From contig NZ_AVPI01000012.1 in assembly GCF_000768675.1 (NCBI RefSeq), forward strand, positions 62,001 to 126,000: a DNA stretch of 64,000 nt. Reading direction: 5' to 3'. The notes beneath the pieces were generated by a model, which was given only the letters and a program-made list of their open reading frames with translations, searched no databases and had not been told where the DNA came from. The DNA is from Knoellia flava TL1 (GTDB lineage Bacteria; Actinomycetota; Actinomycetes; Actinomycetales; Dermatophilaceae). Shown here in pieces: positions 1 to 64,000 of the stretch. Position 1 is the first letter of the stretch; each line of letters opens with the position of its first letter. The position numbers and the translations under genes were made by a program.

Positions 1-1
1 C

Positions 2-541
2 CGGGACCCGACCTTCCGCGACCTCAACGACGACGCCTTTGCCGACCCCCGCCTCACGGTCGTCAACGCGGATGCCTTCGGGTGGCTGCGCGCCAACGAC
101 GAGCAGTTCGACGTCGTCGTCGCCGACATGCCCGACGCCGACGACGTGCCGACAGCCAAGCTCTACTCGGTCGAGACCTACGGCCTCGTCCGGCGCGCCC
201 TCGCGCCCGGCGGTCGGGTCGTCGTCCAGGCCGGCTCGCCCTACTTCGCCCGCGAGGCCTACTGGACCACCGCGGCGTCGCTGCGGACCGCGGGACTCAG
301 CCCGACGGCATACCACGTCGACGTCCCGTCGTTCGGTGACTGGGGGTTCTTCCTCGCGACTGCTGGGAGCGCCCCCGAGCTGCGGATGGCGCCGGACGCG
401 CCGCGGACCCGCTTCGTCGACGACGGCGTCCTCGCGGCAGCGCAGGTCTTCCCCAAGGACCGTGGAGTCCTCGACCTGACGCCCTCGACGCTGCTCGACC
501 CGGTCATTCTCGAGCGGCAGGGGACCTGGCGGGGCTACTGA
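2..541 (+). CDS. Spermidine synthase-like protein, C-terminal part (5' end outside window)
   Basis: The open frame runs in from the left edge and ends at TGA 539-541, so only the last ~179 residues are present. The segment DPRLTVVNADAFGWL followed by FDVVVADMPD is the part of the polyamine aminopropyltransferase (spermidine synthase) Rossmann fold that holds the decarboxy-AdoMet ribose contact and the catalytic Asp loop. Next comes the usual KLYSVETYGLVRRALAPGG helix. The family transfers aminopropyl groups to polyamines; many actinobacterial members carry an N-terminal membrane part, which cannot be judged here. It converges on the ASCH gene with only 8 nt between the stops, and no clear terminator is visible. 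Confidence 0.8.
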   Translation, partial: RDPTFRDLNDDAFADPRLTVVNADAFGWLRANDEQFDVVVADMPDADDVPTAKLYSVETYGLVRRALAPGGRVVVQAGSPYFAREAYWTTAASLRTAGLSPTAYHVDVPSFGDWGFFLATAGSAPELRMAPDAPRTRFVDDGVLAAAQVFPKDRGVLDLTPSTLLDPVILERQGTWRGY

Positions 542-549
542 CCGGGGCG

Positions 550-1050
550 TCAGTCCTCGTCGGTGTAGAGCACGCGGAAGCGCTCGCAGACGACGGGCAT
601 GTCGCGGGCGAAGCCGCGGTCGTGCGACGCCGTCTGCGTGAAGAAGCGCTCGTGCACCTCGCGCCAGTGGGCGAGCGAGAGGTCGCCCTCGCCCTCGAGC
701 CGGGCGTGCTCCTCGGTCACCTCGTCGAAGGGGACGAGGTCGACGTCGGTCGTCTCGAGGAGGGCGCGCGGACGGCCGGAGCCGTCGAGGACGATGCTCA
801 GCGCACCCTTCTCGGGCACCGGCTCGTTGTCGGCCTCGTAGTCCCACAGGGCGCTCGCGGTCGCCGTCTTGGTGCCCGCGAGGACCAGGGCGAGGAGCTC
901 GTCGGCCTGCTGCTCGTCGGCGCCGAACGACCACGCGGGCGGCGGCACGGAGTCGAGCGGCGTCGGGCCGAAGTAGGGCGAGGACACGTTGAGCTTCGCG
1001 TGCACCCGGGCCAGCTCCCAGAAGGTCGTCACCTGGTCGTCGTCGCTCAT
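550..1050 (-). CDS. ASCH domain-containing protein
   Basis: This is a 166-residue protein with the ASCH (ASC-1 homology) fold, a putative RNA- or modified-base-binding domain. Supporting residues are the AGTKTATASALWDYE segment and the later SLAHWREVHERFF stretch, both typical of the bacterial one-domain family. The length matches that family. I chose ATG 1050 over the upstream in-frame GTG 1059 because a TAGGGT -10 box lies 7 nt upstream of the ATG (1058-1063, reverse strand), which suggests a leaderless message starting at or next to the ATG. The substrate is unknown. Confidence 0.8.
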   Translation of the reverse strand: MSDDDQVTTFWELARVHAKLNVSSPYFGPTPLDSVPPPAWSFGADEQQADELLALVLAGTKTATASALWDYEADNEPVPEKGALSIVLDGSGRPRALLETTDVDLVPFDEVTEEHARLEGEGDLSLAHWREVHERFFTQTASHDRGFARDMPVVCERFRVLYTDED

Positions 1051-1057
1051 GCCGCAC

Positions 1058-1063
1058 ACCCTA
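1058..1063 (-). promoter_or_regulatory. -10 box of the ASCH gene (leaderless)
   Basis: TAGGGT reads on the minus strand and is followed by 7 nt and then the ATG at 1050. This matches the TANNNT-N6/7-ATG pattern of leaderless actinobacterial genes seen elsewhere in this window (2880, 8108, 42652, 58140). No convincing -35 was identified. Confidence 0.5.
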
Positions 1064-1110
1064 GGTGGACGCTCGGTCGTCCCGGACGGCCGTCAGACCA
1101 CACTGGCCCC

Positions 1111-1170
1111 ATGACGCCGAAAGCGACGACGAGTCCGACGCCGGGGACGACACGCAGGACGACGTCGTGA
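1111..1170 (+). CDS. Possible leader peptide upstream of the alcohol dehydrogenase
   Basis: This 19-codon frame (MTPKATTSPTPGTTRRTTS) starts at ATG 1111, six nt after a weak CACACT -10-like box at 1099-1104. It stops at TGA 1168-1170, which overlaps the GTG start of the dehydrogenase at 1167 as GTGA. That arrangement would allow a leaderless message with translational coupling into the dehydrogenase, which lacks a strong ribosome binding site of its own. Thr/Pro/Arg-rich peptides also arise by chance in high-GC DNA, so this is a suggestion only. Confidence 0.25.
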   Translation: MTPKATTSPTPGTTRRTTS

Positions 1171-2207
1171 AGGCGGTCGTGCACGACACCTTCGGCGGCC
1201 CGCTCGAGCTGCGCGACGTGCCCGACCCCGCCTGCCCCAGCGATGGTGTCGTCATCGCGGTCGGTGCGACCGGGGTGTGCCGGTCCGACTGGCACGCGTG
1301 GAAGGGCCATGACCCGGTCGACCTGCCGCACGTCCCGGGACACGAGCTCGCGGGCACGGTCGCCGAGGTCGGGCCCGAGGTCACGCGCTGGAGTGTCGGC
1401 GACCGGGTGACCGTGCCCTTCGTCTGCGGCTGCGGCCGGTGCGAGCTCTGCCTCGCGGGCGACGCCCAGGTCTGCCCCGACCAGACGCAGCCCGGCTTCA
1501 CGGGACCCGGGTCGTTCGCCGAGCGCGTCGCCATCAACGCCGCCGACGCCAACCTCGTCGGACTGCCCGACGCGGTCGGCTTCGTCACGGCCGCGTCGCT
1601 GGGGTGCCGGTTCGCCACCGCCTTCCGCGGGGTCGTCGCACACGGCCGGCTGCAGTCGGGGCAGGTCCTCGCCGTCCACGGGTGCGGCGGCGTCGGGCTC
1701 TCGGCGGTGATGATCGGTGCTGCGCTGGGTGCAGAGGTCGTCGCCGTGGACGTGAGCGAAGCGGCACGGGAGCGGGCCCGTGAGCTCGGCGCGGCATACG
1801 TCATCGATGCGAGTGGTAACCACGACACCGCGGCGACGATCCACGACCTCACCGGCGGCGCCCACGTCTCGATCGACGCCCTCGGCTCGTCCGCGACCGC
1901 GGTGGCCTCGGTCGGCAGTCTCAGGCGCCGGGGGAGGCACGTGCAGGTCGGCCTGCTGCTCGGCGACGCGGCGACCCCGCCGCTGCCGATGGACCGTGTC
2001 GTCGCGCACGAGCTCGAGGTCCACGGCTCGCACGGCATGGCCGCCCACGAGTACCCCGCGATGCTCGCCCTCGTCGAGGACGGCACGCTGCGACCGGACC
2101 TCCTCGTCGGCTCGGTCATCGGTCTCGACGGAGCCGGTGCGGCCCTCGGGGCGATGGACCACCCGCCCACGTCGGCGGGCATGACCGTCGTCGAGATCGG
2201 GCGATGA
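1167..2207 (+). CDS. Zinc-dependent alcohol dehydrogenase (MDR family)
   Basis: This is a 346-residue medium-chain dehydrogenase. The GroES-like catalytic domain has the zinc Cys in GVCRSDW, the HVPGHELAGTV motif with the GHE residues, and four structural-zinc cysteines in CGCGRCELCLAGDAQVC. The Rossmann domain has HGCGGVGLSAVMIGAALGA, followed by an acidic VAVDVSE end that favours NAD(H). It is close to the Zn-alcohol dehydrogenases often annotated as alcohol dehydrogenase/quinone reductase-like. The frame opens further upstream, but homology begins at VKAVVHDTFGG, so GTG 1167 is chosen. The physiological alcohol is not deducible. Confidence 0.85.
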   Translation: MKAVVHDTFGGPLELRDVPDPACPSDGVVIAVGATGVCRSDWHAWKGHDPVDLPHVPGHELAGTVAEVGPEVTRWSVGDRVTVPFVCGCGRCELCLAGDAQVCPDQTQPGFTGPGSFAERVAINAADANLVGLPDAVGFVTAASLGCRFATAFRGVVAHGRLQSGQVLAVHGCGGVGLSAVMIGAALGAEVVAVDVSEAARERARELGAAYVIDASGNHDTAATIHDLTGGAHVSIDALGSSATAVASVGSLRRRGRHVQVGLLLGDAATPPLPMDRVVAHELEVHGSHGMAAHEYPAMLALVEDGTLRPDLLVGSVIGLDGAGAALGAMDHPPTSAGMTVVEIGR

Positions 2208-2240
2208 CACGGGCTCGAACCGGTCCTTCCGGGGCCTGAT

Positions 2241-2270
2241 TTCGTTCGCGCGCAGGTGTCCGTGTAGCAT
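2241..2270 (+). promoter_or_regulatory. Putative promoter of the tRNA-Thr/tRNA-Met/rpmG unit
   Basis: A TTCGTT -35-like hexamer (2241-2246) is followed after 18 nt by TAGCAT (2265-2270), about 40 nt upstream of the mature tRNA-Thr 5' end. The match to TTGACN/TANNNT is moderate. Confidence 0.4.
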
Positions 2271-2311
2271 CGCCGTCGCACTCAGGCCGGGTCTGACCCG
2301 GGTCCTGGTCG

Positions 2312-2384
2312 GCCCCCTTAGCTCAGTCGGCAGAGCGTTTCCATGGTAAGGAAAAGGTCGTCGGTTCGATTCCGACAGGGGGCT
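2312..2384 (+). tRNA. thrT: tRNA-Thr (anticodon GGT)
   Basis: The sequence folds into a cloverleaf. The acceptor stem is GCCCCCT/AGGGGGC with T as discriminator. The D-arm is TAGCTCAGTCGGCAGAGC. The anticodon stem TTTCC/GGAAA encloses loop ATGGTAA (anticodon GGT), and the T-arm is GTCGG-TTCGATT-CCGAC. CCA is not encoded. The tRNA-Thr, tRNA-Met, rpmG, hadA/hadB order is the same as in Mycobacterium. Confidence 0.95.
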
Positions 2385-2428
2385 CTGGTCCGGTCCGACA
2401 CCATCGCGTGACGGGCCACGACCCCCAA

Positions 2429-2502
2429 GGCGGGGTAGCTCAGCTGGTTAGAGCGCACGACTCATAATCGTGAGGTCGCGGGATCGAGCCCCGCTCCCGC
2501 TA
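2429..2502 (+). tRNA. metT: tRNA-Met (anticodon CAT, elongator type)
   Basis: The cloverleaf has anticodon stem CACGA/TCGTG around loop CTCATAA (anticodon CAT) and a GCGGG/CCCGC T-stem. The anticodon stem lacks the three consecutive G-C pairs of initiator tRNA, so this is read as the elongator. The first and last acceptor pairs are G-U wobbles as read. A tRNA-Ile precursor with modified CAT is less likely given the conserved Thr-Met-rpmG order. Confidence 0.9.
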
Positions 2503-2536
2503 CTCAAGGCGATTTCGGGGAATACCCGGACTCGCG

Positions 2537-2542
2537 TACCCT
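2537..2542 (+). promoter_or_regulatory. Possible -10 box for rpmG
   Basis: TACCCT lies ~90 nt upstream of the rpmG ATG, between the tRNA-Met 3' end and the gene. It would give a start near 2549. No strong -35 is seen, and rpmG may instead be cotranscribed with the tRNAs. Confidence 0.3.
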
Positions 2543-2629
2543 GTTGTGCTGGCGTCGCGCGAACTCAAGATTCGTGAGCCGGCGCGACAGACCACCAGAT
2601 CACCTTTTTTCCGAGAGCAGGTTGCCCCG

Positions 2630-2797
2630 ATGGCCAAGGCCACTGACGTCCGCCCCAAGATCACCATGGCGTGCACGGAGTGCAAGGAGCGCAACTACAT
2701 CACCAAGAAGAACCGTCGGAACGACCCCGACCGTCTCGAGCTGGCGAAGTTCTGCCCCCGCTGCAAGAAGCACACCGAGCACCGCGAGACCCGCTGA
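2630..2797 (+). CDS. rpmG: 50S ribosomal protein L33 (zinc-ribbon form)
   Basis: This 55-residue L33 keeps both CXXC pairs (CTEC and CPRC), so it is the zinc-binding C+ form rather than the cysteine-free paralogue made under zinc starvation. The body [20 protein letters not shown] is typical. The frame is open to 2546, but ATG 2630 matches the family N-terminus ([18 protein letters not shown]). It follows tRNA-Thr and tRNA-Met and ends just before a strong hairpin. Confidence 0.95.
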
Positions 2798-2817
2798 CCC
2801 CAGCGCCTCGACGCACC

Positions 2818-2851
2818 GAAGCCGCCCCCACGAGTCGTGGAGGGCGGCTTC
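2818..2851 (+). terminator. rpmG terminator hairpin
   Basis: GAAGCCGCCC (2818-2827) pairs with GGGCGGCTTC (2842-2851) across a 14-nt loop that can extend the pairing. It lies 20 nt after the rpmG stop and 28 nt before the next promoter box. Confidence 0.75.
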
Positions 2852-2879
2852 GCCGTTCCGGGGCGTCGCGCGCGTTGCC

Positions 2880-2885
2880 TAGAGT
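2880..2885 (+). promoter_or_regulatory. -10 box of the hadA-like gene (leaderless)
   Basis: TAGAGT ends 6 nt before ATG 2892, and no ribosome binding site lies between them, so the message should be leaderless. Confidence 0.6.
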
Positions 2886-2891
2886 GTCCGC

Positions 2892-3341
2892 ATGCCCGTG
2901 AACGCAGACTTCCAGGGTCGGTCCTATCCGCCGAGCGGTCCGTATGCCGTGAGCGCGGCCGGCATCGCCGCCTTCGCCGACGCGGTCGGTTCCGACGACC
3001 CCCTGCACCACGACCCCGAGGTCGCGCGGGCGGCGGGCCACGCCGACGTCATCGCGCCGCCGACGTTCGCCGTCACGCTGGCGCAGCGCTGCGACGCCGC
3101 CTACGTCCAGGACCCCGACTCGGGCATCGACTACAGCCGGGTCGTCCACGGCGAGCAGCGGTTCGTCCACCACCGGCCGATCACGGCCGGCGACGAGGTG
3201 CTCGGCACCCTCACCGTCGACTCGATCCGATCGGCCGGCGGACACTCCATGATCACGACCCGCACCGAGCTCACGGTCGAGGGCGAGCCGGTGTGCACCT
3301 CGACCTCGACCATCGTCGTGCGAGGAGGGGAGGGCGCATGA
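2892..3341 (+). CDS. MaoC-family (R)-3-hydroxyacyl-thioester dehydratase, HadA-like subunit
   Basis: A 149-residue hot-dog-fold protein of the FAS1-like dehydratase/HadA group. In mycobacteria HadA pairs with HadB to dehydrate 3-hydroxyacyl-ACP in FAS-II fatty-acid elongation; HadA is the non-catalytic, substrate-binding partner. Visible features are YAVSAAGIAAFADAVGSDDPLHHDPEVARAAGH and the APPTFAVTLAQ helix. Its position directly after rpmG and its ATGA overlap with the HadB-like gene match the Mycobacterium rpmG2-hadA-hadB order. The organism may not make mycolates, so the real substrate could be an ordinary or branched acyl chain. Confidence 0.85.
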   Translation: MPVNADFQGRSYPPSGPYAVSAAGIAAFADAVGSDDPLHHDPEVARAAGHADVIAPPTFAVTLAQRCDAAYVQDPDSGIDYSRVVHGEQRFVHHRPITAGDEVLGTLTVDSIRSAGGHSMITTRTELTVEGEPVCTSTSTIVVRGGEGA

Positions 3342-3760
3342 GCATTCGCACCGCAGCCGAGACCCGGGCCGGAGACACCTTCGGGCCGCAGACCGTGCCA
3401 GTCGCCCGCGAGACCCTCGTCGCCTACGCCGATGCGTCCGGTGACCAGAACCCGATCCACCAGGACGAGGAGTTCGCCAAGGGTGTCGGCCTGCCCGACG
3501 TCATCGCCCACGGCATGTGGACCATGGGTGCCGCCGGCTCGGCCGTGTCCGCCTGGGCCGGTGGGGCGGACCGCGTCGTCGAGTTCGGCACCCGCTTCAC
3601 GAAGCCGGTCGTCGTGCCGGCCGGGGGCGCCCAGGTCGAGATCTCCGGGACGGTCAAGAGCGTCGACCCCGAGACCCGTCGCGCCGTCGTCGACCTGACC
3701 GTGACCGCCGCCGGCGACAAGGTCCTCGGGCGCTGTCTCGCGACCGTCCAGCTCGACTGA
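3338..3760 (+). CDS. MaoC-family dehydratase, HadB-like catalytic subunit
   Basis: This 140-residue single hot-dog protein carries the hydratase-2 motif with the catalytic Asp and His: DQNPIHQDEEFAKGVGLPD, then VIAHGMWTMG. It would form a heterodimer with the preceding HadA-like protein and supply the active site. The ATG overlaps the upstream stop (ATGA), and its own TGA overlaps the murB ATG, so the three genes are translationally coupled. No hadC homologue follows, unlike in mycobacteria. Confidence 0.88.
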   Translation: MSIRTAAETRAGDTFGPQTVPVARETLVAYADASGDQNPIHQDEEFAKGVGLPDVIAHGMWTMGAAGSAVSAWAGGADRVVEFGTRFTKPVVVPAGGAQVEISGTVKSVDPETRRAVVDLTVTAAGDKVLGRCLATVQLD

Positions 3761-4833
3761 TGCAGGAGCTTCACGACGCCCCGCTGGCCGAGCTGACGAC
3801 GATGCGGGTGGGTGGACCTGCCCGCCGGCTCGTCGTCGCCGAGACGATCGACGAGGTCGTCGACACCGTGCGCGAGGTCGACGACGCCGACGAGCCGCTG
3901 CTCGTCGTCGGGGGCGGGTCCAACCTCGTCATCGCCGACGCCGGCTTCCCCGGCACGGTCCTCCAGGTCGCGACGAGCGGCGTCGAGGTCGAGTCGGACG
4001 ACTCGTGCGGGGGAGCGATGGTCCGCGTCGCCGCCGGCGAGAACTGGGACGACCTCGTCGCACGCGCCGTCGCAGAGGGGTGGTCCGGGGTCGAGGCACT
4101 GTCCGGCATACCCGGTTCGACGGGGGCCACGCCGGTCCAGAACGTCGGCGCCTACGGCCAGGAGGTCGCCCAGACGATCGCGCGGGTGCGGGTCCTCGAC
4201 CGGCGGACCCAGGAGGTCCGGACGTTCAGCAACGCGGACTGCGCCTTCACCTACCGGCACTCCGTCTTCAAGGCGTCGTCGCGGTTCGTCGTCCTCGACG
4301 TCACCTTCCAGCTGCGCGTGGCGGACCGCTCCCAGCCGATCGCCTACGCCGACCTCGCCAAGGGGCTGGGCGTCGACGTCGGTGCGCGGGTGCCGCTCGC
4401 CGAGGCCCGTGAGGCCGTCCTCGAGCAACGGCGGAGGCGCGGGATGGTCATCGACGCCGACGACCACGACACGTGGAGCTGCGGGTCGTTCTTCACCAAC
4501 CCGATCATGTCCGCGGCTCGGTTCGACGCGCTCGCGGATCGCGTTCGCGCCGAGCTCGGAGACGACGCCGCCGAGCCGCCTCGCTTCCCCGACGCCAGTG
4601 GTGACGTCAAGACGAGTGCCGCGTGGCTCATCGACCGGGCCGGCTTCGGCAAGGGATTCGGTATGCCGGGCCCTGCCGCCCTCTCGACGAAGCACACCCT
4701 CGCGGTGACGAACCGCGGCTCGGCCACCGCCGCCGACGTCGCCGCCCTCGCGCGGCGGGTGCGCGACGGTGTCCACGACCGTTTCGGCGTGACGCTCGTC
4801 AACGAGCCCGTCTTCGTCGGCCACGAGCTCTGA
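3760..4833 (+). CDS. murB: UDP-N-acetylenolpyruvoylglucosamine reductase MurB
   Basis: A cytoplasmic FAD enzyme that reduces UDP-GlcNAc-enolpyruvate to UDP-MurNAc with NADPH, the second committed step of peptidoglycan synthesis. The 357 residues hold the N-terminal TTMRVGGPA motif, the FAD-binding VVGGGSNLV loop, GIPGSTGATPVQNVGAYGQE, a tyrosine-containing YRHSVFK, the catalytic-Ser segment CGSFFTNP, and the C-terminal AWLIDRAGF. The start ATG 3760 overlaps the stop of the dehydratase gene by one base. The GIPGST region uses a rare ATA codon inside a CGGCATAC octamer (4104-4111). Confidence 0.96.
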   Translation: MQELHDAPLAELTTMRVGGPARRLVVAETIDEVVDTVREVDDADEPLLVVGGGSNLVIADAGFPGTVLQVATSGVEVESDDSCGGAMVRVAAGENWDDLVARAVAEGWSGVEALSGIPGSTGATPVQNVGAYGQEVAQTIARVRVLDRRTQEVRTFSNADCAFTYRHSVFKASSRFVVLDVTFQLRVADRSQPIAYADLAKGLGVDVGARVPLAEAREAVLEQRRRRGMVIDADDHDTWSCGSFFTNPIMSAARFDALADRVRAELGDDAAEPPRFPDASGDVKTSAAWLIDRAGFGKGFGMPGPAALSTKHTLAVTNRGSATAADVAALARRVRDGVHDRFGVTLVNEPVFVGHEL

Positions 4834-4843
4834 GGAGGAGTCC

Positions 4844-4882
4844 GTGGAGCGTCAGCCACGAAACCTGAGGAGGGCCAGGTGA
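4844..4882 (+). CDS. Possible 12-codon coupling peptide before yjbQ
   Basis: A GTG at 4844 lies 3-4 nt after a strong GGAGGAG ribosome binding site that immediately follows the murB stop. Its frame (VERQPRNLRRAR) ends at TGA 4880-4882, overlapping the yjbQ GTG as GTGA. It could deliver ribosomes to yjbQ, but yjbQ also has its own AGGAGG, so the peptide may be accidental. Confidence 0.2.
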   Translation: MERQPRNLRRAR

Positions 4883-5283
4883 AGACCATCAACCTCGACG
4901 TCCGCACCGGTGGCAAGGACGTCGTGCTCGACCTCACCGACCGCTGCGCCGACTTCGTGCGCGACCTCGGCGACGGCCTGCTCCACGTCTTCGTACCGCA
5001 CGCGACCGCCGGCATAGCCATCATCGAGACCGGTGCGGGCTCCGACGACGACCTGCTGGCCGCTCTCGCCGACCTCCTGCCCGCCGACGACCGGTGGCGC
5101 CACCGTCACGGCAGCCCCGGCCACGGACGCTCGCACGTCATGCCCGGGCTCGTCCCGCCCTACGCCAGCGTGCCCGTCGACGGCGGACGCCTCGCCCTCG
5201 GCACCTGGCAGAGCATCTGCCTCGTCGACCTCAACGTCGACAACCACGACCGCACCGTCCGCCTCGACTTCCTCGCCGGCTGA
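4879..5283 (+). CDS. YjbQ family protein (UPF0047)
   Basis: A 134-residue protein of the UPF0047/YjbQ family; E. coli YjbQ has weak thiamine-phosphate synthase activity, but the true role is unsettled. Family motifs are present: VFVPHATAGIAIIETG, the HRHGSPGHGRSHVMPGL segment with its His cluster, and LALGTWQSICLVD near the C-terminus. The GTG start is preceded by AGGAGGG with good spacing, 45 nt after murB, so it is probably the last gene of the hadA-hadB-murB unit. Confidence 0.88.
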   Translation: MKTINLDVRTGGKDVVLDLTDRCADFVRDLGDGLLHVFVPHATAGIAIIETGAGSDDDLLAALADLLPADDRWRHRHGSPGHGRSHVMPGLVPPYASVPVDGGRLALGTWQSICLVDLNVDNHDRTVRLDFLAG

Positions 5284-5363
5284 GGCGTCCCGACATCCCA
5301 CGGGGGTCGTTCTCTGACAGCCGGCCGGCGCAGGCGGGCTGCTCCGCACCCACCTGCGTGAAG

Positions 5364-5380
5364 GGGGTGTCTTCGCTTCG
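5364..5380 (+). repeat. GGGGTGTCTTCGCTTCG repeat, copy 1
   Basis: This 17-nt intergenic element is repeated exactly at 5463-5479. Shorter inverted versions (AGCGAAGACACCCC type) lie on the far side of the HTH gene at 6372-6395 and 6454-6477. Both left copies are followed by a similar GACGTGACGC/GAGGTGACGC segment. Confidence 0.7.
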
Positions 5381-5462
5381 GGAGGTGACGCAGGCCCGTG
5401 TCACGCACCACTGACGCGCCGTCAGGGTCAGCGAGCGACGGGTACGCATACACCCCGTCTGG

Positions 5463-5479
5463 GGGGTGTCTTCGCTTCG
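5463..5479 (+). repeat. GGGGTGTCTTCGCTTCG repeat, copy 2
   Basis: An exact second copy of the element at 5364, 47 nt before the end of the convergent HTH gene. The rest of 5284-5525 shows no gene. Confidence 0.7.
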
Positions 5480-5525
5480 CGACGTGACGCACCGCTGCGG
5501 CGGGCATCGGGAACCCGAGGCTGGG

Positions 5526-6227
5526 TCAGGCGACCGCGTCGTCGGCGGGTCGTGCTTGTGAACCCGCGGACCACGCGTCGACGACCTGGCTCGACCTTCG
5601 TGACACGGGCACGCGCGCAGCGTGCGCTGGACCCCCTGCGTTCGCTGCGTCGGCGGCGGCGTCCGCCGCGTTGGCCGCGTCCGGCTCGTCCCCCACGTTC
5701 GCCGAGCTCGGTTCCTCAGGCACGACGGGACCCACGAGGTCCTGGTCCCAGAGCGGAAGGGGCCGTCGGGCGTACCACTTCGGCTCGTTCCCCAGACCTC
5801 GGACGAAGAACTCCCGGTGCCACCACCAACTCGGCGGGTTGTCGACCGCCTGCACGTCGTGGTGAGCGGGAAATCGCCGGCTCCCGCCGCGGACGCGTGC
5901 GACGAGCTCGCTCTCGCGCCACGAGCACGGCTCGACGACCTGGGCCGGCGATGACCCCTCCGGGGCCACGTGGACGAGGGCAATGCCGAAGCCCGTGCCG
6001 ACGAGCGCGCCGACGACATCGTCAAGGCTCGACCGCCCCGCGTCGGACTCCAGACGGGCCACTCGGCTGGCCGACCAGGTGCGCATCGCGGCGTAGGCCC
6101 GTTGGGAGAGGCCGAGCCGCCGCCGGTGGTCCCGGATGGCAAGACCGACGGCACCGGCAAGTGTGAGGGTGTCCACGGCGTCATGGAGGTCGGCGGCGCG
6201 TCGGGCCGCTCGCTGCTCAGGTGTCAT
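5526..6227 (-). CDS. XRE-type helix-turn-helix DNA-binding protein
   Basis: A 233-residue protein with an N-terminal cro/C1-type HTH at about residues 25-75 (LAIRDHRRRLGLSQRAYAAM, then SASRVARLESDAGRSSLDDVV). A middle domain contains PPSWWWHREFFVRGLGNEPKWYARRP and WDQDLVGPV. The C-terminal tail is low-complexity Ala/Asp. Related proteins are common singletons in Micrococcales; the target is unknown. ATG 6227 was chosen because the HTH begins soon after it; the frame stays open to 6347. The gene is bracketed on both sides by short GGGGTGTCTTC-type repeats. Confidence 0.7.
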   Translation of the reverse strand: MTPEQRAARRAADLHDAVDTLTLAGAVGLAIRDHRRRLGLSQRAYAAMRTWSASRVARLESDAGRSSLDDVVGALVGTGFGIALVHVAPEGSSPAQVVEPCSWRESELVARVRGGSRRFPAHHDVQAVDNPPSWWWHREFFVRGLGNEPKWYARRPLPLWDQDLVGPVVPEEPSSANVGDEPDAANAADAAADAANAGGPAHAARVPVSRRSSQVVDAWSAGSQARPADDAVA

Positions 6228-6371
6228 GGCTCGACGCTGCCGCCGCGTCGCTCTCCCGACCAGACCACGCTGGTGTTCCTGTGGACGGTCGCGTCTCGCC
6301 AAGCCACCTGTGGACGACCCGCCCGGAGAAACCACACGGAGACCCACAGCGCCGTGGCGACGTCATTGCCT

Positions 6372-6395
6372 CGGGTGGTGGAGCGAAGACACCCC
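6372..6395 (-). repeat. Inverted-orientation GGGGTGTCTTC repeat, copy 3
   Basis: On the plus strand it reads CGGGTGGTGGAGCGAAG then ACACCCC. Its reverse complement begins GGGGTGTCTTCGCT, matching the core of the left-hand copies. It differs from copy 4 by one base. Confidence 0.65.
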
Positions 6396-6453
6396 GCCCA
6401 GGCACCCCTCGAAGGGCAGCCGGTTCGATGAGCCCAGCCGGTTGCCGTTGCGT

Positions 6454-6477
6454 CGGGTGGTGGAGCAAAGACACCCC
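6454..6477 (-). repeat. Inverted-orientation GGGGTGTCTTC repeat, copy 4
   Basis: CGGGTGGTGGAGCAAAG then ACACCCC, 82 nt after copy 3 in the same orientation. Together copies 1-4 face inward around the HTH gene. Confidence 0.65.
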
Positions 6478-6552
6478 TCCACGTCCACCCGTGTGCGGCG
6501 GTCCCATGGTCCCGCCGCGACGACGACGAGCGACCTCCTGCGGCGCAGGAAG

Positions 6553-7086
6553 CTACGGGCGGCGGAGCGGCAGCGCATTCAGCACAACGTTGCGCAGCTC
6601 GCCCCCACCCACCGTGCACGTGAGGTAGGTGCAGTGGGGCTGCCGCCGGCGGTCGGTCGGTGAGCCCGGGTTGAGCAGGCGCAGGCCGTCGTGCTCGGTG
6701 TCCCACGGAATGTGGCTGTGGCCGAAGACGAGGACGTCGAGGTCCGGGTACGCGGCCCGCATCCGTTCCTCGCGCCGCTGCTTCGGCCCGGTCTCGTGCA
6801 CCACACCCCAGCGCAGGCCACCGAGCTCGACGCGTGCGACCTCGGGCAGCCTGCGCCGCAGCTCGGCACCGTCGTTGTTGCCCCAGACCCCGACGAGCCT
6901 CTTGGCTCGTTCTTCGAGTGCGTCGAGCAGCCGTGGTGTCACCCAGTCACCGGCGTGGAGGACGACGTCCGCCTCGTCCACGGCCGCCCAGACCTGCGCC
7001 GGCAGGTCTCGCGCCCGCGCCGGCAGGTGCGTGTCGGCCACGATGAGCAGCCGCAGCACGTCCGCCCTAGAGCCCGTCGCGCCCAT
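6553..7086 (-). CDS. YfcE-type metallophosphoesterase
   Basis: A 177-residue single-domain calcineurin-like phosphoesterase of the YfcE/MJ0936 family, dimetal hydrolases that act on phosphodiesters. Metal ligands are visible in order: VADTHLP (D, H), VLHAGDWV (D), GVWGNNDG (N, D), VVHETGP (H), and FGHSHIPWD (H, H). The length fits the family. It is the last gene of an operon with the two upstream genes: the ATG at 7086 lies one base past the preceding stop. The in vivo substrate is unknown. Confidence 0.9.
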   Translation of the reverse strand: MGATGSRADVLRLLIVADTHLPARARDLPAQVWAAVDEADVVLHAGDWVTPRLLDALEERAKRLVGVWGNNDGAELRRRLPEVARVELGGLRWGVVHETGPKQRREERMRAAYPDLDVLVFGHSHIPWDTEHDGLRLLNPGSPTDRRRQPHCTYLTCTVGGGELRNVVLNALPLRRP

Positions 7087-7087
7087 G

Positions 7088-7387
7088 TCAGTCGTCGAGT
7101 CCGTCGAGGTCACGCAGCGCCTCCTCCCACCGGCGCCGCCGCTCGGCATCGTCCTGGTCCCACCACGGCGTTCCGCGCTCGCCCAGACCGTGCTTGGCGA
7201 GGTCGACCCGCAGACGTGACGGAGCCGGGTCCTGACCCGCCTGCTTGGCCGCTCGCACACCGGACCGTCCCCGACCCAGGTGCGACAGCAGCCTCTCGGC
7301 CACATCCTCGGGCAGGGCCGGGTCCTGCCGCCGCCACCGGCGACCGTCGACGATGAGCCACCGCTCGGCGTCGACCTCGGCAGACAT
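7088..7387 (-). CDS. Conserved actinobacterial small protein (function unknown)
   Basis: A 99-residue protein with a recognisable actinobacterial family pattern: an N-terminal ERWLIVDGRRWRRQDPALPED, LLSHLGRGRSGVRAAK, and a C-terminal LAKHGLGERGTPWWDQ. Relatives are sometimes labelled biopolymer transporter Tol, but nothing here supports that. It is charged and has no signal peptide or membrane segment. It is coupled to both neighbours by one-base gaps. Confidence 0.75.
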   Translation of the reverse strand: MSAEVDAERWLIVDGRRWRRQDPALPEDVAERLLSHLGRGRSGVRAAKQAGQDPAPSRLRVDLAKHGLGERGTPWWDQDDAERRRRWEEALRDLDGLDD

Positions 7388-7388
7388 C

Positions 7389-8096
7389 TCACCCACGGCT
7401 CGGCTCCTCGGGATCGGCACGAACCTGCTGAGACACGGCATACGAGGGCTGCCGGAGGGCGGTCCACAGAGGCGAGGTCCACGTCCCCATCGGCGCGTGG
7501 CCGACCGGGTCGTGGCGGCGCGTGCAGTCCGAGTCGGTCCACGTGAGCTCGAGGCGGCCCCGCTCGTGCCACGGGTGTCCGGGCGCCGCGACGAGCAGTC
7601 GGTAGGCGCTCGGGGGCTCGCCGCCCCCAGCCACCGGACCGGCAGGGTCCACCCTCAACAGGAGCCTGCCCCGCGCCGTCTCGAGCGGGAGGAGGGTGGT
7701 CAGCGGTCCGTGGTCCCAGCGCCCACGCACCGTCAGCACGTGGCGCGTGAGAACCCCTGTCCCCGTCGAGGCGAGGAGCACGTCGCCGGCGGCCGGTCCG
7801 GTCAGGCGCACCGCCAACCCCTCGATGTCCGGCCCCTCGCGCAGTCCCGTGGCGCGGGACCAGCGCACATCGCACGCATGCGGGCCCGGTTCGTCGAGAA
7901 GCACCACGCCGCTCCGCGGTCCCGGCTCGATCGTCACGCGCCCCGTCCCGCAGAACCCCACGGCGTGCAGCGCCCGGGTCCCCCGGAGCCGAGCCGTGAG
8001 CCCGAACGCCCCGGCGAGCGCCCGCCCGCCGATCCACCCCAGACCTCCGAGGACCGCCGAGCCAATCGACTCGTCGCCGCCAGCGCGTGCCTCCAT
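7389..8096 (-). CDS. Conserved hypothetical protein, possibly catalase/phosphodiesterase-related fold
   Basis: A 235-residue protein. The run VVLLDEPGPHACDVRWSRATGLREGPDI then EGLAVRLTG and the later TLLPLETARGRLLLRV resemble a family of actinobacterial hypotheticals loosely related to the catalase beta-barrel, but I see no haem Tyr/His set. The start is ATG 8096, six nt after a TAGGTT -10 box (8103-8108 reverse), so the operon message is probably leaderless. It heads the three-gene operon running to 6553. Confidence 0.6.
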   Translation of the reverse strand: MEARAGGDESIGSAVLGGLGWIGGRALAGAFGLTARLRGTRALHAVGFCGTGRVTIEPGPRSGVVLLDEPGPHACDVRWSRATGLREGPDIEGLAVRLTGPAAGDVLLASTGTGVLTRHVLTVRGRWDHGPLTTLLPLETARGRLLLRVDPAGPVAGGGEPPSAYRLLVAAPGHPWHERGRLELTWTDSDCTRRHDPVGHAPMGTWTSPLWTALRQPSYAVSQQVRADPEEPSRG

Positions 8097-8102
8097 CACT
8101 CC

Positions 8103-8108
8103 AACCTA
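8103..8108 (-). promoter_or_regulatory. -10 box of the 8096-6553 operon (leaderless)
   Basis: TAGGTT on the minus strand, then 6 nt, then ATG 8096. It lies immediately outside the end of the adenosine deaminase gene (8106) and overlaps its stop region. Confidence 0.55.
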
Positions 8109-9206
8109 GGCGCTGGCCGAGTTCCGTGCGTCGGCCCCGACGGCGTCGTCCGCACCGTCACCCTCGAGCCACGCGTCGATGTCGGCGTATGCCGTCTCAC
8201 GCACCTTCCCGGGCGCTCGCGACGCCCGAAGGGACGCTCGGGCGAGGTCGGCAAGCTCGGCGTCGGAGAACTCGAGCAGCCGCGCCACCTCGTACTGCGC
8301 CTGCAGCCGCGAGCCGAAGATGAGCGGGTCGTCCGCCCCGAGGGCGATGGTCGCCCCGGCGTCGACGAGCCGCCGCAGCGGCACGTCGTCGATGTCGTCG
8401 TAGACACCGAGCGAGATGTTGCTGCCCGGGCACACCTCGAGTGCCACGCCGTCCTCGACGACGCGGTCGAGGGTGCGCGGGTCCTCGACGGACCTCACCC
8501 CGTGCCCGAGCCGGTCCGGCCCGAGCGAGGTGAGCGTGCGCTCGACGGCGTCGGGCCCGAGCAGCTCGCCCGCGTGCGGCACGAGCGCCAGCCCGGCCCG
8601 GCGCGCGATCGAGAAGGCCGGCGCGAAGGCCTCCGTCTCGCCGCGTCGCTCGTCGTTGCTCAGGCCGAAGCCCACGACGGCACCCGGTCCCTCGCCGGCA
8701 TACCTCGCGGCGAGACGCGCGAGGGTGCGCGCCTCGAGCTCGTGGCGCATCCGCGAGGCCGCGACGATGACCCCGACCTGCGCGGCGCCCGGCTCGCGCG
8801 AGACCGCCGCCGCCTCGTCCAGGACGATCTCGAGCGCGGGTGTGATGCCACCGACGAAAGGTGCATACGACGTGGGGTCGACCTGGAGCTCGAGCCAGCG
8901 CGAGCCCTCGGCGCCGTCGTCGAGAGCCGCCTCGCGCACGATCCGCCGCATGTCGGCCTCGCCGCGCACGCAGTGGCGCGCGACGTCGTAGAGGCTCTGG
9001 AAGCGGAACCAGCCCCGCTCGTCGCGGGTCTCGAACGTCACCGGCCAGTCGGCGCCGAGGGCCGACGGCAGGCGCAGACCGTGGGCCTTCGACATCTCGC
9101 GCACCGTGGTGACGCGCATTGAGCCGGTGAAGTGCAGGTGGAGGTGCGCCTTCGGCAGGGTCGCGGTGTCACGGACCCCCGAGGTGCCGGAGGGCGGCGC
9201 GCTCAC
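8106..9206 (-). CDS. Adenosine deaminase family protein
   Basis: A 366-residue amidohydrolase. The metal motif HLHLH (in KAHLHLHFTGSM), the PHAGE motif with catalytic Glu, GHGVRSV with its His, EVCPGSN, and GADDPLIFG with the metal Asp are all present in order. The family deaminates adenosine or adenine-type substrates. The HFTGSM variant after HLHLH, instead of the common HLDGSL, suggests a divergent subgroup, so substrate range is uncertain. The GTG start overlaps the stop of the upstream DUF5709-like gene by four bases (GTGA). Confidence 0.88.
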   Translation of the reverse strand: MSAPPSGTSGVRDTATLPKAHLHLHFTGSMRVTTVREMSKAHGLRLPSALGADWPVTFETRDERGWFRFQSLYDVARHCVRGEADMRRIVREAALDDGAEGSRWLELQVDPTSYAPFVGGITPALEIVLDEAAAVSREPGAAQVGVIVAASRMRHELEARTLARLAARYAGEGPGAVVGFGLSNDERRGETEAFAPAFSIARRAGLALVPHAGELLGPDAVERTLTSLGPDRLGHGVRSVEDPRTLDRVVEDGVALEVCPGSNISLGVYDDIDDVPLRRLVDAGATIALGADDPLIFGSRLQAQYEVARLLEFSDAELADLARASLRASRAPGKVRETAYADIDAWLEGDGADDAVGADARNSASA

Positions 9207-9724
9207 TCCTCGACGATGTGCATGGCCGACTCCTCGGCCGACACGTCCTCGGGAGCGCCGTGTCGGGCGCCGTCGCCCTCGTCGGCGACGAGCGTCTTCT
9301 CCTCGTCGGGGCCGAGGCCCTCGTCCGGAGCGGTGAGGGACCCGCCGTCGACGTCATCGACGCCGTCGACGCCACCCGGCTCACCGAGGAAGTCCTCCTC
9401 CGCCGGGATGGAGTCGGGGTCGTCCCCGCCGACGCGCGGCTCGTCGTCGAGGCCGCCCTCGTTGTCGGGGGCGCCGTAGGCCGAGTTGGGGTCCGGCACC
9501 TCTTGGTTGATGCGCTGGTCGATCGTCTCGTCCTGAGCCTGCTCCTCGGCCGTCGTGCCCCACTCGGTGTTGCGCGGCTGGAGGTCGGGCGGCGACACCG
9601 GCAGGTTGTCGCCCTCGCTCGAGTCGAGCAGGTCGGGCTGGCCCTCGCCGGCGTCCACGCCGTCGTCGAGGCTCATCGAGCCGAGGTCGTCGTTGAAGTT
9701 CTCGGTTCCGGGCTGGTCGCTCAT
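9203..9724 (-). CDS. Acidic DUF5709-like protein
   Basis: A 173-residue, strongly acidic, probably disordered protein. It begins SMSLDDGVDAGEGQPDLLDSSEG and contains NTEWGTTAEEQAQDETIDQRINQEVPD, a pattern seen in the actinobacterial DUF5709 family. The C-terminal half is Asp/Gly/Glu-rich, ending EESAMHIVEE. Function is unknown. It is coupled to the adenosine deaminase start and lies four bases after the aminotransferase stop region. Confidence 0.75.
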   Translation of the reverse strand: MSDQPGTENFNDDLGSMSLDDGVDAGEGQPDLLDSSEGDNLPVSPPDLQPRNTEWGTTAEEQAQDETIDQRINQEVPDPNSAYGAPDNEGGLDDEPRVGGDDPDSIPAEEDFLGEPGGVDGVDDVDGGSLTAPDEGLGPDEEKTLVADEGDGARHGAPEDVSAEESAMHIVEE

Positions 9725-9728
9725 GACC

Positions 9729-11030
9729 TCACCCTGTCACGCCTGCCAGCTTTTCGGCGGCGGCGAGGAGGACGCAGGTCGCGACACCGGCCATCGCGGT
9801 CTCGACCTCGGCGAGGACGGGGAAGGACGGCGCGAGCCGGATGTTGCGGTCGCGCGGGTCCTTGCCGTGGGGGAACGAGGCCCCGGCAGGCGTGAGCGCG
9901 ATCCCCGCGCCCTTGGCGAGCTCGACGACCCGTGAGGCGGTGCCGTCGAGGACGTCGAGGTTGACGAAGTAGCCGCCGGTCGGCTTCGACCACGTCGCGA
10001 CCTCGCGTCCGTCGAGCGCGGACGACAGCGCCGAGTCCACGGCCGCGAACTTCGGGCCGAGGATCTCGCGGTGCTTGCGCATGTGCTCGCGCACGCCGTC
10101 GGCCGAGCCGAAGAACTGCACGTGCCGCAGCTGGTTGACCTTGTCCGGGCCGATGGAGGCGAACTGCTGGTGCCCGAGGTACCAGTCGACGTTCGCCTTC
10201 GACGCCGCGAGGAACGCGACTCCGGACCCGGCGAAGGTGATCTTCGACGTCGAGGCGAACATGATCGGCCGGTTGGGGTGCCCCGAGCCCGACGCGAGCG
10301 TGATGATGTCGGCGCTCTTGGCCTCGTCCTCGGTGAGGTGGTGGAACGCGTAGGCGTTGTCCCAGAAGATCCGGAAGTCCGGCGCCGCCGTCTCCATCGA
10401 CGCGAGCTCGCTCGCGACCTCCTGCGAGCACGTCGAGCCCGACGGGTTCGCATAGGTCGGCACGATCCACATGCCCTTGACCGCGGGGTCCTTGACGAGC
10501 TCGCGCACGGCGGCGACGTCCGGGCCGTCCTCGTTCATCGGCACCGTCAGCATCTCGATCCCGTAGGACGCGAGCATCGTGAAGTGCCGGTCGTAGCCGG
10601 GCACGGGACAGACGAACTTCACCGTCTCCTCCTGCGACCACGGGCGCGGCGAGTCGGGTGCGCCGTGGAGCAGGAGCTGGACGAGGCAGTCGTGCATCAT
10701 CGTCAGGCTCGAGTTGCCGCCGGCGACGACCTGCTCGGGCTCGACCCAGAGCAGGTCGGCGAACATCGCGCGCAGCTCGGCGATCCCCGACAGCCCGCCG
10801 TAGTTGCGCACGTCGGTCCCGCTCGCATCCTTGTGTCCGCGCGGCAGCTCGAGCAGCTCGTTGCTGAGGTCGAGCTGCGCGACGGAGGGCTTGCCACGCG
10901 TGAGGTCGAGCGTGAGCCCACGTTCCTGGAGATCGGCGTATGCCGTGCGCTGGCTCTCGAGGAACGTCTCGAGCTCGGCGGGGGAGAGGGAGGACAGGGC
11001 TGCGGCGGTCTGCTCGGTCACGACCGTCAT
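9729..11030 (-). CDS. Aspartate aminotransferase, subgroup Ic (PLP-dependent)
   Basis: A 433-residue fold-type I aminotransferase. It shows the MocR/AspT-like N-terminus LTLDLTRGKPSVAQLDLS, the PLP-binding GGNSSLTMMHD, PTYANPSG, WDNAYAFHH with the Asp and Tyr that contact PLP, the Schiff-base Lys in STSKITFAGSG, and a substrate Arg in RNIRLAPSFP. This is the subgroup Ic aspartate aminotransferase known from Corynebacterium. It probably supplies aspartate, which feeds lysine, methionine and peptidoglycan precursors. The start is ATG 11030. Confidence 0.9.
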   Translation of the reverse strand: MTVVTEQTAAALSSLSPAELETFLESQRTAYADLQERGLTLDLTRGKPSVAQLDLSNELLELPRGHKDASGTDVRNYGGLSGIAELRAMFADLLWVEPEQVVAGGNSSLTMMHDCLVQLLLHGAPDSPRPWSQEETVKFVCPVPGYDRHFTMLASYGIEMLTVPMNEDGPDVAAVRELVKDPAVKGMWIVPTYANPSGSTCSQEVASELASMETAAPDFRIFWDNAYAFHHLTEDEAKSADIITLASGSGHPNRPIMFASTSKITFAGSGVAFLAASKANVDWYLGHQQFASIGPDKVNQLRHVQFFGSADGVREHMRKHREILGPKFAAVDSALSSALDGREVATWSKPTGGYFVNLDVLDGTASRVVELAKGAGIALTPAGASFPHGKDPRDRNIRLAPSFPVLAEVETAMAGVATCVLLAAAEKLAGVTG

Positions 11031-11142
11031 CGTTCCAGACGTGAGCCGGGGAGGGCAGTCCTCCCCATGGTGCGAGACGTGCGGCGTTGCGAGGGTGGTC
11101 CGGGGCGGGCGAGAGGCGCTCGCCGCGAGGGAGGGAACTCAC

Positions 11143-12003
11143 ATGAAACTGTCCACCAGCCGTCACGGCGCCGTGCTCGCGGTCGCCACGCTGGCGCTCA
11201 CCGGCGCGATCGGCGCCGTGAGCACGACCACCGCACCGGCCGCCGAGGCCGCACCCGGGATGGTTCGAGTCATCTCGCACAACATCGCCAAGAAGCCCGA
11301 GGCCCTGACGAAGGTCATCCAGAAGTCCAAGAGCGACCGGTTCCCGGGAGCCGAGGTCGTCTTCCTCCAAGAGGTGTGCCAGAGCATGCTGCCGCGGATC
11401 GAGGAGAAGCTGGGCAAGGCGTCGTTCCACATCCGACGGGACAACCAGTCGGACTGCTCGGACAACGTCATCGGCGAGGTGGTGGTCTACACGGACAAGA
11501 ATGCGCGTGTGGAGCGTGATGCCGTCGACTTCAATGTCGAGGGCGAGGACCAGAACTACGGCATGGCATGCCTCAACTTCTCCTACGCGGGTCGTTCCAC
11601 GCGCGCCTGCTCCACGCACCTGGCCTCCGGCGACGGCCCGGCCAAGAACGCGATGCGGCTCGCGTCGACGAAGGTGATCCGCGACAAGGCACGCGCCTGG
11701 AACAAGGACCTGATCCTCGTCGCCGGGGACTTCAACCGTGAGCCGATGGCACGCGCCATGGACTACGTCTACGGCGTCGGTCCCGACGCCCGGGGCGACT
11801 TCCGGGAGATCACCCAGTCGGCCACGGGCAACGAGGCTCGAACCGGCCGGTTCACGATCGGCAAGGTCAAGAAGAACACCGACCGCAAGGTCGACTACAT
11901 CTTCGGTTGGAAGGGGCACACCCGAGTGAACGGGGGTTGGGTCAAGACGGAGTTCACCCCTTCGAACCACCGGATGCTCTTCGGCGGAGTGCCGCTTCGC
12001 TGA
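11143..12003 (+). CDS. Secreted endonuclease/exonuclease/phosphatase family protein
   Basis: A 286-residue exported protein. An N-terminal signal peptide (positive MKLSTSRHG, hydrophobic AVLAVATLALTGAIGAV, cleavage near AEA-A) precedes an EEP domain. Motifs include VISHNIAKK, VFLQEVC with metal-binding Glu, CSTHLASG, LVAGDFNREP with Asp/Asn, VDYIFGW, and SNHRMLFG with catalytic His. It could hydrolyse DNA, RNA or phosphodiester lipids outside the cell. ATG 11143 follows GAGGGAA. It is transcribed away from the aminotransferase, so the 112-nt gap holds both promoters. Confidence 0.85.
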   Translation: MKLSTSRHGAVLAVATLALTGAIGAVSTTTAPAAEAAPGMVRVISHNIAKKPEALTKVIQKSKSDRFPGAEVVFLQEVCQSMLPRIEEKLGKASFHIRRDNQSDCSDNVIGEVVVYTDKNARVERDAVDFNVEGEDQNYGMACLNFSYAGRSTRACSTHLASGDGPAKNAMRLASTKVIRDKARAWNKDLILVAGDFNREPMARAMDYVYGVGPDARGDFREITQSATGNEARTGRFTIGKVKKNTDRKVDYIFGWKGHTRVNGGWVKTEFTPSNHRMLFGGVPLR

Positions 12004-12019
12004 CCGACGAGCACGGTTG

Positions 12020-12055
12020 CGCCCCGGTCTGACGGTTTCGCGTCGGACCGGGGCG
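12020..12055 (+). terminator. Terminator hairpin after the secreted EEP gene
   Basis: CGCCCCGGTCTGACG (12020-12034) pairs with CGTCGGACCGGGGCG (12041-12055) with one wobble, around a 6-nt GTTTCG loop. It lies 17 nt after the stop. Confidence 0.8.
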
Positions 12056-12060
12056 TCCCG

Positions 12061-12066
12061 TATGCT
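12061..12066 (+). promoter_or_regulatory. Possible -10 box of tRNA-Trp/secE/nusG unit
   Basis: TATGCT lies ~78 nt upstream of tRNA-Trp. It resembles but is not the GTATGCCG octamer. No strong -35 is seen. Confidence 0.35.
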
Positions 12067-12143
12067 GTTCCCTCGGTGATCGCACCATGCTTCGGCGTGC
12101 CTGTCGTCACCTCCGGAACCACCTTCCCAGCAGGTGCGTTCCT

Positions 12144-12216
12144 AGGGCAGTGGCTCAATTGGTAGAGCACCGGTCTCCAAAACCGGCGGTTGGGGGTTCG
12201 AGTCCCTCCTGCCCTG
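12144..12216 (+). tRNA. trpT: tRNA-Trp (anticodon CCA)
   Basis: Cloverleaf with acceptor AGGGCAG/CTGCCCT, discriminator G, D-arm GGCTCAATTGGTAGAGC, anticodon stem CCGGT/ACCGG around loop CTCCAAA (anticodon CCA), and T-arm GGGGG-TTCGAGT-CCCTC with a weak end pair. tRNA-Trp directly before secE-nusG-rplK-rplA is the conserved actinobacterial order. Confidence 0.95.
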
Positions 12217-12247
12217 CACGTTCAGATCATTTCGGAGAAGAGGAACC

Positions 12248-12520
12248 GTGACGGAAGTGGGCGAGTCCCGCGACTCTCGCCAGGCGAGCAAGCGCGCCGG
12301 CAAGGGCGGCAACCCCGTGTCGCGGCTCTTCGGCTCCCTGGGTCTGTTCATCAGCCAGATCCTCGACGAGCTGCGCAAGGTCGTCCGGCCGACGCGGTCC
12401 GAGCTGTGGAACTACACGCTCGTCGTCATCGTCTTCGTCTCCGTGATGATGGCGCTCGTGTCCGGCCTCGACTTCGGCTTCAGCAAGCTCGTCGGGCTGG
12501 TCTTCGGCAACGGGGGCTGA
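12248..12520 (+). CDS. secE: Preprotein translocase subunit SecE
   Basis: A 90-residue SecE with the short actinobacterial architecture. A charged N-terminus is followed by the amphipathic helix SQILDELRKVVRPTRSELWNYT and one transmembrane helix (LVVIVFVSVMMALVSGL). It clamps SecY in the SecYEG channel; secY lies at 54389 in this window. The GTG start has an AGAAGAGG ribosome binding site. Confidence 0.95.
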   Translation: MTEVGESRDSRQASKRAGKGGNPVSRLFGSLGLFISQILDELRKVVRPTRSELWNYTLVVIVFVSVMMALVSGLDFGFSKLVGLVFGNGG

Positions 12521-12593
12521 GCCCCCGGGCGCGTCCGCGAGGTCGCACCCGCCACCACGACCAACACAACGCTGAACAGGAAGTAGGTCCGCA

Positions 12594-13526
12594 GTGTCCG
12601 ACCACACGACGTCCCAGGACGCCGAGTCGACCTCCGGCGACCCCGAGACCCTCGCCGTCGACGAGACCGAGAGCGCCGCGCAGCGCGAGTCGCTGACCCT
12701 CGGCGACACCGCCCCCGAGTTCCTCGACACGTCGGCCGACCAGCCCGCCGACCTCGACGCCCCCGAGGACGACGACGCGGACGAGGACGTGACCGCCGAG
12801 TCGAGCGACAACGACACCGACGATGAGTCCGACGCCCCCGCCGAGAGCACGCTCGAGGCCGCGACGACCGAGTCCGACGAGGACGGCGACGTCGTCCCCA
12901 CCGACGTCGACCCGGTCCAGGCGTTCAAGGACGACCTCGCGAGCAAGTTCGGTGACTGGTACGTCATCCACTCCTACGCGGGCTACGAGAACCGCGTGAA
13001 GACCAACCTCGAGACCCGGATCCAGTCCCTCAACATGGAGGACTACATCTTCGAGATCGAGGTCCCCATGGAGGAGGTCACCGAGATCAAGAGCGGTCAG
13101 CGCAAGCTGGTCCGCCGGGTCCGGATGCCCGGGTACGTCCTCGTCCGCATGGACCTCACCGACGAGTCGTGGGGCGCCGTGCGCCACACGCCCGGTGTCA
13201 CCGGCTTCGTCGGCAACGCGCACCAGCCGGTGCCGCTGAGCCTCGACGAGGTCTACACGATGATCAAGCCCGCCGAGCTCGAGATGGCCGCGGCCGCGGC
13301 TGCCGCCCCGGGCTCGCCCGCCTCCTCCGGTGGCTCGTCCGCCGACGCCCCCGTCGTCGACTTCGAGGTCGGCGAGTCGGTCACCGTCATGGACGGCCCC
13401 TTCGAGACCCTGCCGGCGACGATCTCCGAGATCAACGCCGAGAGCCAGAAGCTCAAGGTCCTCGTCTCCATCTTCGGCCGGGAGACCCCGGTCGAGCTGT
13501 CGTTCGGCCAGGTCGCCAAGATCTGA
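12594..13526 (+). CDS. nusG: Transcription antitermination factor NusG with long acidic N-terminal extension
   Basis: A 310-residue NusG, far longer than the ~180 of E. coli. Residues 1 to about 115 are an acidic, low-complexity arm rich in Asp/Glu/Ser/Thr. The NGN domain follows ([20 protein letters not shown] through [12 protein letters not shown] and [10 protein letters not shown]). An Ala/Ser/Gly linker ([20 protein letters not shown]) separates it from the KOW domain ([18 protein letters not shown] to the C-terminus). It binds RNA polymerase and influences pausing and Rho or ribosome coupling. GTG 12594 follows AGGAAG. Confidence 0.96.
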
Positions 13527-13598
13527 CGCTCGGCAACACTGCAACCGGGTCATCGCCCACGGCGTGGGCCCACAACAAAGAAGAAGGAACGCAAGAGC

Positions 13599-14033
13599 AT
13601 GCCTCCCAAGAAGAAGGTCTCCGGCTACATCAACCTGCAGATCCAGGCAGGTGCCGCGACCCCGGCTCCCCCCGTCGGCCCCGCGCTCGGTCAGCACGGC
13701 GTCAACATCATGGAGTTCGTCAAGGCCTACAACGCTGCGACCGAGCACCAGCGGGGCAACATCATCCCCGTCGTCATCACGGTGTTCGAGGACCGCTCGT
13801 TCACCTTCATCACGAAGACGCCGCCGGCCTCCGAGCTCATCAAGAAGGCCGCGGGTGTCCAGAAGGGCTCCGGCGAGCCGCACAAGACCAAGGTCGCGAA
13901 CCTCACCGTCGACCAGGTCCGTGAGATCGCCGAGCAGAAGATGCCCGACCTCAACGCCAACGACGTCGACGCCGCGATGAAGATCATCGCCGGCACGGCC
14001 CGTCAGATGGGCATCACGACCGACCTCTCCTGA
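13599..14033 (+). CDS. rplK: 50S ribosomal protein L11
   Basis: A 144-residue L11. The N-terminal domain ([35 protein letters not shown]) contains the Pro-rich thiostrepton-site helix, and the C-terminal 23S-binding domain ends [13 protein letters not shown]. It forms the GTPase-associated centre with the L10-L12 stalk encoded at 27131-28226. A strong hairpin separates it from rplA. Confidence 0.97.
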
Positions 14034-14058
14034 GGCCGGTCACCAACAGCAAACGTTC

Positions 14059-14094
14059 CGTATGCCGGCCGCCCAGGCGGGAGGCCGGCATACG
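14059..14094 (+). terminator. Hairpin between rplK and rplA built from GTATGCCG octamers
   Basis: CGTATGCCGGCC (14059-14070) pairs perfectly with GGCCGGCATACG (14083-14094), and inner bases can pair further. There is no T-tract after it. It sits inside what is one operon in most bacteria, so it may be a partial terminator, an L1 autoregulation site or a by-product of the octamer pair. Confidence 0.6.
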
Positions 14095-14181
14095 GGAAGC
14101 GCTTCCTCACCTGAGGCAAGCGCGTGGGAGGGCCAGCGCTGGCCCGGACCACGACTCCACCACTGAAACAAGGAGCAGCAC

Positions 14182-14904
14182 ATGAAGCGCAGCAAGAGCT
14201 ACCGCGCCTCCGCCGAGAAGATCGCGGCCGACAAGGTCTACAGCCCGCTCGAGGCCGTCCGCCTCGCCAAGGCCGGCGCCAAGGCCAAGTACGACGAGAC
14301 GGTCGAGGTCGCCATGCGACTCGGTGTCGACCCGCGCAAGGCCGACCAGATGGTCCGTGGCACGGTCAACCTCCCCAACGGCACGGGCAAGACCGCCCGC
14401 GTCCTCGTCTTCGCCAACGGTGACAAGGCCGAGGCCGCCAAGGCTGCCGGTGCCGACTACGTCGGCTCCGACGACCTCCTCGAGAAGGTCGCCGGCGGCT
14501 GGCTCGACTTCGACGCGATCGTCGCCACCCCGGACCTCATGGGCAAGGTCGGTCGTCTCGGCAAGGTCCTCGGCCCGCGTGGTCTCATGCCCAACCCGAA
14601 GACCGGCACGGTCACGATGGACACGGCCAAGGCCGTCTCCGACATCAAGGGCGGCAAGATCGAGTTCCGCGTCGACAAGCACGCGAACCTCCACTTCATC
14701 ATCGGCAAGGCGTCCTTCGACGAGAAGAAGCTCGTCGAGAACTACGCCGCCGCGCTGGAGGAGATCCTCCGCCTCAAGCCGGCCTCCTCGAAGGGCCGCT
14801 ACATCAGCAAGGCCACGATGTCGACGACGATGGGCCCCGGTGTCCCGCTCGACTTCACCAAGACGCGCAACCTCCTCGAGGAGGACGCCCAGGCCGACGC
14901 CTGA
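14182..14904 (+). CDS. rplA: 50S ribosomal protein L1
   Basis: A 240-residue L1, the stalk protein that moves deacylated tRNA out of the E site and in other bacteria represses its own operon. Typical segments are KFDETVEVA-type [21 protein letters not shown], the NLPNGTGK motif, [16 protein letters not shown], and [22 protein letters not shown] 14182 follows an AGGAGCA ribosome binding site. Confidence 0.97.
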
Positions 14905-14922
14905 CCGTCCCGCGCACGCGAC

Positions 14923-14963
14923 AGCGGCCTCCGTTCTCCGGAACGGGGGCCGCTGCCCGTTTT
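14923..14963 (+). terminator. rplA terminator
   Basis: AGCGGCCTCCGTTC (14923-14936) and GAACGGGGGCCGCT (14941-14954) form a 14-bp stem with one C/G-rich mismatch and a TCCG loop, followed by GCCCGTTTTG. This is a good intrinsic terminator, and the mce operon lies downstream. Confidence 0.85.
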
Positions 14964-15002
14964 GCCCTGAGCGCAAAGCCCTGCGAGGGCCGTGGTGTGA
15001 CC

Positions 15003-15031
15003 TTGACTGCTCTCCGTGGCCGCAACTTGTT
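15003..15031 (+). promoter_or_regulatory. Possible mce operon promoter
   Basis: TTGACT (15003-15008) is a good -35 hexamer, but 17 nt later only a weak CTTGTT is found. A GGTAAC pair flanking CCCCGGGG (15037-15053) follows. The 180 nt between the rplA terminator and mkl hold no coding frame. Confidence 0.3.
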
Positions 15032-15144
15032 TCTGAGGTAACCCCGGGGTAACTTCGCCGGAGCCCTGTTGCACCGCCGCCCCGGGCCCACCCGTGGTGG
15101 CGACTCCCTGCCACGCACCACGGGCCGGAAATGAGGTTGTGACA

Positions 15145-16140
15145 ATGGGTGTCGCCATCGACGTCCAAGGGCTGACGAAGTCCTTCGGTTCCCAGCTGAT
15201 CTGGAACGACGTCACGCTCACCCTTCCCCCCGGCGAGATCTCGGTGATGCTCGGCCCCTCGGGCACCGGCAAGTCCGTCTTCCTCAAGACGCTCGTCGGC
15301 CTCCTCAAGCCCGACAAGGGCTCGATCGTCATCAACGGCGACGACCTCGTCACGCTGCGCGAGAACGACCTCTACGAGATCCGCAAGCTCTTCGGCGTCC
15401 TCTTCCAGGACGGCGCACTCTTCGGGTCGATGAGCCTCTATGACAACGTCGCCTTCCCGCTGCGCGAGCACACGAAGAAGTCCGAGAGCGACATCCGCAG
15501 GATCGTCCTCGAGAAGATGGATCTCGTCGGCCTCTCCGGCGCCGAGGACAAGCTGCCCGGTGAGATCTCCGGTGGCATGCGCAAGCGCGCCGGACTCGCC
15601 CGCGCCCTCGTGCTCGACCCCGAGATCCTCCTCATCGACGAGCCCGACTCGGGTCTGGACCCGGTGCGCACGTCCTACATCAACCAGCTCTTCATCGACC
15701 TCAACGCGCAGATCGACGCGACCTTCCTCATCGTCACCCACGACATCAACACCGCGCGGACCGTCCCCGACAACATCGGGCTGCTCTACCACCGCCACCT
15801 CGCGATGTTCGGGCCGCGCGAGATGCTGCTCAGTTCCGAGGAGCCGGTCGTGCGCCAGTTCCTCAACGCCCAGACGGTCGGCCCCATCGGCATGTCCGAG
15901 GAGAAGGACGCCGACGAGCTCGCCGCCGAGTCCGGCCAGGAGCTGCCGCCGCTGCCGCCCATCCCGCTCCAGCTCGGCACGAGCGACGGCTCGCCCCGCC
16001 GCGCCGAGAAGCCGGCGGGCCAGTGGTGCCGCGACAACGGGGTCACCCCGCCGCCCGGCTCGTTCCGCTCGGGCAACGCCGGCGTGCCCGGCGTCTCGCA
16101 GGTGCCCGAGCAGGTGCCCGAGGGTGAGGTGGTCTCGTGA
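15145..16140 (+). CDS. mkl: Mce ABC transporter ATPase (Mkl/MceG)
   Basis: A 331-residue ABC ATPase that powers Mce lipid import. It has Walker A GPSGTGKS, a Q-loop in LFQDGALFGS, an ISGGMRKRAGLAR signature (the variant ABC signature typical of Mkl), Walker B ILLIDEPDSGLDP, and the H-loop His in VTHDI. After residue ~250 comes a long C-terminal extension rich in Pro/Glu/Gly, as in actinobacterial MceG. ATG 15145 was chosen over an upstream ATG because ABC homology starts at once. Its TGA overlaps the yrbE GTG. Confidence 0.94.
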   Translation: MGVAIDVQGLTKSFGSQLIWNDVTLTLPPGEISVMLGPSGTGKSVFLKTLVGLLKPDKGSIVINGDDLVTLRENDLYEIRKLFGVLFQDGALFGSMSLYDNVAFPLREHTKKSESDIRRIVLEKMDLVGLSGAEDKLPGEISGGMRKRAGLARALVLDPEILLIDEPDSGLDPVRTSYINQLFIDLNAQIDATFLIVTHDINTARTVPDNIGLLYHRHLAMFGPREMLLSSEEPVVRQFLNAQTVGPIGMSEEKDADELAAESGQELPPLPPIPLQLGTSDGSPRRAEKPAGQWCRDNGVTPPPGSFRSGNAGVPGVSQVPEQVPEGEVVS

Positions 16141-16904
16141 ACCTGCTCGTCTCTCCGCTCAAGCAAGCGGGCGCGTTCTTCGCGATGGCCCTCGACGTGC
16201 TGCGGGCGCTGCCCAAGCGGCCGTTCCAGACCAAGGAGTTCATCCAGCAGTGCTGGTTCATCGCGTCGGTGACGATCATCCCCACGGCGCTGGTGTCGAT
16301 CCCCTTCGGCGCCGTCATCGCCCTCCAGCTCGGCACGCTCACCCGCCAGCTCGGCGCCCAGTCGTTCACCGGAGCGGCGAGCGTCCTCGCGGTCGTGCGT
16401 GAGGCGTCACCCATCGTCACGGCCCTGCTCATCGCCGGCGCAGGCGGCTCCGCGATCTGCGCCGACCTCGGGTCACGCAAGATCCGCGAGGAGATCGACG
16501 CGATGGAGGTCCTCGGCATCAACCCCATCCACCGTCTCGTCGTGCCCCGCGTCCTCGCGGCGATGCTCGTCGCGGTGCTGCTCAACGGGCTCGTCTCCGT
16601 CGTCGGCGTGGGCGGCGGCTACTTCTTCAACGTTGTCATCCAGGGCGGGACGCCGGGCGCCTACCTCTCCTCGTTCACGGCGCTGGCGCAGCTCGCCGAC
16701 CTGTGGACCTCGGAGATCAAGGCGCTGCTCTTCGGCGCGGTCGCCGCGATCGTCGCGTCCTACAAGGGACTGACGGCCGGGGGAGGGCCCAAGGGGGTCG
16801 GCGACGCCGTGAACCAGAGCGTCGTCATCACCTTCATGCTCCTCTTCGTCATCAACTTCGTCGTCTCGGCCATCTACTTCCAAGTCGTCCCCCAGAAGGT
16901 CTGA
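16137..16904 (+). CDS. yrbEA: MlaE/YrbE family ABC permease, first subunit
   Basis: A 255-residue integral membrane permease of the MlaE family with about five to six hydrophobic helices. Characteristic segments are GAQSFTGAASVLAVVREASPIVTALLIAGAGGSAICADLGSRKIREEIDAMEVLGINPI, which holds the EID coupling motif that docks MceG. It pairs with the next gene to form the membrane channel of the Mce system. The GTG start overlaps the mkl stop by four bases. Confidence 0.93.
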   Translation: MNLLVSPLKQAGAFFAMALDVLRALPKRPFQTKEFIQQCWFIASVTIIPTALVSIPFGAVIALQLGTLTRQLGAQSFTGAASVLAVVREASPIVTALLIAGAGGSAICADLGSRKIREEIDAMEVLGINPIHRLVVPRVLAAMLVAVLLNGLVSVVGVGGGYFFNVVIQGGTPGAYLSSFTALAQLADLWTSEIKALLFGAVAAIVASYKGLTAGGGPKGVGDAVNQSVVITFMLLFVINFVVSAIYFQVVPQKV

Positions 16905-16916
16905 GGTGAGCACACG

Positions 16917-17744
16917 ATGAGCCGGACCAAGGAGCTCGCCGCCCGCCCCGGGCGGATGCTCGACAGCCTGAGCGACCAGATGCACTTCTACGTGCGCTCG
17001 ATCGCCTGGAGCGGCCGCACGATCCGCCGCTACAAGAAGGAGGTGCTGCGCCTCCTCGCCGAGGTCTCCCTCGGCAGCGGTGCGCTCAGCGTCATCGGCG
17101 GCACCGTCGGAGTCCTCACCTTCATGGCGTTCTTCACCGGCAGCCAGGTCGGACTGCAGGGCTACTCCTCGCTCAACCAGCTCGGCACCGGCGCCTTCGC
17201 CGGCTTCCTCGCGGCCTACCTCAACACCCGCGAGATCGCCCCGCTCGTCGCCGGGCTCGCGCTCGCGGCGACCGTCGGCTGCGGCTTCACCGCCCAGCTC
17301 GGCGCCATGCGGATCTCGGAGGAGGTCGACGCCCTCGAGGTCATGGGCATCCCCTCACTGCCCTTCCTCGTCACCACCCGCATGATCGCCGGCTTCATCG
17401 CGGTCATCCCGCTCTACGTCCTCGGCCTGCTGTCGTCGTATGCCGCGACCCGCTTCATCGTCACCGACTACTTCGGGCAGTCCAAGGGCACCTACGACCA
17501 CTACTTCCATCTCTTCCTACCGCCGATAGACATCCTCTACTCGTTCCTCAAGGTGCTCGTCTTCGCGGTCATCATCATCCTCATCCACTGCTACTACGGC
17601 TACAACGCCAGCGGCGGACCCGCGGGCGTCGGTGTCGCCGTTGGCAAGGCCGTCCGCACCTCGATCGTCGCCATCAACCTCGTCGACTTCTTCTTCTCGC
17701 TCGCCGTGTGGGGCGCGACGACGACCGTGAGGATCGCGGGATAG
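16917..17744 (+). CDS. yrbEB: MlaE/YrbE family ABC permease, second subunit
   Basis: A 275-residue partner permease. It has an extended basic N-terminus (TIRRYKKEVLRLLAEVSLGSG), then the MlaE core with NTREIAPLVAGLALAATVGCGFTAQLGAMRISEEVDALEVMGI, the EEVDALEVMGI loop matching the EID motif of subunit one. Membrane segments are visible throughout. It lies 12 nt after yrbEA and ends 2 nt before mceA. Confidence 0.93.
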   Translation: MSRTKELAARPGRMLDSLSDQMHFYVRSIAWSGRTIRRYKKEVLRLLAEVSLGSGALSVIGGTVGVLTFMAFFTGSQVGLQGYSSLNQLGTGAFAGFLAAYLNTREIAPLVAGLALAATVGCGFTAQLGAMRISEEVDALEVMGIPSLPFLVTTRMIAGFIAVIPLYVLGLLSSYAATRFIVTDYFGQSKGTYDHYFHLFLPPIDILYSFLKVLVFAVIIILIHCYYGYNASGGPAGVGVAVGKAVRTSIVAINLVDFFFSLAVWGATTTVRIAG

Positions 17745-17746
17745 CC

Positions 17747-19057
17747 ATGGCCACGAGCTCAGCCCTCGGACGACTCGGGCACCGCACCTACGGTGTGGCG
17801 TTCCTCGTCGTCGTCGCCCTGCTCCTCTCGCTGTCGATCGCCTCGTTCAACAAGGCGTTCGCCGACGTCGTCGAGGTCACGCTCGAGACCAACCGCATCG
17901 GCAGCCAGCTCCAGGAGGCCTCCGACGTCAAGATCCGCGGGCTCATCGTCGGCGAGGTCCGCACGATCGAGTCGCACGGCGACGGCGTCACCCTCGGCCT
18001 CGCGCTCAAGCCCGAGATGGTCGACCTCATCCCGGCCAAGGTCAGCGCGCGGCTCCTGCCCAAGACCCTCTTCGGGGAGCGGTTCGTCGACCTCGTCCCG
18101 CCCCAAGGAGAGCAGGGCCGGGCCATTCGCGCCGGCGACGTCATCCCGCAGGACCGCACGACGCTCGCGATCGAGCTCGAGGAGGTCTTCGAGGATCTCC
18201 TGCCGCTCCTTCGGGCGGTCGAGCCGGCGAAGCTCTCGGCCACCCTCAACGCGCTCGCCACCGCCCTCGACGGTCGCGGCACCAAGCTTGGCAAGAACCT
18301 CGTCCTCGTCGACCAGTACTTCACCCAGCTCAACCCGCACATGCCGACCATCCAGGCCGACATCTCGGGTCTCGCCGACTTCGCGAGCACGTATGCCGTC
18401 GCCGCACCCGAGCTGCTCCGCGCGGCCAAGGCGCTGCTCACGACGAACACGACGATCGTCGAGAAGCAGAAGGAGCTCTCCGGCTTCCTCGCGGGCACCG
18501 CCGGGTTCGCCAACACGACCGCCGGCTTCCTCGAGACGAACCAGAACCGGATCATCCAGGTCGGCCGGGTGCAGCGCCCGACGCTCGAGGTGCTCGCCAA
18601 GCACTCGCCGATCTACCCCTGCTTCAGCCAGGGCCTCGTCGGCTGGCTGCCGCGCGCCCGCGAGATCTTCCGCGACGGGATGTTCCACATCACCATGGAG
18701 CTGCCCCGCCAGCGCGAGGGCTACCGACCGGGGGAGGAGCCCGCCTGGCGCGACAAGCGCGCCCCGGACTGCAAGGGCCTGCCGACCAAGGTGGGCAACC
18801 AGAACGACCCCCGTGAGGGCTCGAAGTTCGACGACGGCACCGACGGTGCACCGACCTACGTCAGCCACTCGGCGCTGCCCCAGGCCTTCCTCAGCGCCGA
18901 CGCGGCGAGCATCCCGAGCGTCGACGCCGGGCTCGCGGGCACGGTCGAGGAGCAGCAGCTCGTCGGCGCCCTCGTCGGGGTGCCCGCGGACGAGGACGCC
19001 TCGCTGGCCACCCTGCTCGCGGGGCCGATGATGCGCGGGACGGTGGTGAGCCAGTGA
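17747..19057 (+). CDS. mceA: Mce family protein, first in operon (MceA-type)
   Basis: A 436-residue protein with one N-terminal membrane helix (YGVAFLVVVALLLSLSIASF), then the MlaD/Mce beta-barrel (NRIGSQLQEASDVKIRGLIVGEVRTI, then LLPKTLFGERFVDLVPP), then a long helical SMC-like region. The C-terminal Cys-containing part (YPCFSQGLVGW) is typical of MceA. Mce proteins form the periplasmic lipid-conducting needle. ATG 17747 is used; the frame is open upstream into yrbEB. Confidence 0.92.
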   Translation: MATSSALGRLGHRTYGVAFLVVVALLLSLSIASFNKAFADVVEVTLETNRIGSQLQEASDVKIRGLIVGEVRTIESHGDGVTLGLALKPEMVDLIPAKVSARLLPKTLFGERFVDLVPPQGEQGRAIRAGDVIPQDRTTLAIELEEVFEDLLPLLRAVEPAKLSATLNALATALDGRGTKLGKNLVLVDQYFTQLNPHMPTIQADISGLADFASTYAVAAPELLRAAKALLTTNTTIVEKQKELSGFLAGTAGFANTTAGFLETNQNRIIQVGRVQRPTLEVLAKHSPIYPCFSQGLVGWLPRAREIFRDGMFHITMELPRQREGYRPGEEPAWRDKRAPDCKGLPTKVGNQNDPREGSKFDDGTDGAPTYVSHSALPQAFLSADAASIPSVDAGLAGTVEEQQLVGALVGVPADEDASLATLLAGPMMRGTVVSQ

Positions 19058-20082
19058 AGACCACGCCCAGCCTCGTGAAGTTCATCGTCTTCGCGATCGT
19101 CACGATCCTCGCCACCGGCACCCTCGCCGCGACGATCGCCAACATCCAGCCCGGTGACCGCAACACCTTCACCGCCCTCTTCTCCGATGTCACCGGGCTC
19201 GCCAAGGGCCATGAGGTCCGCATCGCCGGCGTCCGGGTCGGCACCGTCAAGAGCATCGACGTCGCACCCGACCGCACCAACGCCGCGGTGGAGTTCGACG
19301 TCCTCTCGTCGAGCGTCCTCACCCAGGGCACGGTCGCGACCATCAAGTACCGCAACCTCGTCGGCGAGCGCTACATCGCGCTCACCCAGGGGCCGGGCGG
19401 CGCGAGCCCGCTCAGGGACGGGGCGAAGATCCCGCTCGAGCGCACCCACCCCGCCCTCGACCTCACCGTGCTCTTCAACGGGTTCAAGCCGCTCTTCGCG
19501 GCACTCTCGCCCAAGCAGGTCAACGAGCTCTCGGGGCAGATCATCTCGGTGCTCCAGGGCGAGGGCGGCAACATCAACACCCTCCTCGGCCAGACCGCGT
19601 CGCTCACGAGCACCCTCGCCGACCGCGACGAGGTCATCGGCCGGGTCATCAGCAACCTCACGACGACGCTGACGACGGTCGAGCAGCACGACGACGCCCT
19701 CGGCGAGCTGCTCATCCAGCTCCAGCGCTTCGTCTCCGGGCTCGCGGCCGACCGCAAGGCGATCGGCGAGTCGCTCACCAACATCAACTCGGTGACCGAC
19801 GAGACCGCGCGGCTCCTCGCCGCCGGCCGTCCGGACATCAAGAACGACATCGCGCAGCTCCGCACGCTGGGAGCGACGCTCAACAAGCCGGCCAACACCG
19901 CGGCATACGAGAAGTTCATCACCGGCTCGCCCGAGAAGATCGCGGCCATCACGCGGACGGCGACCTACGGGTCCTGGTTCAACTTCTACCTCTGCCGCTT
20001 CGACGCCAAGAACATCGTCCTGCCGACCGGCCCGACGCCGGGGAACCTCGGCTACAACGTCTCGTCAGCGAGGTGCCGATGA
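19054..20082 (+). CDS. mceB: Mce family protein (MceB-type)
   Basis: A 342-residue Mce subunit: N-terminal helix (VKFIVFAIVTILATGTLAATI), Mce domain with GLAKGHEVRIAGVRVGTVKSID and YRNLVGERYIALTQG, then a coiled helical domain, ending in the conserved YGSWFNFYLCRFD element. It overlaps mceA and mceC by four bases on each side, so translation is coupled. Confidence 0.92.
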   Translation: MKTTPSLVKFIVFAIVTILATGTLAATIANIQPGDRNTFTALFSDVTGLAKGHEVRIAGVRVGTVKSIDVAPDRTNAAVEFDVLSSSVLTQGTVATIKYRNLVGERYIALTQGPGGASPLRDGAKIPLERTHPALDLTVLFNGFKPLFAALSPKQVNELSGQIISVLQGEGGNINTLLGQTASLTSTLADRDEVIGRVISNLTTTLTTVEQHDDALGELLIQLQRFVSGLAADRKAIGESLTNINSVTDETARLLAAGRPDIKNDIAQLRTLGATLNKPANTAAYEKFITGSPEKIAAITRTATYGSWFNFYLCRFDAKNIVLPTGPTPGNLGYNVSSARCR

Positions 20083-21050
20083 GCCGCCCGTTCAGCAGCC
20101 GTGACCCGCTCCGCATCGGCATCGCCGGTCTGGGTGCGATCGCGATCGTCCTGCTCGCCGCCTTCAACGCCGCGTCGCTGCCGCTCATCGGTGGTGGCGA
20201 GAAGTACGCCGCGTCGTTCACCGAGGCCGGTGGCCTGCGCGACGGCGACGAGGTGAGGATCGCCGGCGTGCGCGTCGGCAAGGTCACCGACATCCGGCTC
20301 GCCGGCAACAAGGTCGACGTCGACTTCCGGATCACCGAGGACGTCGCCTTCGGCCCGGAAACCGGTGCCTCGGTCCGGATGAAGACCCTGCTCGGTCAGA
20401 AGTACGTCTCGCTCGAGCCCCGCGGCCGCGGCCAGATGAAGGAGGGGACGACGATCCCCACCTCCCGCACCGTGTCGAGCTACGACATCATCGACGCCTT
20501 CTCCGACCTCACCGAGACGACCGAGCGGATCGACACCGACCTCCTCGCCGACTCGCTCGACACGATGGCCCGCGAGTTCACCGACACCCCGGCCAACGTC
20601 ACGCTGGCCCTCGACGGCCTCAGCCGCCTGTCGCGCACGGTCGCCAGCCGCGACACCGAGCTCAAGGCGCTGCTCAAGGCCGCGAACTCGGTCTCGGGCA
20701 CGCTTGCCGACCAGAACAAGGTCATTGAGAAGATCATCGTCGACGCCGACCTGCTCCTCGCCGAGCTCTACGAGCGCCGCGACGCCATCCACACCCTCTT
20801 CACGAACACGAGCGCCATGGCCGTCCAGATCACCGGGCTCGTCCGTGACAACCGGGCGCAGCTCGGCCCGGCGCTCGAGCAGCTGCGCGGCGTCCTCGCC
20901 ACCCTGCGCAAGCACGAGGCCGACCTCACCCGCACGATCGACGCGATGCAGCCGTTCACCCGGGTCTTCGCGAGCACGCTGGGGACGGGCCAGTGGTTCG
21001 ACACTTACATCCAGAACCTCACGGTGCCGGTCGGGGCGGTGGGCCGATGA
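20079..21050 (+). CDS. mceC: Mce family protein (MceC-type)
   Basis: A 323-residue Mce subunit. It has an N-terminal helix (IGIAGLGAIAIVLLAAFNAA), the Mce domain with GLRDGDEVRIAGVRVGKVTDIRL and KTLLGQKYVSLEPRG, then a helical region, and a C-terminal TGQWFDTYIQNL element. ATG 20079 overlaps the mceB stop; an in-frame GTG 6 nt upstream is a less likely start. Confidence 0.92.
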   Translation: MSRPFSSRDPLRIGIAGLGAIAIVLLAAFNAASLPLIGGGEKYAASFTEAGGLRDGDEVRIAGVRVGKVTDIRLAGNKVDVDFRITEDVAFGPETGASVRMKTLLGQKYVSLEPRGRGQMKEGTTIPTSRTVSSYDIIDAFSDLTETTERIDTDLLADSLDTMAREFTDTPANVTLALDGLSRLSRTVASRDTELKALLKAANSVSGTLADQNKVIEKIIVDADLLLAELYERRDAIHTLFTNTSAMAVQITGLVRDNRAQLGPALEQLRGVLATLRKHEADLTRTIDAMQPFTRVFASTLGTGQWFDTYIQNLTVPVGAVGR

Positions 21051-22300
21051 AGCACGGGAGCAAGCCCGTCCTCGGCAAGATCGTCGCGGCGCTCGTCGTC
21101 GTCGGCCTCGTCGCCGCTGCCGTGGCGTTCTGGCCGAGCGGCGGCACCAAGACCGTGAGCGGCGACTTCGGCCGCGCCGTCGGTCTCTTCCCCGGCTCCG
21201 ACGTCCGGGTCCTCGGTGTCCGGGTCGGCGAGGTCAAGGCCGTCGAGCCGCGCGGCGAGAGCGTGCGCGTGACCTTCGAGGTCGACGACGACGTCAAGGT
21301 GCCCGCGGACGCCAAGGCCGCCGTCGTCGCCCCGTCGCTCGTGAGCGACCGCTACGTCCAACTGTTGCCGGCCTACACCACGGGCCCGGAGATGCGCGAC
21401 GGCGCCCGCATCCCCCAGGAGCGCACCGCCGTCCCGGTCGAGCTCGACCGCGTGTCGCAGAGCCTCGACGACCTCATGGTCGCGCTCGGCCCCGACGGCG
21501 CCAACAAGGAGGGTGCGCTCACCCGCGTCCTCGACACGGGCGCCCGCAACCTCGAGGGCAACGGCGAGAACCTCCACGAGATGAACCGCAACCTCTCGCA
21601 GGCGGTGCAGACCTTCGCGGAGGGCCGTGGCGACCTCTTCGCGACCGTGAAGAACCTCGAGACCTTCACCGGGATGCTCGCGACCAACGACGCCCAGGTC
21701 CGCCGGCTCAACGCCGACCTCTCCAAGGTCTCCGACCAGCTCGACGGCGAGCGCGACGACCTCGAGGCGGCGCTCAAGAACCTCGCCGTCGCGCTGGCCG
21801 AGATCTCGACCTTCGTCAAGGACAACCGCGCCGTGCTCACCGAGGACATCGACCAGCTCACGTCGCTGACGACGGCGGTGGCGGCCAAGCGCGACAGCCT
21901 CGCCGCGACGCTCGACAACGCGCCGGTCGCGCTCTCCAACCTCCAGCTCGCCTACAACCCGCCGTCGGGCACGCTCGACACCCGCGCCAACGTCGAGGGT
22001 CTCGACGACCCCGCCCTCATCCTCTGCTCGCTCCTCACCGGTGCGACGGGCACGGGCAACGCCAACCCCAACCTCTGCACGACCCTCCAGGGCCTCATAC
22101 CCAAGGGCGGGCTGCCCGGCGCCCTCAACCTGCCGGGCCTGTCGGCGATCCCCGCGGCGATGACCCTCGCCGAGGCCGGCGTCGTCGCGCCCCCGGCCGC
22201 TGCCGCCGAGGCCGCGGCGGCCAAGGCGTCGTCCACCGAGGTCCTCGTCCGTGGCGCGGACGCGACGCTCGGCGGACTCCTCCCGAAGGACACCCCATGA
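21047..22300 (+). CDS. mceD: Mce family protein (MceD-type)
   Basis: A 417-residue Mce subunit: N-terminal helix (KIVAALVVVGLVAAAVAFW), Mce domain with VGLFPGSDVRVLGVRVGEVKAVEP and APSLVSDRYVQLLP, a long helical region, then an Ala/Pro-rich tail (PAAAAEAAAAKASS). The C-terminal segment contains a pair of Cys (ILCSLLTG, NLCTTLQG). ATG 21047 overlaps the mceC stop. Confidence 0.92.
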   Translation: MKHGSKPVLGKIVAALVVVGLVAAAVAFWPSGGTKTVSGDFGRAVGLFPGSDVRVLGVRVGEVKAVEPRGESVRVTFEVDDDVKVPADAKAAVVAPSLVSDRYVQLLPAYTTGPEMRDGARIPQERTAVPVELDRVSQSLDDLMVALGPDGANKEGALTRVLDTGARNLEGNGENLHEMNRNLSQAVQTFAEGRGDLFATVKNLETFTGMLATNDAQVRRLNADLSKVSDQLDGERDDLEAALKNLAVALAEISTFVKDNRAVLTEDIDQLTSLTTAVAAKRDSLAATLDNAPVALSNLQLAYNPPSGTLDTRANVEGLDDPALILCSLLTGATGTGNANPNLCTTLQGLIPKGGLPGALNLPGLSAIPAAMTLAEAGVVAPPAAAAEAAAAKASSTEVLVRGADATLGGLLPKDTP

Positions 22301-23538
22301 CGTATGCCGCCCGCTCACCCAGGACGTCGGACCCGCGCCGACGCCGCACCGGTGCCCGCCTGCGAGCCGTGGCCGTGGCCGTCTCCGCCGCGGTCGTCCT
22401 GTCCGCCTGCCAGGGCGCCTTCGACCTGCCGCTGCCCGGTGGGGCGAAGGGCGACGGGCCGTCGATGAGGGTCCGGGTCGACTTCGCCGACGTCCTCGAT
22501 CTCGTGCCCAAGTCCGCTGTGAAGATCGACGAGGTCGCCGTCGGTCAGGTCGAGGAGATCGAGCTCAACGGCTGGACCGCTCGCGTGACGCTCACGGTGC
22601 CGAAGTCGAGCAAGCTGCCCGACAACGCGATCGCCGAGCTCAAGCAGTCCTCGCTGCTCGGCGAGAAGTACATCGCCCTCTCACCGCCCGCGGGTGGTCG
22701 CGCCACCGGCACCCTCTCCGACGGCGACCTCATCCCGATCGAGCGCACCAACCGCAACCCCGAGGTCGAGGAGGTGCTCTCGGCGATGTCGCTGCTGCTC
22801 AACGGTGGTGGCGTCGGGCAGCTCGCGGTCATCGAGCGCGAGCTCAACAACGCGCTGCGGGGCAACACCGACGAGATCAAGCACCTCATCGGCGAGCTCA
22901 ACACCTTCGTCGGCGGGCTCGAGGACCAGAAGGCCGAGATCGTGCGCGCCATCGACATGGTCGACCGGCTCGCCGCGCGCCTCGCCGCTCAGAAGGACCT
23001 CATCGCCCAGACGCTCGAGGAGATCCCCAAGGGGCTCAAGATCCTCGCCGACCAGCGCGTCCAGCTCACCCAGATGCTCCAGGCGCTGAGCCGGCTCGGC
23101 GCGGTCGGCACCAAGGTCATCCAGGGGTCCAAGGCCGACCTGCTCGCCAACCTCAAGGCCTTGGGCCCGGTGCTCTCGCAGCTCAACAAGGCCGGGGACG
23201 CGCTGCCGAAGTCGCTCGAGCTGCTCCTCACCTACCCGTTTCCCGACGCCGCCCTCGGCGCGATCAAGGGCGACTACACCAACCTGTCGGTCACGGCCGA
23301 TCTCGACCTCAGCGAGCTGAAGATCCTCGACGGCGGCAGCGGGCCGACGATCCCCGGAGTGCCGCTTCCGTCGATCCCGAAGCCGACGATCCCGGTCCCG
23401 GTCCCGACCGTGCCGATCCCCGTGCCGACGCCGACGGCTCCGAAGCCTCCGGCGAACCCCCTCTGCCCGCCCCTGTGCGGCAGCGACGCCCCGGGCGACC
23501 GGTCGTGGACCTCGCTCTACGGAGGTGACGCGGCATGA
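22297..23538 (+). CDS. mceE: Mce family lipoprotein (MceE-type)
   Basis: A 413-residue lipoprotein. The N-terminus has an Arg-rich start, a hydrophobic stretch (AVAVAVSAAVVLSAC) and a lipobox LSAC, with the lipidated Cys at about residue 39. The Mce domain follows (VDFADVLDLVPKSAVKIDEVAVGQVEEIEL, KQSSLLGEKYIALSPP). The C-terminus is an unusual Pro-rich, PIP/PVP-repeated stalk from about residue 350. The lipidated fifth Mce protein is the conserved pattern in actinobacterial mce operons. Confidence 0.93.
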   Translation: MTYAARSPRTSDPRRRRTGARLRAVAVAVSAAVVLSACQGAFDLPLPGGAKGDGPSMRVRVDFADVLDLVPKSAVKIDEVAVGQVEEIELNGWTARVTLTVPKSSKLPDNAIAELKQSSLLGEKYIALSPPAGGRATGTLSDGDLIPIERTNRNPEVEEVLSAMSLLLNGGGVGQLAVIERELNNALRGNTDEIKHLIGELNTFVGGLEDQKAEIVRAIDMVDRLAARLAAQKDLIAQTLEEIPKGLKILADQRVQLTQMLQALSRLGAVGTKVIQGSKADLLANLKALGPVLSQLNKAGDALPKSLELLLTYPFPDAALGAIKGDYTNLSVTADLDLSELKILDGGSGPTIPGVPLPSIPKPTIPVPVPTVPIPVPTPTAPKPPANPLCPPLCGSDAPGDRSWTSLYGGDAA

Positions 23539-24806
23539 TCCGCACGTTCACCAAGGTCCAGCTCGCGGCCTTCACCCTCATCACAATCGTCGCGGTGTCG
23601 ATCCTGTCGGCCAACTACATCGGGCTCACCGAGCGGCTGCTCGGCGGCGGCCCGGTCTTCAAGGCGTCGTTCGCGCAGTCCGGCGGCATCTTCGTCGGGT
23701 CCGAGGTGACCTACCGCGGCGTCAAGGTGGGCCGCGTCACCGGGCTGGAGCTCGAGAAGGACGGTGTCCTCGTCGAGGCACGACTCGACCGTGGGACCAA
23801 GGTGCCCAAGGACACCAGGGCGGTCGTCGAGAACCGCTCGGCGGTGGGGGAGCAGTACCTCGACCTCCAGCCGCGCTCCTCGGGCGGACCCGTCCTCGCG
23901 AAGGGAGACGTCATCCCACGCAAGGACACGGCATACCCGATCCGCGTCGACGAGCTGCTGCTGCACGTCGACAAGACGGTCCGCTCGGTCGACCAGGACG
24001 ACCTGCGCACTGTCGTCGACGAGCTCGGCACCGGCTTCGAGGGCGCCGGACCCGACCTGTCGCGCCTCATCGACAACGGCGACCTGCTCACCCAGGCCGC
24101 GATCGACGCGCTCCCGTCGACCGTTCGGCTGCTCCAGCAGAGCAAGACGGTCCTCGACACCCAACGCGACACGGCGCCGCAGATCAAGAACTTCGCGACC
24201 GACTTCGCCAACCTCTCCGAGACGCTGCAGAAGTCCGACTCCGACCTGCGCCTCATCCTCGACCGCGGCGTCGTCGCCTCCAAGGAGCTCGAGTCGCTCA
24301 TCAAGGCCAACGAGGCGGACCTCGCCGTGCTCATCGCCAACTTCATCACCATCGGGCAGGTGACGACCTCGCGCATCGACGGCATCGAGCAGATGTTCGT
24401 CACCTACCCCGAGGTCGTCGTCGGCGGCTACACCGTCGTGCCCGGCGACGGCACGGCGCACTTCGGCGTCCAGACCGCGCACGACCCGGTCGTGTGCACC
24501 AAGGGCTACGAGGGCACGCGCAAGACCGACCCCAACCAGACCGAGAACCTGCCGCCGCTCAACCGGGCCGCCGGCTGCACCCTGCCTCGCGGGTCCGCCT
24601 CCAACGTCCGCGGTGCCCAGAACGCTCCCCGTCCGCGCAGCGGCGTCGCGTCCTCGCACCCGCTCTCGCTCGCCGACCGCATGCTCCCGCTGGGCAACGA
24701 CGCCGTGGCCGACGGTGTGCCGCAGCTCTCGGCCCCCCTCGCGCCGAGCGGAGGAGCAGCCGGGGCAGACTCCTGGTCGTGGATCATGCAGGAGGCCGCC
24801 CGATGA
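23535..24806 (+). CDS. mceF: Mce family protein (MceF-type)
   Basis: A 423-residue final Mce subunit: N-terminal helix (LAAFTLITIVAVSILSANYIGL), Mce domain with GGIFVGSEVTYRGVKVGRVTGLEL and NRSAVGEQYLDLQPRS, a helical region, then a C-terminal part with Cys (DPVVCTKGYEG, AAGCTLPRG). The ATG overlaps the mceE stop; its own stop overlaps the next gene. Confidence 0.92.
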   Translation: MIRTFTKVQLAAFTLITIVAVSILSANYIGLTERLLGGGPVFKASFAQSGGIFVGSEVTYRGVKVGRVTGLELEKDGVLVEARLDRGTKVPKDTRAVVENRSAVGEQYLDLQPRSSGGPVLAKGDVIPRKDTAYPIRVDELLLHVDKTVRSVDQDDLRTVVDELGTGFEGAGPDLSRLIDNGDLLTQAAIDALPSTVRLLQQSKTVLDTQRDTAPQIKNFATDFANLSETLQKSDSDLRLILDRGVVASKELESLIKANEADLAVLIANFITIGQVTTSRIDGIEQMFVTYPEVVVGGYTVVPGDGTAHFGVQTAHDPVVCTKGYEGTRKTDPNQTENLPPLNRAAGCTLPRGSASNVRGAQNAPRPRSGVASSHPLSLADRMLPLGNDAVADGVPQLSAPLAPSGGAAGADSWSWIMQEAAR

Positions 24807-25294
24807 CCCGGGTGACGACAACGCGGGTGCTGTGGGCGCTGACGGCGCTGGCGCTCGTCGCCACCGTCGCGCTCGCTGCCACGCGAGGACGCGCCTGGTG
24901 GGACGCCCGGGCCACCGAGCAGGCGCAGAACGACGCGCTCGCCGCCGGACGCCAGCTGGCCGTGAACTTCGCGACGATCGACTACCGCAAGGTCGACGAG
25001 GACACCGACCGGGTCAAGGCGGGCGCGACGGGGGAGTTCCTCTCGAGCTACACCGCCCAGCTCGCGGACCTCAAGAAGGTCATCGTCGACAACAAGTCGG
25101 TGAGCAAGGTCGAGCGCTCCGAGGCCGCCCTCGTCGACGGCGACCGCGACTCGGCGACGGTCATCGTCGGGCTCATCGCGCCGACGAGCAACACCGTCGT
25201 GCCGTCGGGGGAGAAGAAGACCTACCGCACCAAGCTCGGGCTGCGGCTGGTGGGGGAGCAGTGGAAGGTGGAGCGCCTTGAGTTCGTCGGCTAA
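24803..25294 (+). CDS. Mce-associated membrane protein 1
   Basis: A 163-residue protein with one N-terminal helix (VLWALTALALVATVALAAT) and a C-terminal NTF2/cystatin-like domain (ALAAGRQLAVNFATIDYRKVDEDTDRVKAGATGEF). This matches the Mas (Mce-associated) proteins found after mceF. In mycobacteria such proteins stabilise Mce complexes. It overlaps mceF by four bases. Confidence 0.85.
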   Translation: MTRVTTTRVLWALTALALVATVALAATRGRAWWDARATEQAQNDALAAGRQLAVNFATIDYRKVDEDTDRVKAGATGEFLSSYTAQLADLKKVIVDNKSVSKVERSEAALVDGDRDSATVIVGLIAPTSNTVVPSGEKKTYRTKLGLRLVGEQWKVERLEFVG

Positions 25295-25976
25295 CCGTCG
25301 CCCCCGCGTCGCCGGGCAGCGCCGCCGTCCGGCACGTCCGGACGGTCCCGGCCTCGACCCCGCGACGACGCCGGTCGAGCAGGACGAGTCCGTCGAACTG
25401 GACGAGCCCGTCGCCCAGGAGGAGTCCATCGATCAGGACGAGTCCGTCGACGGGGCGACGGACAACAGCACCGAGACGTCCGAGGCTCCCGAGCCCACTC
25501 GCGGCCGACGCATCCTCGTCCCCGCCCTCGCGCTCGCGCTCAGCCTCGCCCTCCTCACCGCCGTCCTCCTCGTCACCCGCCACGACCCCGAGCAGCGCAG
25601 CCGCGACGCGAGCGCCGCACGGGCGACGGCCCGCTCGACGCTCGAGCAGGTCCTCAGCTACAACCACGAGACGATGACCCAGCAGATCCCGGCCAACCAG
25701 GCGCTGCTCACCGGAAAGTTCAAGGACGAGTTCGCTGCGACGATGACGAAGACGATCGTCCCGCTGGCGCAGAAGGACAGAACGGTCGTCAAGGCCCGCG
25801 CCTACGAGGTCGGCGTCATGTCGCAGACCGAGGACACGGTTGTCGTCCAGGCCTTCGTCAACCAGGCCCGCACGAGCGACACCCAGAAGGAGCCGTCGAT
25901 CGACCAGAACCGGGTCATCGCGACGATGACGCACGTCGGCAACCGCTGGCTCGTCTCCGCCCTCAAGGCCTACTGA
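25278..25976 (+). CDS. Mce-associated membrane protein 2 with acidic cytoplasmic arm
   Basis: A 232-residue paralogue of the preceding gene. The first ~75 residues are basic then acidic, with repeated EQDESVELDEP/DQDESVDG units. A membrane helix follows (ILVPALALALSLALLTAVLLV), then the NTF2-like domain (SAARATARSTLEQVLSYNHETM). The likely TTG start at 25278 overlaps the preceding gene by 17 nt. A downstream start would lose the acidic arm, so the exact start is uncertain. Confidence 0.8.
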   Translation: MSSSANRRPRVAGQRRRPARPDGPGLDPATTPVEQDESVELDEPVAQEESIDQDESVDGATDNSTETSEAPEPTRGRRILVPALALALSLALLTAVLLVTRHDPEQRSRDASAARATARSTLEQVLSYNHETMTQQIPANQALLTGKFKDEFAATMTKTIVPLAQKDRTVVKARAYEVGVMSQTEDTVVVQAFVNQARTSDTQKEPSIDQNRVIATMTHVGNRWLVSALKAY

Positions 25977-25980
25977 GCCG

Positions 25981-25998
25981 CGTCCGGCCGATCGGACG
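25981..25998 (+). terminator. Weak hairpin after the mce operon
   Basis: CGTCCG and CGGACG form a 6-bp stem around GCCGAT, a few bases after the stop. No T-tract follows; termination here is only plausible. Confidence 0.35.
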
Positions 25999-26025
25999 GG
26001 TTCGTCGACGCGCCCGGTCCGCGGT

Positions 26026-26031
26026 TACGGT
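26026..26031 (+). promoter_or_regulatory. -10 box of the lipoprotein gene
   Basis: TACGGT lies 34 nt before ATG 26066, which has its own GGGAGGGA ribosome binding site. This implies the lipoprotein has a separate message from the mce operon. Confidence 0.45.
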
Positions 26032-26065
26032 GGAACGCAAACCAACCGGGAGGGACCCGCACCCC

Positions 26066-26818
26066 ATGAAGATCACCCTGCGCCGCACCGGCGGCGCTGC
26101 ACTGGCCCTGGCCGGCCTGCTCGCGCTCGGCGCGTGCGGCTCCGACGGCACCTCGGCGGAGGGCGCTGGAACCTCCGAGAAGGCCGATGCCGCCCAGGGC
26201 GACACGGTCGACGCCGGCGAGGTCGCCGGCCGGATGGTCAAGGCCATGGAGAAGGCCGGCAGCGGCACGATGACGATGAAGACCGGCGGCCAGGAGGCCA
26301 CCGGCGACTTCCGCTACACCGACGGCAAGCTCGAGCAGCGCACCAAGGTGCCGGTCGAGGGCGCCGAGATGGAGATCATCGCCGTCGGCGACTTCGTCTA
26401 CCTCAAGGGGCTCCCGGGCCAGTCCAAGCCGTGGGTCAAGATCGACCCGACCGCGACGGACCCCGTGAGCCAGATGTTCAAGGGCATCGTCGAGGGCGGC
26501 GTGAGCGACCCGACGAAGATGGCCGCGAACCTCAAGGGCACCCGGGCCACCGTCAAGGCCGAGTCGGGCGACACGACGACCTACGAGTTCACCGTCGACC
26601 CGGCGAAGGCGCTCGGGTCGACCGCCTCCGCGCCCGCCGGTTCCAAGCCACTGACGATGACCTACGTCCTCGACAAGGAGGACCGTCCCGTGACGATCGC
26701 GACGTCCGCCGCGGGCCAGAAGATCGAGGTCGCCTACAGCGACTGGGGCAAGAAGGTCGAGATCGCCGCCCCGCCCGCCGACCAGGTCGGCGCGCTGAGC
26801 ATCCCCTCCGCCGGCTGA
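26066..26818 (+). CDS. LppX/LprG-like lipoprotein
   Basis: A 250-residue predicted lipoprotein: signal (MKITLRRTGGAALALAGLLALGAC) with lipobox LGAC and Cys at about 24. The mature part (AGEVAGRMVKAMEKAGSGTMTMKTGGQEATGDFRYTDG) and the later beta-rich half resemble the LolA-like LppX/LprG fold that carries lipids or lipoglycans in actinobacterial envelopes. Its position next to the mce operon suits lipid traffic, but a ligand cannot be named. Confidence 0.75.
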   Translation: MKITLRRTGGAALALAGLLALGACGSDGTSAEGAGTSEKADAAQGDTVDAGEVAGRMVKAMEKAGSGTMTMKTGGQEATGDFRYTDGKLEQRTKVPVEGAEMEIIAVGDFVYLKGLPGQSKPWVKIDPTATDPVSQMFKGIVEGGVSDPTKMAANLKGTRATVKAESGDTTTYEFTVDPAKALGSTASAPAGSKPLTMTYVLDKEDRPVTIATSAAGQKIEVAYSDWGKKVEIAAPPADQVGALSIPSAG

Positions 26819-26829
26819 CCGGCCTGCTG

Positions 26830-26885
26830 CTCGACTTCTTGCCCAGATGGGACAGCTCGCTGGCGCATCTGGGCAAGAAGTCGAG
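26830..26885 (+). terminator. Perfect 20-bp inverted repeat after the lipoprotein gene
   Basis: CTCGACTTCTTGCCCAGATG (26830-26849) and its exact reverse complement (26866-26885) flank a 16-nt loop. There is no T-tract. It is much longer than a normal terminator stem and less GC-rich than its surroundings, so it may be a dispersed palindromic repeat that also terminates. Confidence 0.6.
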
Positions 26886-26891
26886 GGTCGA

Positions 26892-26922
26892 TTTGGCCGC
26901 CGGGCGCTCGCCCGTCTACTGT
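26892..26922 (+). promoter_or_regulatory. rplJ promoter candidate
   Basis: TTTGGC (26892-26897, in the context GATTTGG) and TACTGT (26917-26922) with a 19-nt spacer. The GATTTGG context recurs at the rpsL and rpsJ promoters. Confidence 0.45.
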
Positions 26923-27130
26923 GTCCCTTGACCAAAGACCGCCGGTTGTCCGGTGCACCCGCACCAGGCCGAAGGTTCCGCGAGAGCGGGCGACCAGCGC
27001 AGGCCGAGTTTCACCGCGACAGACGGCGTATGCCGCCTCCTCGCCCATGTGAGCCCCGCGCCCTGCGCCGGGGCTCGATCTGTTTGACGTGGATCCTTCC
27101 CGGAGGTCGTACCGACGGAAGGAGGCCCGA
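26923..27130 (+). promoter_or_regulatory. rplJL leader with attenuator-like hairpin
   Basis: This ~200-nt untranslated leader precedes rplJ. At 27051-27076 GAGCCCCG pairs with CGGGGCTC, followed by GATCTGTTT, like an attenuator. Upstream (about 26935-27000) a GC-rich structured stretch is where an L10-L12 autoregulatory binding site would be expected. Binding by L10 is inferred from the family and not read from the sequence. Confidence 0.4.
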
Positions 27131-27757
27131 ATGTCTCGTGCAGACAAGTCCGCGGCGATCGCCGAGCTCGCGGAGAAGTTCCGCAGCTCCAACGCCGCTG
27201 TTCTCACGGAGTACCGCGGGCTCTCGGTGGCACAGATCACCGAGCTTCGTGGCGCCCTTCGTGGCAACGCGACCTACGCCGTGGTCAAGAACACGCTGAC
27301 CGAGCTCGCCGCCAAGGAGGCCGGAGTCACGGCCTTCGACGGCCAGCTCGTGGGGCCGTCGGCCATCGCCTTCGTCGAAGGCGACCCGGTCGAGGCAGCC
27401 AAGGGTCTGCGTGACTTCGCCAAGGCAAACCCCCTCCTCGTGATCAAGGGCGGGCTGCTCGAGGGCAAGGCCCTCAGCGCCGCCGAGATCACGAAGCTCG
27501 CGGACCTCGAGTCCCGCGAGGTTCTCCTCGCCAAGCTGGCGGGCGCCATGAACGCCTCGCTCAGCAAGGCCGTCTACCTCTTCGCCGCGCCGCTGTCGCA
27601 GACCGCTCGGGTCGTCGACGCGCTGCGCGCCAAGGTCGAGGTCGAGGGGCCGGCTGCCGCCGCCCCCGCGGCCGAGGCCGTCGAGGAGACCCCCGCCGAG
27701 ACCGCTCCCGCGGCCGAGGCAACCGAAGACGTCGCCACGGGTGGCGACGACGCCTGA
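27131..27757 (+). CDS. rplJ: 50S ribosomal protein L10
   Basis: A 208-residue L10, the base of the L12 stalk. The RNA-binding N-terminal domain ([46 protein letters not shown]) is followed by the helix that holds L12 dimers and an Ala/Glu-rich tail ([17 protein letters not shown]) longer than in E. coli. ATG 27131 follows GGAAGGAGG. The upstream frame into the leader is ignored. Confidence 0.97.
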
Positions 27758-27833
27758 GACCCGAGCCCTGCTCGAGTCCCAGGAAAACACCAACCGCCAC
27801 TCACGGCATACACGAAGTAGAAAGGCAGCCATC

Positions 27834-28226
27834 ATGGCCAAGCTCAGCACCGACGAGCTCCTTGAGGCCTTCAAGGAGATGACCCTCATCGAGCTCTCCG
27901 AGTTCGTCAAGCAGTTCGAGGACACCTTCGGCGTCACCGCCGCCGCGCCCGTCGCGGTCGCGGCTGCCGGCGCCCCGGCCGGTGGCGGCGACGCCGCTGG
28001 CGGCGCGGAGGAGCAGGACGAGTTCGACGTCGTCCTCACCGCTGCCGGCGACAAGAAGATCGCCGTCATCAAGGAGGTCCGCGCGCTGACCTCCCTCGGT
28101 CTCAAGGAGGCCAAGGACCTCGTCGACGGCGCCCCGAAGCCCGTCCTCGAGAAGGTCGACAAGGCTGCGGCCGAGAAGGCCAAGGAGCAGCTCGAGGGCG
28201 CTGGCGCGACCGTCGAGCTCAAGTGA
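27834..28226 (+). CDS. rplL: 50S ribosomal protein L7/L12
   Basis: A 130-residue L12: N-terminal dimerisation domain ([29 protein letters not shown]), Ala/Gly hinge, and C-terminal factor-binding domain ([28 protein letters not shown]). It recruits EF-Tu and EF-G. It follows rplJ after 76 nt and is closed by a strong terminator. Confidence 0.97.
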
Positions 28227-28256
28227 GCTGAGCCTCGACAGAGGCTGACTCGCCGT

Positions 28257-28297
28257 GAACGGGCGGGGTGGATCCACGAGATCCGCCCCGCCCGTTC
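28257..28297 (+). terminator. rplL terminator
   Basis: A 17-bp stem, GAACGGGCGGGGTGGAT with ATCCGCCCCGCCCGTTC, one G-U wobble, 7-nt loop CCACGAG. It lies 30 nt after the stop. Confidence 0.85.
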
Positions 28298-28462
28298 CGC
28301 ATCCCCGGCGACCCCCAAGGGGGTCGACACGCCCGTCGGAGCACGGGACCCGCTTGACGTGCGCGTCCTCTCCAGTCATCCTTTCCGGGTCACACCGCGT
28401 GCCTCCCGCATGCGACGGCTGACCGGACCCGCATCCCGCCCGGAGGGCGCGATTGGACAGGG

Positions 28463-28492
28463 TTGGACTGTTGCGCCCCTTTTGTCTAGACT
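28463..28492 (+). promoter_or_regulatory. rpoB promoter
   Basis: TTGGAC (28463-28468) and TAGACT (28487-28492) with an 18-nt spacer, implying a start near 28499 and a ~170-nt leader. The rest of 28298-28666 carries no gene. The same TAGACT -10 occurs upstream of tuf. Confidence 0.6.
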
Positions 28493-28666
28493 GTTGCTTT
28501 GCCCTGCCCATGACCTTCGCCTGCTCTCGTCGAGCGACCTCCGCCGTGTCCCCGCCGCACCCCGGCCCTTGCACGCGCACCTGGTCCTTCGACCGTCGAG
28601 ATCGGCTCGGGTGTCGTGGGCCTGGCGACCACCGTTGAAAACACATGGCCAGTGGAAGGACCATCC

Positions 28667-32155
<3,489 letters not shown>

Positions 32156-32157
32156 CC

Positions 32158-32212
32158 CGTATGCCGTGCGCTCACCCCACGCACGCAGCGCCAGGTGAGC
32201 GCACGGCATACG
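32158..32212 (+). terminator. 19-bp hairpin between rpoB and rpoC built from GTATGCCG octamers
   Basis: CGTATGCCGTGCGCTCACC (32158-32176) pairs perfectly with GGTGAGCGCACGGCATACG (32194-32212) around a 17-nt loop. No T-tract follows. Full termination here would cut rpoC off, so it must be read through, processed, or paired with an unseen rpoC promoter. Confidence 0.6.
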
Positions 32213-32268
32213 CAGCCCGCTTCCGACCCACATTCGAACTTTTTTAGAGACACGAGAGAAGGAACCAC

Positions 32269-36159
<3,891 letters not shown>

Positions 36160-36180
36160 GTCGAGTCCTGCCTGACACGC

Positions 36181-36225
36181 AAGGGCGGGTATGCCGTGTG
36201 GTCCCCACACGGCATACCCGCCCTT
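36181..36225 (+). terminator. rpoC terminator, 21-bp perfect hairpin containing GTATGCCG octamers
   Basis: The 21 bases at 36181-36201 pair perfectly with 36205-36225, leaving a TCC loop. The stem centre is GTATGCCG/CGGCATAC. It lies 22 nt after the rpoC stop. Confidence 0.85.
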
Positions 36226-36247
36226 CGTCGTCCCACAGCCGCGCCTC

Positions 36248-36287
36248 GTGTGCCCGAGCGGAAGCCGGGCCTTCCGCTCAGGCACAC
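36248..36287. terminator. Second hairpin between rpoC and the GNAT gene
   Basis: GTGTGCC and GAGCGGAAG on the left pair with CTTCCGCTC and GGCACAC on the right, one mismatch, 6-nt loop. It is symmetric, so it may be a back-up terminator or a regulatory site just upstream of the acetyltransferase start. Confidence 0.5.
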
Positions 36288-36312
36288 AGGGCAGGGGTGA
36301 GAGGGTGTGCGC

Positions 36313-36846
36313 ATGCGTGACGACATGATCATCCGGCGCGAGCGGCCCGAGGACGCCGCGGCGGTGGCGGCGCTCCACGACGACGCGTTCGTGCGCGTCG
36401 AGGGGGCGGCGCGCTCGGTCGAGTCGAGCCTCGTCGACGAGCTGCGCGGCGACGGTGACGTCATCGACGAGCTCACCTTCGTCGCCGAGCTCGACGGCGA
36501 GGTCGTCGGCCACGTCCTCTGCTCGGCCGCGACGCTGGGGGAGGGGGCCTCGGTCGGGCTCGGTCCCATCGCCGTCACCCCGGCCCTCCAGCGGCAGGGC
36601 ATCGGAGCCGCGCTCATGGCGTCGGTCATCGCCTCGGCCGAGCAGCGTGGCGACGCGGCCATCGTGCTGCTCGGCGACCCGGACTACTACGGGCACTTCG
36701 GCTTCCGCCCGGCAGTCGAGCTCGGCATCGGCTCACCTGGCCCGTGGGAGGACCGCTACTTCCAGGTCAAGACGCTGCGCGCCTGGCGCCCCGAGCTGGC
36801 CGGACCGTTCCGCTACGCGCCGGCCTTCGAGCGCCTCGAGGCCTGA
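36313..36846 (+). CDS. GNAT family N-acetyltransferase (YhbS-like)
   Basis: A 177-residue acetyltransferase. It has the N-terminal [22 protein letters not shown], the acetyl-CoA P-loop-like motif [20 protein letters not shown], and the YhbS signature [11 protein letters not shown]. The acceptor is unknown. ATG 36313 is preceded at 6 nt by GAGGGT, a poor -10, so a leaderless start is possible but weak; GTG 36307 is the alternative. Confidence 0.85.
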
Positions 36847-36860
36847 GCGGCCCACCCGTT

Positions 36861-36902
36861 GCGTCCGCAACTGTGGTGGCCGGGCCGTCATTCCTGCGGA
36901 CG
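36861..36902 (+). repeat. 42-bp intergenic repeat, copy 1
   Basis: It begins GCGTCCGCAACTGTGGTGG and ends TCATTCCTGCGGACG; 39 of 42 bases are shared with copy 2 at 36923-36964. Each copy is closed by an inverted repeat CGTCCGCA/TGCGGACG. Confidence 0.8.
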
Positions 36903-36922
36903 TTGGCGGTGCCTCAGCCGCA

Positions 36923-36964
36923 GCGTCCGCAACTGTGGTGGCCAGAGCGTCATTCCTGCGGACG
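36923..36964 (+). repeat. 42-bp intergenic repeat, copy 2
   Basis: The second copy, 62 nt downstream of the first in the same orientation. The three differences fall together in the middle (CGGGCCG versus CAGAGCG). The stretch 36847-37261 otherwise holds only the rpsL promoter and leader; no gene is seen. Confidence 0.8.
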
Positions 36965-36993
36965 CAAGTGCCGCCTGATTCCGCCCGGGACGA

Positions 36994-37023
36994 TTTGGTG
37001 GGCACCCGGCATACCGGTATCGT
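36994..37023 (+). promoter_or_regulatory. rpsL operon promoter
   Basis: TTTGGT/TTGGTG (36994-37000, context GATTTGGT) and TATCGT (37018-37023) with a 17-18 nt spacer. A CGGCATAC octamer overlaps the spacer. A ~230-nt leader separates it from rpsL. Confidence 0.55.
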
Positions 37024-37261
37024 GGAGAACCGTGTCTGGCTAGGACCAGAGCACACGTGCCCAGTGCGAGAGCGCAGGGCCGCCCACCTCTCGCCGGGCG
37101 CCCCACCCACAGAACGAGTCGACACCGTCGATGCGGCCTGTGACGGGGAGTGCAGGGGAGAGCACCCGGTGCGACACACCCGACCGCGGGGGTCGAGCGC
37201 CGGGCATCCAAGGAGTCGCGGCAGCCGCCGTGGCATCGACCAGACAGACAAAGGATCCAGG

Positions 37262-37636
37262 TTGCCTACCATCAACCAGCTGGTGCGCAAGGGCCGGCAG
37301 GACAAGACCTCGAAGGTCTCCACTCCTGCCCTCAAGGGCTCGCCGCAGCGCCGCGGTGTGTGCACGCGCGTGTACACCACCACCCCCAAGAAGCCGAACT
37401 CCGCGCTCCGCAAGGTCGCGCGCGTCAAGCTCACCTCGGGCATCGAGGTCACGGCCTACATCCCCGGTGAGGGCCACAACCTCCAGGAGCACTCGATCGT
37501 GCTCGTCCGCGGTGGCCGTGTGAAGGACCTCCCCGGCGTCCGCTACAAGATCATCCGTGGCTCGCTCGACACCCAGGGTGTCAAGAACCGCAAGCAGGCT
37601 CGCAGCCGCTACGGCGCCAAGAAGGAGAAGAAGTAA
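37262..37636 (+). CDS. rpsL: 30S ribosomal protein S12
   Basis: A 124-residue S12. The start is TTG 37262 after AAGGATC; the peptide then reads [12 protein letters not shown] as in the family. Streptomycin-site residues are wild type: the Lys in [13 protein letters not shown] and the KDLPGVRYK loop. The TAA overlaps the rpsG ATG by one base. Confidence 0.97.
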
Positions 37637-38106
37637 TGCCTCGTAAGGGCCCCGCTCCGAAGCGCCCCCTCGTCATCGACCCGGTCTACCAGAGCCCGCT
37701 CGTGACCCAGCTCGTCAACAAGATCCTCCTCGACGGCAAGAAGTCCATCGCCGAGACGATCGTCTACGGCGCCCTCGAGGGTGCCCGCGAGAAGACCGGC
37801 ACCGACCCGGTGCTGCTCCTCAAGCGCGCGCTGGACAACATCAAGCCGACCCTCGAGGTCAAGTCCCGCCGCGTCGGCGGTGCGACCTACCAGGTCCCGA
37901 TCGAGGTCAAGCCCAACCGCGCCACGACCCTGTCGCTGCGCTGGCTGGTCGGCTACTCGCGTCAGCGTCGTGAGAAGACGATGACCGAGCGCCTCATGAA
38001 CGAGATCCTCGACGCCTCCAACGGTCTCGGCGCCGCAGTCAAGCGCCGCGAGGACACGCACAAGATGGCCGAGTCCAACCGGGCCTTCGCGCACTACCGC
38101 TGGTGA
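37636..38106 (+). CDS. rpsG: 30S ribosomal protein S7
   Basis: A 156-residue S7, the primary binder of the 3' major domain of 16S rRNA. Typical segments are [41 protein letters not shown], and [21 protein letters not shown] at the C-terminus. It starts on the last base of rpsL and is followed by an 18-bp hairpin before fusA. Confidence 0.97.
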
Positions 38107-38112
38107 CAGCGA

Positions 38113-38152
38113 CCGGTATGCCGGCCGCCCACCCGGGCGGCCGGCATACCGG
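38113..38152 (+). terminator. 18-bp perfect hairpin between rpsG and fusA with GTATGCCG octamers
   Basis: CCGGTATGCCGGCCGCCC (38113-38130) pairs with GGGCGGCCGGCATACCGG (38135-38152) around ACCC. No T-tract. It lies between genes usually cotranscribed, so it may attenuate or mark a processing site. Confidence 0.65.
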
Positions 38153-38229
38153 GATCGCGGTCAGACACGGCCGCACACAGCACGACCGCACAGCAGAACT
38201 TCCGCAACGAGCGAGATGAGACAACCGCA

Positions 38230-40347
38230 GTGGCACTCGACGTCCTGACGGACCTGACCAAGGTCCGCAACATCGGCATCATGGCGCACATCGACGCCGG
38301 CAAGACGACGACGACGGAGCGCATCCTCTTCTACACCGGCGTCAACCACAAGATCGGCGAGACGCACGACGGCGCCTCGACGACCGACTGGATGGAGCAG
38401 GAGAAGGAGCGCGGCATCACGATCACGTCGGCCGCCGTGACCTCCTTCTGGAACAACAACCAGGTCAACATCATCGACACCCCCGGTCACGTCGACTTCA
38501 CCGTCGAGGTCGAGCGCTCGCTGCGCGTCCTCGACGGCGCCGTCGCCGTCTTCGACGGCAAGGAAGGCGTCGAGCCCCAGTCCGAGACCGTGTGGCGTCA
38601 GGCCGACAAGTACGACGTCCCCCGCATCGCGTTCGTCAACAAGATGGACAAGCTGGGCGCGGACTTCTACTTCACCGTCCAGACCATCAAGGACCGTCTC
38701 GGCGCCGAGCCGCTCGTCATCCAGCTGCCGATCGGCGCGGAGAACGACTTCATCGGTGTCATCGACCTCGTCGAGATGCGTGCCCTCGTGTGGCCCGGCG
38801 ACGCCAAGGGTGACGTCACCATGGGCGCCAAGTACGAGGTCCAGGAGATCCCCGCGGACCTCCAGGCCAAGGCCGAGGAGTACCGCCACCACCTCATCGA
38901 GCGCGTCGCCGAGTCCGACGACGACCTCATGGAGAAGTACCTCGGTGGCGAGGAGCTCACGGTCGCCGAGATCAAGGCCGGCATCCGCAAGCTCACCGTC
39001 ACCTCGGAGCTCTACCCGATCCTCTGTGGCTCGGCGTTCAAGAACCGCGGTGTCCAGCCGATGCTCGACGCGGTCGTCGACTACCTCCCGTCCCCGCTCG
39101 ACGTCCCGCCGATGGTGGGTCACAAGCCGGGCGACGAGGCCACCGAGATGACCCGCAAGCCGAGCAAGGACGAGCCGTTCTCGGCCCTGGCCTTCAAGGT
39201 CGCGGCGCACCCGTTCTTCGGCACGCTCACCTTCATCCGCGTCTACTCCGGTCGCATCGCCGCCGGCTCGCCGGTCGTCAACACGACCAAGGGCCGCAAG
39301 GAGCGCGTCGGCAAGCTCTTCCAGATGCACGCCAACAAGGAGAACCCGGTCGAGGAGGCGCTGGCGGGTCACATCTACGCCGCGATCGGCCTCAAGGACA
39401 CCACCACCGGTGACACCCTGAGCGACCCGGACCACCAGATCGTCCTCGAGTCGATGTCGTTCCCCGACCCGGTCATCCAGGTCGCGATCGAGCCCAAGAC
39501 CAAGGGTGACCAGGAGAAGCTCTCCACGGCCATCCAGAAGCTCTCGGCCGAGGACCCGACCTTCCAGGTCCACCTCGACGAGGACACGGGCCAGACGATC
39601 ATCGCCGGCATGGGCGAGCTCCACCTCGACATCCTCGTCGACCGCATGAAGCGCGAGTTCAAGGTCGAGGCCAACGTCGGCAAGCCGCAGGTCGCCTACC
39701 GCGAGACCATCCGTCGCACGGTCGAGAAGCACGACTACACCCACAAGAAGCAGACCGGTGGATCCGGTCAGTTCGCGAAGGTGCAGATCAGCCTCGAGCC
39801 CCTCGACACCACCGAGGGCGGCGAGCTCTACGAGTTCGAGAACAAGGTCACCGGTGGTCGCGTCCCGCGCGAGTACATCCCCTCGGTCGACGCCGGTATC
39901 CAGGACGCCATGCAGTACGGCGTGCTCGCCGGCTACCCGCTCGTCGGGATCAAGGCCGCGCTGCTCGACGGTGCGTACCACGACGTCGACTCCTCGGAGA
40001 TGGCGTTCAAGATCGCCGGGTCGATGGCGCTCAAGGAGGCCGTCCGCAAGGCCGACCCCGTGATCCTCGAGCCGATGATGGCCGTCGAGGTGCGTACGCC
40101 CGAGGAGTACATGGGCGACGTCATCGGCGACATCAACGCGCGCCGTGGCCACATCCAGGCCATGGAGGACATCAGCGGCGCCAAGGTCGTCAAGGGCCTC
40201 GTCCCGCTGTCGGAGATGTTCGGCTACGTCGGCGACCTCCGGTCGAAGACCCAGGGCCGGGCGAACTACTCGATGGAGTTCGACTCCTACGCCGAGGTTC
40301 CCAAGTCCGTGGCCGAGGAGATCATCGCCAAGACCCGGGGCGAGTGA
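38230..40347 (+). CDS. fusA: Elongation factor G
   Basis: A 705-residue translocase GTPase. G1 is [16 protein letters not shown]2 lies around [10 protein letters not shown]3 is [10 protein letters not shown]4 is VNKMDKLGA, and G5 is near [11 protein letters not shown]. Domains II to V follow, ending [16 protein letters not shown]. The GTG start has only a weak upstream AG-rich site. Confidence 0.98.
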
Positions 40348-40351
40348 CCGC

Positions 40352-40357
40352 TAGACT
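40352..40357 (+). promoter_or_regulatory. Possible tuf promoter -10 box
   Basis: TAGACT, identical to the rpoB -10, lies immediately after the fusA stop and ~155 nt before tuf. A second, tuf-only promoter here is common in actinobacteria. The -35 is unclear. Confidence 0.45.
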
Positions 40358-40511
40358 GGTCGCTGGTCCGGACAACTGAACGACACGGCACACGGCATCG
40401 ACCGTCCTGCCCCGTCGGTCACCATCCAGAACAACCAATCCCAAGTACGACGCCACGTCCCGCCCGGTCGTAAGGCGTAACACCCAAGAAGAGTCCTGAG
40501 GAGGACATCAA

Positions 40512-41708
40512 GTGGCGAAGGCAAAGTTCGAGCGGACCAAGCCGCACGTCAACATCGGCACCATTGGTCACATCGACCACGGTAAGACGACGCTGACGGC
40601 TGCGATCTCCAAGGTCCTGCACGACAAGTACCCGGACCTGAACCCGCAGTTCGCGTTCGACGACATCGACAAGGCGCCCGAGGAGAAGCAGCGCGGTATC
40701 ACCATCTCCATCGCGCACATCGAGTACCAGACCGAGAAGCGTCACTACGCGCACGTCGACTGCCCCGGTCACGCGGACTACGTCAAGAACATGATCACCG
40801 GTGCTGCGCAGATGGACGGTGCGATCCTCGTCGTCGCCGCCACTGACGGCCCGATGCCGCAGACGAAGGAGCACGTCCTCCTGGCCCGCCAGGTCGGCGT
40901 CCCCTACATCGTCGTGGCGCTCAACAAGGCCGACATGGTCGACGACGAGGAGATCCTCGAGCTCGTCGAGATGGAGGTCCGTGAGCTCCTGTCCGACTAC
41001 GAGTTCCCGGGCGACGACCTGCCCGTCGTCAAGGTCTCGGCGCTCAAGGCGCTCGAGGGTGACGCCGAGTGGGGCAACACCGTCCTCGAGCTCATGGACG
41101 CGGTCGACGAGTCGATCCCGGAGCCCGAGCGCGACGTCGACAAGCCGTTCCTCATGCCCGTCGAGGACGTCTTCACGATCACCGGTCGTGGCACCGTCGT
41201 CACCGGTCGTATCGAGCGCGGCATCCTCAACGTCAACGAGGACATCGAGATCGTCGGCATCCACCCGGGTCCGGCCGCCAAGACCACGGTCACCGGCATC
41301 GAGATGTTCCGCAAGCTCCTCGACGAGGGTCGCGCCGGTGAGAACGTCGGCCTCCTCCTTCGTGGCACCAAGCGCGAGGACGTCGAGCGCGGGCAGGTCA
41401 TCTGCAAGCCGGGCTCGATCACCCCGCACACGAACTTCGAGGCGAACGTCTACATCCTCTCCAAGGACGAGGGCGGCCGTCACACGCCGTTCTACGACAA
41501 CTACCGCCCGCAGTTCTACTTCCGCACCACGGACGTCACCGGCGTCGTCTCGCTGCCCGAGGGCACCGAGATGGTCATGCCCGGTGACAACACCGAGATG
41601 TCGGTCGAGCTCATCCAGCCGATCGCCATGGAGGAGGGCCTCAAGTTCGCCATCCGCGAGGGTGGCCGGACCGTCGGCGCCGGCCGCGTCACCGCGATCA
41701 CCAAGTGA
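40512..41708 (+). CDS. tuf: Elongation factor Tu
   Basis: A 398-residue EF-Tu. G1 is [12 protein letters not shown]3 is [15 protein letters not shown], and G4 is NKADMVDD. The elfamycin-site and tRNA-binding segments are intact ([36 protein letters not shown]). The GTG start follows GAGGAGG. It is closed by a strong terminator. Confidence 0.98.
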
Positions 41709-41742
41709 TCTGACGCCGGTCGAGCCGCAGGCTCACCATCGA

Positions 41743-41778
41743 GAAGGGCCCCGTCTGCTTCGGCAGGCGGGGCCCTTC
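41743..41778 (+). terminator. tuf terminator
   Basis: GAAGGGCCCCGTCTGC pairs with GCAGGCGGGGCCCTTC (one wobble) around a TTCG tetraloop, 34 nt after the stop. Confidence 0.9.
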
Positions 41779-41970
41779 CGCATCTCCCGCTCGTGGGCCC
41801 GTCGGACGGCGTCGTATGCCGTCCGCCCACCTCCGCGCATGCCCGTCCAGACCGCGCCCGGACCCACAGGTTCGTGACAGGTTCGCCATGGCCCCGCCCA
41901 AGGCCCTGCACCCACTGTGGAGGGAGCACGGTCGACCACACCCGGTCGGCTCCGACGAGAGGAACCCCTC

Positions 41971-42540
41971 ATGCCCAGGATCACGACCACCAACGTCCTC
42001 GCCGGCGTGGCCGGCGCCGCCGCCGTCACGCTCGCCGGCTTCGGCGCCAACGCCGCGCTCGCCGAGAGCACGCCGACGCCCGCGCCGTCCTCGTCGACGT
42101 CGACCGAGCAGCCCGGCACCCCCACCGACGGCCACGGTCGCGGAGGCCGCGGCCACGGCGGCATGAAGGGCGCCGACGGGGCCGCGCTCGCCGTGGCCCT
42201 GGGCATCGACGAGGCCGAGGTCGAGGCCGCCATCGAGAAGGTGCGCGAGGCCAACCGGCCCACCGAGAAGCCCGCCGAGGGCACCGCGCCGAGCGAGGCC
42301 GACCGCGAGGCCAGGCGGACGGCATACGTCACGGCCCTGGCCAAGGAGCTCGGGATCACCGAGGACGAGCTCACCGCGGCCCTCGACAAGGTGCGCGACG
42401 CGCACCAGGCCGAGCACCGAACGCGGCTGGGGGAGCGGCTCGACGAGGCCGTCTCCGACGGCACGCTCACCGCCGCCGACAAGGCGTCGGTCCTCAAGGC
42501 GTTCGACGCCGGCGTGCTCGGCGGTGGCGGACCCCGCTGA
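41971..42540 (+). CDS. Exported small helical protein of unknown function
   Basis: A 189-residue protein with a signal peptide (TNVLAGVAGAAAVTLAGFGANAALA, cleavage near ALA-E), a His/Gly-rich linker (GHGRGGRGHGGMKG), then two related helical units, LAVALGIDEAEVEAAIEKVREA and LAKELGITEDELTAALDKVRDA. Such ALGI-type repeats occur in many exported actinobacterial proteins without a known role. ATG 41971 follows GAGAGGA. It stands alone between two terminators. Confidence 0.8.
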   Translation: MPRITTTNVLAGVAGAAAVTLAGFGANAALAESTPTPAPSSSTSTEQPGTPTDGHGRGGRGHGGMKGADGAALAVALGIDEAEVEAAIEKVREANRPTEKPAEGTAPSEADREARRTAYVTALAKELGITEDELTAALDKVRDAHQAEHRTRLGERLDEAVSDGTLTAADKASVLKAFDAGVLGGGGPR

Positions 42541-42560
42541 CGCTGCGCGGCCACGCACGA

Positions 42561-42599
42561 CGACAGCCCTCGCGGGACAGGGAGCCGCGGGGGCTGTCG
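42561..42599 (+). terminator. Terminator after the exported helical protein
   Basis: CGACAGCCCTCGCGG pairs with CCGCGGGGGCTGTCG (one mismatch) over a 9-nt loop, 20 nt after the stop. Confidence 0.8.
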
Positions 42600-42651
42600 C
42601 GTGCCCTGGGAGGGCAAGGGCTCGAGGCGCATGCCGCCTCCGTCCCGTGGG

Positions 42652-42657
42652 TACGGT
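42652..42657 (+). promoter_or_regulatory. -10 box of the YihY-family gene (leaderless)
   Basis: TACGGT, then 6 nt, then ATG 42664. It fits the leaderless pattern and decides the start. Confidence 0.55.
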
Positions 42658-42663
42658 CGACGC

Positions 42664-43752
42664 ATGGCTCACGAAGGCGCAAGCTCGACCAAGGCACGGA
42701 CCGCACCCGACGAGAACTCGGACGCCAAGCCCGACTCCTTGGGTGACATCACCAAGCCGTCGTGGAAGTACACGGCCAAGAAGGCCTGGGCGGAGTTCAC
42801 CGCGGACGGCTGCACCGACCTCGCGGCCGCGCTGACCTACTACTCCGTCCTGTCGCTCTTCCCCGCGCTGCTCGCGCTCGTCTCCCTGCTCGGCGTCTTC
42901 GGGCAGGGCGAGAGCACGACGACCGCGCTGCTCGACATGGTGCGCGACCTCGGGCAGGCCAACGCGGCGGACCAGCTCGAGGGGCCGATCAACCAGATGA
43001 CGCAGGCCAACGCGGCCGGCCTCGCCCTCGTCGCCGGTCTCGCCGGAGCGCTCTGGTCGGCGTCGGGCTACGTCGGCGCGTTCGGGCGGGCCATGAACCG
43101 GATCTACCAGATCGACGAGGGCCGCCCGTTCTGGAAGCTCCGCCCGGTCCAGCTGCTCATCACCCTCGTCGGCGTGATCATGGTGGCCCTCGTGCTCGTG
43201 GCGCTCGTCGTCAGCGGGCCGCTCGCCGAGACCGTGGGGGAGACGATCGGCCTCGGGTCGAGCGCCGTGACCGCCTGGAACATCGCCAAGTGGCCGGTCA
43301 TCCTCCTCGTCGTCGTCATCCTCGTCGCGCTGCTCTACTACTCCACGCCCAACGTCAGGCAACCGACGTTCCGGTGGATCAGCGTCGGAGCGGCGATCGC
43401 CATCGTCGTGTGGGTGCTCGCCTCCGTGCTCTTCGGGTTCTACGTCGCGAACTTCGGCTCCTACAACAAGACCTACGGCTCCCTCGCCGGCGTCATCGTC
43501 TTCCTCCTGTGGCTCTGGATCACCAACCTCGCGCTCCTCTTCGGCGCCGAGGTCGACTCCGAGCTCGAGCGTTCGCGTCAGCTCCAGGCCGGCATCGAGG
43601 CCGAGGAGACCCTCCAGCTCCCCCCTCGCGACGTCACCGCGTCCGAGAAGCGGCGCCGCCAGCACGAGGAGCACCTCGAGGAGGGCCGCCGCCTGCGCGA
43701 GCAGGCCTCGGTGGACGACGACGAGTCTCCGACCCGGGGCACGCGCCCCTGA
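42664..43752 (+). CDS. YihY/virulence factor BrkB family membrane protein
   Basis: A 362-residue integral membrane protein (UPF0761). About six transmembrane helices run between residues 55 and 300. The family signature lies in FTADGCTDLAAALTYYSVLSLFPALLALVSLLG, with SASGYVGAFGRAMNRIYQIDEGRPFWKLR and SYNKTYGSLAGVIVFLLWLWITN. The long charged C-terminal tail (EKRRRQHEEHLEEGRRLREQ) is probably a coiled coil. The function of the family is not established. The start ATG 42664 is six nt after a -10 box. Confidence 0.9.
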   Translation: MAHEGASSTKARTAPDENSDAKPDSLGDITKPSWKYTAKKAWAEFTADGCTDLAAALTYYSVLSLFPALLALVSLLGVFGQGESTTTALLDMVRDLGQANAADQLEGPINQMTQANAAGLALVAGLAGALWSASGYVGAFGRAMNRIYQIDEGRPFWKLRPVQLLITLVGVIMVALVLVALVVSGPLAETVGETIGLGSSAVTAWNIAKWPVILLVVVILVALLYYSTPNVRQPTFRWISVGAAIAIVVWVLASVLFGFYVANFGSYNKTYGSLAGVIVFLLWLWITNLALLFGAEVDSELERSRQLQAGIEAEETLQLPPRDVTASEKRRRQHEEHLEEGRRLREQASVDDDESPTRGTRP

Positions 43753-43773
43753 CGGAGCGCTCCCGACGCGCCA

Positions 43774-43800
43774 CGAGAGCGGGTATGCCGTCCGCTCTCG
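43774..43800 (+). terminator. Hairpin after the YihY gene with the octamer in its loop
   Basis: CGAGAGCGG and CCGCTCTCG form a 9-bp perfect stem whose loop is GTATGCCGT. It lies 21 nt after the stop. Confidence 0.65.
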
Positions 43801-43806
43801 GCCCGA

Positions 43807-43837
43807 TTTGGTAGGTCGCCGCAGCCTCTGGCACACT
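43807..43837 (+). promoter_or_regulatory. S10 operon promoter candidate and leader
   Basis: TTTGGT (43807-43812, context GATTTGGT) and CACACT (43832-43837) with a 19-nt spacer, sharing the GATTTGGT element with the rpsL promoter. The ~280-nt leader up to rpsJ (44120) shows no gene; one GTATGCCG lies at 44010. Confidence 0.45.
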
Positions 43838-44119
43838 TGTGAAGTTGCTTGGTGCGGGACGCCGTCCCCTCGACCCGGTCGAGGAGACACCGAACCGCCA
43901 CTGCACGTGACAACGCATCGAACCGGCCACGCCGGGGCGACACACGGCAGGCCAGAGCAGCTCCGGAATCCCGGAGCTTCGATCCATCCGACGAACACAC
44001 GCAGGACGCGTATGCCGTCGGGCCGCGGAGCGGGCGCGACACGCCCGACCTCGGGGGTCGGACTGGGAACCGGCCAGAGACAGAAGTAAGAAGACGGCGA
44101 GAGAGAGACGGAAGCCAAG

Positions 44120-44428
44120 ATGGCGGGACAGAAGATCCGCATCCGCTTGAAGTCGTATGACCACGAGGTCATCGACAACTCGGCGCGGAAGATCGTCGAC
44201 ACGGTGACCCGTGCCGGCGCGACGGTGGTCGGCCCTGTGCCGCTGCCCACGGAGAAGAACGTCTTCGTGGTCATCCGTTCGCCGCACAAGTACAAGGACA
44301 GCCGCGAGCACTTCGAGATGCGCACGCACAAGCGCCTCATCGACATCATCGACCCGACGCCCAAGGCCGTCGACTCGCTGATGCGACTCGACCTGCCGGC
44401 TGACGTCAACATCGAGATCAAGCTCTGA
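44120..44428 (+). CDS. rpsJ: 30S ribosomal protein S10
   Basis: A 102-residue S10 (NusE), also an antitermination partner of NusB. Typical [22 protein letters not shown] and [39 protein letters not shown]. It is the first gene of the S10 operon. Confidence 0.97.
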
Positions 44429-44438
44429 GGGTTGACTG

Positions 44439-45095
44439 ATGACTGACATTGCTACCAAGACCGTGAAGGGCGTGCTGGGCAAGAAGCTCGGCATGACCCA
44501 GGTGTGGGACGCCGACAACAAGCTCGTCCCCGTCACCGTCATCGAGGCAGGCCCCTGCGTCGTCACGCAGGTGCGCAACGCCGAGACCGATGGCTACAGC
44601 GCCGTCCAGATCGCCTTCGGTGCGATCGACCCGCGCAAGGTGACCAAGCCGCTCACCGGCCACTTCGAGAAGGCCGGCGTCACGCCGCGCCGCCACCTCG
44701 TCGAACTCCGCACCGCGGACGCCGCCGAGTACTCGCTGGGCCAGGAGCTCACCGCCGAGACGTTCGAGGCCGGTGCCTCGGTCGACGTCTCCGGCACCAC
44801 CAAGGGCAAGGGCTTCGCCGGTGTCATGAAGCGTCACGGCTTCCACGGCGTCTCCTCCTCCCACGGTGCACACAAGAACCACCGCAAGCCGGGCTCCATC
44901 GGTGGCTGCGCCACCCCGGGTCGTGTCTTCAAGGGCATGCGCATGGCCGGCCGTATGGGTGGCGTGCGCCAGACCACCCAGAACCTCACGATCCACGCCG
45001 TGGACGCCGAGAAGGGCCTGCTGCTCGTCAAGGGCGCCGTCCCCGGTCCCCGCGGTGCGGTCGTGCTCGTCCGCAACGCCGTGAAGGGAGCGTGA
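44439..45095 (+). CDS. rplC: 50S ribosomal protein L3
   Basis: A 218-residue L3 that reaches towards the peptidyl-transferase centre. It has [14 protein letters not shown] at the N-terminus, the central loop ([36 protein letters not shown], containing the Gln/His methylation neighbourhood), and a C-terminal [23 protein letters not shown]. Confidence 0.97.
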
Positions 45096-45100
45096 CCCGG

Positions 45101-46069
45101 ATGGCCACCGCCAAGACCGTGAACGCTGACCTGCCCGCCGAGATCTTCGACGTGCAGACCAACGTCCCGCTCATCCACCAGGTCGTCGTCGCCCAGCTCG
45201 CCGCCGCGCGCCAGGGCACGCACTCGACCAAGACCCGCGGCGAGATCCGCGGTGGTGGACGCAAGCCGCACCGCCAGAAGGGCACCGGTCGCGCCCGTGC
45301 GGGCTCGACCCGCGCGCCGCACTGGACCGGTGGTGGTGTCGTGCACGGGCCGACGCCGCGTGACTACGCGCAGCGCACCCCCAAGAAGATGAAGGCCGCC
45401 GCCCTGCGTGGCGCCCTGTCCGACCGCGCCCGCAACGGCCGCATCCACGTCGTGGCCTCGCTCGTCTCGGGCGACGCCCCGTCGACGAAGGACGCCGCGG
45501 CGCTGCTGCTCGGCCTCACCGACCGCCCGAACCTGCTCGTCGTCCTCGACCGCAGCGACATCGTGTCGATGAAGTCGGTCCGCAACCTGGACCACGTCCA
45601 CGTCATCGCGGTCGACCAGCTCAACACCTACGACGTCCTGTGCGCCGACGACGTGGTCTTCACCCAGGCCGCGCTCGACACGTTCGTCGCCGGTCCGGCC
45701 GCTGCGGTCAAGCCGCTCGACGCCGAGACCGCCGTCGTCACCGAGGCGCCCGCCGCCCCGGCCAAGGCCGAGAAGGCCCCGAAGGCGACCAAGGCCGCCA
45801 AGGTCGTCGAGACCGAGGCCGCCGAGGCCGACGCCGACGGTGGCTTCGGCCCCGACAGCGCCGCCGCCCTCGAGGACGGCTCCGCTCCCGCGGGCTTCGA
45901 GGTCAAGGGCAACAAGGACTCGATGAAGTACCACGTGCCCGGTTCGCGCTGGTACGACAACACCGAGGCCGAGGTGTGGTTCCGCACCGCTGAGGCCGCC
46001 AAGGCCGCCGGGTTCGTCCCGGCCGGTGGCGAGGCCGCTCAGCAGGTCTCCGAGGAGGAGGGCAAGTGA
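45101..46069 (+). CDS. rplD: 50S ribosomal protein L4 with C-terminal extra domain
   Basis: A 322-residue protein, versus ~205 for a normal L4. Residues 1-200 are a complete L4 ([35 protein letters not shown] loop, LLVVLDRSD). An Ala/Lys/Glu linker of about 65 residues follows. The last ~58 residues form a compact segment, [20 protein letters not shown] then [16 protein letters not shown], which resembles the small C-terminal module called sunset in some actinobacterial proteins. ATG 45101 is used; GTG 45092 is an alternative. The stop overlaps rplW. Confidence 0.95.
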
Positions 46070-46374
46070 GCTCTGCATTCCAGGGGAAGAACCCCCGCGA
46101 CATCCTGATCGCACCGGTCGTGTCCGAGAAGTCCTACGGGCTGCTCGACGAGGGCAAGTACACCTTCGTGGTCGACCCGCGTTCGAACAAGACCGAGATC
46201 AAGATCGCCGTCGAGCAGATCTTCAACGTCAAGGTCGACTCGGTCCACACGCTCAACCGCAAGGGCAAGACGCGCCGCACGCGCTTCGGCCTGGGCAAGC
46301 GCAAGGACACCAAGCGCGCGATCGTCACCCTCCGCGAGGGCACGATCGACATCTTCGGCAGCGCCGGCGCCTGA
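46066..46374 (+). CDS. rplW: 50S ribosomal protein L23
   Basis: A 102-residue L23 at the tunnel exit, the docking site for trigger factor and SRP. It has [24 protein letters not shown] and [19 protein letters not shown]. The GTG overlaps the rplD stop by four bases. Confidence 0.97.
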
Positions 46375-46405
46375 GAGACGACCGAGGAACTTAAGGAAAC
46401 ACGAC

Positions 46406-47242
46406 ATGGGTATCCGCAAGTACAAGCCGACGACGCCTGGCCGTCGCGGCTCCAGCGTCGCCGACTTCGTCGAGGTCACGCGCTCCACGCCCGAGAAGTC
46501 GCTCGTGCGCCCGCTCACCAAGAGCGGTGGCCGCAACAACAACGGCCGCATCACGACGCGTCACATCGGTGGTGGCCACAAGCGCGCCTACCGCCTCATC
46601 GACTTCCGTCGCCACGACAAGGACGGCATTCCGGCGAAGGTCGCTCACATCGAGTACGACCCCAACCGCACCGCCCGCATCGCTCTGCTGCACTACGCCG
46701 ACGGTGAGAAGCGCTACATCCTGGCCCCCAAGGGTCTCGAGCAGGGCGCCAACATCGAGAACGGCCCCGGTGCCGACATCAAGCCCGGCAACAGCCTTCC
46801 GCTGCGCAACATCCCGACCGGTACGGTCGTCCACGCCGTCGAGCTCCGCCCCGGTGGCGGCGCGAAGATCGCGCGCTCGGCCGGCGTCCGCGTCCAGCTC
46901 GTCGCGAAGGACGGCCCCTACGCCCAGCTGCGTATGCCGTCCGGCGAGATCCGCAACGTCGACGCGCGCTGCCGCGCGACGATCGGCGAGGTCGGCAACG
47001 CCGAGCAGTCCAACATCAACTGGGGCAAGGCCGGCCGCATGCGCTGGAAGGGCAAGCGCCCGACCGTCCGTGGTGTCGTCATGAACCCGGTCGACCACCC
47101 GCACGGTGGTGGCGAGGGCCGCACCTCCGGTGGTCGCCACCCGGTGAGCCCGTGGGGCAAGCCCGAGGGCCGCACCCGCCGCCCCGGCAAGCCCAGCGAC
47201 AAGATGATCGTCCGCCGACGCCGCACCGGCAAGAAGCGCTGA
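46406..47242 (+). CDS. rplB: 50S ribosomal protein L2
   Basis: A 278-residue L2. It has [34 protein letters not shown], the peptidyl-transferase His region [31 protein letters not shown], and a basic C-terminus RRRTGKKR. Confidence 0.98.
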
Positions 47243-47259
47243 CAAGGAGCCATTGACAC

Positions 47260-47541
47260 ATGCCTCGTAGCTTGAAGAAGGGCCCCTTCATCGACGACCA
47301 CCTTCAGAAGAAGGTCGACGTCCAGAACGAAGCGGGCACCAAGAACGTCATCAAGACCTGGTCGCGCCGTTCGGTCATCAGCCCGGACATGCTCGGCCAC
47401 ACCCTCGCCGTCCACGACGGCCGCAAGCACGTCCCGGTGTTCGTCACCGAGTCGATGGTCGGCCACAAGCTCGGCGAGTTCGCACCCACGCGCACCTTCA
47501 AGGGTCACGTGAAGGACGACAAGAAGGGCCGGCGCCGCTGA
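47260..47541 (+). CDS. rpsS: 30S ribosomal protein S19
   Basis: A 93-residue S19: [51 protein letters not shown]. Its stop overlaps the rplV ATG by one base. Confidence 0.97.
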
Positions 47542-47945
47542 TGGCCACCAACACCACCCAGTCCGCCGAGGTCACCCTGGAGGCTCGGGCCCAGGCCCGC
47601 CACGTCCGGGTGACCCCGCAGAAGGCGCGTCGCGTCATCGACCTCATCCGCGGTCGCAACGCCAGCGAGGCCATCGCCACGCTGCGCTTCGCCCCGCAGT
47701 CGGCGTCCGACCCGATCCTCAAGGTCCTCGAGAGCGCTATCGCCAACGCCCGCGTCAAGACCGACAAGACGGCCGAGCGCTTCGACGAGCGCGAGCTCGT
47801 CATCACGTCGGCGTTCGTCGACGAGGGCGCCACGATGAAGCGTTTCCGTCCGCGCGCACAGGGTCGCGCGTCCCGCATCAACAAGCGCACGAGCCACATC
47901 ACCGTGGTCGTCGCACCCAAGCCCAGCAAGGGAGGCAACCGCTAA
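47541..47945 (+). CDS. rplV: 50S ribosomal protein L22
   Basis: A 134-residue L22 with the tunnel-constriction hairpin near [23 protein letters not shown] and the N-terminal [20 protein letters not shown]. It overlaps both neighbours by one base. Confidence 0.97.
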
Positions 47946-48766
47946 TGGGTCAGAAGGTCAACCCGCACGGCTTCCGTCTGGGTATCACGTCCGAGCACCG
48001 CAGCCGCTGGTTCGCTGACTCCACCAAGGAGGGTCAGCGCTACCGCGACTACGTCAAGGAGGACGTCGCCATCCGCAAGCTCATGTCCGAGGGCATGGAG
48101 CGCGCGGGCATCTCCAAGGTCGAGATCGAGCGCACCCGCGACCGCGTCCGCGTGGACATCCACACGGCGCGCCCGGGCATCGTCATCGGTCGTCGTGGCG
48201 CCGAGGCCGACCGCATCCGCGGCGAGCTCGAGAAGCTCACGGGCAAGCAGGTGCAGCTCAACATCCTCGAGGTCAAGAACCCCGAGACCGACGCGCAGCT
48301 CGTCGCCCAGGGCGTCGCCGAGCAGCTCTCTGCTCGCGTCTCCTTCCGTCGCGCCATGCGCAAGAGCATGCAGTCGGCGACGCGCGCCGGTGCCAAGGGC
48401 ATCCGCGTGCAGGTCTCCGGCCGTCTCGGCGGCGCCGAGATGTCCCGCACCGAGTTCTACCGCGAGGGTCGCGTGCCGCTGCACACCCTTCGCGCGAACA
48501 TCGACGTGGGCTTCTACGAGGCCCGGACCACCTTCGGCCGCATCGGCGTGAAGGTCTGGATCTACAAGGGTGACCTCACCGCGCGTGAGCTCGCTGCCCA
48601 GCAGGCCATCGCGCCTCGCCAGGGCCGTGGCCCGCGTCGTGACGGCGCCGACCGTCCCGCCCGCGCCCGTCGTGGCGACCGCGCCGAGAACACCGGCGCT
48701 GCGTCCACGGGTGAGGCCCCTGCCGCCACCACCCCGGCGGAGAACACCGAGGGAGCGTCCAGCTGA
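47945..48766 (+). CDS. rpsC: 30S ribosomal protein S3 with C-terminal tail
   Basis: A 273-residue S3. The KH domain ([38 protein letters not shown]) and C-terminal RNA-entry domain are intact. After residue ~215 a basic then Ala/Thr/Glu-rich disordered tail follows, as in other actinobacteria. Confidence 0.97.
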
Positions 48767-49185
48767 TGTTGATTCCCCGTCGCGTCAAGCACCGCAAGCA
48801 GCACCACCCGGGTCGCTCGGGCGCTGCCAAGGGTGGGACGTCCATCGCCTTCGGTGACTACGGCCTCCAGGCCCTCGAGCCGGCCTACGTCACCAACCGT
48901 CAGATCGAGTCCGCGCGTATCGCGATGACTCGCTACATGAAGCGTGGCGGCAAGGTGTGGATCAACATCTACCCCGACCGCCCGCTCACCAAGAAGCCGG
49001 CTGAGACCCGCATGGGTTCCGGCAAGGGTTCGCCCGAGTGGTGGATCGCCAACGTCAAGCCCGGACGCATCATGTTCGAGATCTCCGGTGTGTCCGAGGA
49101 GGTCGCGCGCGAAGCCATGCGCCTGGCCATGCACAAGCTGCCGATGAAGTGCCGCTTCGTCCAGCGTGAGGGTGGTGACTTCTGA
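48766..49185 (+). CDS. rplP: 50S ribosomal protein L16
   Basis: A 139-residue L16: [19 protein letters not shown], the [24 protein letters not shown] helix, [37 protein letters not shown]. It starts on the last base of rpsC. Confidence 0.97.
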
Positions 49186-49433
49186 TGGCAGTCGGTTCCA
49201 AGGACCTGATCTCCAAGGAGCTTCGTGGGTTCGACGACGAGCGTCTCGTCGACGAGCTGCGCAAGGCCAAGGAGGAGCTGTTCAACCTGCGGTTCCAGTC
49301 CGCGACCGGCCAGCTCGACAACCACGGCCGTCTGCGCGCCGTCCGCAAGGACATCGCGCGGATCTACACCGAGATGCGTGAGCGCGAGCTCGGCATCGGC
49401 TCCGCCCCGGCCGAGTCGGAGGAGAGCAAGTGA
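49185..49433 (+). CDS. rpmC: 50S ribosomal protein L29
   Basis: An 82-residue helical-hairpin L29: [47 protein letters not shown]. It overlaps rplP by one base and rpsQ by four. Confidence 0.96.
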
Positions 49434-49732
49434 GCGACAACGTGAAGGACGAGAACGTGACCGGCGAGCAGACCGAGAGCACTCGGAACTACCGCAAGAC
49501 CCGCCAGGGCTACGTCGTCAGCGACAAGATGGACAAGACCGTCGTCGTCGAGGTCGAGGACCGCGTCAAGCACGCCCTCTACGGCAAGGTCATGCGCCGC
49601 TCGGCCAAGATCAAGGCCCACGACGAGGAGAACACCGCCGGCATCGGCGACCGTGTCCTCATCATGGAGACCCGCCCGCTCTCGGCGACGAAGCGCTGGC
49701 GCCTCGTCGAGATCCTCGAGAAGGCCAAGTAA
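49430..49732 (+). CDS. rpsQ: 30S ribosomal protein S17
   Basis: A 100-residue S17 with a ~20-residue acidic N-terminal extension, then the OB fold ([47 protein letters not shown]). It is the last gene of the S10 block; a hairpin follows. Confidence 0.96.
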
Positions 49733-49738
49733 AGCTTT

Positions 49739-49760
49739 GCGGGGGGCTCCGGCCCCCCGC
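49739..49760 (+). terminator. Hairpin at the S10/spc operon boundary
   Basis: GCGGGGGGC (49739-49747) pairs with GCCCCCCGC (49752-49760) around TCCG, seven bases after the rpsQ stop. It may limit read-through into rplN. The ~100-nt gap also gives room for an internal promoter, which I could not place. Confidence 0.65.
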
Positions 49761-49835
49761 GACCCCCGAAGTTCGGCCAGGCTCTGCCGCCCTCAGGCCA
49801 GCAGAGAACCAGCACGACGTATAGGAGACAGATAA

Positions 49836-50204
49836 GTGATCCAGCAGGAGTCGCGAGTGCGCGTCGCCGACAACACCGGTGCCAAGGAGATCCTGTGCAT
49901 CCGTGTTCTCGGTGGCTCGGGTCGCCGGTATGCCGGTATTGGCGACACGATCGTCGCCACGGTGAAGGACGCCATCCCCGGTGGCAACGTCAAGAAGGGC
50001 GACGTGGTCAAGGCCGTCATCGTCCGCACCAAGAAGGAGCGCCGTCGCGCCGACGGTTCCTACATCAAGTTCGATGAGAACGCCGCAGTGATCCTCAAGA
50101 CCGACGGTGACCCCCGTGGTACCCGCATCTTCGGCCCGGTGGGCCGCGAGCTTCGAGACAAGAAGTTCATGAAGATCATCTCGCTGGCCCCGGAGGTGCT
50201 CTGA
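49836..50204 (+). CDS. rplN: 50S ribosomal protein L14
   Basis: A 122-residue L14: [61 protein letters not shown]. The GTG start follows TAGGAGACAG. A GTATGCCG octamer encodes Tyr-Ala at 49928. Confidence 0.97.
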
Positions 50205-50207
50205 GCC

Positions 50208-50555
50208 ATGGCGAAGTTCCGCATCAAGAAGGGTGACACCGTCCAGGTGCTCACCGGCAAGGACAAGGGTTCGACCGGCAAGGTCATCGCGGTCTACCGC
50301 GAGAACGACCGTGTCCTCGTCGAGGGCGTCAACCGCGTCACCCGCCACACCAAGGCCGGCCAGACTGCCCGTGGCAGCCAGACCGGTGGCCTCGTCGTGC
50401 AGGAGGCGCCGATCCACGTGAGCAACGTGCAGGTCGTCGACCCGTCCGACAAGAAGCCGACCCGTACCAAGACCCGCGTCGAGACCGTCGAGCGTGACGG
50501 ACGCCAGAAGGCCGTCCGGACCCGCGTCGGCGTGCGCTCGGGCAAGGACCTGTGA
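50208..50555 (+). CDS. rplX: 50S ribosomal protein L24
   Basis: A 115-residue L24 with the KOW motif ([36 protein letters not shown]) and a C-terminal basic part. It is an early assembly initiator of the 50S subunit. Confidence 0.96.
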
Positions 50556-50560
50556 GCCTG

Positions 50561-51127
50561 ATGACTGAGACCACCACCGCGGTGACCCCGCGCCTCAAGC
50601 AGCGCTACGCGGACGAGATCCGCGCCGGCCTCCTCGAGCAGTTCGGCTACGCCAACGTCATGCAGGTTCCCGGCGTCGTCAAGGTCGTCGTCAACATGGG
50701 TGTCGGCGACGCAGCCAAGGACAGCAAGCTCATCGAGGGCGCGGTCCGCGACCTCACGGCGATCACCGGCCAGAAGCCGGTCGTCACCAAGGCGCGCAAG
50801 TCCATCGCCCAGTTCAAGCTGCGTGAGGGCATGCCGATCGGCACGCACACCACGCTGCGCGGTGACCGCATGTGGGAGTTCCTCGACCGCCTCATCGCGG
50901 TCGCGCTGCCCCGCATCCGCGACTTCCGTGGCATGAACCCCAAGCAGTTCGACGGCCGCGGCAACTACACCTTCGGCCTCACGGAGCAGTCGATGTTCCA
51001 CGAGATCGACCAGGACAAGATCGACCGCGTGCGGGGCATGGACATCACCATCGTCACCACCGCGACGAACGACGACGAGGGACGCGCGCTGCTCAAGGCG
51101 CTCGGCTTCCCCTTCAAGGAGAACTGA
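50561..51127 (+). CDS. rplE: 50S ribosomal protein L5
   Basis: A 188-residue L5 that binds 5S r[63 protein letters not shown], and [30 protein letters not shown] 50561 fits family N-termini; GTG 50552 overlaps the rplX stop, is closer to an AAGGA, and cannot be excluded. Confidence 0.96.
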
Positions 51128-51128
51128 G

Positions 51129-51314
51129 ATGGCCAAGACCGCTCTTGTCAACAAGGCGAACAAGACGCCGAAGTTCAAGGTGCGCGGCTACACGCGCTGC
51201 CAGCGCTGCGGCCGTCCCCACTCGGTCTACCGCAAGTTCGGCCTGTGCCGGATCTGCCTCCGGGAGATGGCCCACCGCGGCGAGCTCCCCGGCGTGACCA
51301 AGTCGTCCTGGTGA
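51129..51314 (+). CDS. rpsN: 30S ribosomal protein S14, zinc-binding type Z
   Basis: A 61-residue short S14 with both zinc CXXC pairs ([10 protein letters not shown] and [11 protein letters not shown]). This is the zinc-dependent form encoded in the spc operon. Confidence 0.97.
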
Positions 51315-51337
51315 CGTCCCAGAACTGAACATCCCCG

Positions 51338-51393
51338 GTATGCCGTGGGGCCCTGCCCCGCGCACACCTCACCGCCGCGACCACGCGGCATAC
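51338..51393 (+). terminator. Hairpin between rpsN and rpsH with facing GTATGCCG octamers
   Basis: GTATGCCG (51338-51345) faces CGGCATAC (51386-51393), with TGG/CCA extending the stem after a two-base bulge. A GGGGCCCTGCCCC sub-hairpin lies inside. The 159-nt gap between rpsN and rpsH is unusually long for an spc operon. Confidence 0.55.
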
Positions 51394-51473
51394 ACACAAG
51401 ACCATCTACATCGAAGGTCAGCCGGAGCTTTGGGCTCCGGATGAAACCACGGTGAGAAGGGCGGAGAAGCCCA

Positions 51474-51872
51474 ATGACAATGACTGACCCGATTGCGGAC
51501 ATGTTGACCCGCGTCCGGAACGCCAACTCGGCGCACAAGGACACGGTCGCCATGCCGTTCAGCAAGCTCAAGTCGCACATCGCGGAGATCCTCGAGGCCG
51601 AGGGCTACATCTCCGGTTGGTCCGTCGAGGACGCCGAGGTCGGCAAGACCTTGACGATCAACCTCAAGTACGGCCCCAACCGTGAGCGCTCCATCGCGGG
51701 TGTGCGCCGCGTGTCCAAGCCCGGACTGCGCGTCTACGCCAAGTCCACCAACCTGCCCAAGGTTCTCGGTGGTCTCGGTGTCGCGATCATCTCGACGTCG
51801 TCCGGTCTGCTCACCGACAAGCAGGCCGCCAACAAGGGTGTGGGTGGGGAAGTCCTCGCCTACATCTGGTAA
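51474..51872 (+). CDS. rpsH: 30S ribosomal protein S8
   Basis: A 132-residue S8: [18 protein letters not shown], the [17 protein letters not shown] helix, and the C-terminal [26 protein letters not shown]. In other bacteria S8 represses the spc operon. Confidence 0.97.
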
Positions 51873-51883
51873 GGGGATCTGAC

Positions 51884-52420
51884 ATGTCGCGCATCGGACG
51901 TCTTCCGGTTGCCATCCCCTCGGGTGTCGAGATCAACGTCGAGGGCCAGACCGTCAAGGTCAAGGGTCCCAAGGGCGAGCTCGCGCACACCGTGGCGCAG
52001 CCGATCACGGTCGAGAAGACCGACGGCGAGGTCCAGGTGTCCCGGCCCAACGACGAGCGCGAGTCGCGTTCGCTCCACGGCCTGACCCGCTCGCTCATCA
52101 ACAACATGGTCCTCGGTGTCACCGAGGGCTACGTCAAGAAGCTCGAGATCCACGGCACCGGTTACCGCGTGCAGAACAAGGGCGGTTCGCTCGAGTTCGC
52201 GCTCGGCTACTCGCACTCGATCACGGTCGAGCCGCCGCAGGGCATCACCTTCACCGTCGAGAACCCCACTCGGTTCCAGGTCGAGGGCATCGACAAGCAG
52301 CTCGTCGGTGAGGTTGCCGCCAACATTCGCAAGCTCCGCAAGCCCGACCCCTACAAGGGCAAGGGCGTGCGCTACGCCGGCGAGCACATCCGCCGCAAGG
52401 TCGGAAAGGCTGGTAAGTAA
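51884..52420 (+). CDS. rplF: 50S ribosomal protein L6
   Basis: A 178-residue L6 with two repeated domains: [32 protein letters not shown] and the C-terminal [38 protein letters not shown]. Confidence 0.97.
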
Positions 52421-52423
52421 GCC

Positions 52424-52798
52424 ATGGCAATGATCATCAAGCGCGCCAAGGGCAAGGTCGCCGCTCGCGGCCGTCGCCACGCTCGTCTGCGCAAGCAGGT
52501 CGCGGGCACGGCTGTCCGTCCCCGCCTGGTCGTGTCGCGCAGCTCGCGCCACGTCTTCGTCCAGGTCGTCGACGACACCGTGGGCAAGACCGTCGCCTCG
52601 GCGTCGACCATGGAGGCCGACGTCCGCTCGTTCGACGGTGACAAGACCGCCAAGGCCAAGAAGGTCGGCGAGCTCGTCGCCGAGCGTGCCAAGGCAGTCG
52701 GTGTCGAGGCCGTCGTCTTCGACCGTGGTGGCAACAAGTACCACGGTCGTGTCGCGGCCATCGCCGACGGCGCCCGCGAGGGTGGGCTGTCGCTGTGA
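52424..52798 (+). CDS. rplR: 50S ribosomal protein L18
   Basis: A 124-residue L18 that binds 5S r[38 protein letters not shown] and [26 protein letters not shown]. Confidence 0.97.
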
Positions 52799-52841
52799 CC
52801 CACATGCTCTCCCACACCAGTGTTGAAATGAGGAACATCTG

Positions 52842-53507
52842 ATGCCAGGACCCCAGCGTCGAGGCACCGGTCCCGCGTCCGACAACCGCAGCGACAACCG
52901 TGGCGGCGACCGTCGCGGTGGCCGCGGCGACGACCGTCGTGGCGGCGGTCGCGAGGCCGAGAAGAGCCAGTATCTCGAGCGCGTCGTGACCATCAACCGT
53001 GTCTCCAAGGTCGTCAAGGGTGGTCGTCGCTTCAGCTTCACCGCTCTCGTCGTCGTCGGTGACGGCGACGGCACCGTGGGCGTCGGCTACGGCAAGGCCA
53101 AGGAAGTTCCCGCCGCGATCGCCAAGGGTGTCGAGGAGGCCAAGAAGGAGTTCTTCAAGGTCCCGCGCATCCAGGGCACGATCCCGCACCCCGTCCAGGG
53201 TGAGGCCGCTGCCGGTGTCGTCATGCTCCGCCCCGCCAGCCCCGGTACCGGTGTCATCGCCGGTGGCCCGGTGCGTGCGGTCCTGGAGTGTGCCGGCATC
53301 CACGACGTGCTGTCCAAGAGCCTCGGCTCGGACAACGCCATCAACATCGTCCACGCGACCGTTCAGGCCCTCAAGGAGCTCGAGCGTCCGGAGTCCGTGG
53401 CTGCGCGCCGCGGCCTCCCCGTGGACCACGTCGCCCCCGCCGCAATGCTGCGCGCCCAGGCCGCCGGCATCGCCGAGGCCCGTGACGCCGCGAAGGCAGG
53501 TGCGTGA
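52842..53507 (+). CDS. rpsE: 30S ribosomal protein S5 with Arg/Gly-rich N-terminus
   Basis: A 221-residue S5. Residues 1-40 are an Arg/Gly/Asp-rich low-complexity arm ([18 protein letters not shown]). The S5 core follows: [49 protein letters not shown], and [29 protein letters not shown]. The spectinomycin loop (VKGGRRFSF) is wild type. Its stop overlaps the rpmD ATG. Confidence 0.97.
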
Positions 53508-53689
53508 TGGCCCGTCTCAAGGTGACCCAGACCCGTTCGGAGATCGGCGGCAAGCAGAACCAGCGTGACACGCTGCGCAGCCTCGGTCTCAAGCGCATCG
53601 GCGACGTCGTCGTCAAGGAGGACCGTCCCGAGATCCGCGGGATGGTCAAGACGGTGACGCACCTCGTCACCGTCGAGGAGGTTGAGTGA
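53507..53689 (+). CDS. rpmD: 50S ribosomal protein L30
   Basis: A 60-residue L30: [40 protein letters not shown] 53507 overlaps the rpsE stop by one base. Confidence 0.96.
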
Positions 53690-53691
53690 TC

Positions 53692-54177
53692 ATGGCCGAC
53701 AAGAAGGCTGACGTGGAGCAGAAGGCCACCGCCCTCAAGGTCCACCACCTGCGTCCGGCCCCCGGAGCCAAGACCGCCAAGACCCGTGTCGGTCGTGGTG
53801 AGGGCTCCAAGGGCAAGACCGCCGGTCGCGGTACCAAGGGCTCGAAGGCGCGCTACCAGGTTCCGGAGCGCTTCGAGGGTGGCTCGACCCCCCTCCACAT
53901 GCGTCTCCCGAAGCTGCGCGGCTTCAAGAACCCGTTCAAGACCGAGTACCAGGTCGTGAACCTCGACAAGCTGTCCTCGCTCTACCCGCAGGGTGGCGAC
54001 GTCACGGTCGAGGACCTCGTGGCCAAGGGTGCGGTGCGTCGTGGCCACCTCGTCAAGGTGCTCGGCACCGGCGAGATCTCGGTCGCGGTCAACGTCACCG
54101 CCGACAAGTTCTCGGCGACCGCCAAGGAGAAGATCGAAGCCGCTGGCGGCTCGACCACCTCGGGCGAGTCCGCCTGA
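53692..54177 (+). CDS. rplO: 50S ribosomal protein L15
   Basis: A 161-residue L15: [40 protein letters not shown], the [18 protein letters not shown] motif, and the C-terminal [36 protein letters not shown] 53692 follows GAGGAGG; GTG 53686 is an alternative. Confidence 0.96.
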
Positions 54178-54195
54178 AGCTGAACCTGCATGGTT

Positions 54196-54254
54196 CGTAT
54201 GCCGCAGGGCGCGGTTCCCGGAGGCGATCTCCGGAACTCGCTCTGCGGCATACG
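54196..54254 (+). terminator. rplO terminator with facing GTATGCCG octamers
   Basis: CGTATGCCGCAG (54196-54207) pairs with CTGCGGCATACG (54243-54254), followed by TCGTTT. Inner bases also pair (GTTCCCGGAG with CTCCGGAAC). It separates the spc block from secY. Confidence 0.75.
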
Positions 54255-54306
54255 TCGTTTGTCCCCCTGTGAGGGCGGCGGTCGCTGACCGCCCTCCACA
54301 CCGGGG

Positions 54307-54312
54307 TATCTT
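54307..54312 (+). promoter_or_regulatory. Possible secY promoter -10 box
   Basis: TATCTT after GGGG, ~77 nt before the secY GTG and after the rplO terminator. No clear -35. Confidence 0.35.
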
Positions 54313-54388
54313 GTTCGTCGATCACCACGACGGTGTGGCCACAGCCGCACCGCACCGACGCGGCACCTGCCGCCCACCTGGAGGACCT

Positions 54389-55705
54389 GTGCTCACCGCC
54401 TTCGGCCGCGCGTTCAAGACGCCCGACCTGCGCAGGAAGATCCTGTTCACCCTCGCGATCATCGCGATCTACCGGCTCGGCGCCCACGTGCCGACGCCCG
54501 GTGTGAGCTACTCGCTCATCCAGGCGTGCCAGGAGGGTGCAGGCGACGCCAACGACCTGCTGGGTCTGGCGAACCTGTTCAGTGGTGGAGCGCTGCTCCA
54601 GCTGAGCATCTTCGCGCTCGGGATCATGCCCTACATCACGGCGAGCATCATCATCCAGCTGCTCACCGTCGTCATCCCGAAGTTCGAGGCCCTCAAGAAG
54701 GAGGGCCAGGCCGGGCAGGCGAAGATGACGCAGTACACGCGCTACCTCACGATCGCGCTCGCCGTCCTCCAGTCGGCCACGTTCATCACGTTCGCGCAGA
54801 ACCCCTCGCAGCTGTTCGCCAACCCGGCTTGCACCAACATCCTCACGGACGACTCGATCGTCACGATCCTCATCATGGTGCTCACGATGACGGCCGGCAC
54901 CGGCCTCGTCATGTGGCTCGGTGAGCTCGTCACCGACAAGGGTGTCGGCAACGGCATGTCGATCCTCATCTTCACGTCGATCGCCGCGACGTTCCCCGGT
55001 GCGCTCTGGGCCATCCAGCAGCGGGAGGGCCGCTGGGACATCTTCCTGGGGATCATCCTCATGGGCTTCGTCATCATCGCGCTCGTCGTCTACGTCGAGC
55101 AGAGCCAGCGCCGCATCCCGGTCCAGTACGCCAAGCGGATGGTGGGGCGTCGCGTCTACGGCGGCACCTCGACCTACATCCCGCTCAAGGTCAACATGGC
55201 CGGCGTCATCCCCGTCATCTTCGCGAGCTCGCTGCTCGCCCTGCCGACGCTTCTCGCGCAGTTCAACCGCAAGGCCGACGGCTCCAGCCCCGGCTGGGTG
55301 CAGTGGATCGACGCGAACTTCGCCGGCGGCGACACGTGGGAGTACGCGCTCACCTACATCCTGCTCATCCTCTTCTTCACGTTCTTCTACGTGTCGATCA
55401 CGTTCAACCCGACCGAGGTCGCCGACAACATGAAGAAGTACGGCGGCTTCATCCCGGGTATCCGCGCCGGGCGACCCACGGCCGAGTACCTGCAGTACGT
55501 CCTCACCCGTATCACCGTCCCGGGTGCGATCTACCTCGCGCTGATCTCGATCATCCCGCTCATCGCCCTCGTGCTCGTCGGCGCCAACCAGAACTTCCCG
55601 TTCGGTGGCACGTCGATCCTCATCATCGTCGGCGTCGGTCTCGAGACCGTGAAGCAGATCGAGTCCCAGCTGCAGCAGCGCCACTACGAAGGGTTCCTCA
55701 AGTAA
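54389..55705 (+). CDS. secY: Preprotein translocase subunit SecY
   Basis: A 438-residue protein with ten transmembrane helices, the channel of the Sec translocon. It has [32 protein letters not shown], the plug/helix 2 region [30 protein letters not shown], and the cytoplasmic SecA-binding loops ([29 protein letters not shown]). The GTG start follows GGAGGA. Its stop overlaps adk. Confidence 0.97.
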
Positions 55706-56280
55706 TGACGTCCACGGGCAGGCGCCTCATCATCCTCGGACCCCCCGGTGCGGGGAAGGGCACGCAGGCTGCGCGCATCGCCGAGCACTACGGGATCCCG
55801 GCGATCTCCACCGGCGACATCTTCCGCGCCAACATCAAGAACGGCACCGAGCTCGGCAAGCAGGTGCAGGAGATCACCGCCTCCGGCGGCTACGTCTCCG
55901 ACGACATCACCAACGCCATCGTCGAGGACCGCCTCAACGAGGACGACGCCCGCGAGGGCTTCCTCCTCGACGGCTACCCCCGCACGACCGGCCAGGTCAC
56001 CGCGCTCGACTGGATGCTCGGCAAGCACGACCACGGGCTCGACAAGGTCCTCGCGCTCACCGTCGACGAGGACGCGGTCGTCACGCGCCTGCTCAAGCGG
56101 GCCGAGATCGAGGGTCGCGCCGACGACACCGAGGAGGTCATCCGCGAGCGTCAGGCGATCTACCGCCGCGAGACCGCCCCGCTCGTCGAGCTCTACGCCG
56201 AGCGCGGGCTCCTCGTCGAGGTCGACGGCCTCGGTGAGGTCGACGAGGTCACCGAGCGGATCATCGCCGCCCTGGCCTGA
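55705..56280 (+). CDS. adk: Adenylate kinase (short LID type)
   Basis: A 191-residue adenylate kinase that interconverts AMP, ADP and ATP. It has the P-loop [12 protein letters not shown], the AMP-site [10 protein letters not shown] and FLLDGYPRT, and a short LID ([22 protein letters not shown]) that lacks the zinc cysteines, as is usual in actinobacteria. It starts on the last base of secY. A long hairpin follows, whereas infA/map often come next in related genomes. Confidence 0.97.
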
Positions 56281-56311
56281 CCTCCGCGCCTCACCTCTCG
56301 CCTCCCCAGCA

Positions 56312-56372
56312 GTCGAGAGTAGACAGAGCCCCGCCCCGTCCCCTCGGAGGCGGGGTTCTGTCTCCTCTCGAC
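56312..56372 (+). terminator. secY-adk terminator, 24-bp near-perfect hairpin
   Basis: Bases 56312-56335 pair with 56349-56372 with two mismatches. The outer part, AGTCGAGAGTAG, recurs on both sides of the space after the next gene. Confidence 0.85.
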
Positions 56373-56428
56373 CGGCGCCTGTGGATGACGGGCCGACGAG
56401 GTGCGCGCTTTCGGCGACGCTCGTGGGC

Positions 56429-57403
56429 ATGCGACCGCGGCCGTTGCCCGACGAGCTGGCGAGCGGGCCGTTCTCGACGGTCCGGGCCAGGGAGCTCGGG
56501 CTGCCCGCGATGCGCGTCTACCGCAGTGACCTCGTCCACCCGACGCACGGCGCGCACTCGCTCACGGAGCCGGTCACCCTCGCCGAGCGTGCGGTGGCCT
56601 ACGCCGCGGGTATGCCGTCCGCCCGCGCGTTCTCGCACGTCACCGCCGCGCTCCTGCTGGGGCTGCCGCTGCCCATGCGGCTCGAGGCCGAGGCGCCGAG
56701 CGCCGGTCTGCACGTCATGGCGCCGACGTCGGACGGGTGGGTGGAGCGAGCAGGCTGCGTGGGACACCGCGGTCTGGAGAGCCGCAGGACCACGACGGTC
56801 CAGGGGATCGCGGTGGTCTCCGCGGCGGACACGTGGTGCGACCTGGGCGAGCTCCGGCGAGGAACAGTCGATGTCGACGACCTCGTCGTCGCCGGCGACG
56901 CCGCGGTGGCCCTCATCGACGCTCGCTCAGGGGTGCGGGTGAGAAGTGGGAGCGTCACGTCTCCCGGTGTGCGTGCGCTGCACGAGGCGCTGCACTCGCG
57001 GGTGAGGCCGCGGGGCAAGGTGATGCTGGCGGAGGCGCTCAGGCTGGTGCGGCCGCGCGTCGCGTCACCGATGGAGACGCGGTCGCGCCTGATGTTCGTG
57101 CGTGCCGGGTTCCCCGAGCCGGAGGTGAACGGCGTCGTGGTCGACGAGGCCGGCGAGTTCGTGGCCGAGGCAGACCTCCTCTGGCGCAGCCGGCGGGTCG
57201 TCGCCGAGTACCAGGGCGCCCCGCACGCCGAGATCCGGCGCCGCAGCGGGGACGAGGTCCGGCGCCGTCGGCTGGAGGCCCTCGGGCACACCGTCCGCGA
57301 GATCTTCTCCGAGGACGTGCACCGCACCCCGCGCCGGGTCGAGACCTTGCTCTTCATGGCGAGGGCTCTCGACGTGGATCCCGCCACGCTGCTCATCGCC
57401 TGA
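56429..57403 (+). CDS. DUF559-domain protein with AbiEi-like N-terminal region
   Basis: A 324-residue protein. The N-terminal part (ASGPFSTVRARELGLPAMRVYRSDLVHPTHGAHSL, then SARAFSHVTAALLLGLPLP) has the winged-helix layout of AbiEi-type antitoxins. The C-terminal ~100 residues look like a Vsr/DUF559 PD-(D/E)XK endonuclease: EADLLWRSRRVVAEYQGAPH, then a basic RRRSGDEVRRRRLEALGHTV. Such proteins are abundant in Micrococcales and have no proven role. No toxin partner lies beside it. It interrupts the usual adk-map neighbourhood and is bracketed by AGTCGAGAGTAG repeats. Confidence 0.75.
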   Translation: MRPRPLPDELASGPFSTVRARELGLPAMRVYRSDLVHPTHGAHSLTEPVTLAERAVAYAAGMPSARAFSHVTAALLLGLPLPMRLEAEAPSAGLHVMAPTSDGWVERAGCVGHRGLESRRTTTVQGIAVVSAADTWCDLGELRRGTVDVDDLVVAGDAAVALIDARSGVRVRSGSVTSPGVRALHEALHSRVRPRGKVMLAEALRLVRPRVASPMETRSRLMFVRAGFPEPEVNGVVVDEAGEFVAEADLLWRSRRVVAEYQGAPHAEIRRRSGDEVRRRRLEALGHTVREIFSEDVHRTPRRVETLLFMARALDVDPATLLIA

Positions 57404-57409
57404 CCCCGC

Positions 57410-57474
57410 CAGTCGAGAGTAGGGAGGTTCCCGCCCGAGGCCGACCGTGACGGGGTGTCTTCTACTCTCGACTG
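57410..57474. repeat. Inverted AGTCGAGAGTAG repeat after the DUF559 gene
   Basis: CAGTCGAGAGTAG (57410-57422) and its reverse complement CTACTCTCGACTG (57462-57474) enclose 39 nt that include GGGGTGTCTTC, the core of the repeats around the HTH gene at 5364-6477. The same CAGTCGAGAGTAG stands at 56310-56322 upstream of the gene. Confidence 0.7.
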
Positions 57475-57514
57475 CTTGGGGAATGGGCGGACGGCATACG
57501 AGGTTGGTTGAACT

Positions 57515-58069
57515 GTGAATCAACTGAGCATCATCGTGTCCAGCACCCGCCCCGGCCGCATCGGCGACAAGGTCACCTCCTGGGTGAGCGAGCAGGCCGA
57601 CGCCGAGCATTGGCAGGTCAAGGTCCTCGACCTCGCCGAGATCGACCTGCCGTTCTTCGACGAGGAGGACATGCCCCGCAACGGCAACTACGCCAAGCCG
57701 CACACGCAGGCGTGGGCGAGCGCGGTCTTCGAGTCCGACGCCATCGTCGTCGTGACGCCGCAGTACAACCGCAGCTTCCCGGCCCCGATCAAGAACGCCG
57801 TCGACTACCTCTTCGCCGAGTGGCAGTCCAAGCCGATCGGCATCGTCGGCTACGGGTGGTCCGGAGCCGGTGACGCGCGCGCCGACCTCGCCAAGGTGCT
57901 GACCCACGTCCAGGCCGACGTCGTCGGAGATCTGGGGCTGACCTTCCCCGAGCAGCTCACGGTCGACGGCTCCGTCGTCGACGCCGGGGAGGTCGCGACC
58001 GGTGAGCTCCGCTCGCTGCTCGCCGACCTGCACGCGAAGGTCGGCGACCTCGCCGACGCCCGTTCCTGA
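57515..58069 (+). CDS. NADPH-dependent FMN reductase family protein
   Basis: A 184-residue flavodoxin-fold reductase. It has the phosphate loop IIVSSTRPGRIGDKV, the flavin-contact VVVTPQYNRSFPAPIKNAVDYLFAEW, and GYGWSGAGDARADLAKVL. The family reduces quinones, chromate, azo dyes or free FMN. It has a GTG start without a strong ribosome binding site, and stands alone before a terminator. Confidence 0.9.
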   Translation: MNQLSIIVSSTRPGRIGDKVTSWVSEQADAEHWQVKVLDLAEIDLPFFDEEDMPRNGNYAKPHTQAWASAVFESDAIVVVTPQYNRSFPAPIKNAVDYLFAEWQSKPIGIVGYGWSGAGDARADLAKVLTHVQADVVGDLGLTFPEQLTVDGSVVDAGEVATGELRSLLADLHAKVGDLADARS

Positions 58070-58089
58070 CCCCTTCCGACCCACCCCTC

Positions 58090-58136
58090 CCGCGGCTCCC
58101 GCACCCCCAGAACGATTCGGGGAGTGGGAGCCGCGG
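58090..58136 (+). terminator. Terminator between the FMN reductase and map
   Basis: CCGCGGCTCCC (58090-58100) pairs with GGGAGCCGCGG (58126-58136); further pairs extend inward with one wobble and one mismatch. It ends 4 nt before the map -10 box. Confidence 0.85.
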
Positions 58137-58139
58137 CGG

Positions 58140-58145
58140 TAGGTT
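58140..58145 (+). promoter_or_regulatory. -10 box of map (leaderless)
   Basis: TAGGTT, 7 nt, then ATG 58153, just after the preceding terminator. This decides ATG 58153 over the in-frame TTG 58144. Confidence 0.6.
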
Positions 58146-58152
58146 GCCCTCC

Positions 58153-59001
58153 ATGGGACTGTTCGGACGTGAGCGCATCGAGGCCAAGACTCACGAGCAG
58201 GTGGTGCTCATGCGCGCCGCCGGGCTCCTCGTCGGTCGCACCCTCGAGCTCGTGCGCGACTCCGTCCGCGCCGGCATGACGACCAAGGAGCTCGACGCCC
58301 TGGCCGAGGCCCACATCCGCGACGGCGGCGGCACTCCGAGCTTCCTCGGCTACCACGGCTTCACCGGGACCCTCTGCACCTCGGTCAACGAGGAGGTCGT
58401 GCACGGCATCCCCGGCTCCCGCGTTCTTGAGGAGGGCGACCTGCTCTCGATCGACTGCGGCGCGATCGTCGAGGGCTGGCACGGCGACGCCGCCATCTCG
58501 GTCATCGTCGGCGGTCGTGAGGCCGGGCGTCCCGAGGACCTCGAGCTCATCGACGACACCGAGGCCTCGATGTGGGCCGGCATCGCCGCGCTCACCGTCG
58601 GGCAGAGCCTGTATGCCGTCGGCGCGGCCGTCGAGGACAGCCTCACCGAGGCGGGGGAGCGGCGTGGCCGTGAGTACGGCATCGTCGAGGACTACGTCGG
58701 CCACGGCATCGGCACGTCGATGCACATGGACCCGCAGGTCCCCAACTACCGCGTGAGCGGCAAGGGCCCGATCGTCGTCGACGCGACGACCGTGGCGATC
58801 GAGCCGATGGTGACTCTCGGCGACGAGGCCAACCGCGTCCTCGAGGACGACTGGACCGTCGTCACGAACGACGGGTCGCGCGCAGCCCACTGGGAGAACA
58901 CCGTCGCTGCGACGTCGCAGGGCCTCTGGGTGCTCACGGCGGTCGACGGCGGCGAGGCCAGGCTCCGGGAGCTCGGCGCCCCCTTCGCGCCGCTCGCCTG
59001 A
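58153..59001 (+). CDS. map: Type I methionine aminopeptidase
   Basis: A 282-residue dimetal peptidase that removes the initiator Met. Metal ligands in order: LLSIDCGAIVEGWHGDAAI (Asp, Asp), VGHGIGTSMHMDPQVPNY (His), VAIEPMV (Glu), and the late Glu in AAHWENTVA. The substrate His is in FLGYHGFTG. The short charged N-terminus lacks an SH3 zinc finger. It is predicted to be leaderless. Confidence 0.95.
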   Translation: MGLFGRERIEAKTHEQVVLMRAAGLLVGRTLELVRDSVRAGMTTKELDALAEAHIRDGGGTPSFLGYHGFTGTLCTSVNEEVVHGIPGSRVLEEGDLLSIDCGAIVEGWHGDAAISVIVGGREAGRPEDLELIDDTEASMWAGIAALTVGQSLYAVGAAVEDSLTEAGERRGREYGIVEDYVGHGIGTSMHMDPQVPNYRVSGKGPIVVDATTVAIEPMVTLGDEANRVLEDDWTVVTNDGSRAAHWENTVAATSQGLWVLTAVDGGEARLRELGAPFAPLA

Positions 59002-59040
59002 CGGCGCGGAATGCCGACGACGGGGAGGCGTTGAACGGGC

Positions 59041-60063
59041 ATGAAGCGCATCGGCTTTCTCTCCTTCGGCCACTGGAACCCGCACCCGCAGTCGGCGGTG
59101 CGAAGCGCCTCCGACGTGCTGCTCCAGTCGGTCGACCTCGCGGTCGCCGCGGAGGAGGTCGGGGCGGACGGTGCCTACTTCCGCGTCCACCACTTCGCCC
59201 AGCAGCTGGCCTCACCGTTCCCGCTGCTCGCAGCTGCGGGAGCCCGCACGAGCCGCATCGAGCTCGGCACCGGCGTCATCGACATGCGCTACGAGAACCC
59301 GCTCTACATGGCCGAGGACGCCGGCGCCGCCGACCTCCTCGCGGGCGGACGGCTCCAGCTCGGCATCAGCCGGGGATCGCCCGAGCAGGTCGTCGAGGGC
59401 TACCGCCACTTCGGCCACGACCCGCGCGAGGGCGAGTCCGATGCGGACATGGCGAGGCGGCACACGGCGAGGTTCCTCGAGGTCCTCGAGGGTGAGGGCT
59501 TCGCGAAGCCGAGCCCGCGGCCGATGTTCCCCAACCCGCCGGGCCTGCTGCGCGTGGAACCGCACAGCGAGGGCCTGCGCGACCGCATCTGGTGGGGCGC
59601 CGGGACGCGCGCGACGGCGCAGTGGACCGCCGCGCAGGGGATGAACCTCATGAGCTCGACACTGCTCACGGAGGACACCGGCGTGCCGTTCCACCAGCTC
59701 CAGGCCGAGCAGATCCAGCTCTTTCGCGAGGCCTGGCGGGAGGCCGGGTGGAAGCGCGAGCCGCGGGTGTCGGTGAGCCGGAGCATCTTCCCGCTCGTCA
59801 GCGCCGAGGACCACGCCTACTTCGGCGCCGACCGCGCGAGCAGTGACCAGGTGGGCATGATCGACGGCACCGTCGCGCGCTTCGGCAAGTCGTATGCCGG
59901 GGAGCCGGACGACCTCGTGCGTCAGCTCGCCGAGGACGAGGCGGTCGCTGCCGCCGACACGCTCCTGCTGACGATCCCGAACATGCTCGGGGTGGACTAC
60001 AACGCCCACCTGATCGAGAGCATCCTGACCCACGTCGCGCCGGCCCTTGGTTGGCGCGACTGA
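59041..60063 (+). CDS. LLM class flavin-dependent oxidoreductase
   Basis: A 340-residue luciferase-like TIM barrel that uses FMN or F420. It has MKRIGFLSFGHWNP, FRVHHFAQQLASPFPLLAAAGARTSRIELGTGVIDMRYENPLYMAEDAGAADLLAGGRLQLGISRGSPEQV, and GWRD at the end. The substrate is not predictable. ATG 59041 has a weak GGGGAGG upstream. It converges on the DHFR-like gene with 16 nt between stops. Confidence 0.88.
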   Translation: MKRIGFLSFGHWNPHPQSAVRSASDVLLQSVDLAVAAEEVGADGAYFRVHHFAQQLASPFPLLAAAGARTSRIELGTGVIDMRYENPLYMAEDAGAADLLAGGRLQLGISRGSPEQVVEGYRHFGHDPREGESDADMARRHTARFLEVLEGEGFAKPSPRPMFPNPPGLLRVEPHSEGLRDRIWWGAGTRATAQWTAAQGMNLMSSTLLTEDTGVPFHQLQAEQIQLFREAWREAGWKREPRVSVSRSIFPLVSAEDHAYFGADRASSDQVGMIDGTVARFGKSYAGEPDDLVRQLAEDEAVAAADTLLLTIPNMLGVDYNAHLIESILTHVAPALGWRD

Positions 60064-60079
60064 CGGCTCGGGAGAGCCC

Positions 60080-60649
60080 TCAGCGGCGCGGCACGTCGTA
60101 GACGAGCGCGACCGCGCCGCCGTCGAACGCGCGCTGCTCGCGCAGCACGAGGGATGAGGTCCACCCGTCGGGCAGCCACGGCAGACCACCGCCGGCGACG
60201 TGCGGCACGACGTAGGCCGCGACCTCGTCGACGAGCCCGGCGCGCAGGGCGTGCCCGGCGAGGGTCGGGCCACCGATGCTCACGTCGCCGGGGCTCTGGC
60301 GCACCAGGGCGGCGAGCCGGTCGAGATCGAGGTTCGGCCACACCTCGGTGCGTGGCTCGGCCGGCGGGTCGAGCGTCGTCGAGACCACGACCTTGTCCGC
60401 CCCGCGCCACAGTGCGGCGAACTCGTGGTGCTCGGGGGCGGCCTCGGGCTCGTCGTCCGCGGGCGAGTCCTGCCACCAGCGCATGACCTCCCACAGGCCG
60501 CGGCCGTAGACGAACGTGCCGACCTCGCGCTCGCGCTCGTTGACGAAGCCGTGGAGCTCGTCGCTGGGCATGGCCCAGTCGAAGGAGCCCGAGGCGTCGC
60601 GGGCGTAGCCGTCGAGCGAGACGAGCATGCCGTAGCGCAGGCGTCCCAT
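60080..60649 (-). CDS. Dihydrofolate reductase family protein (RibD C-terminal type), first
   Basis: A 189-residue NADPH-binding reductase of the RibD_C/DHFR-like group: GMLVSLDGYARD, then TFVYGRGLWEVMRWW, then DVSIGGPTLAGHALRAGLVDEVAAYVVPHVAGGG. It is probably not a true folate reductase. The ATG (60649) overlaps the stop of the next upstream gene (ATGA), so the two paralogues are cotranslated. Confidence 0.85.
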   Translation of the reverse strand: MGRLRYGMLVSLDGYARDASGSFDWAMPSDELHGFVNEREREVGTFVYGRGLWEVMRWWQDSPADDEPEAAPEHHEFAALWRGADKVVVSTTLDPPAEPRTEVWPNLDLDRLAALVRQSPGDVSIGGPTLAGHALRAGLVDEVAAYVVPHVAGGGLPWLPDGWTSSLVLREQRAFDGGAVALVYDVPRR

Positions 60650-61308
60650 CACCCCTCCTTGCGCTGGAAGAGGAGGTGGGTCACGCCCGAGGTGGGCGAG
60701 TGGACCGTCTCGATGTCGAAGCCGTCCTCGACACCCTCGAGGCCCTCCCACAGCGACACCCCACGGCCGAGGACGATGGGCACGAGCGCGACGTGCATGA
60801 GGTTGACGAGCCCGGCCGCGAGGAACTGCCGCACGGTGCTCGGGCCACCGCCGATGCGGACGTCGAGGCCGCCCGCGGCCTCCCGGGCCTGCGCCAGCAC
60901 GTCCTCAGGCGTGCCGTCGACGAAGTGGAACGTGGTGCCACCTTCCATCTCCAACGGTGGTCGCGGGTGGTGCGTGAGGACGAAGACCGGCGTGTGGAAG
61001 GGCGGGTTGTCACCCCACCAGCCACGCCATCGGTCGTCGGTCCACGGCCCCGTCTGGGGGCCGAACTTGCCCCTGCCCATGATCTCCACGCCGACACTGC
61101 CGTCCCAGCCCGAGGAGACGAGAGCGTCGTCGATGCCGCGGCGCGCAGGCGCGTCGTCGTCGTGCACCTGTCGACCGAGACGAGTCGCACCGAACCAGTC
61201 CATGAGCCTGGAGCCTGCGTGGCCGAAGGGCGACTCGAGGGACTGTCCCTCTCCGGTCGAGAAGCCGTCGAGCGAGACACTGAACTGGGTGACCCTGACG
61301 AGGGACAT
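60649..61308 (-). CDS. Dihydrofolate reductase family protein (RibD C-terminal type), second
   Basis: A 219-residue paralogue with the RibD_C pattern (VTQFSVSLDGFSTGEGQSL, IMGRGKFGPQTGPW, PVFVLTHHPRPPLEMEGGTTFHFVDGTPEDVL, DVRIGGGPSTVRQFLAAGLVNLMHVALVPIVLGRG). ATG 61308 follows AGGAGAGG. It is transcribed divergently from the HxlR regulator, which probably controls it. Confidence 0.87.
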   Translation of the reverse strand: MSLVRVTQFSVSLDGFSTGEGQSLESPFGHAGSRLMDWFGATRLGRQVHDDDAPARRGIDDALVSSGWDGSVGVEIMGRGKFGPQTGPWTDDRWRGWWGDNPPFHTPVFVLTHHPRPPLEMEGGTTFHFVDGTPEDVLAQAREAAGGLDVRIGGGPSTVRQFLAAGLVNLMHVALVPIVLGRGVSLWEGLEGVEDGFDIETVHSPTSGVTHLLFQRKEG

Positions 61309-61327
61309 GACCTCTCCTGACGTCGAC

Positions 61328-61382
61328 TGATTGCGAAGGGCAACCACTCGCCACGTTAGAGTAGAGTGATTGCTAATGGCAA
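61328..61382. promoter_or_regulatory. HxlR operator: paired 16-bp repeats in the divergent promoter region
   Basis: TGATTGCGAAGGGCAA (61328-61343) and TGATTGCTAATGGCAA (61367-61382) share 13 of 16 bases, start 39 bp apart, and each contains TTGC-N5-GCAA, a dyad as expected for HxlR dimers. Between them lie overlapping TAGAGT boxes (61357-61362, 61362-61367) that could be the regulator -10. Confidence 0.55.
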
Positions 61383-61395
61383 GCACTTTGAGGAG

Positions 61396-61884
61396 ATGAT
61401 GCGAAGCGAACCGCGGTCGGGCTGCCCGATCAATGCCGCCGTCGAGGCCCTCGGGGATCCGTGGAGCCTCATCGTGCTGCGCGATGTCATGTTCGGCGAC
61501 CGGCGCTACTTCCGTGAGCTGCTCGGTGCCTCGGAGGAGGGGATCGCGAGCAACGTGCTCTCGTCGCGACTCAAGTCGCTCGTCGCGGCCGGGTTGCTGA
61601 CCCGCGACGACGCCATCCGGGGCCAGCGGGCGCGCTACACCCTCACCGAGGTCGGCATCCAGACCCTGCCGATCCTCGTCGCCCTCGGCACGTGGGGTCG
61701 GGCGCACCGGAAGACGAGCCCGCAGCTCACCATCCGCCAACAGCTCATGGAGGAGGGCGGCCCGGCGATGGTCGCCGACCTCATGGACGAGCTCCGGTGG
61801 CGTCACCTCGGGGTGCCCCTGCCCGACCGCGAAGGGCCGCTCGCGAGCGAACGGTTGAGAGCGGCATACGAGCGTCTGGCCTGA
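61396..61884 (+). CDS. HxlR family transcriptional regulator
   Basis: A 162-residue MarR-like winged-helix regulator. HxlR marks: the Cys in RSGCPINAAVEALGDPWSLIVLRDVMFGDRRYFREL, then SNVLSSRLKSLVAAGLL and YTLTEVG. The N-terminal Cys often senses electrophiles, aldehydes or oxidants in this family. The frame opens at GTG 61366, but that lies inside the operator, so ATG 61396 or 61399 after AGGAG is preferred. It is divergent from the DHFR-like pair. Confidence 0.85.
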   Translation: MMRSEPRSGCPINAAVEALGDPWSLIVLRDVMFGDRRYFRELLGASEEGIASNVLSSRLKSLVAAGLLTRDDAIRGQRARYTLTEVGIQTLPILVALGTWGRAHRKTSPQLTIRQQLMEEGGPAMVADLMDELRWRHLGVPLPDREGPLASERLRAAYERLA

Positions 61885-61930
61885 CCGCTGGTGTGCTGAA
61901 ACTCTCGTCCAGCCGCGACGGGCCCGCCGG

Positions 61931-61936
61931 TAGGGT
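61931..61936 (+). promoter_or_regulatory. mutA promoter -10 box
   Basis: TAGGGT, 66 nt upstream of the mutA ATG, which has GAGGAG as its ribosome binding site. Confidence 0.45.
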
Positions 61937-62002
61937 GACGAGAGGTCCGCAGACCTCACGACGCAGGTGCGGACCGCACGGACCAGCCAAGAGGAGCGGT
62001 GG

Positions 62003-63718
62003 ATGACGGTGGCCCCGAAGCGGCCCGCGGCGATGACGCTGGCGGCACACTTCCCGGAGCGCACGCAGGCCGAGTGGCGCGAGCTCGCAGCGGCCGTCGT
62101 CAACAAGAGCCGGCCGGAGGGTGAGCAGCTCGACCCCGACGCCGCCGTGGAGTCGATGCGCAGCCACCTCCCCGGTGGGCTCGTCGTCGAGCCCCTCTAC
62201 ACCCGGGCCGACGAGCCCGCACTGCTCGGCGTCCCGGGCGCCATGCCGTTCACCCGTGGCCGGGCCCTGCGTGACGCCGACGTGCCCTGGGACGTCCGCC
62301 AACTCCACGACGACCCCGACGCCGCGGCGACCCGCAAAGCGGTCCTCGCCGACCTCGAGAACGGCGTCACCTCCGTGTGGCTCCACGTCGGCGCCGACGG
62401 CCTCGCCCCCGCCGACGTCGCCGAGGCGCTCGCGGACGTGCGGCTCGACCTCGCACCCGTCGTCGTGTCGTCGTGGGACGACCAGGTGGGCGCCGCCGAG
62501 GCCCTGTATGCCGTCCTCTCGGCCTCCGCCGCGGGCTCCGGCAACCTCGGCCACGACCCGGTCGGCGCGGCCGCCCGCACCGGCACCGCCCCTGACCTCG
62601 CCCCGCTCGCCGGGGCGGTCGCGAGGCTGGCCGACCACGGCGAGGTGCGTGCGATCACCGTCGACACCCGCGTCCACGCCGACGCCGGGGCCACCGTGCC
62701 CGACGAGGTGGGCTTCGCGCTCTCGACCGGTGTGGCCTACCTGCGCCACCTCGAGGCCGAGGGTGTCTCCGTCGAGGAGGCCTTCCGCCACGTCGAGTTC
62801 CGCGTGAGCGCCGGCGCCGACCAGTTCCTCGCAGCCGCCGCGCTGCGCGCGCTGCGCCGGACGTGGGCGCGCGTCGGCGAGAGCATCGGCGTGCCCGAGC
62901 GGTCGCGCGGTGCCCGCACGCACGCCGTGACCTCCGGGCGCATGTTCACCCGCGACGACGCGTGGACCAACATCCTGCGCAGCACGCTCGCGACCTTCGG
63001 CGCCAGCCTCGGGGGCGCCGACGCCATCACCGTGCTGCCCTTCGACACCGTGTCCGGGCTGCCGACCCCCTTCTCGCGGCGCATCGCCCGCAACACGCAG
63101 ATCCTGCTCGCCGAGGAGTCCAACGTCGCGCGGGTCACCGACCCTGCCGGTGGCGCGTGGGCCGTCGAGGCGCTCACCGACGAGGTGGCGACCGCGGCCT
63201 GGTCGACCTTCCAGGAGGTCGAGCGCGCGGGCGGCATGGTCGACGCCCTCGCGAACGGGCTTGTCGCAGAGCGCATCGCGGATGCCGTCGCCGAGCGCGA
63301 CGCCGAGCTGGCGACACGCGTGCGTCCCATCACCGGGGTGAGCACCTTCCCGCTGGCCGGGGAGAAGCGGCTCGAGCGCCGGGCCCGCCGCGAGCTGACG
63401 GTGTCGCCCGAGGCCCTCGAGCCCCACCGCGACTCGGCCGTCTTCGAGGCGCTCCGGGACCGCTCGACGGCATACGCGGCTCGACACGGACACGCCCCAC
63501 GGGTCGCCGTGCCGCTGCTCGACGTCCCCCGCGCGGGCGACCGGCGCGTCGACGCGGTCAACCTGCTCACCGTCGCCGGCATCGACGCGGTCGACGCGGG
63601 CGAGCCGTCCGAGGCCGTGCTCGTCGCGGCCGGCAAGGGCTACGAGGGCGTGACCCCGGGCATGGACGTCGTCGACTTCCTGTCCTCCCTCCTCGACGTC
63701 ATGGGAGCACCGGCATGA
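62003..63718 (+). CDS. mutA: Methylmalonyl-CoA mutase, small subunit
   Basis: A 571-residue non-catalytic subunit of the B12-dependent mutase that interconverts succinyl-CoA and (R)-methylmalonyl-CoA. The barrel domain is visible ([103 protein letters not shown]). The C-terminal part lacks the B12 DXHXXG motif, as expected for MutA. The TGA overlaps the mutB ATG. Confidence 0.95.
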
Positions 63719-64000
63719 GCACCATCCCCGACTTCAGCCAGGTCGAGCTCGGCGAGCCGACGGTGAGCACCAGCGGTGAGGCCGCGACCGTCGACGGTCA
63801 GGTCTGGACCACCCCCGAGCAGATCGAGGTGCCGCCGCTCTACACCGAGGCCGACCTCGAGGGGCTCGACTTCCTCGACACCATCCCGGGCGCCCCGCCG
63901 TTCCTGCGCGGTCCCTACCCGACGATGTACGTCAACCAGCCGTGGACGATCCGTCAGTACGCCGGCTTCTCCACCGCCGAGGAGTCCAACGCCTTCTACC
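63715..64000 (+). CDS. mutB: Methylmalonyl-CoA mutase, large subunit, N-terminal part (continues past window)
   Basis: ATG 63715 overlaps the mutA stop. The first 95 residues are present. They include [64 protein letters not shown], the conserved CoA-binding N-terminus of the catalytic large subunit. The rest lies outside the window. Confidence 0.95.

Follow-up and report, generated by a model that had tools for sequence, protein, structure and literature searches.

Ribosomal protein L4 of Knoellia flava ends in a leash-mounted sunset module that is probably a zinc-less relative of the Ada domain and has changed hosts repeatedly

Ribosomal L4 proteins that continue into an additional C-terminal domain are already catalogued by NCBIfam, in which model NF051449 ('50S ribosomal protein L4, sunset domain variant') supplies a name for the architecture and no function. 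The same C-terminal module after a linker is found in the sunset variants NF051448, NF051450, NF051451 and NF051433 (L17, L20, S2 and ArfC, respectively), which differ from NF051449 in their host protein. In the open-access literature 'sunset domain' was encountered only in unrelated use and an L4 with an extra C-terminal domain was not found, while the available part of PMC10931766 holds nothing on the module. A comparable extension is described for the C. acnes 70S ribosome. According to the available portion of that report, the C-terminal extension of its uL4 is 100 residues longer than that of E. coli, is solvent exposed, lacks density and was called 'likely disordered' (PMC10085706). A small domain on a C-terminal leash also occurs in the SecA tail, which the accessible text of PMC6620043 describes as metal-binding; its host is unrelated, and the likeness to the sunset module is offered as an idea only and not as homology. 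The Ada zinc finger, with which the module is compared below, is described in the part of PMC4999995 at hand as resembling a circularly permuted treble clef with a reactive cysteine.

The window analyzed here is a 64,000-nucleotide stretch of the Knoellia flava TL1 genome, and its L4 reading frame on the plus strand (45101-46069) runs uninterrupted for 322 residues. The gene is flanked by reading frames named by eye as L3 and L23, and its stop codon shares bases with the GTG that opens the L23 frame at 46066. The following features were assigned within the frame.

45101..45703, + strand: uL4 core, residues 1-201 (Pfam PF00573 over 10-195; in the model the core's final helix runs to 202)
45704..45847, + strand: Ala-rich linker, residues 202-249, predicted disordered (pLDDT below 50 over 202-244)
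45848..46030, + strand: sunset module, residues 250-310, predicted fold Ada-like, cysteine-free (NF051437, AlphaFold, Ada as best fold match, hhalign)
45905..45943, + strand: KGN/YH signature, residues 269-281, putative ligand face (invariant residues in alignments)
45950..45982, + strand: second conserved stretch, residues 284-294 (alignment of 25 L4 proteins)
46031..46069, + strand: acidic end, residues 311-322, plus the stop codon (sequence and ORF list)

A first-pass annotation of the DNA had proposed a complete L4 of about 200 residues followed by a linker and a C-terminal module, and this layout was borne out by Pfam, NCBIfam and AlphaFold. Ribosomal_L4 of Pfam matches residues 10-195 with 217 bits, and the Pfam scan of the window L4 gave no further match, leaving the tail without any. 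NF051449 spans residues 9-306 with 483.5 bits (cut-off 385). A profile search of the tail, which had been suggested as a check, matched the 42-position sunset model NF051437 over residues 268-309 with 79.1 bits (cut-off 27). The window L4 thus has the architecture of NF051449, a complete core with a sunset module at its C-terminal end, and because NCBIfam already names this whole architecture, the protein taken alone is one case of a catalogued family. What is new here is the fold assignment, the wider list of hosts and the movement between ribosomal proteins; the name of the architecture was already known. The NF051449 cut-off alone is not decisive, since the L4 of one genome (G085) exceeds it with 385.8 bits and has no sunset match. 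The motifs quoted in the annotation, AEVWF among them, are all present in the window L4. Residues 196-262 contain 23 alanines in 67 positions and have a net charge of -6. Within the module, K269, G270, S274 and H278 are invariant across 25 aligned L4 proteins, as are Y285, T288, A290, W293 and F294 of the second stretch, and the same K, G, S and H positions are invariant across 74 aligned modules. The signature at 269-281 (KGNxxSxxYHxP) would accordingly be the candidate ligand face of the L4 module.

An origin of the tail by frameshift or sequencing artefact was considered and ruled out, because the frame is intact and relatives share the arrangement of L4, linker and module (Knoellia subterranea, Knoellia koreensis, Ornithinimicrobium, Phycicoccus and others). 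Knoellia subterranea provided the nearest fetched cores to the window genome (L4 93% and L17 98% identical). The related concern that close relatives might lack the module on L4 held in part: six of the eight genomes of the same family in the order sample have no L4 copy and two do, but relatives in other genera carry it.

Structure prediction, also named as a check, returned a confidently folded module. Modeled alone from an input of the window module and 73 others from related loci, it reached a mean pLDDT of 91.7 and a pTM of 0.80 (AlphaFold). In a full-length L4 model built with 25 sequences, residues 251-310 were predicted at pLDDT 89-95 and linker residues 202-244 at about 35-45; the L4 core was confident only over about 90-200, with residues 40-87 mostly below 50. 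The prediction is therefore of a folded module on a disordered linker. Up to E 10 the module profile matched no PDB sequence other than the C. acnes L4, which is present in six entries (including 8crx) and has a homologous module at residues 232-292 (E 5e-27). The annotation had placed the L4 tail in an exposed position, which agrees with the solvent exposure of the C. acnes extension as given in the available part of its report (PMC10085706). That extension was reported there as likely disordered, whereas the homologous module of the window is predicted to be folded on a flexible linker. Missing density would follow from a folded head on such a leash no less than from disorder, so the predicted structure could explain the C. 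acnes map and gives the extension another reading than plain disorder.

Comparison of the predicted fold with known structures pointed to a single protein family. The two best Foldseek matches in the PDB were Ada N-terminal domains (1u8b, E 0.56; 1wpk, E 0.64), which are not significant alone. In a VIA comparison of 46 Foldseek chains only three reached Z of at least 2, and all three were Ada (1u8b, 1wpk and 1zgw, the values in descending order being 3.9, 3.3 and 3.2), again weak alone. An alignment of 20 of 30 Ada loci was made from those fitting the extraction pattern, the other ten being left out. Against it, hhalign in local mode aligned the sunset profile over 47 columns with a score of 32.0, P 4e-6 and a probability of 87%; global mode gave a score of 23.5 and a probability of 23%. 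Across 100 column-shuffled Ada alignments the score was at most 13.6. Remote homology is likely because the real score of 32.0 stands so far above the shuffled maximum, the two structural searches being weak individually. The apparent likeness lies in fold and in sequence register; the difference is that the module retains none of the four zinc-binding cysteines of Ada, one of which is the methyl acceptor, and has no Pfam match. In the hhalign register the first three of these cysteines correspond to His, Ser and Ala, and the fourth, past the aligned end, corresponds by eye to Glu. The window L4 gave no match to PF02805 up to E 10, a limit within which the HMMER filters drop most matches above about 0.1. 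We conclude that the sunset module is probably a zinc-less remote relative of the Ada domain, outside PF02805, and an orphan domain thereby gains a probable link to a known fold. The Ada domain itself was found in 27 of 40 class genomes. A viral fold search with the module gave no match at E 0.001 or below; its best match was a protein without a name (E 4e-3), followed by Bacillus phage G Gp605 and, lower, by phage proteins named 'Metal binding domain of Ada'. A phage tblastn search with the whole L4 returned 13 records, all over the L4 core only.

The proposal that the module resembles a small sunset-type unit attached to unrelated proteins proved correct, both from the NCBIfam matches and from a survey of hosts. 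In this survey 365 loci yielded 319 distinct module records. The ribosomal hosts, counted as lower bounds among the matches listed, were uL4 (64), bL17 (62), uS2 (11), bL20 (8), bS16 (7), uL22 (6) and uS3 (1), 159 in total. Non-ribosomal hosts among the at least 319 records were NuoE (3), NuoJ (2), NusA (2), ArfC-type proteins (11), one class of membrane protein (12) and others (130). The counts are minimal because the 130 unassigned hosts include pieces cut at contig ends. They are biased as well, since the query for related loci drew on cytosolic modules and a single AGF-end pattern, and of 118 confirmed stretches 80 were retained. The order and class samples give a fairer picture of host frequency. 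Pfam confirmed examples of NusA, S3, L22, S2, S16, L20, NuoJ and NuoE hosts; NusA (L337, L340) and S3 (L301) had been assigned by hand beforehand, and the NuoE host of L282 rests solely on likeness of linker and module. NCBIfam scans of bS16, uL22, NuoE and NuoJ examples gave the ordinary host models plus sunset models of other hosts only; for the uS3 and NusA hosts the scan was against Pfam alone. The sole scanned member of the membrane protein class (L219) had no Pfam match. In LGFP-repeat proteins (L108 and L113 by Pfam) a hydrophobic stretch and basic residues precede linker and module. Basic residues flank the cytosolic side of membrane segments (the positive-inside rule), and by this rule these modules would be cytosolic. 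Other hosts look secreted, including SNase, GmrSD_C and SLH proteins (Pfam). Because membrane and secreted-looking hosts exist, the ribosome is not the sole setting of the module.

Placement and composition are more uniform than the hosts. In 310 of the 319 records the last module is followed by no more than 25 residues, with a median of six. Counting the module and the eight residues before it, no cysteine was present in any of the 159 ribosomal modules or in any of the 30 NuoE, NuoJ, NusA, ArfC-type and L219-type modules, while the 130 others comprised 35 with two cysteines, 12 with one and 83 with none. Most of the inspected two-cysteine hosts look secreted, and modules on secreted-looking hosts mostly have two cysteines; the two-cysteine hosts L349 and L356 are short proteins of the membrane. 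For the ribosomal copies, linker length has a median of 61.5 and 125 of 152 linkers bear negative charge; their modules have a median net charge of -3 (range -9 to 2), that of the window being 0. These properties bear on a first alternative, in which the module binds nucleic acid or phosphate as a function retained from an Ada-like ancestor. It would suit the Ada-like fold and register, the presence of some secreted-looking copies on nucleases (SNase, GmrSD_C) and the RNA-handling nature of NusA and the ribosomal hosts. However, neutral-to-acidic modules on mostly acidic linkers would keep the head off rRNA, the zinc cysteines are all gone, and NuoE, NuoJ and LGFP-repeat membrane proteins are among the hosts; we consider nucleic-acid binding distinctly improbable.

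The distribution across genomes is patchy. In the order sample any copy was present in 29 of 109 genomes and a ribosomal copy in 21, with L17 as host in 15, L4 in six and L20 in two, and two genomes having both L4 and L17 copies. In the class sample the corresponding figures were 75 and 34 of 393 genomes. Since only 21 of 109 and 34 of 393 have one, most genomes do without a ribosomal module. Three of 159 genomes in the phylum sample passed the NF051449 cut-off, one of them being G085, whose L4 has no sunset match. Four copies in the window genome exceed the cut-off, namely those on L4 and L17, one that terminates a long acidic frame and one on a protein that is nuclease-like by eye, and the Knoellia subterranea genome has ten sunset matches. 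The nuclease-like protein (L004/L009), which lies outside the window, has at its end a sunset module of a longer type, containing an insert and two cysteines. An Ilumatobacter bin (G665; L301, L340) carries modules on L4, L22 and S3, all in a single ribosomal gene cluster, and also on NusA in another part of the genome.

The ribosomal copy is the only sunset in its genome in 16 of the 21 order-sample genomes that have one, and among 50 of the 80 named loci that were traced to their genomes, 11 of the 50 genomes contain a single copy. This bears on a second alternative, homotypic adhesion, by which modules would pair ribosomes with one another, as in storage or hibernation, or with module-bearing membrane proteins. 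Several genomes do bear the module on both ribosomal and single-pass membrane proteins, and tandem copies occur in L17 (L295), L4 (L242) and an ArfC-type protein (L068). But with no other sunset copy in those 16 genomes, only pairing between ribosomes is workable there, and we regard homotypic adhesion as quite unlikely. By the same count, the partner of the module need not be a second sunset protein. A third alternative, by which the module would mark its hosts for stability or degradation and be recognized by the Pup-proteasome or a different protease, would fit a C-terminal element on abundant complexes in actinobacteria, and a Pup match was found in 101 of the 109 order-sample genomes. All six scanned genomes of family f64 lack a Pup match, yet ribosomal modules occur in the f64 genomes G223 and G575, an argument that is weak in that the G223 module is degenerate and G575 lies outside the Pup scan; the chance that the module is such a tag seems to us very slim.

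To evaluate movement between hosts, the fewest host changes were counted exactly on a tree of 166 modules and 64 columns, with weak branches resolved as favorably as possible. The ten hosts need at least nine changes. The count was 37 when all branches were kept and 33, 28 and 22 when only those with SH-aLRT of at least 80, 90 and 95 were kept; an earlier greedy count, since replaced, had given 40, 34, 28 and 22 for the same branch sets. Twenty shufflings of the host labels gave mean values of 80.4 (all branches), 58.9 (90) and 47.6 (95). AU tests rejected a single clade for all L4 modules (p 3e-11) and for all L17 modules (p 3e-11). A single clade of bacterial S16 modules was not rejected (p 0.06), and the L20 modules form one clade. 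On this tree the module has changed hosts repeatedly, with at least 28 changes on well-supported branches. Within one genus (g136), six order-sample genomes carry the module on L4 in four cases, on L17 in one and not at all in the sixth (G244). In G248 the L17 and L4 genes agree at 250 of 255 nucleotides (98%) over a tract that takes in the linker, the module and the first part of the tail, which is direct evidence of recent copying of linker and module as a unit. This pair was the only one of 62 within-genome host pairs above 88% DNA identity; 56 of these pairs gave a match at 74-98% (74-87% other than G248) and six gave none. Identity between modules on different hosts was 68.1% within genomes (64 pairs, 28 genomes) versus 61.0% between genomes, where the highest of 300 draws was 63.7%, and a within-genome cross-host pair surpassed every same-host module elsewhere in only five of 63 cases. 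Homogenization of modules within genomes is thus modest.

A further alternative is a mobile, mostly neutral C-terminal cargo, acquired by recombination at linker-rich C-termini and then tolerated, and we treat this as a serious rival to docking even though we judge it unlikely. The patchy distribution, the many host changes, the copying tract that extends through the linker in G248 and the degenerate state of nine of the 159 ribosomal modules all speak for it. These nine have lost the KGN or YH signature with the frame still open, seven of them on L4, which indicates that the function of the module can lapse. The seven degenerate L4 modules (L143, L151, L157, L158, L160, L161 and L112) keep the A-A-G end along with the open frame, and their sites may be decaying or may have another ligand. 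Against neutrality, K, G, S, H, F, A and G are invariant over the 74 aligned modules, and synonymous codon changes relative to the window L4 module outnumber amino-acid changes in four of six relatives (7:3, 7:4, 10:6 and 16:10), the first being Knoellia subterranea, in which 36 of 46 codons are the same, seven differ synonymously and three change the amino acid. The two are equal in G248 (10:10) and reversed in G664 (6 synonymous to 19). These are raw counts from six relatives, a seventh (L269) having been left out for its differing length.

The reading that we tentatively prefer, at somewhat less than an even chance, is that the module is a leash-mounted, zinc-less, Ada-related docking head that binds one common cytosolic partner and for which any exposed C-terminus suffices. 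Recruitment of a partner by the ribosome-anchored copy had been suggested in the annotation, and as a proposal it is reasonable. Docking to a common partner is favored by the C-terminal placement, the acidic linkers and the solitary copies. The data establish the intact frame, the architecture shared with relatives, the prediction of a folded module on a disordered linker, the C-terminal placement, the host changes on the tree, the one copying tract and the lack of cysteine in ribosomal modules; partner binding, the KGN/YH side as its face and the selection of hosts by exposure are inferred. The module would be held away from the ribosome on its flexible, mostly acidic leash and would bind the shared partner, probably through the conserved KGNxxSxxYHxP face, which would bring ribosomes to the partner or the partner to ribosomes. 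The identity of the host would be secondary and an exposed C-terminus would be what counts. If the choice of ribosomal carrier matters so little, recombination through linkers could shift the module from host to host. To our knowledge the C-termini of the other ribosomal hosts are all exposed in ribosome structures. The patchy distribution, the degenerate modules, the non-ribosomal hosts, the modest homogenization within genomes and the S16 and L20 clades count against the docking reading. Should the module dock ribosomes, actinobacteria would recruit them by a portable tag that fits several exposed ribosomal C-termini.

A broader form of this idea, to which we give a rather low probability, is an address code, in which a zinc-less Ada-fold tag would bring the machinery of transcription and translation together with respiratory or envelope proteins at a single hub in the cytosol. 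The tag would sit on ribosomes (through L4, L17, L20, L22, S2, S3 or S16), on NusA, on subunits of complex I and on the cytosolic face of membrane proteins. The tag rather than its position would then be under selection, because evolution would move the tag between exposed C-termini.

Several variants of the module were also noted. In the modules of family f5 membrane proteins (L113, assigned to LGFP by Pfam, and similar ones among L113-L162) KGN is replaced by KA[DNS] and YH by YW or YY, and this variant perhaps serves another ligand. Tandem modules occur as pairs on L17 (L295, in G667), L4 (L242) and ArfC-type proteins (L068) and as a run of four in a single 742-residue frame; the tandem loci also include L072, L076, L079 and L350. 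Eight viral contigs (L245-L249, L251, L252 and L254) encode a membrane protein that ends in a two-cysteine sunset module, with KAQED-type repeats in variable number between the membrane part and the module.
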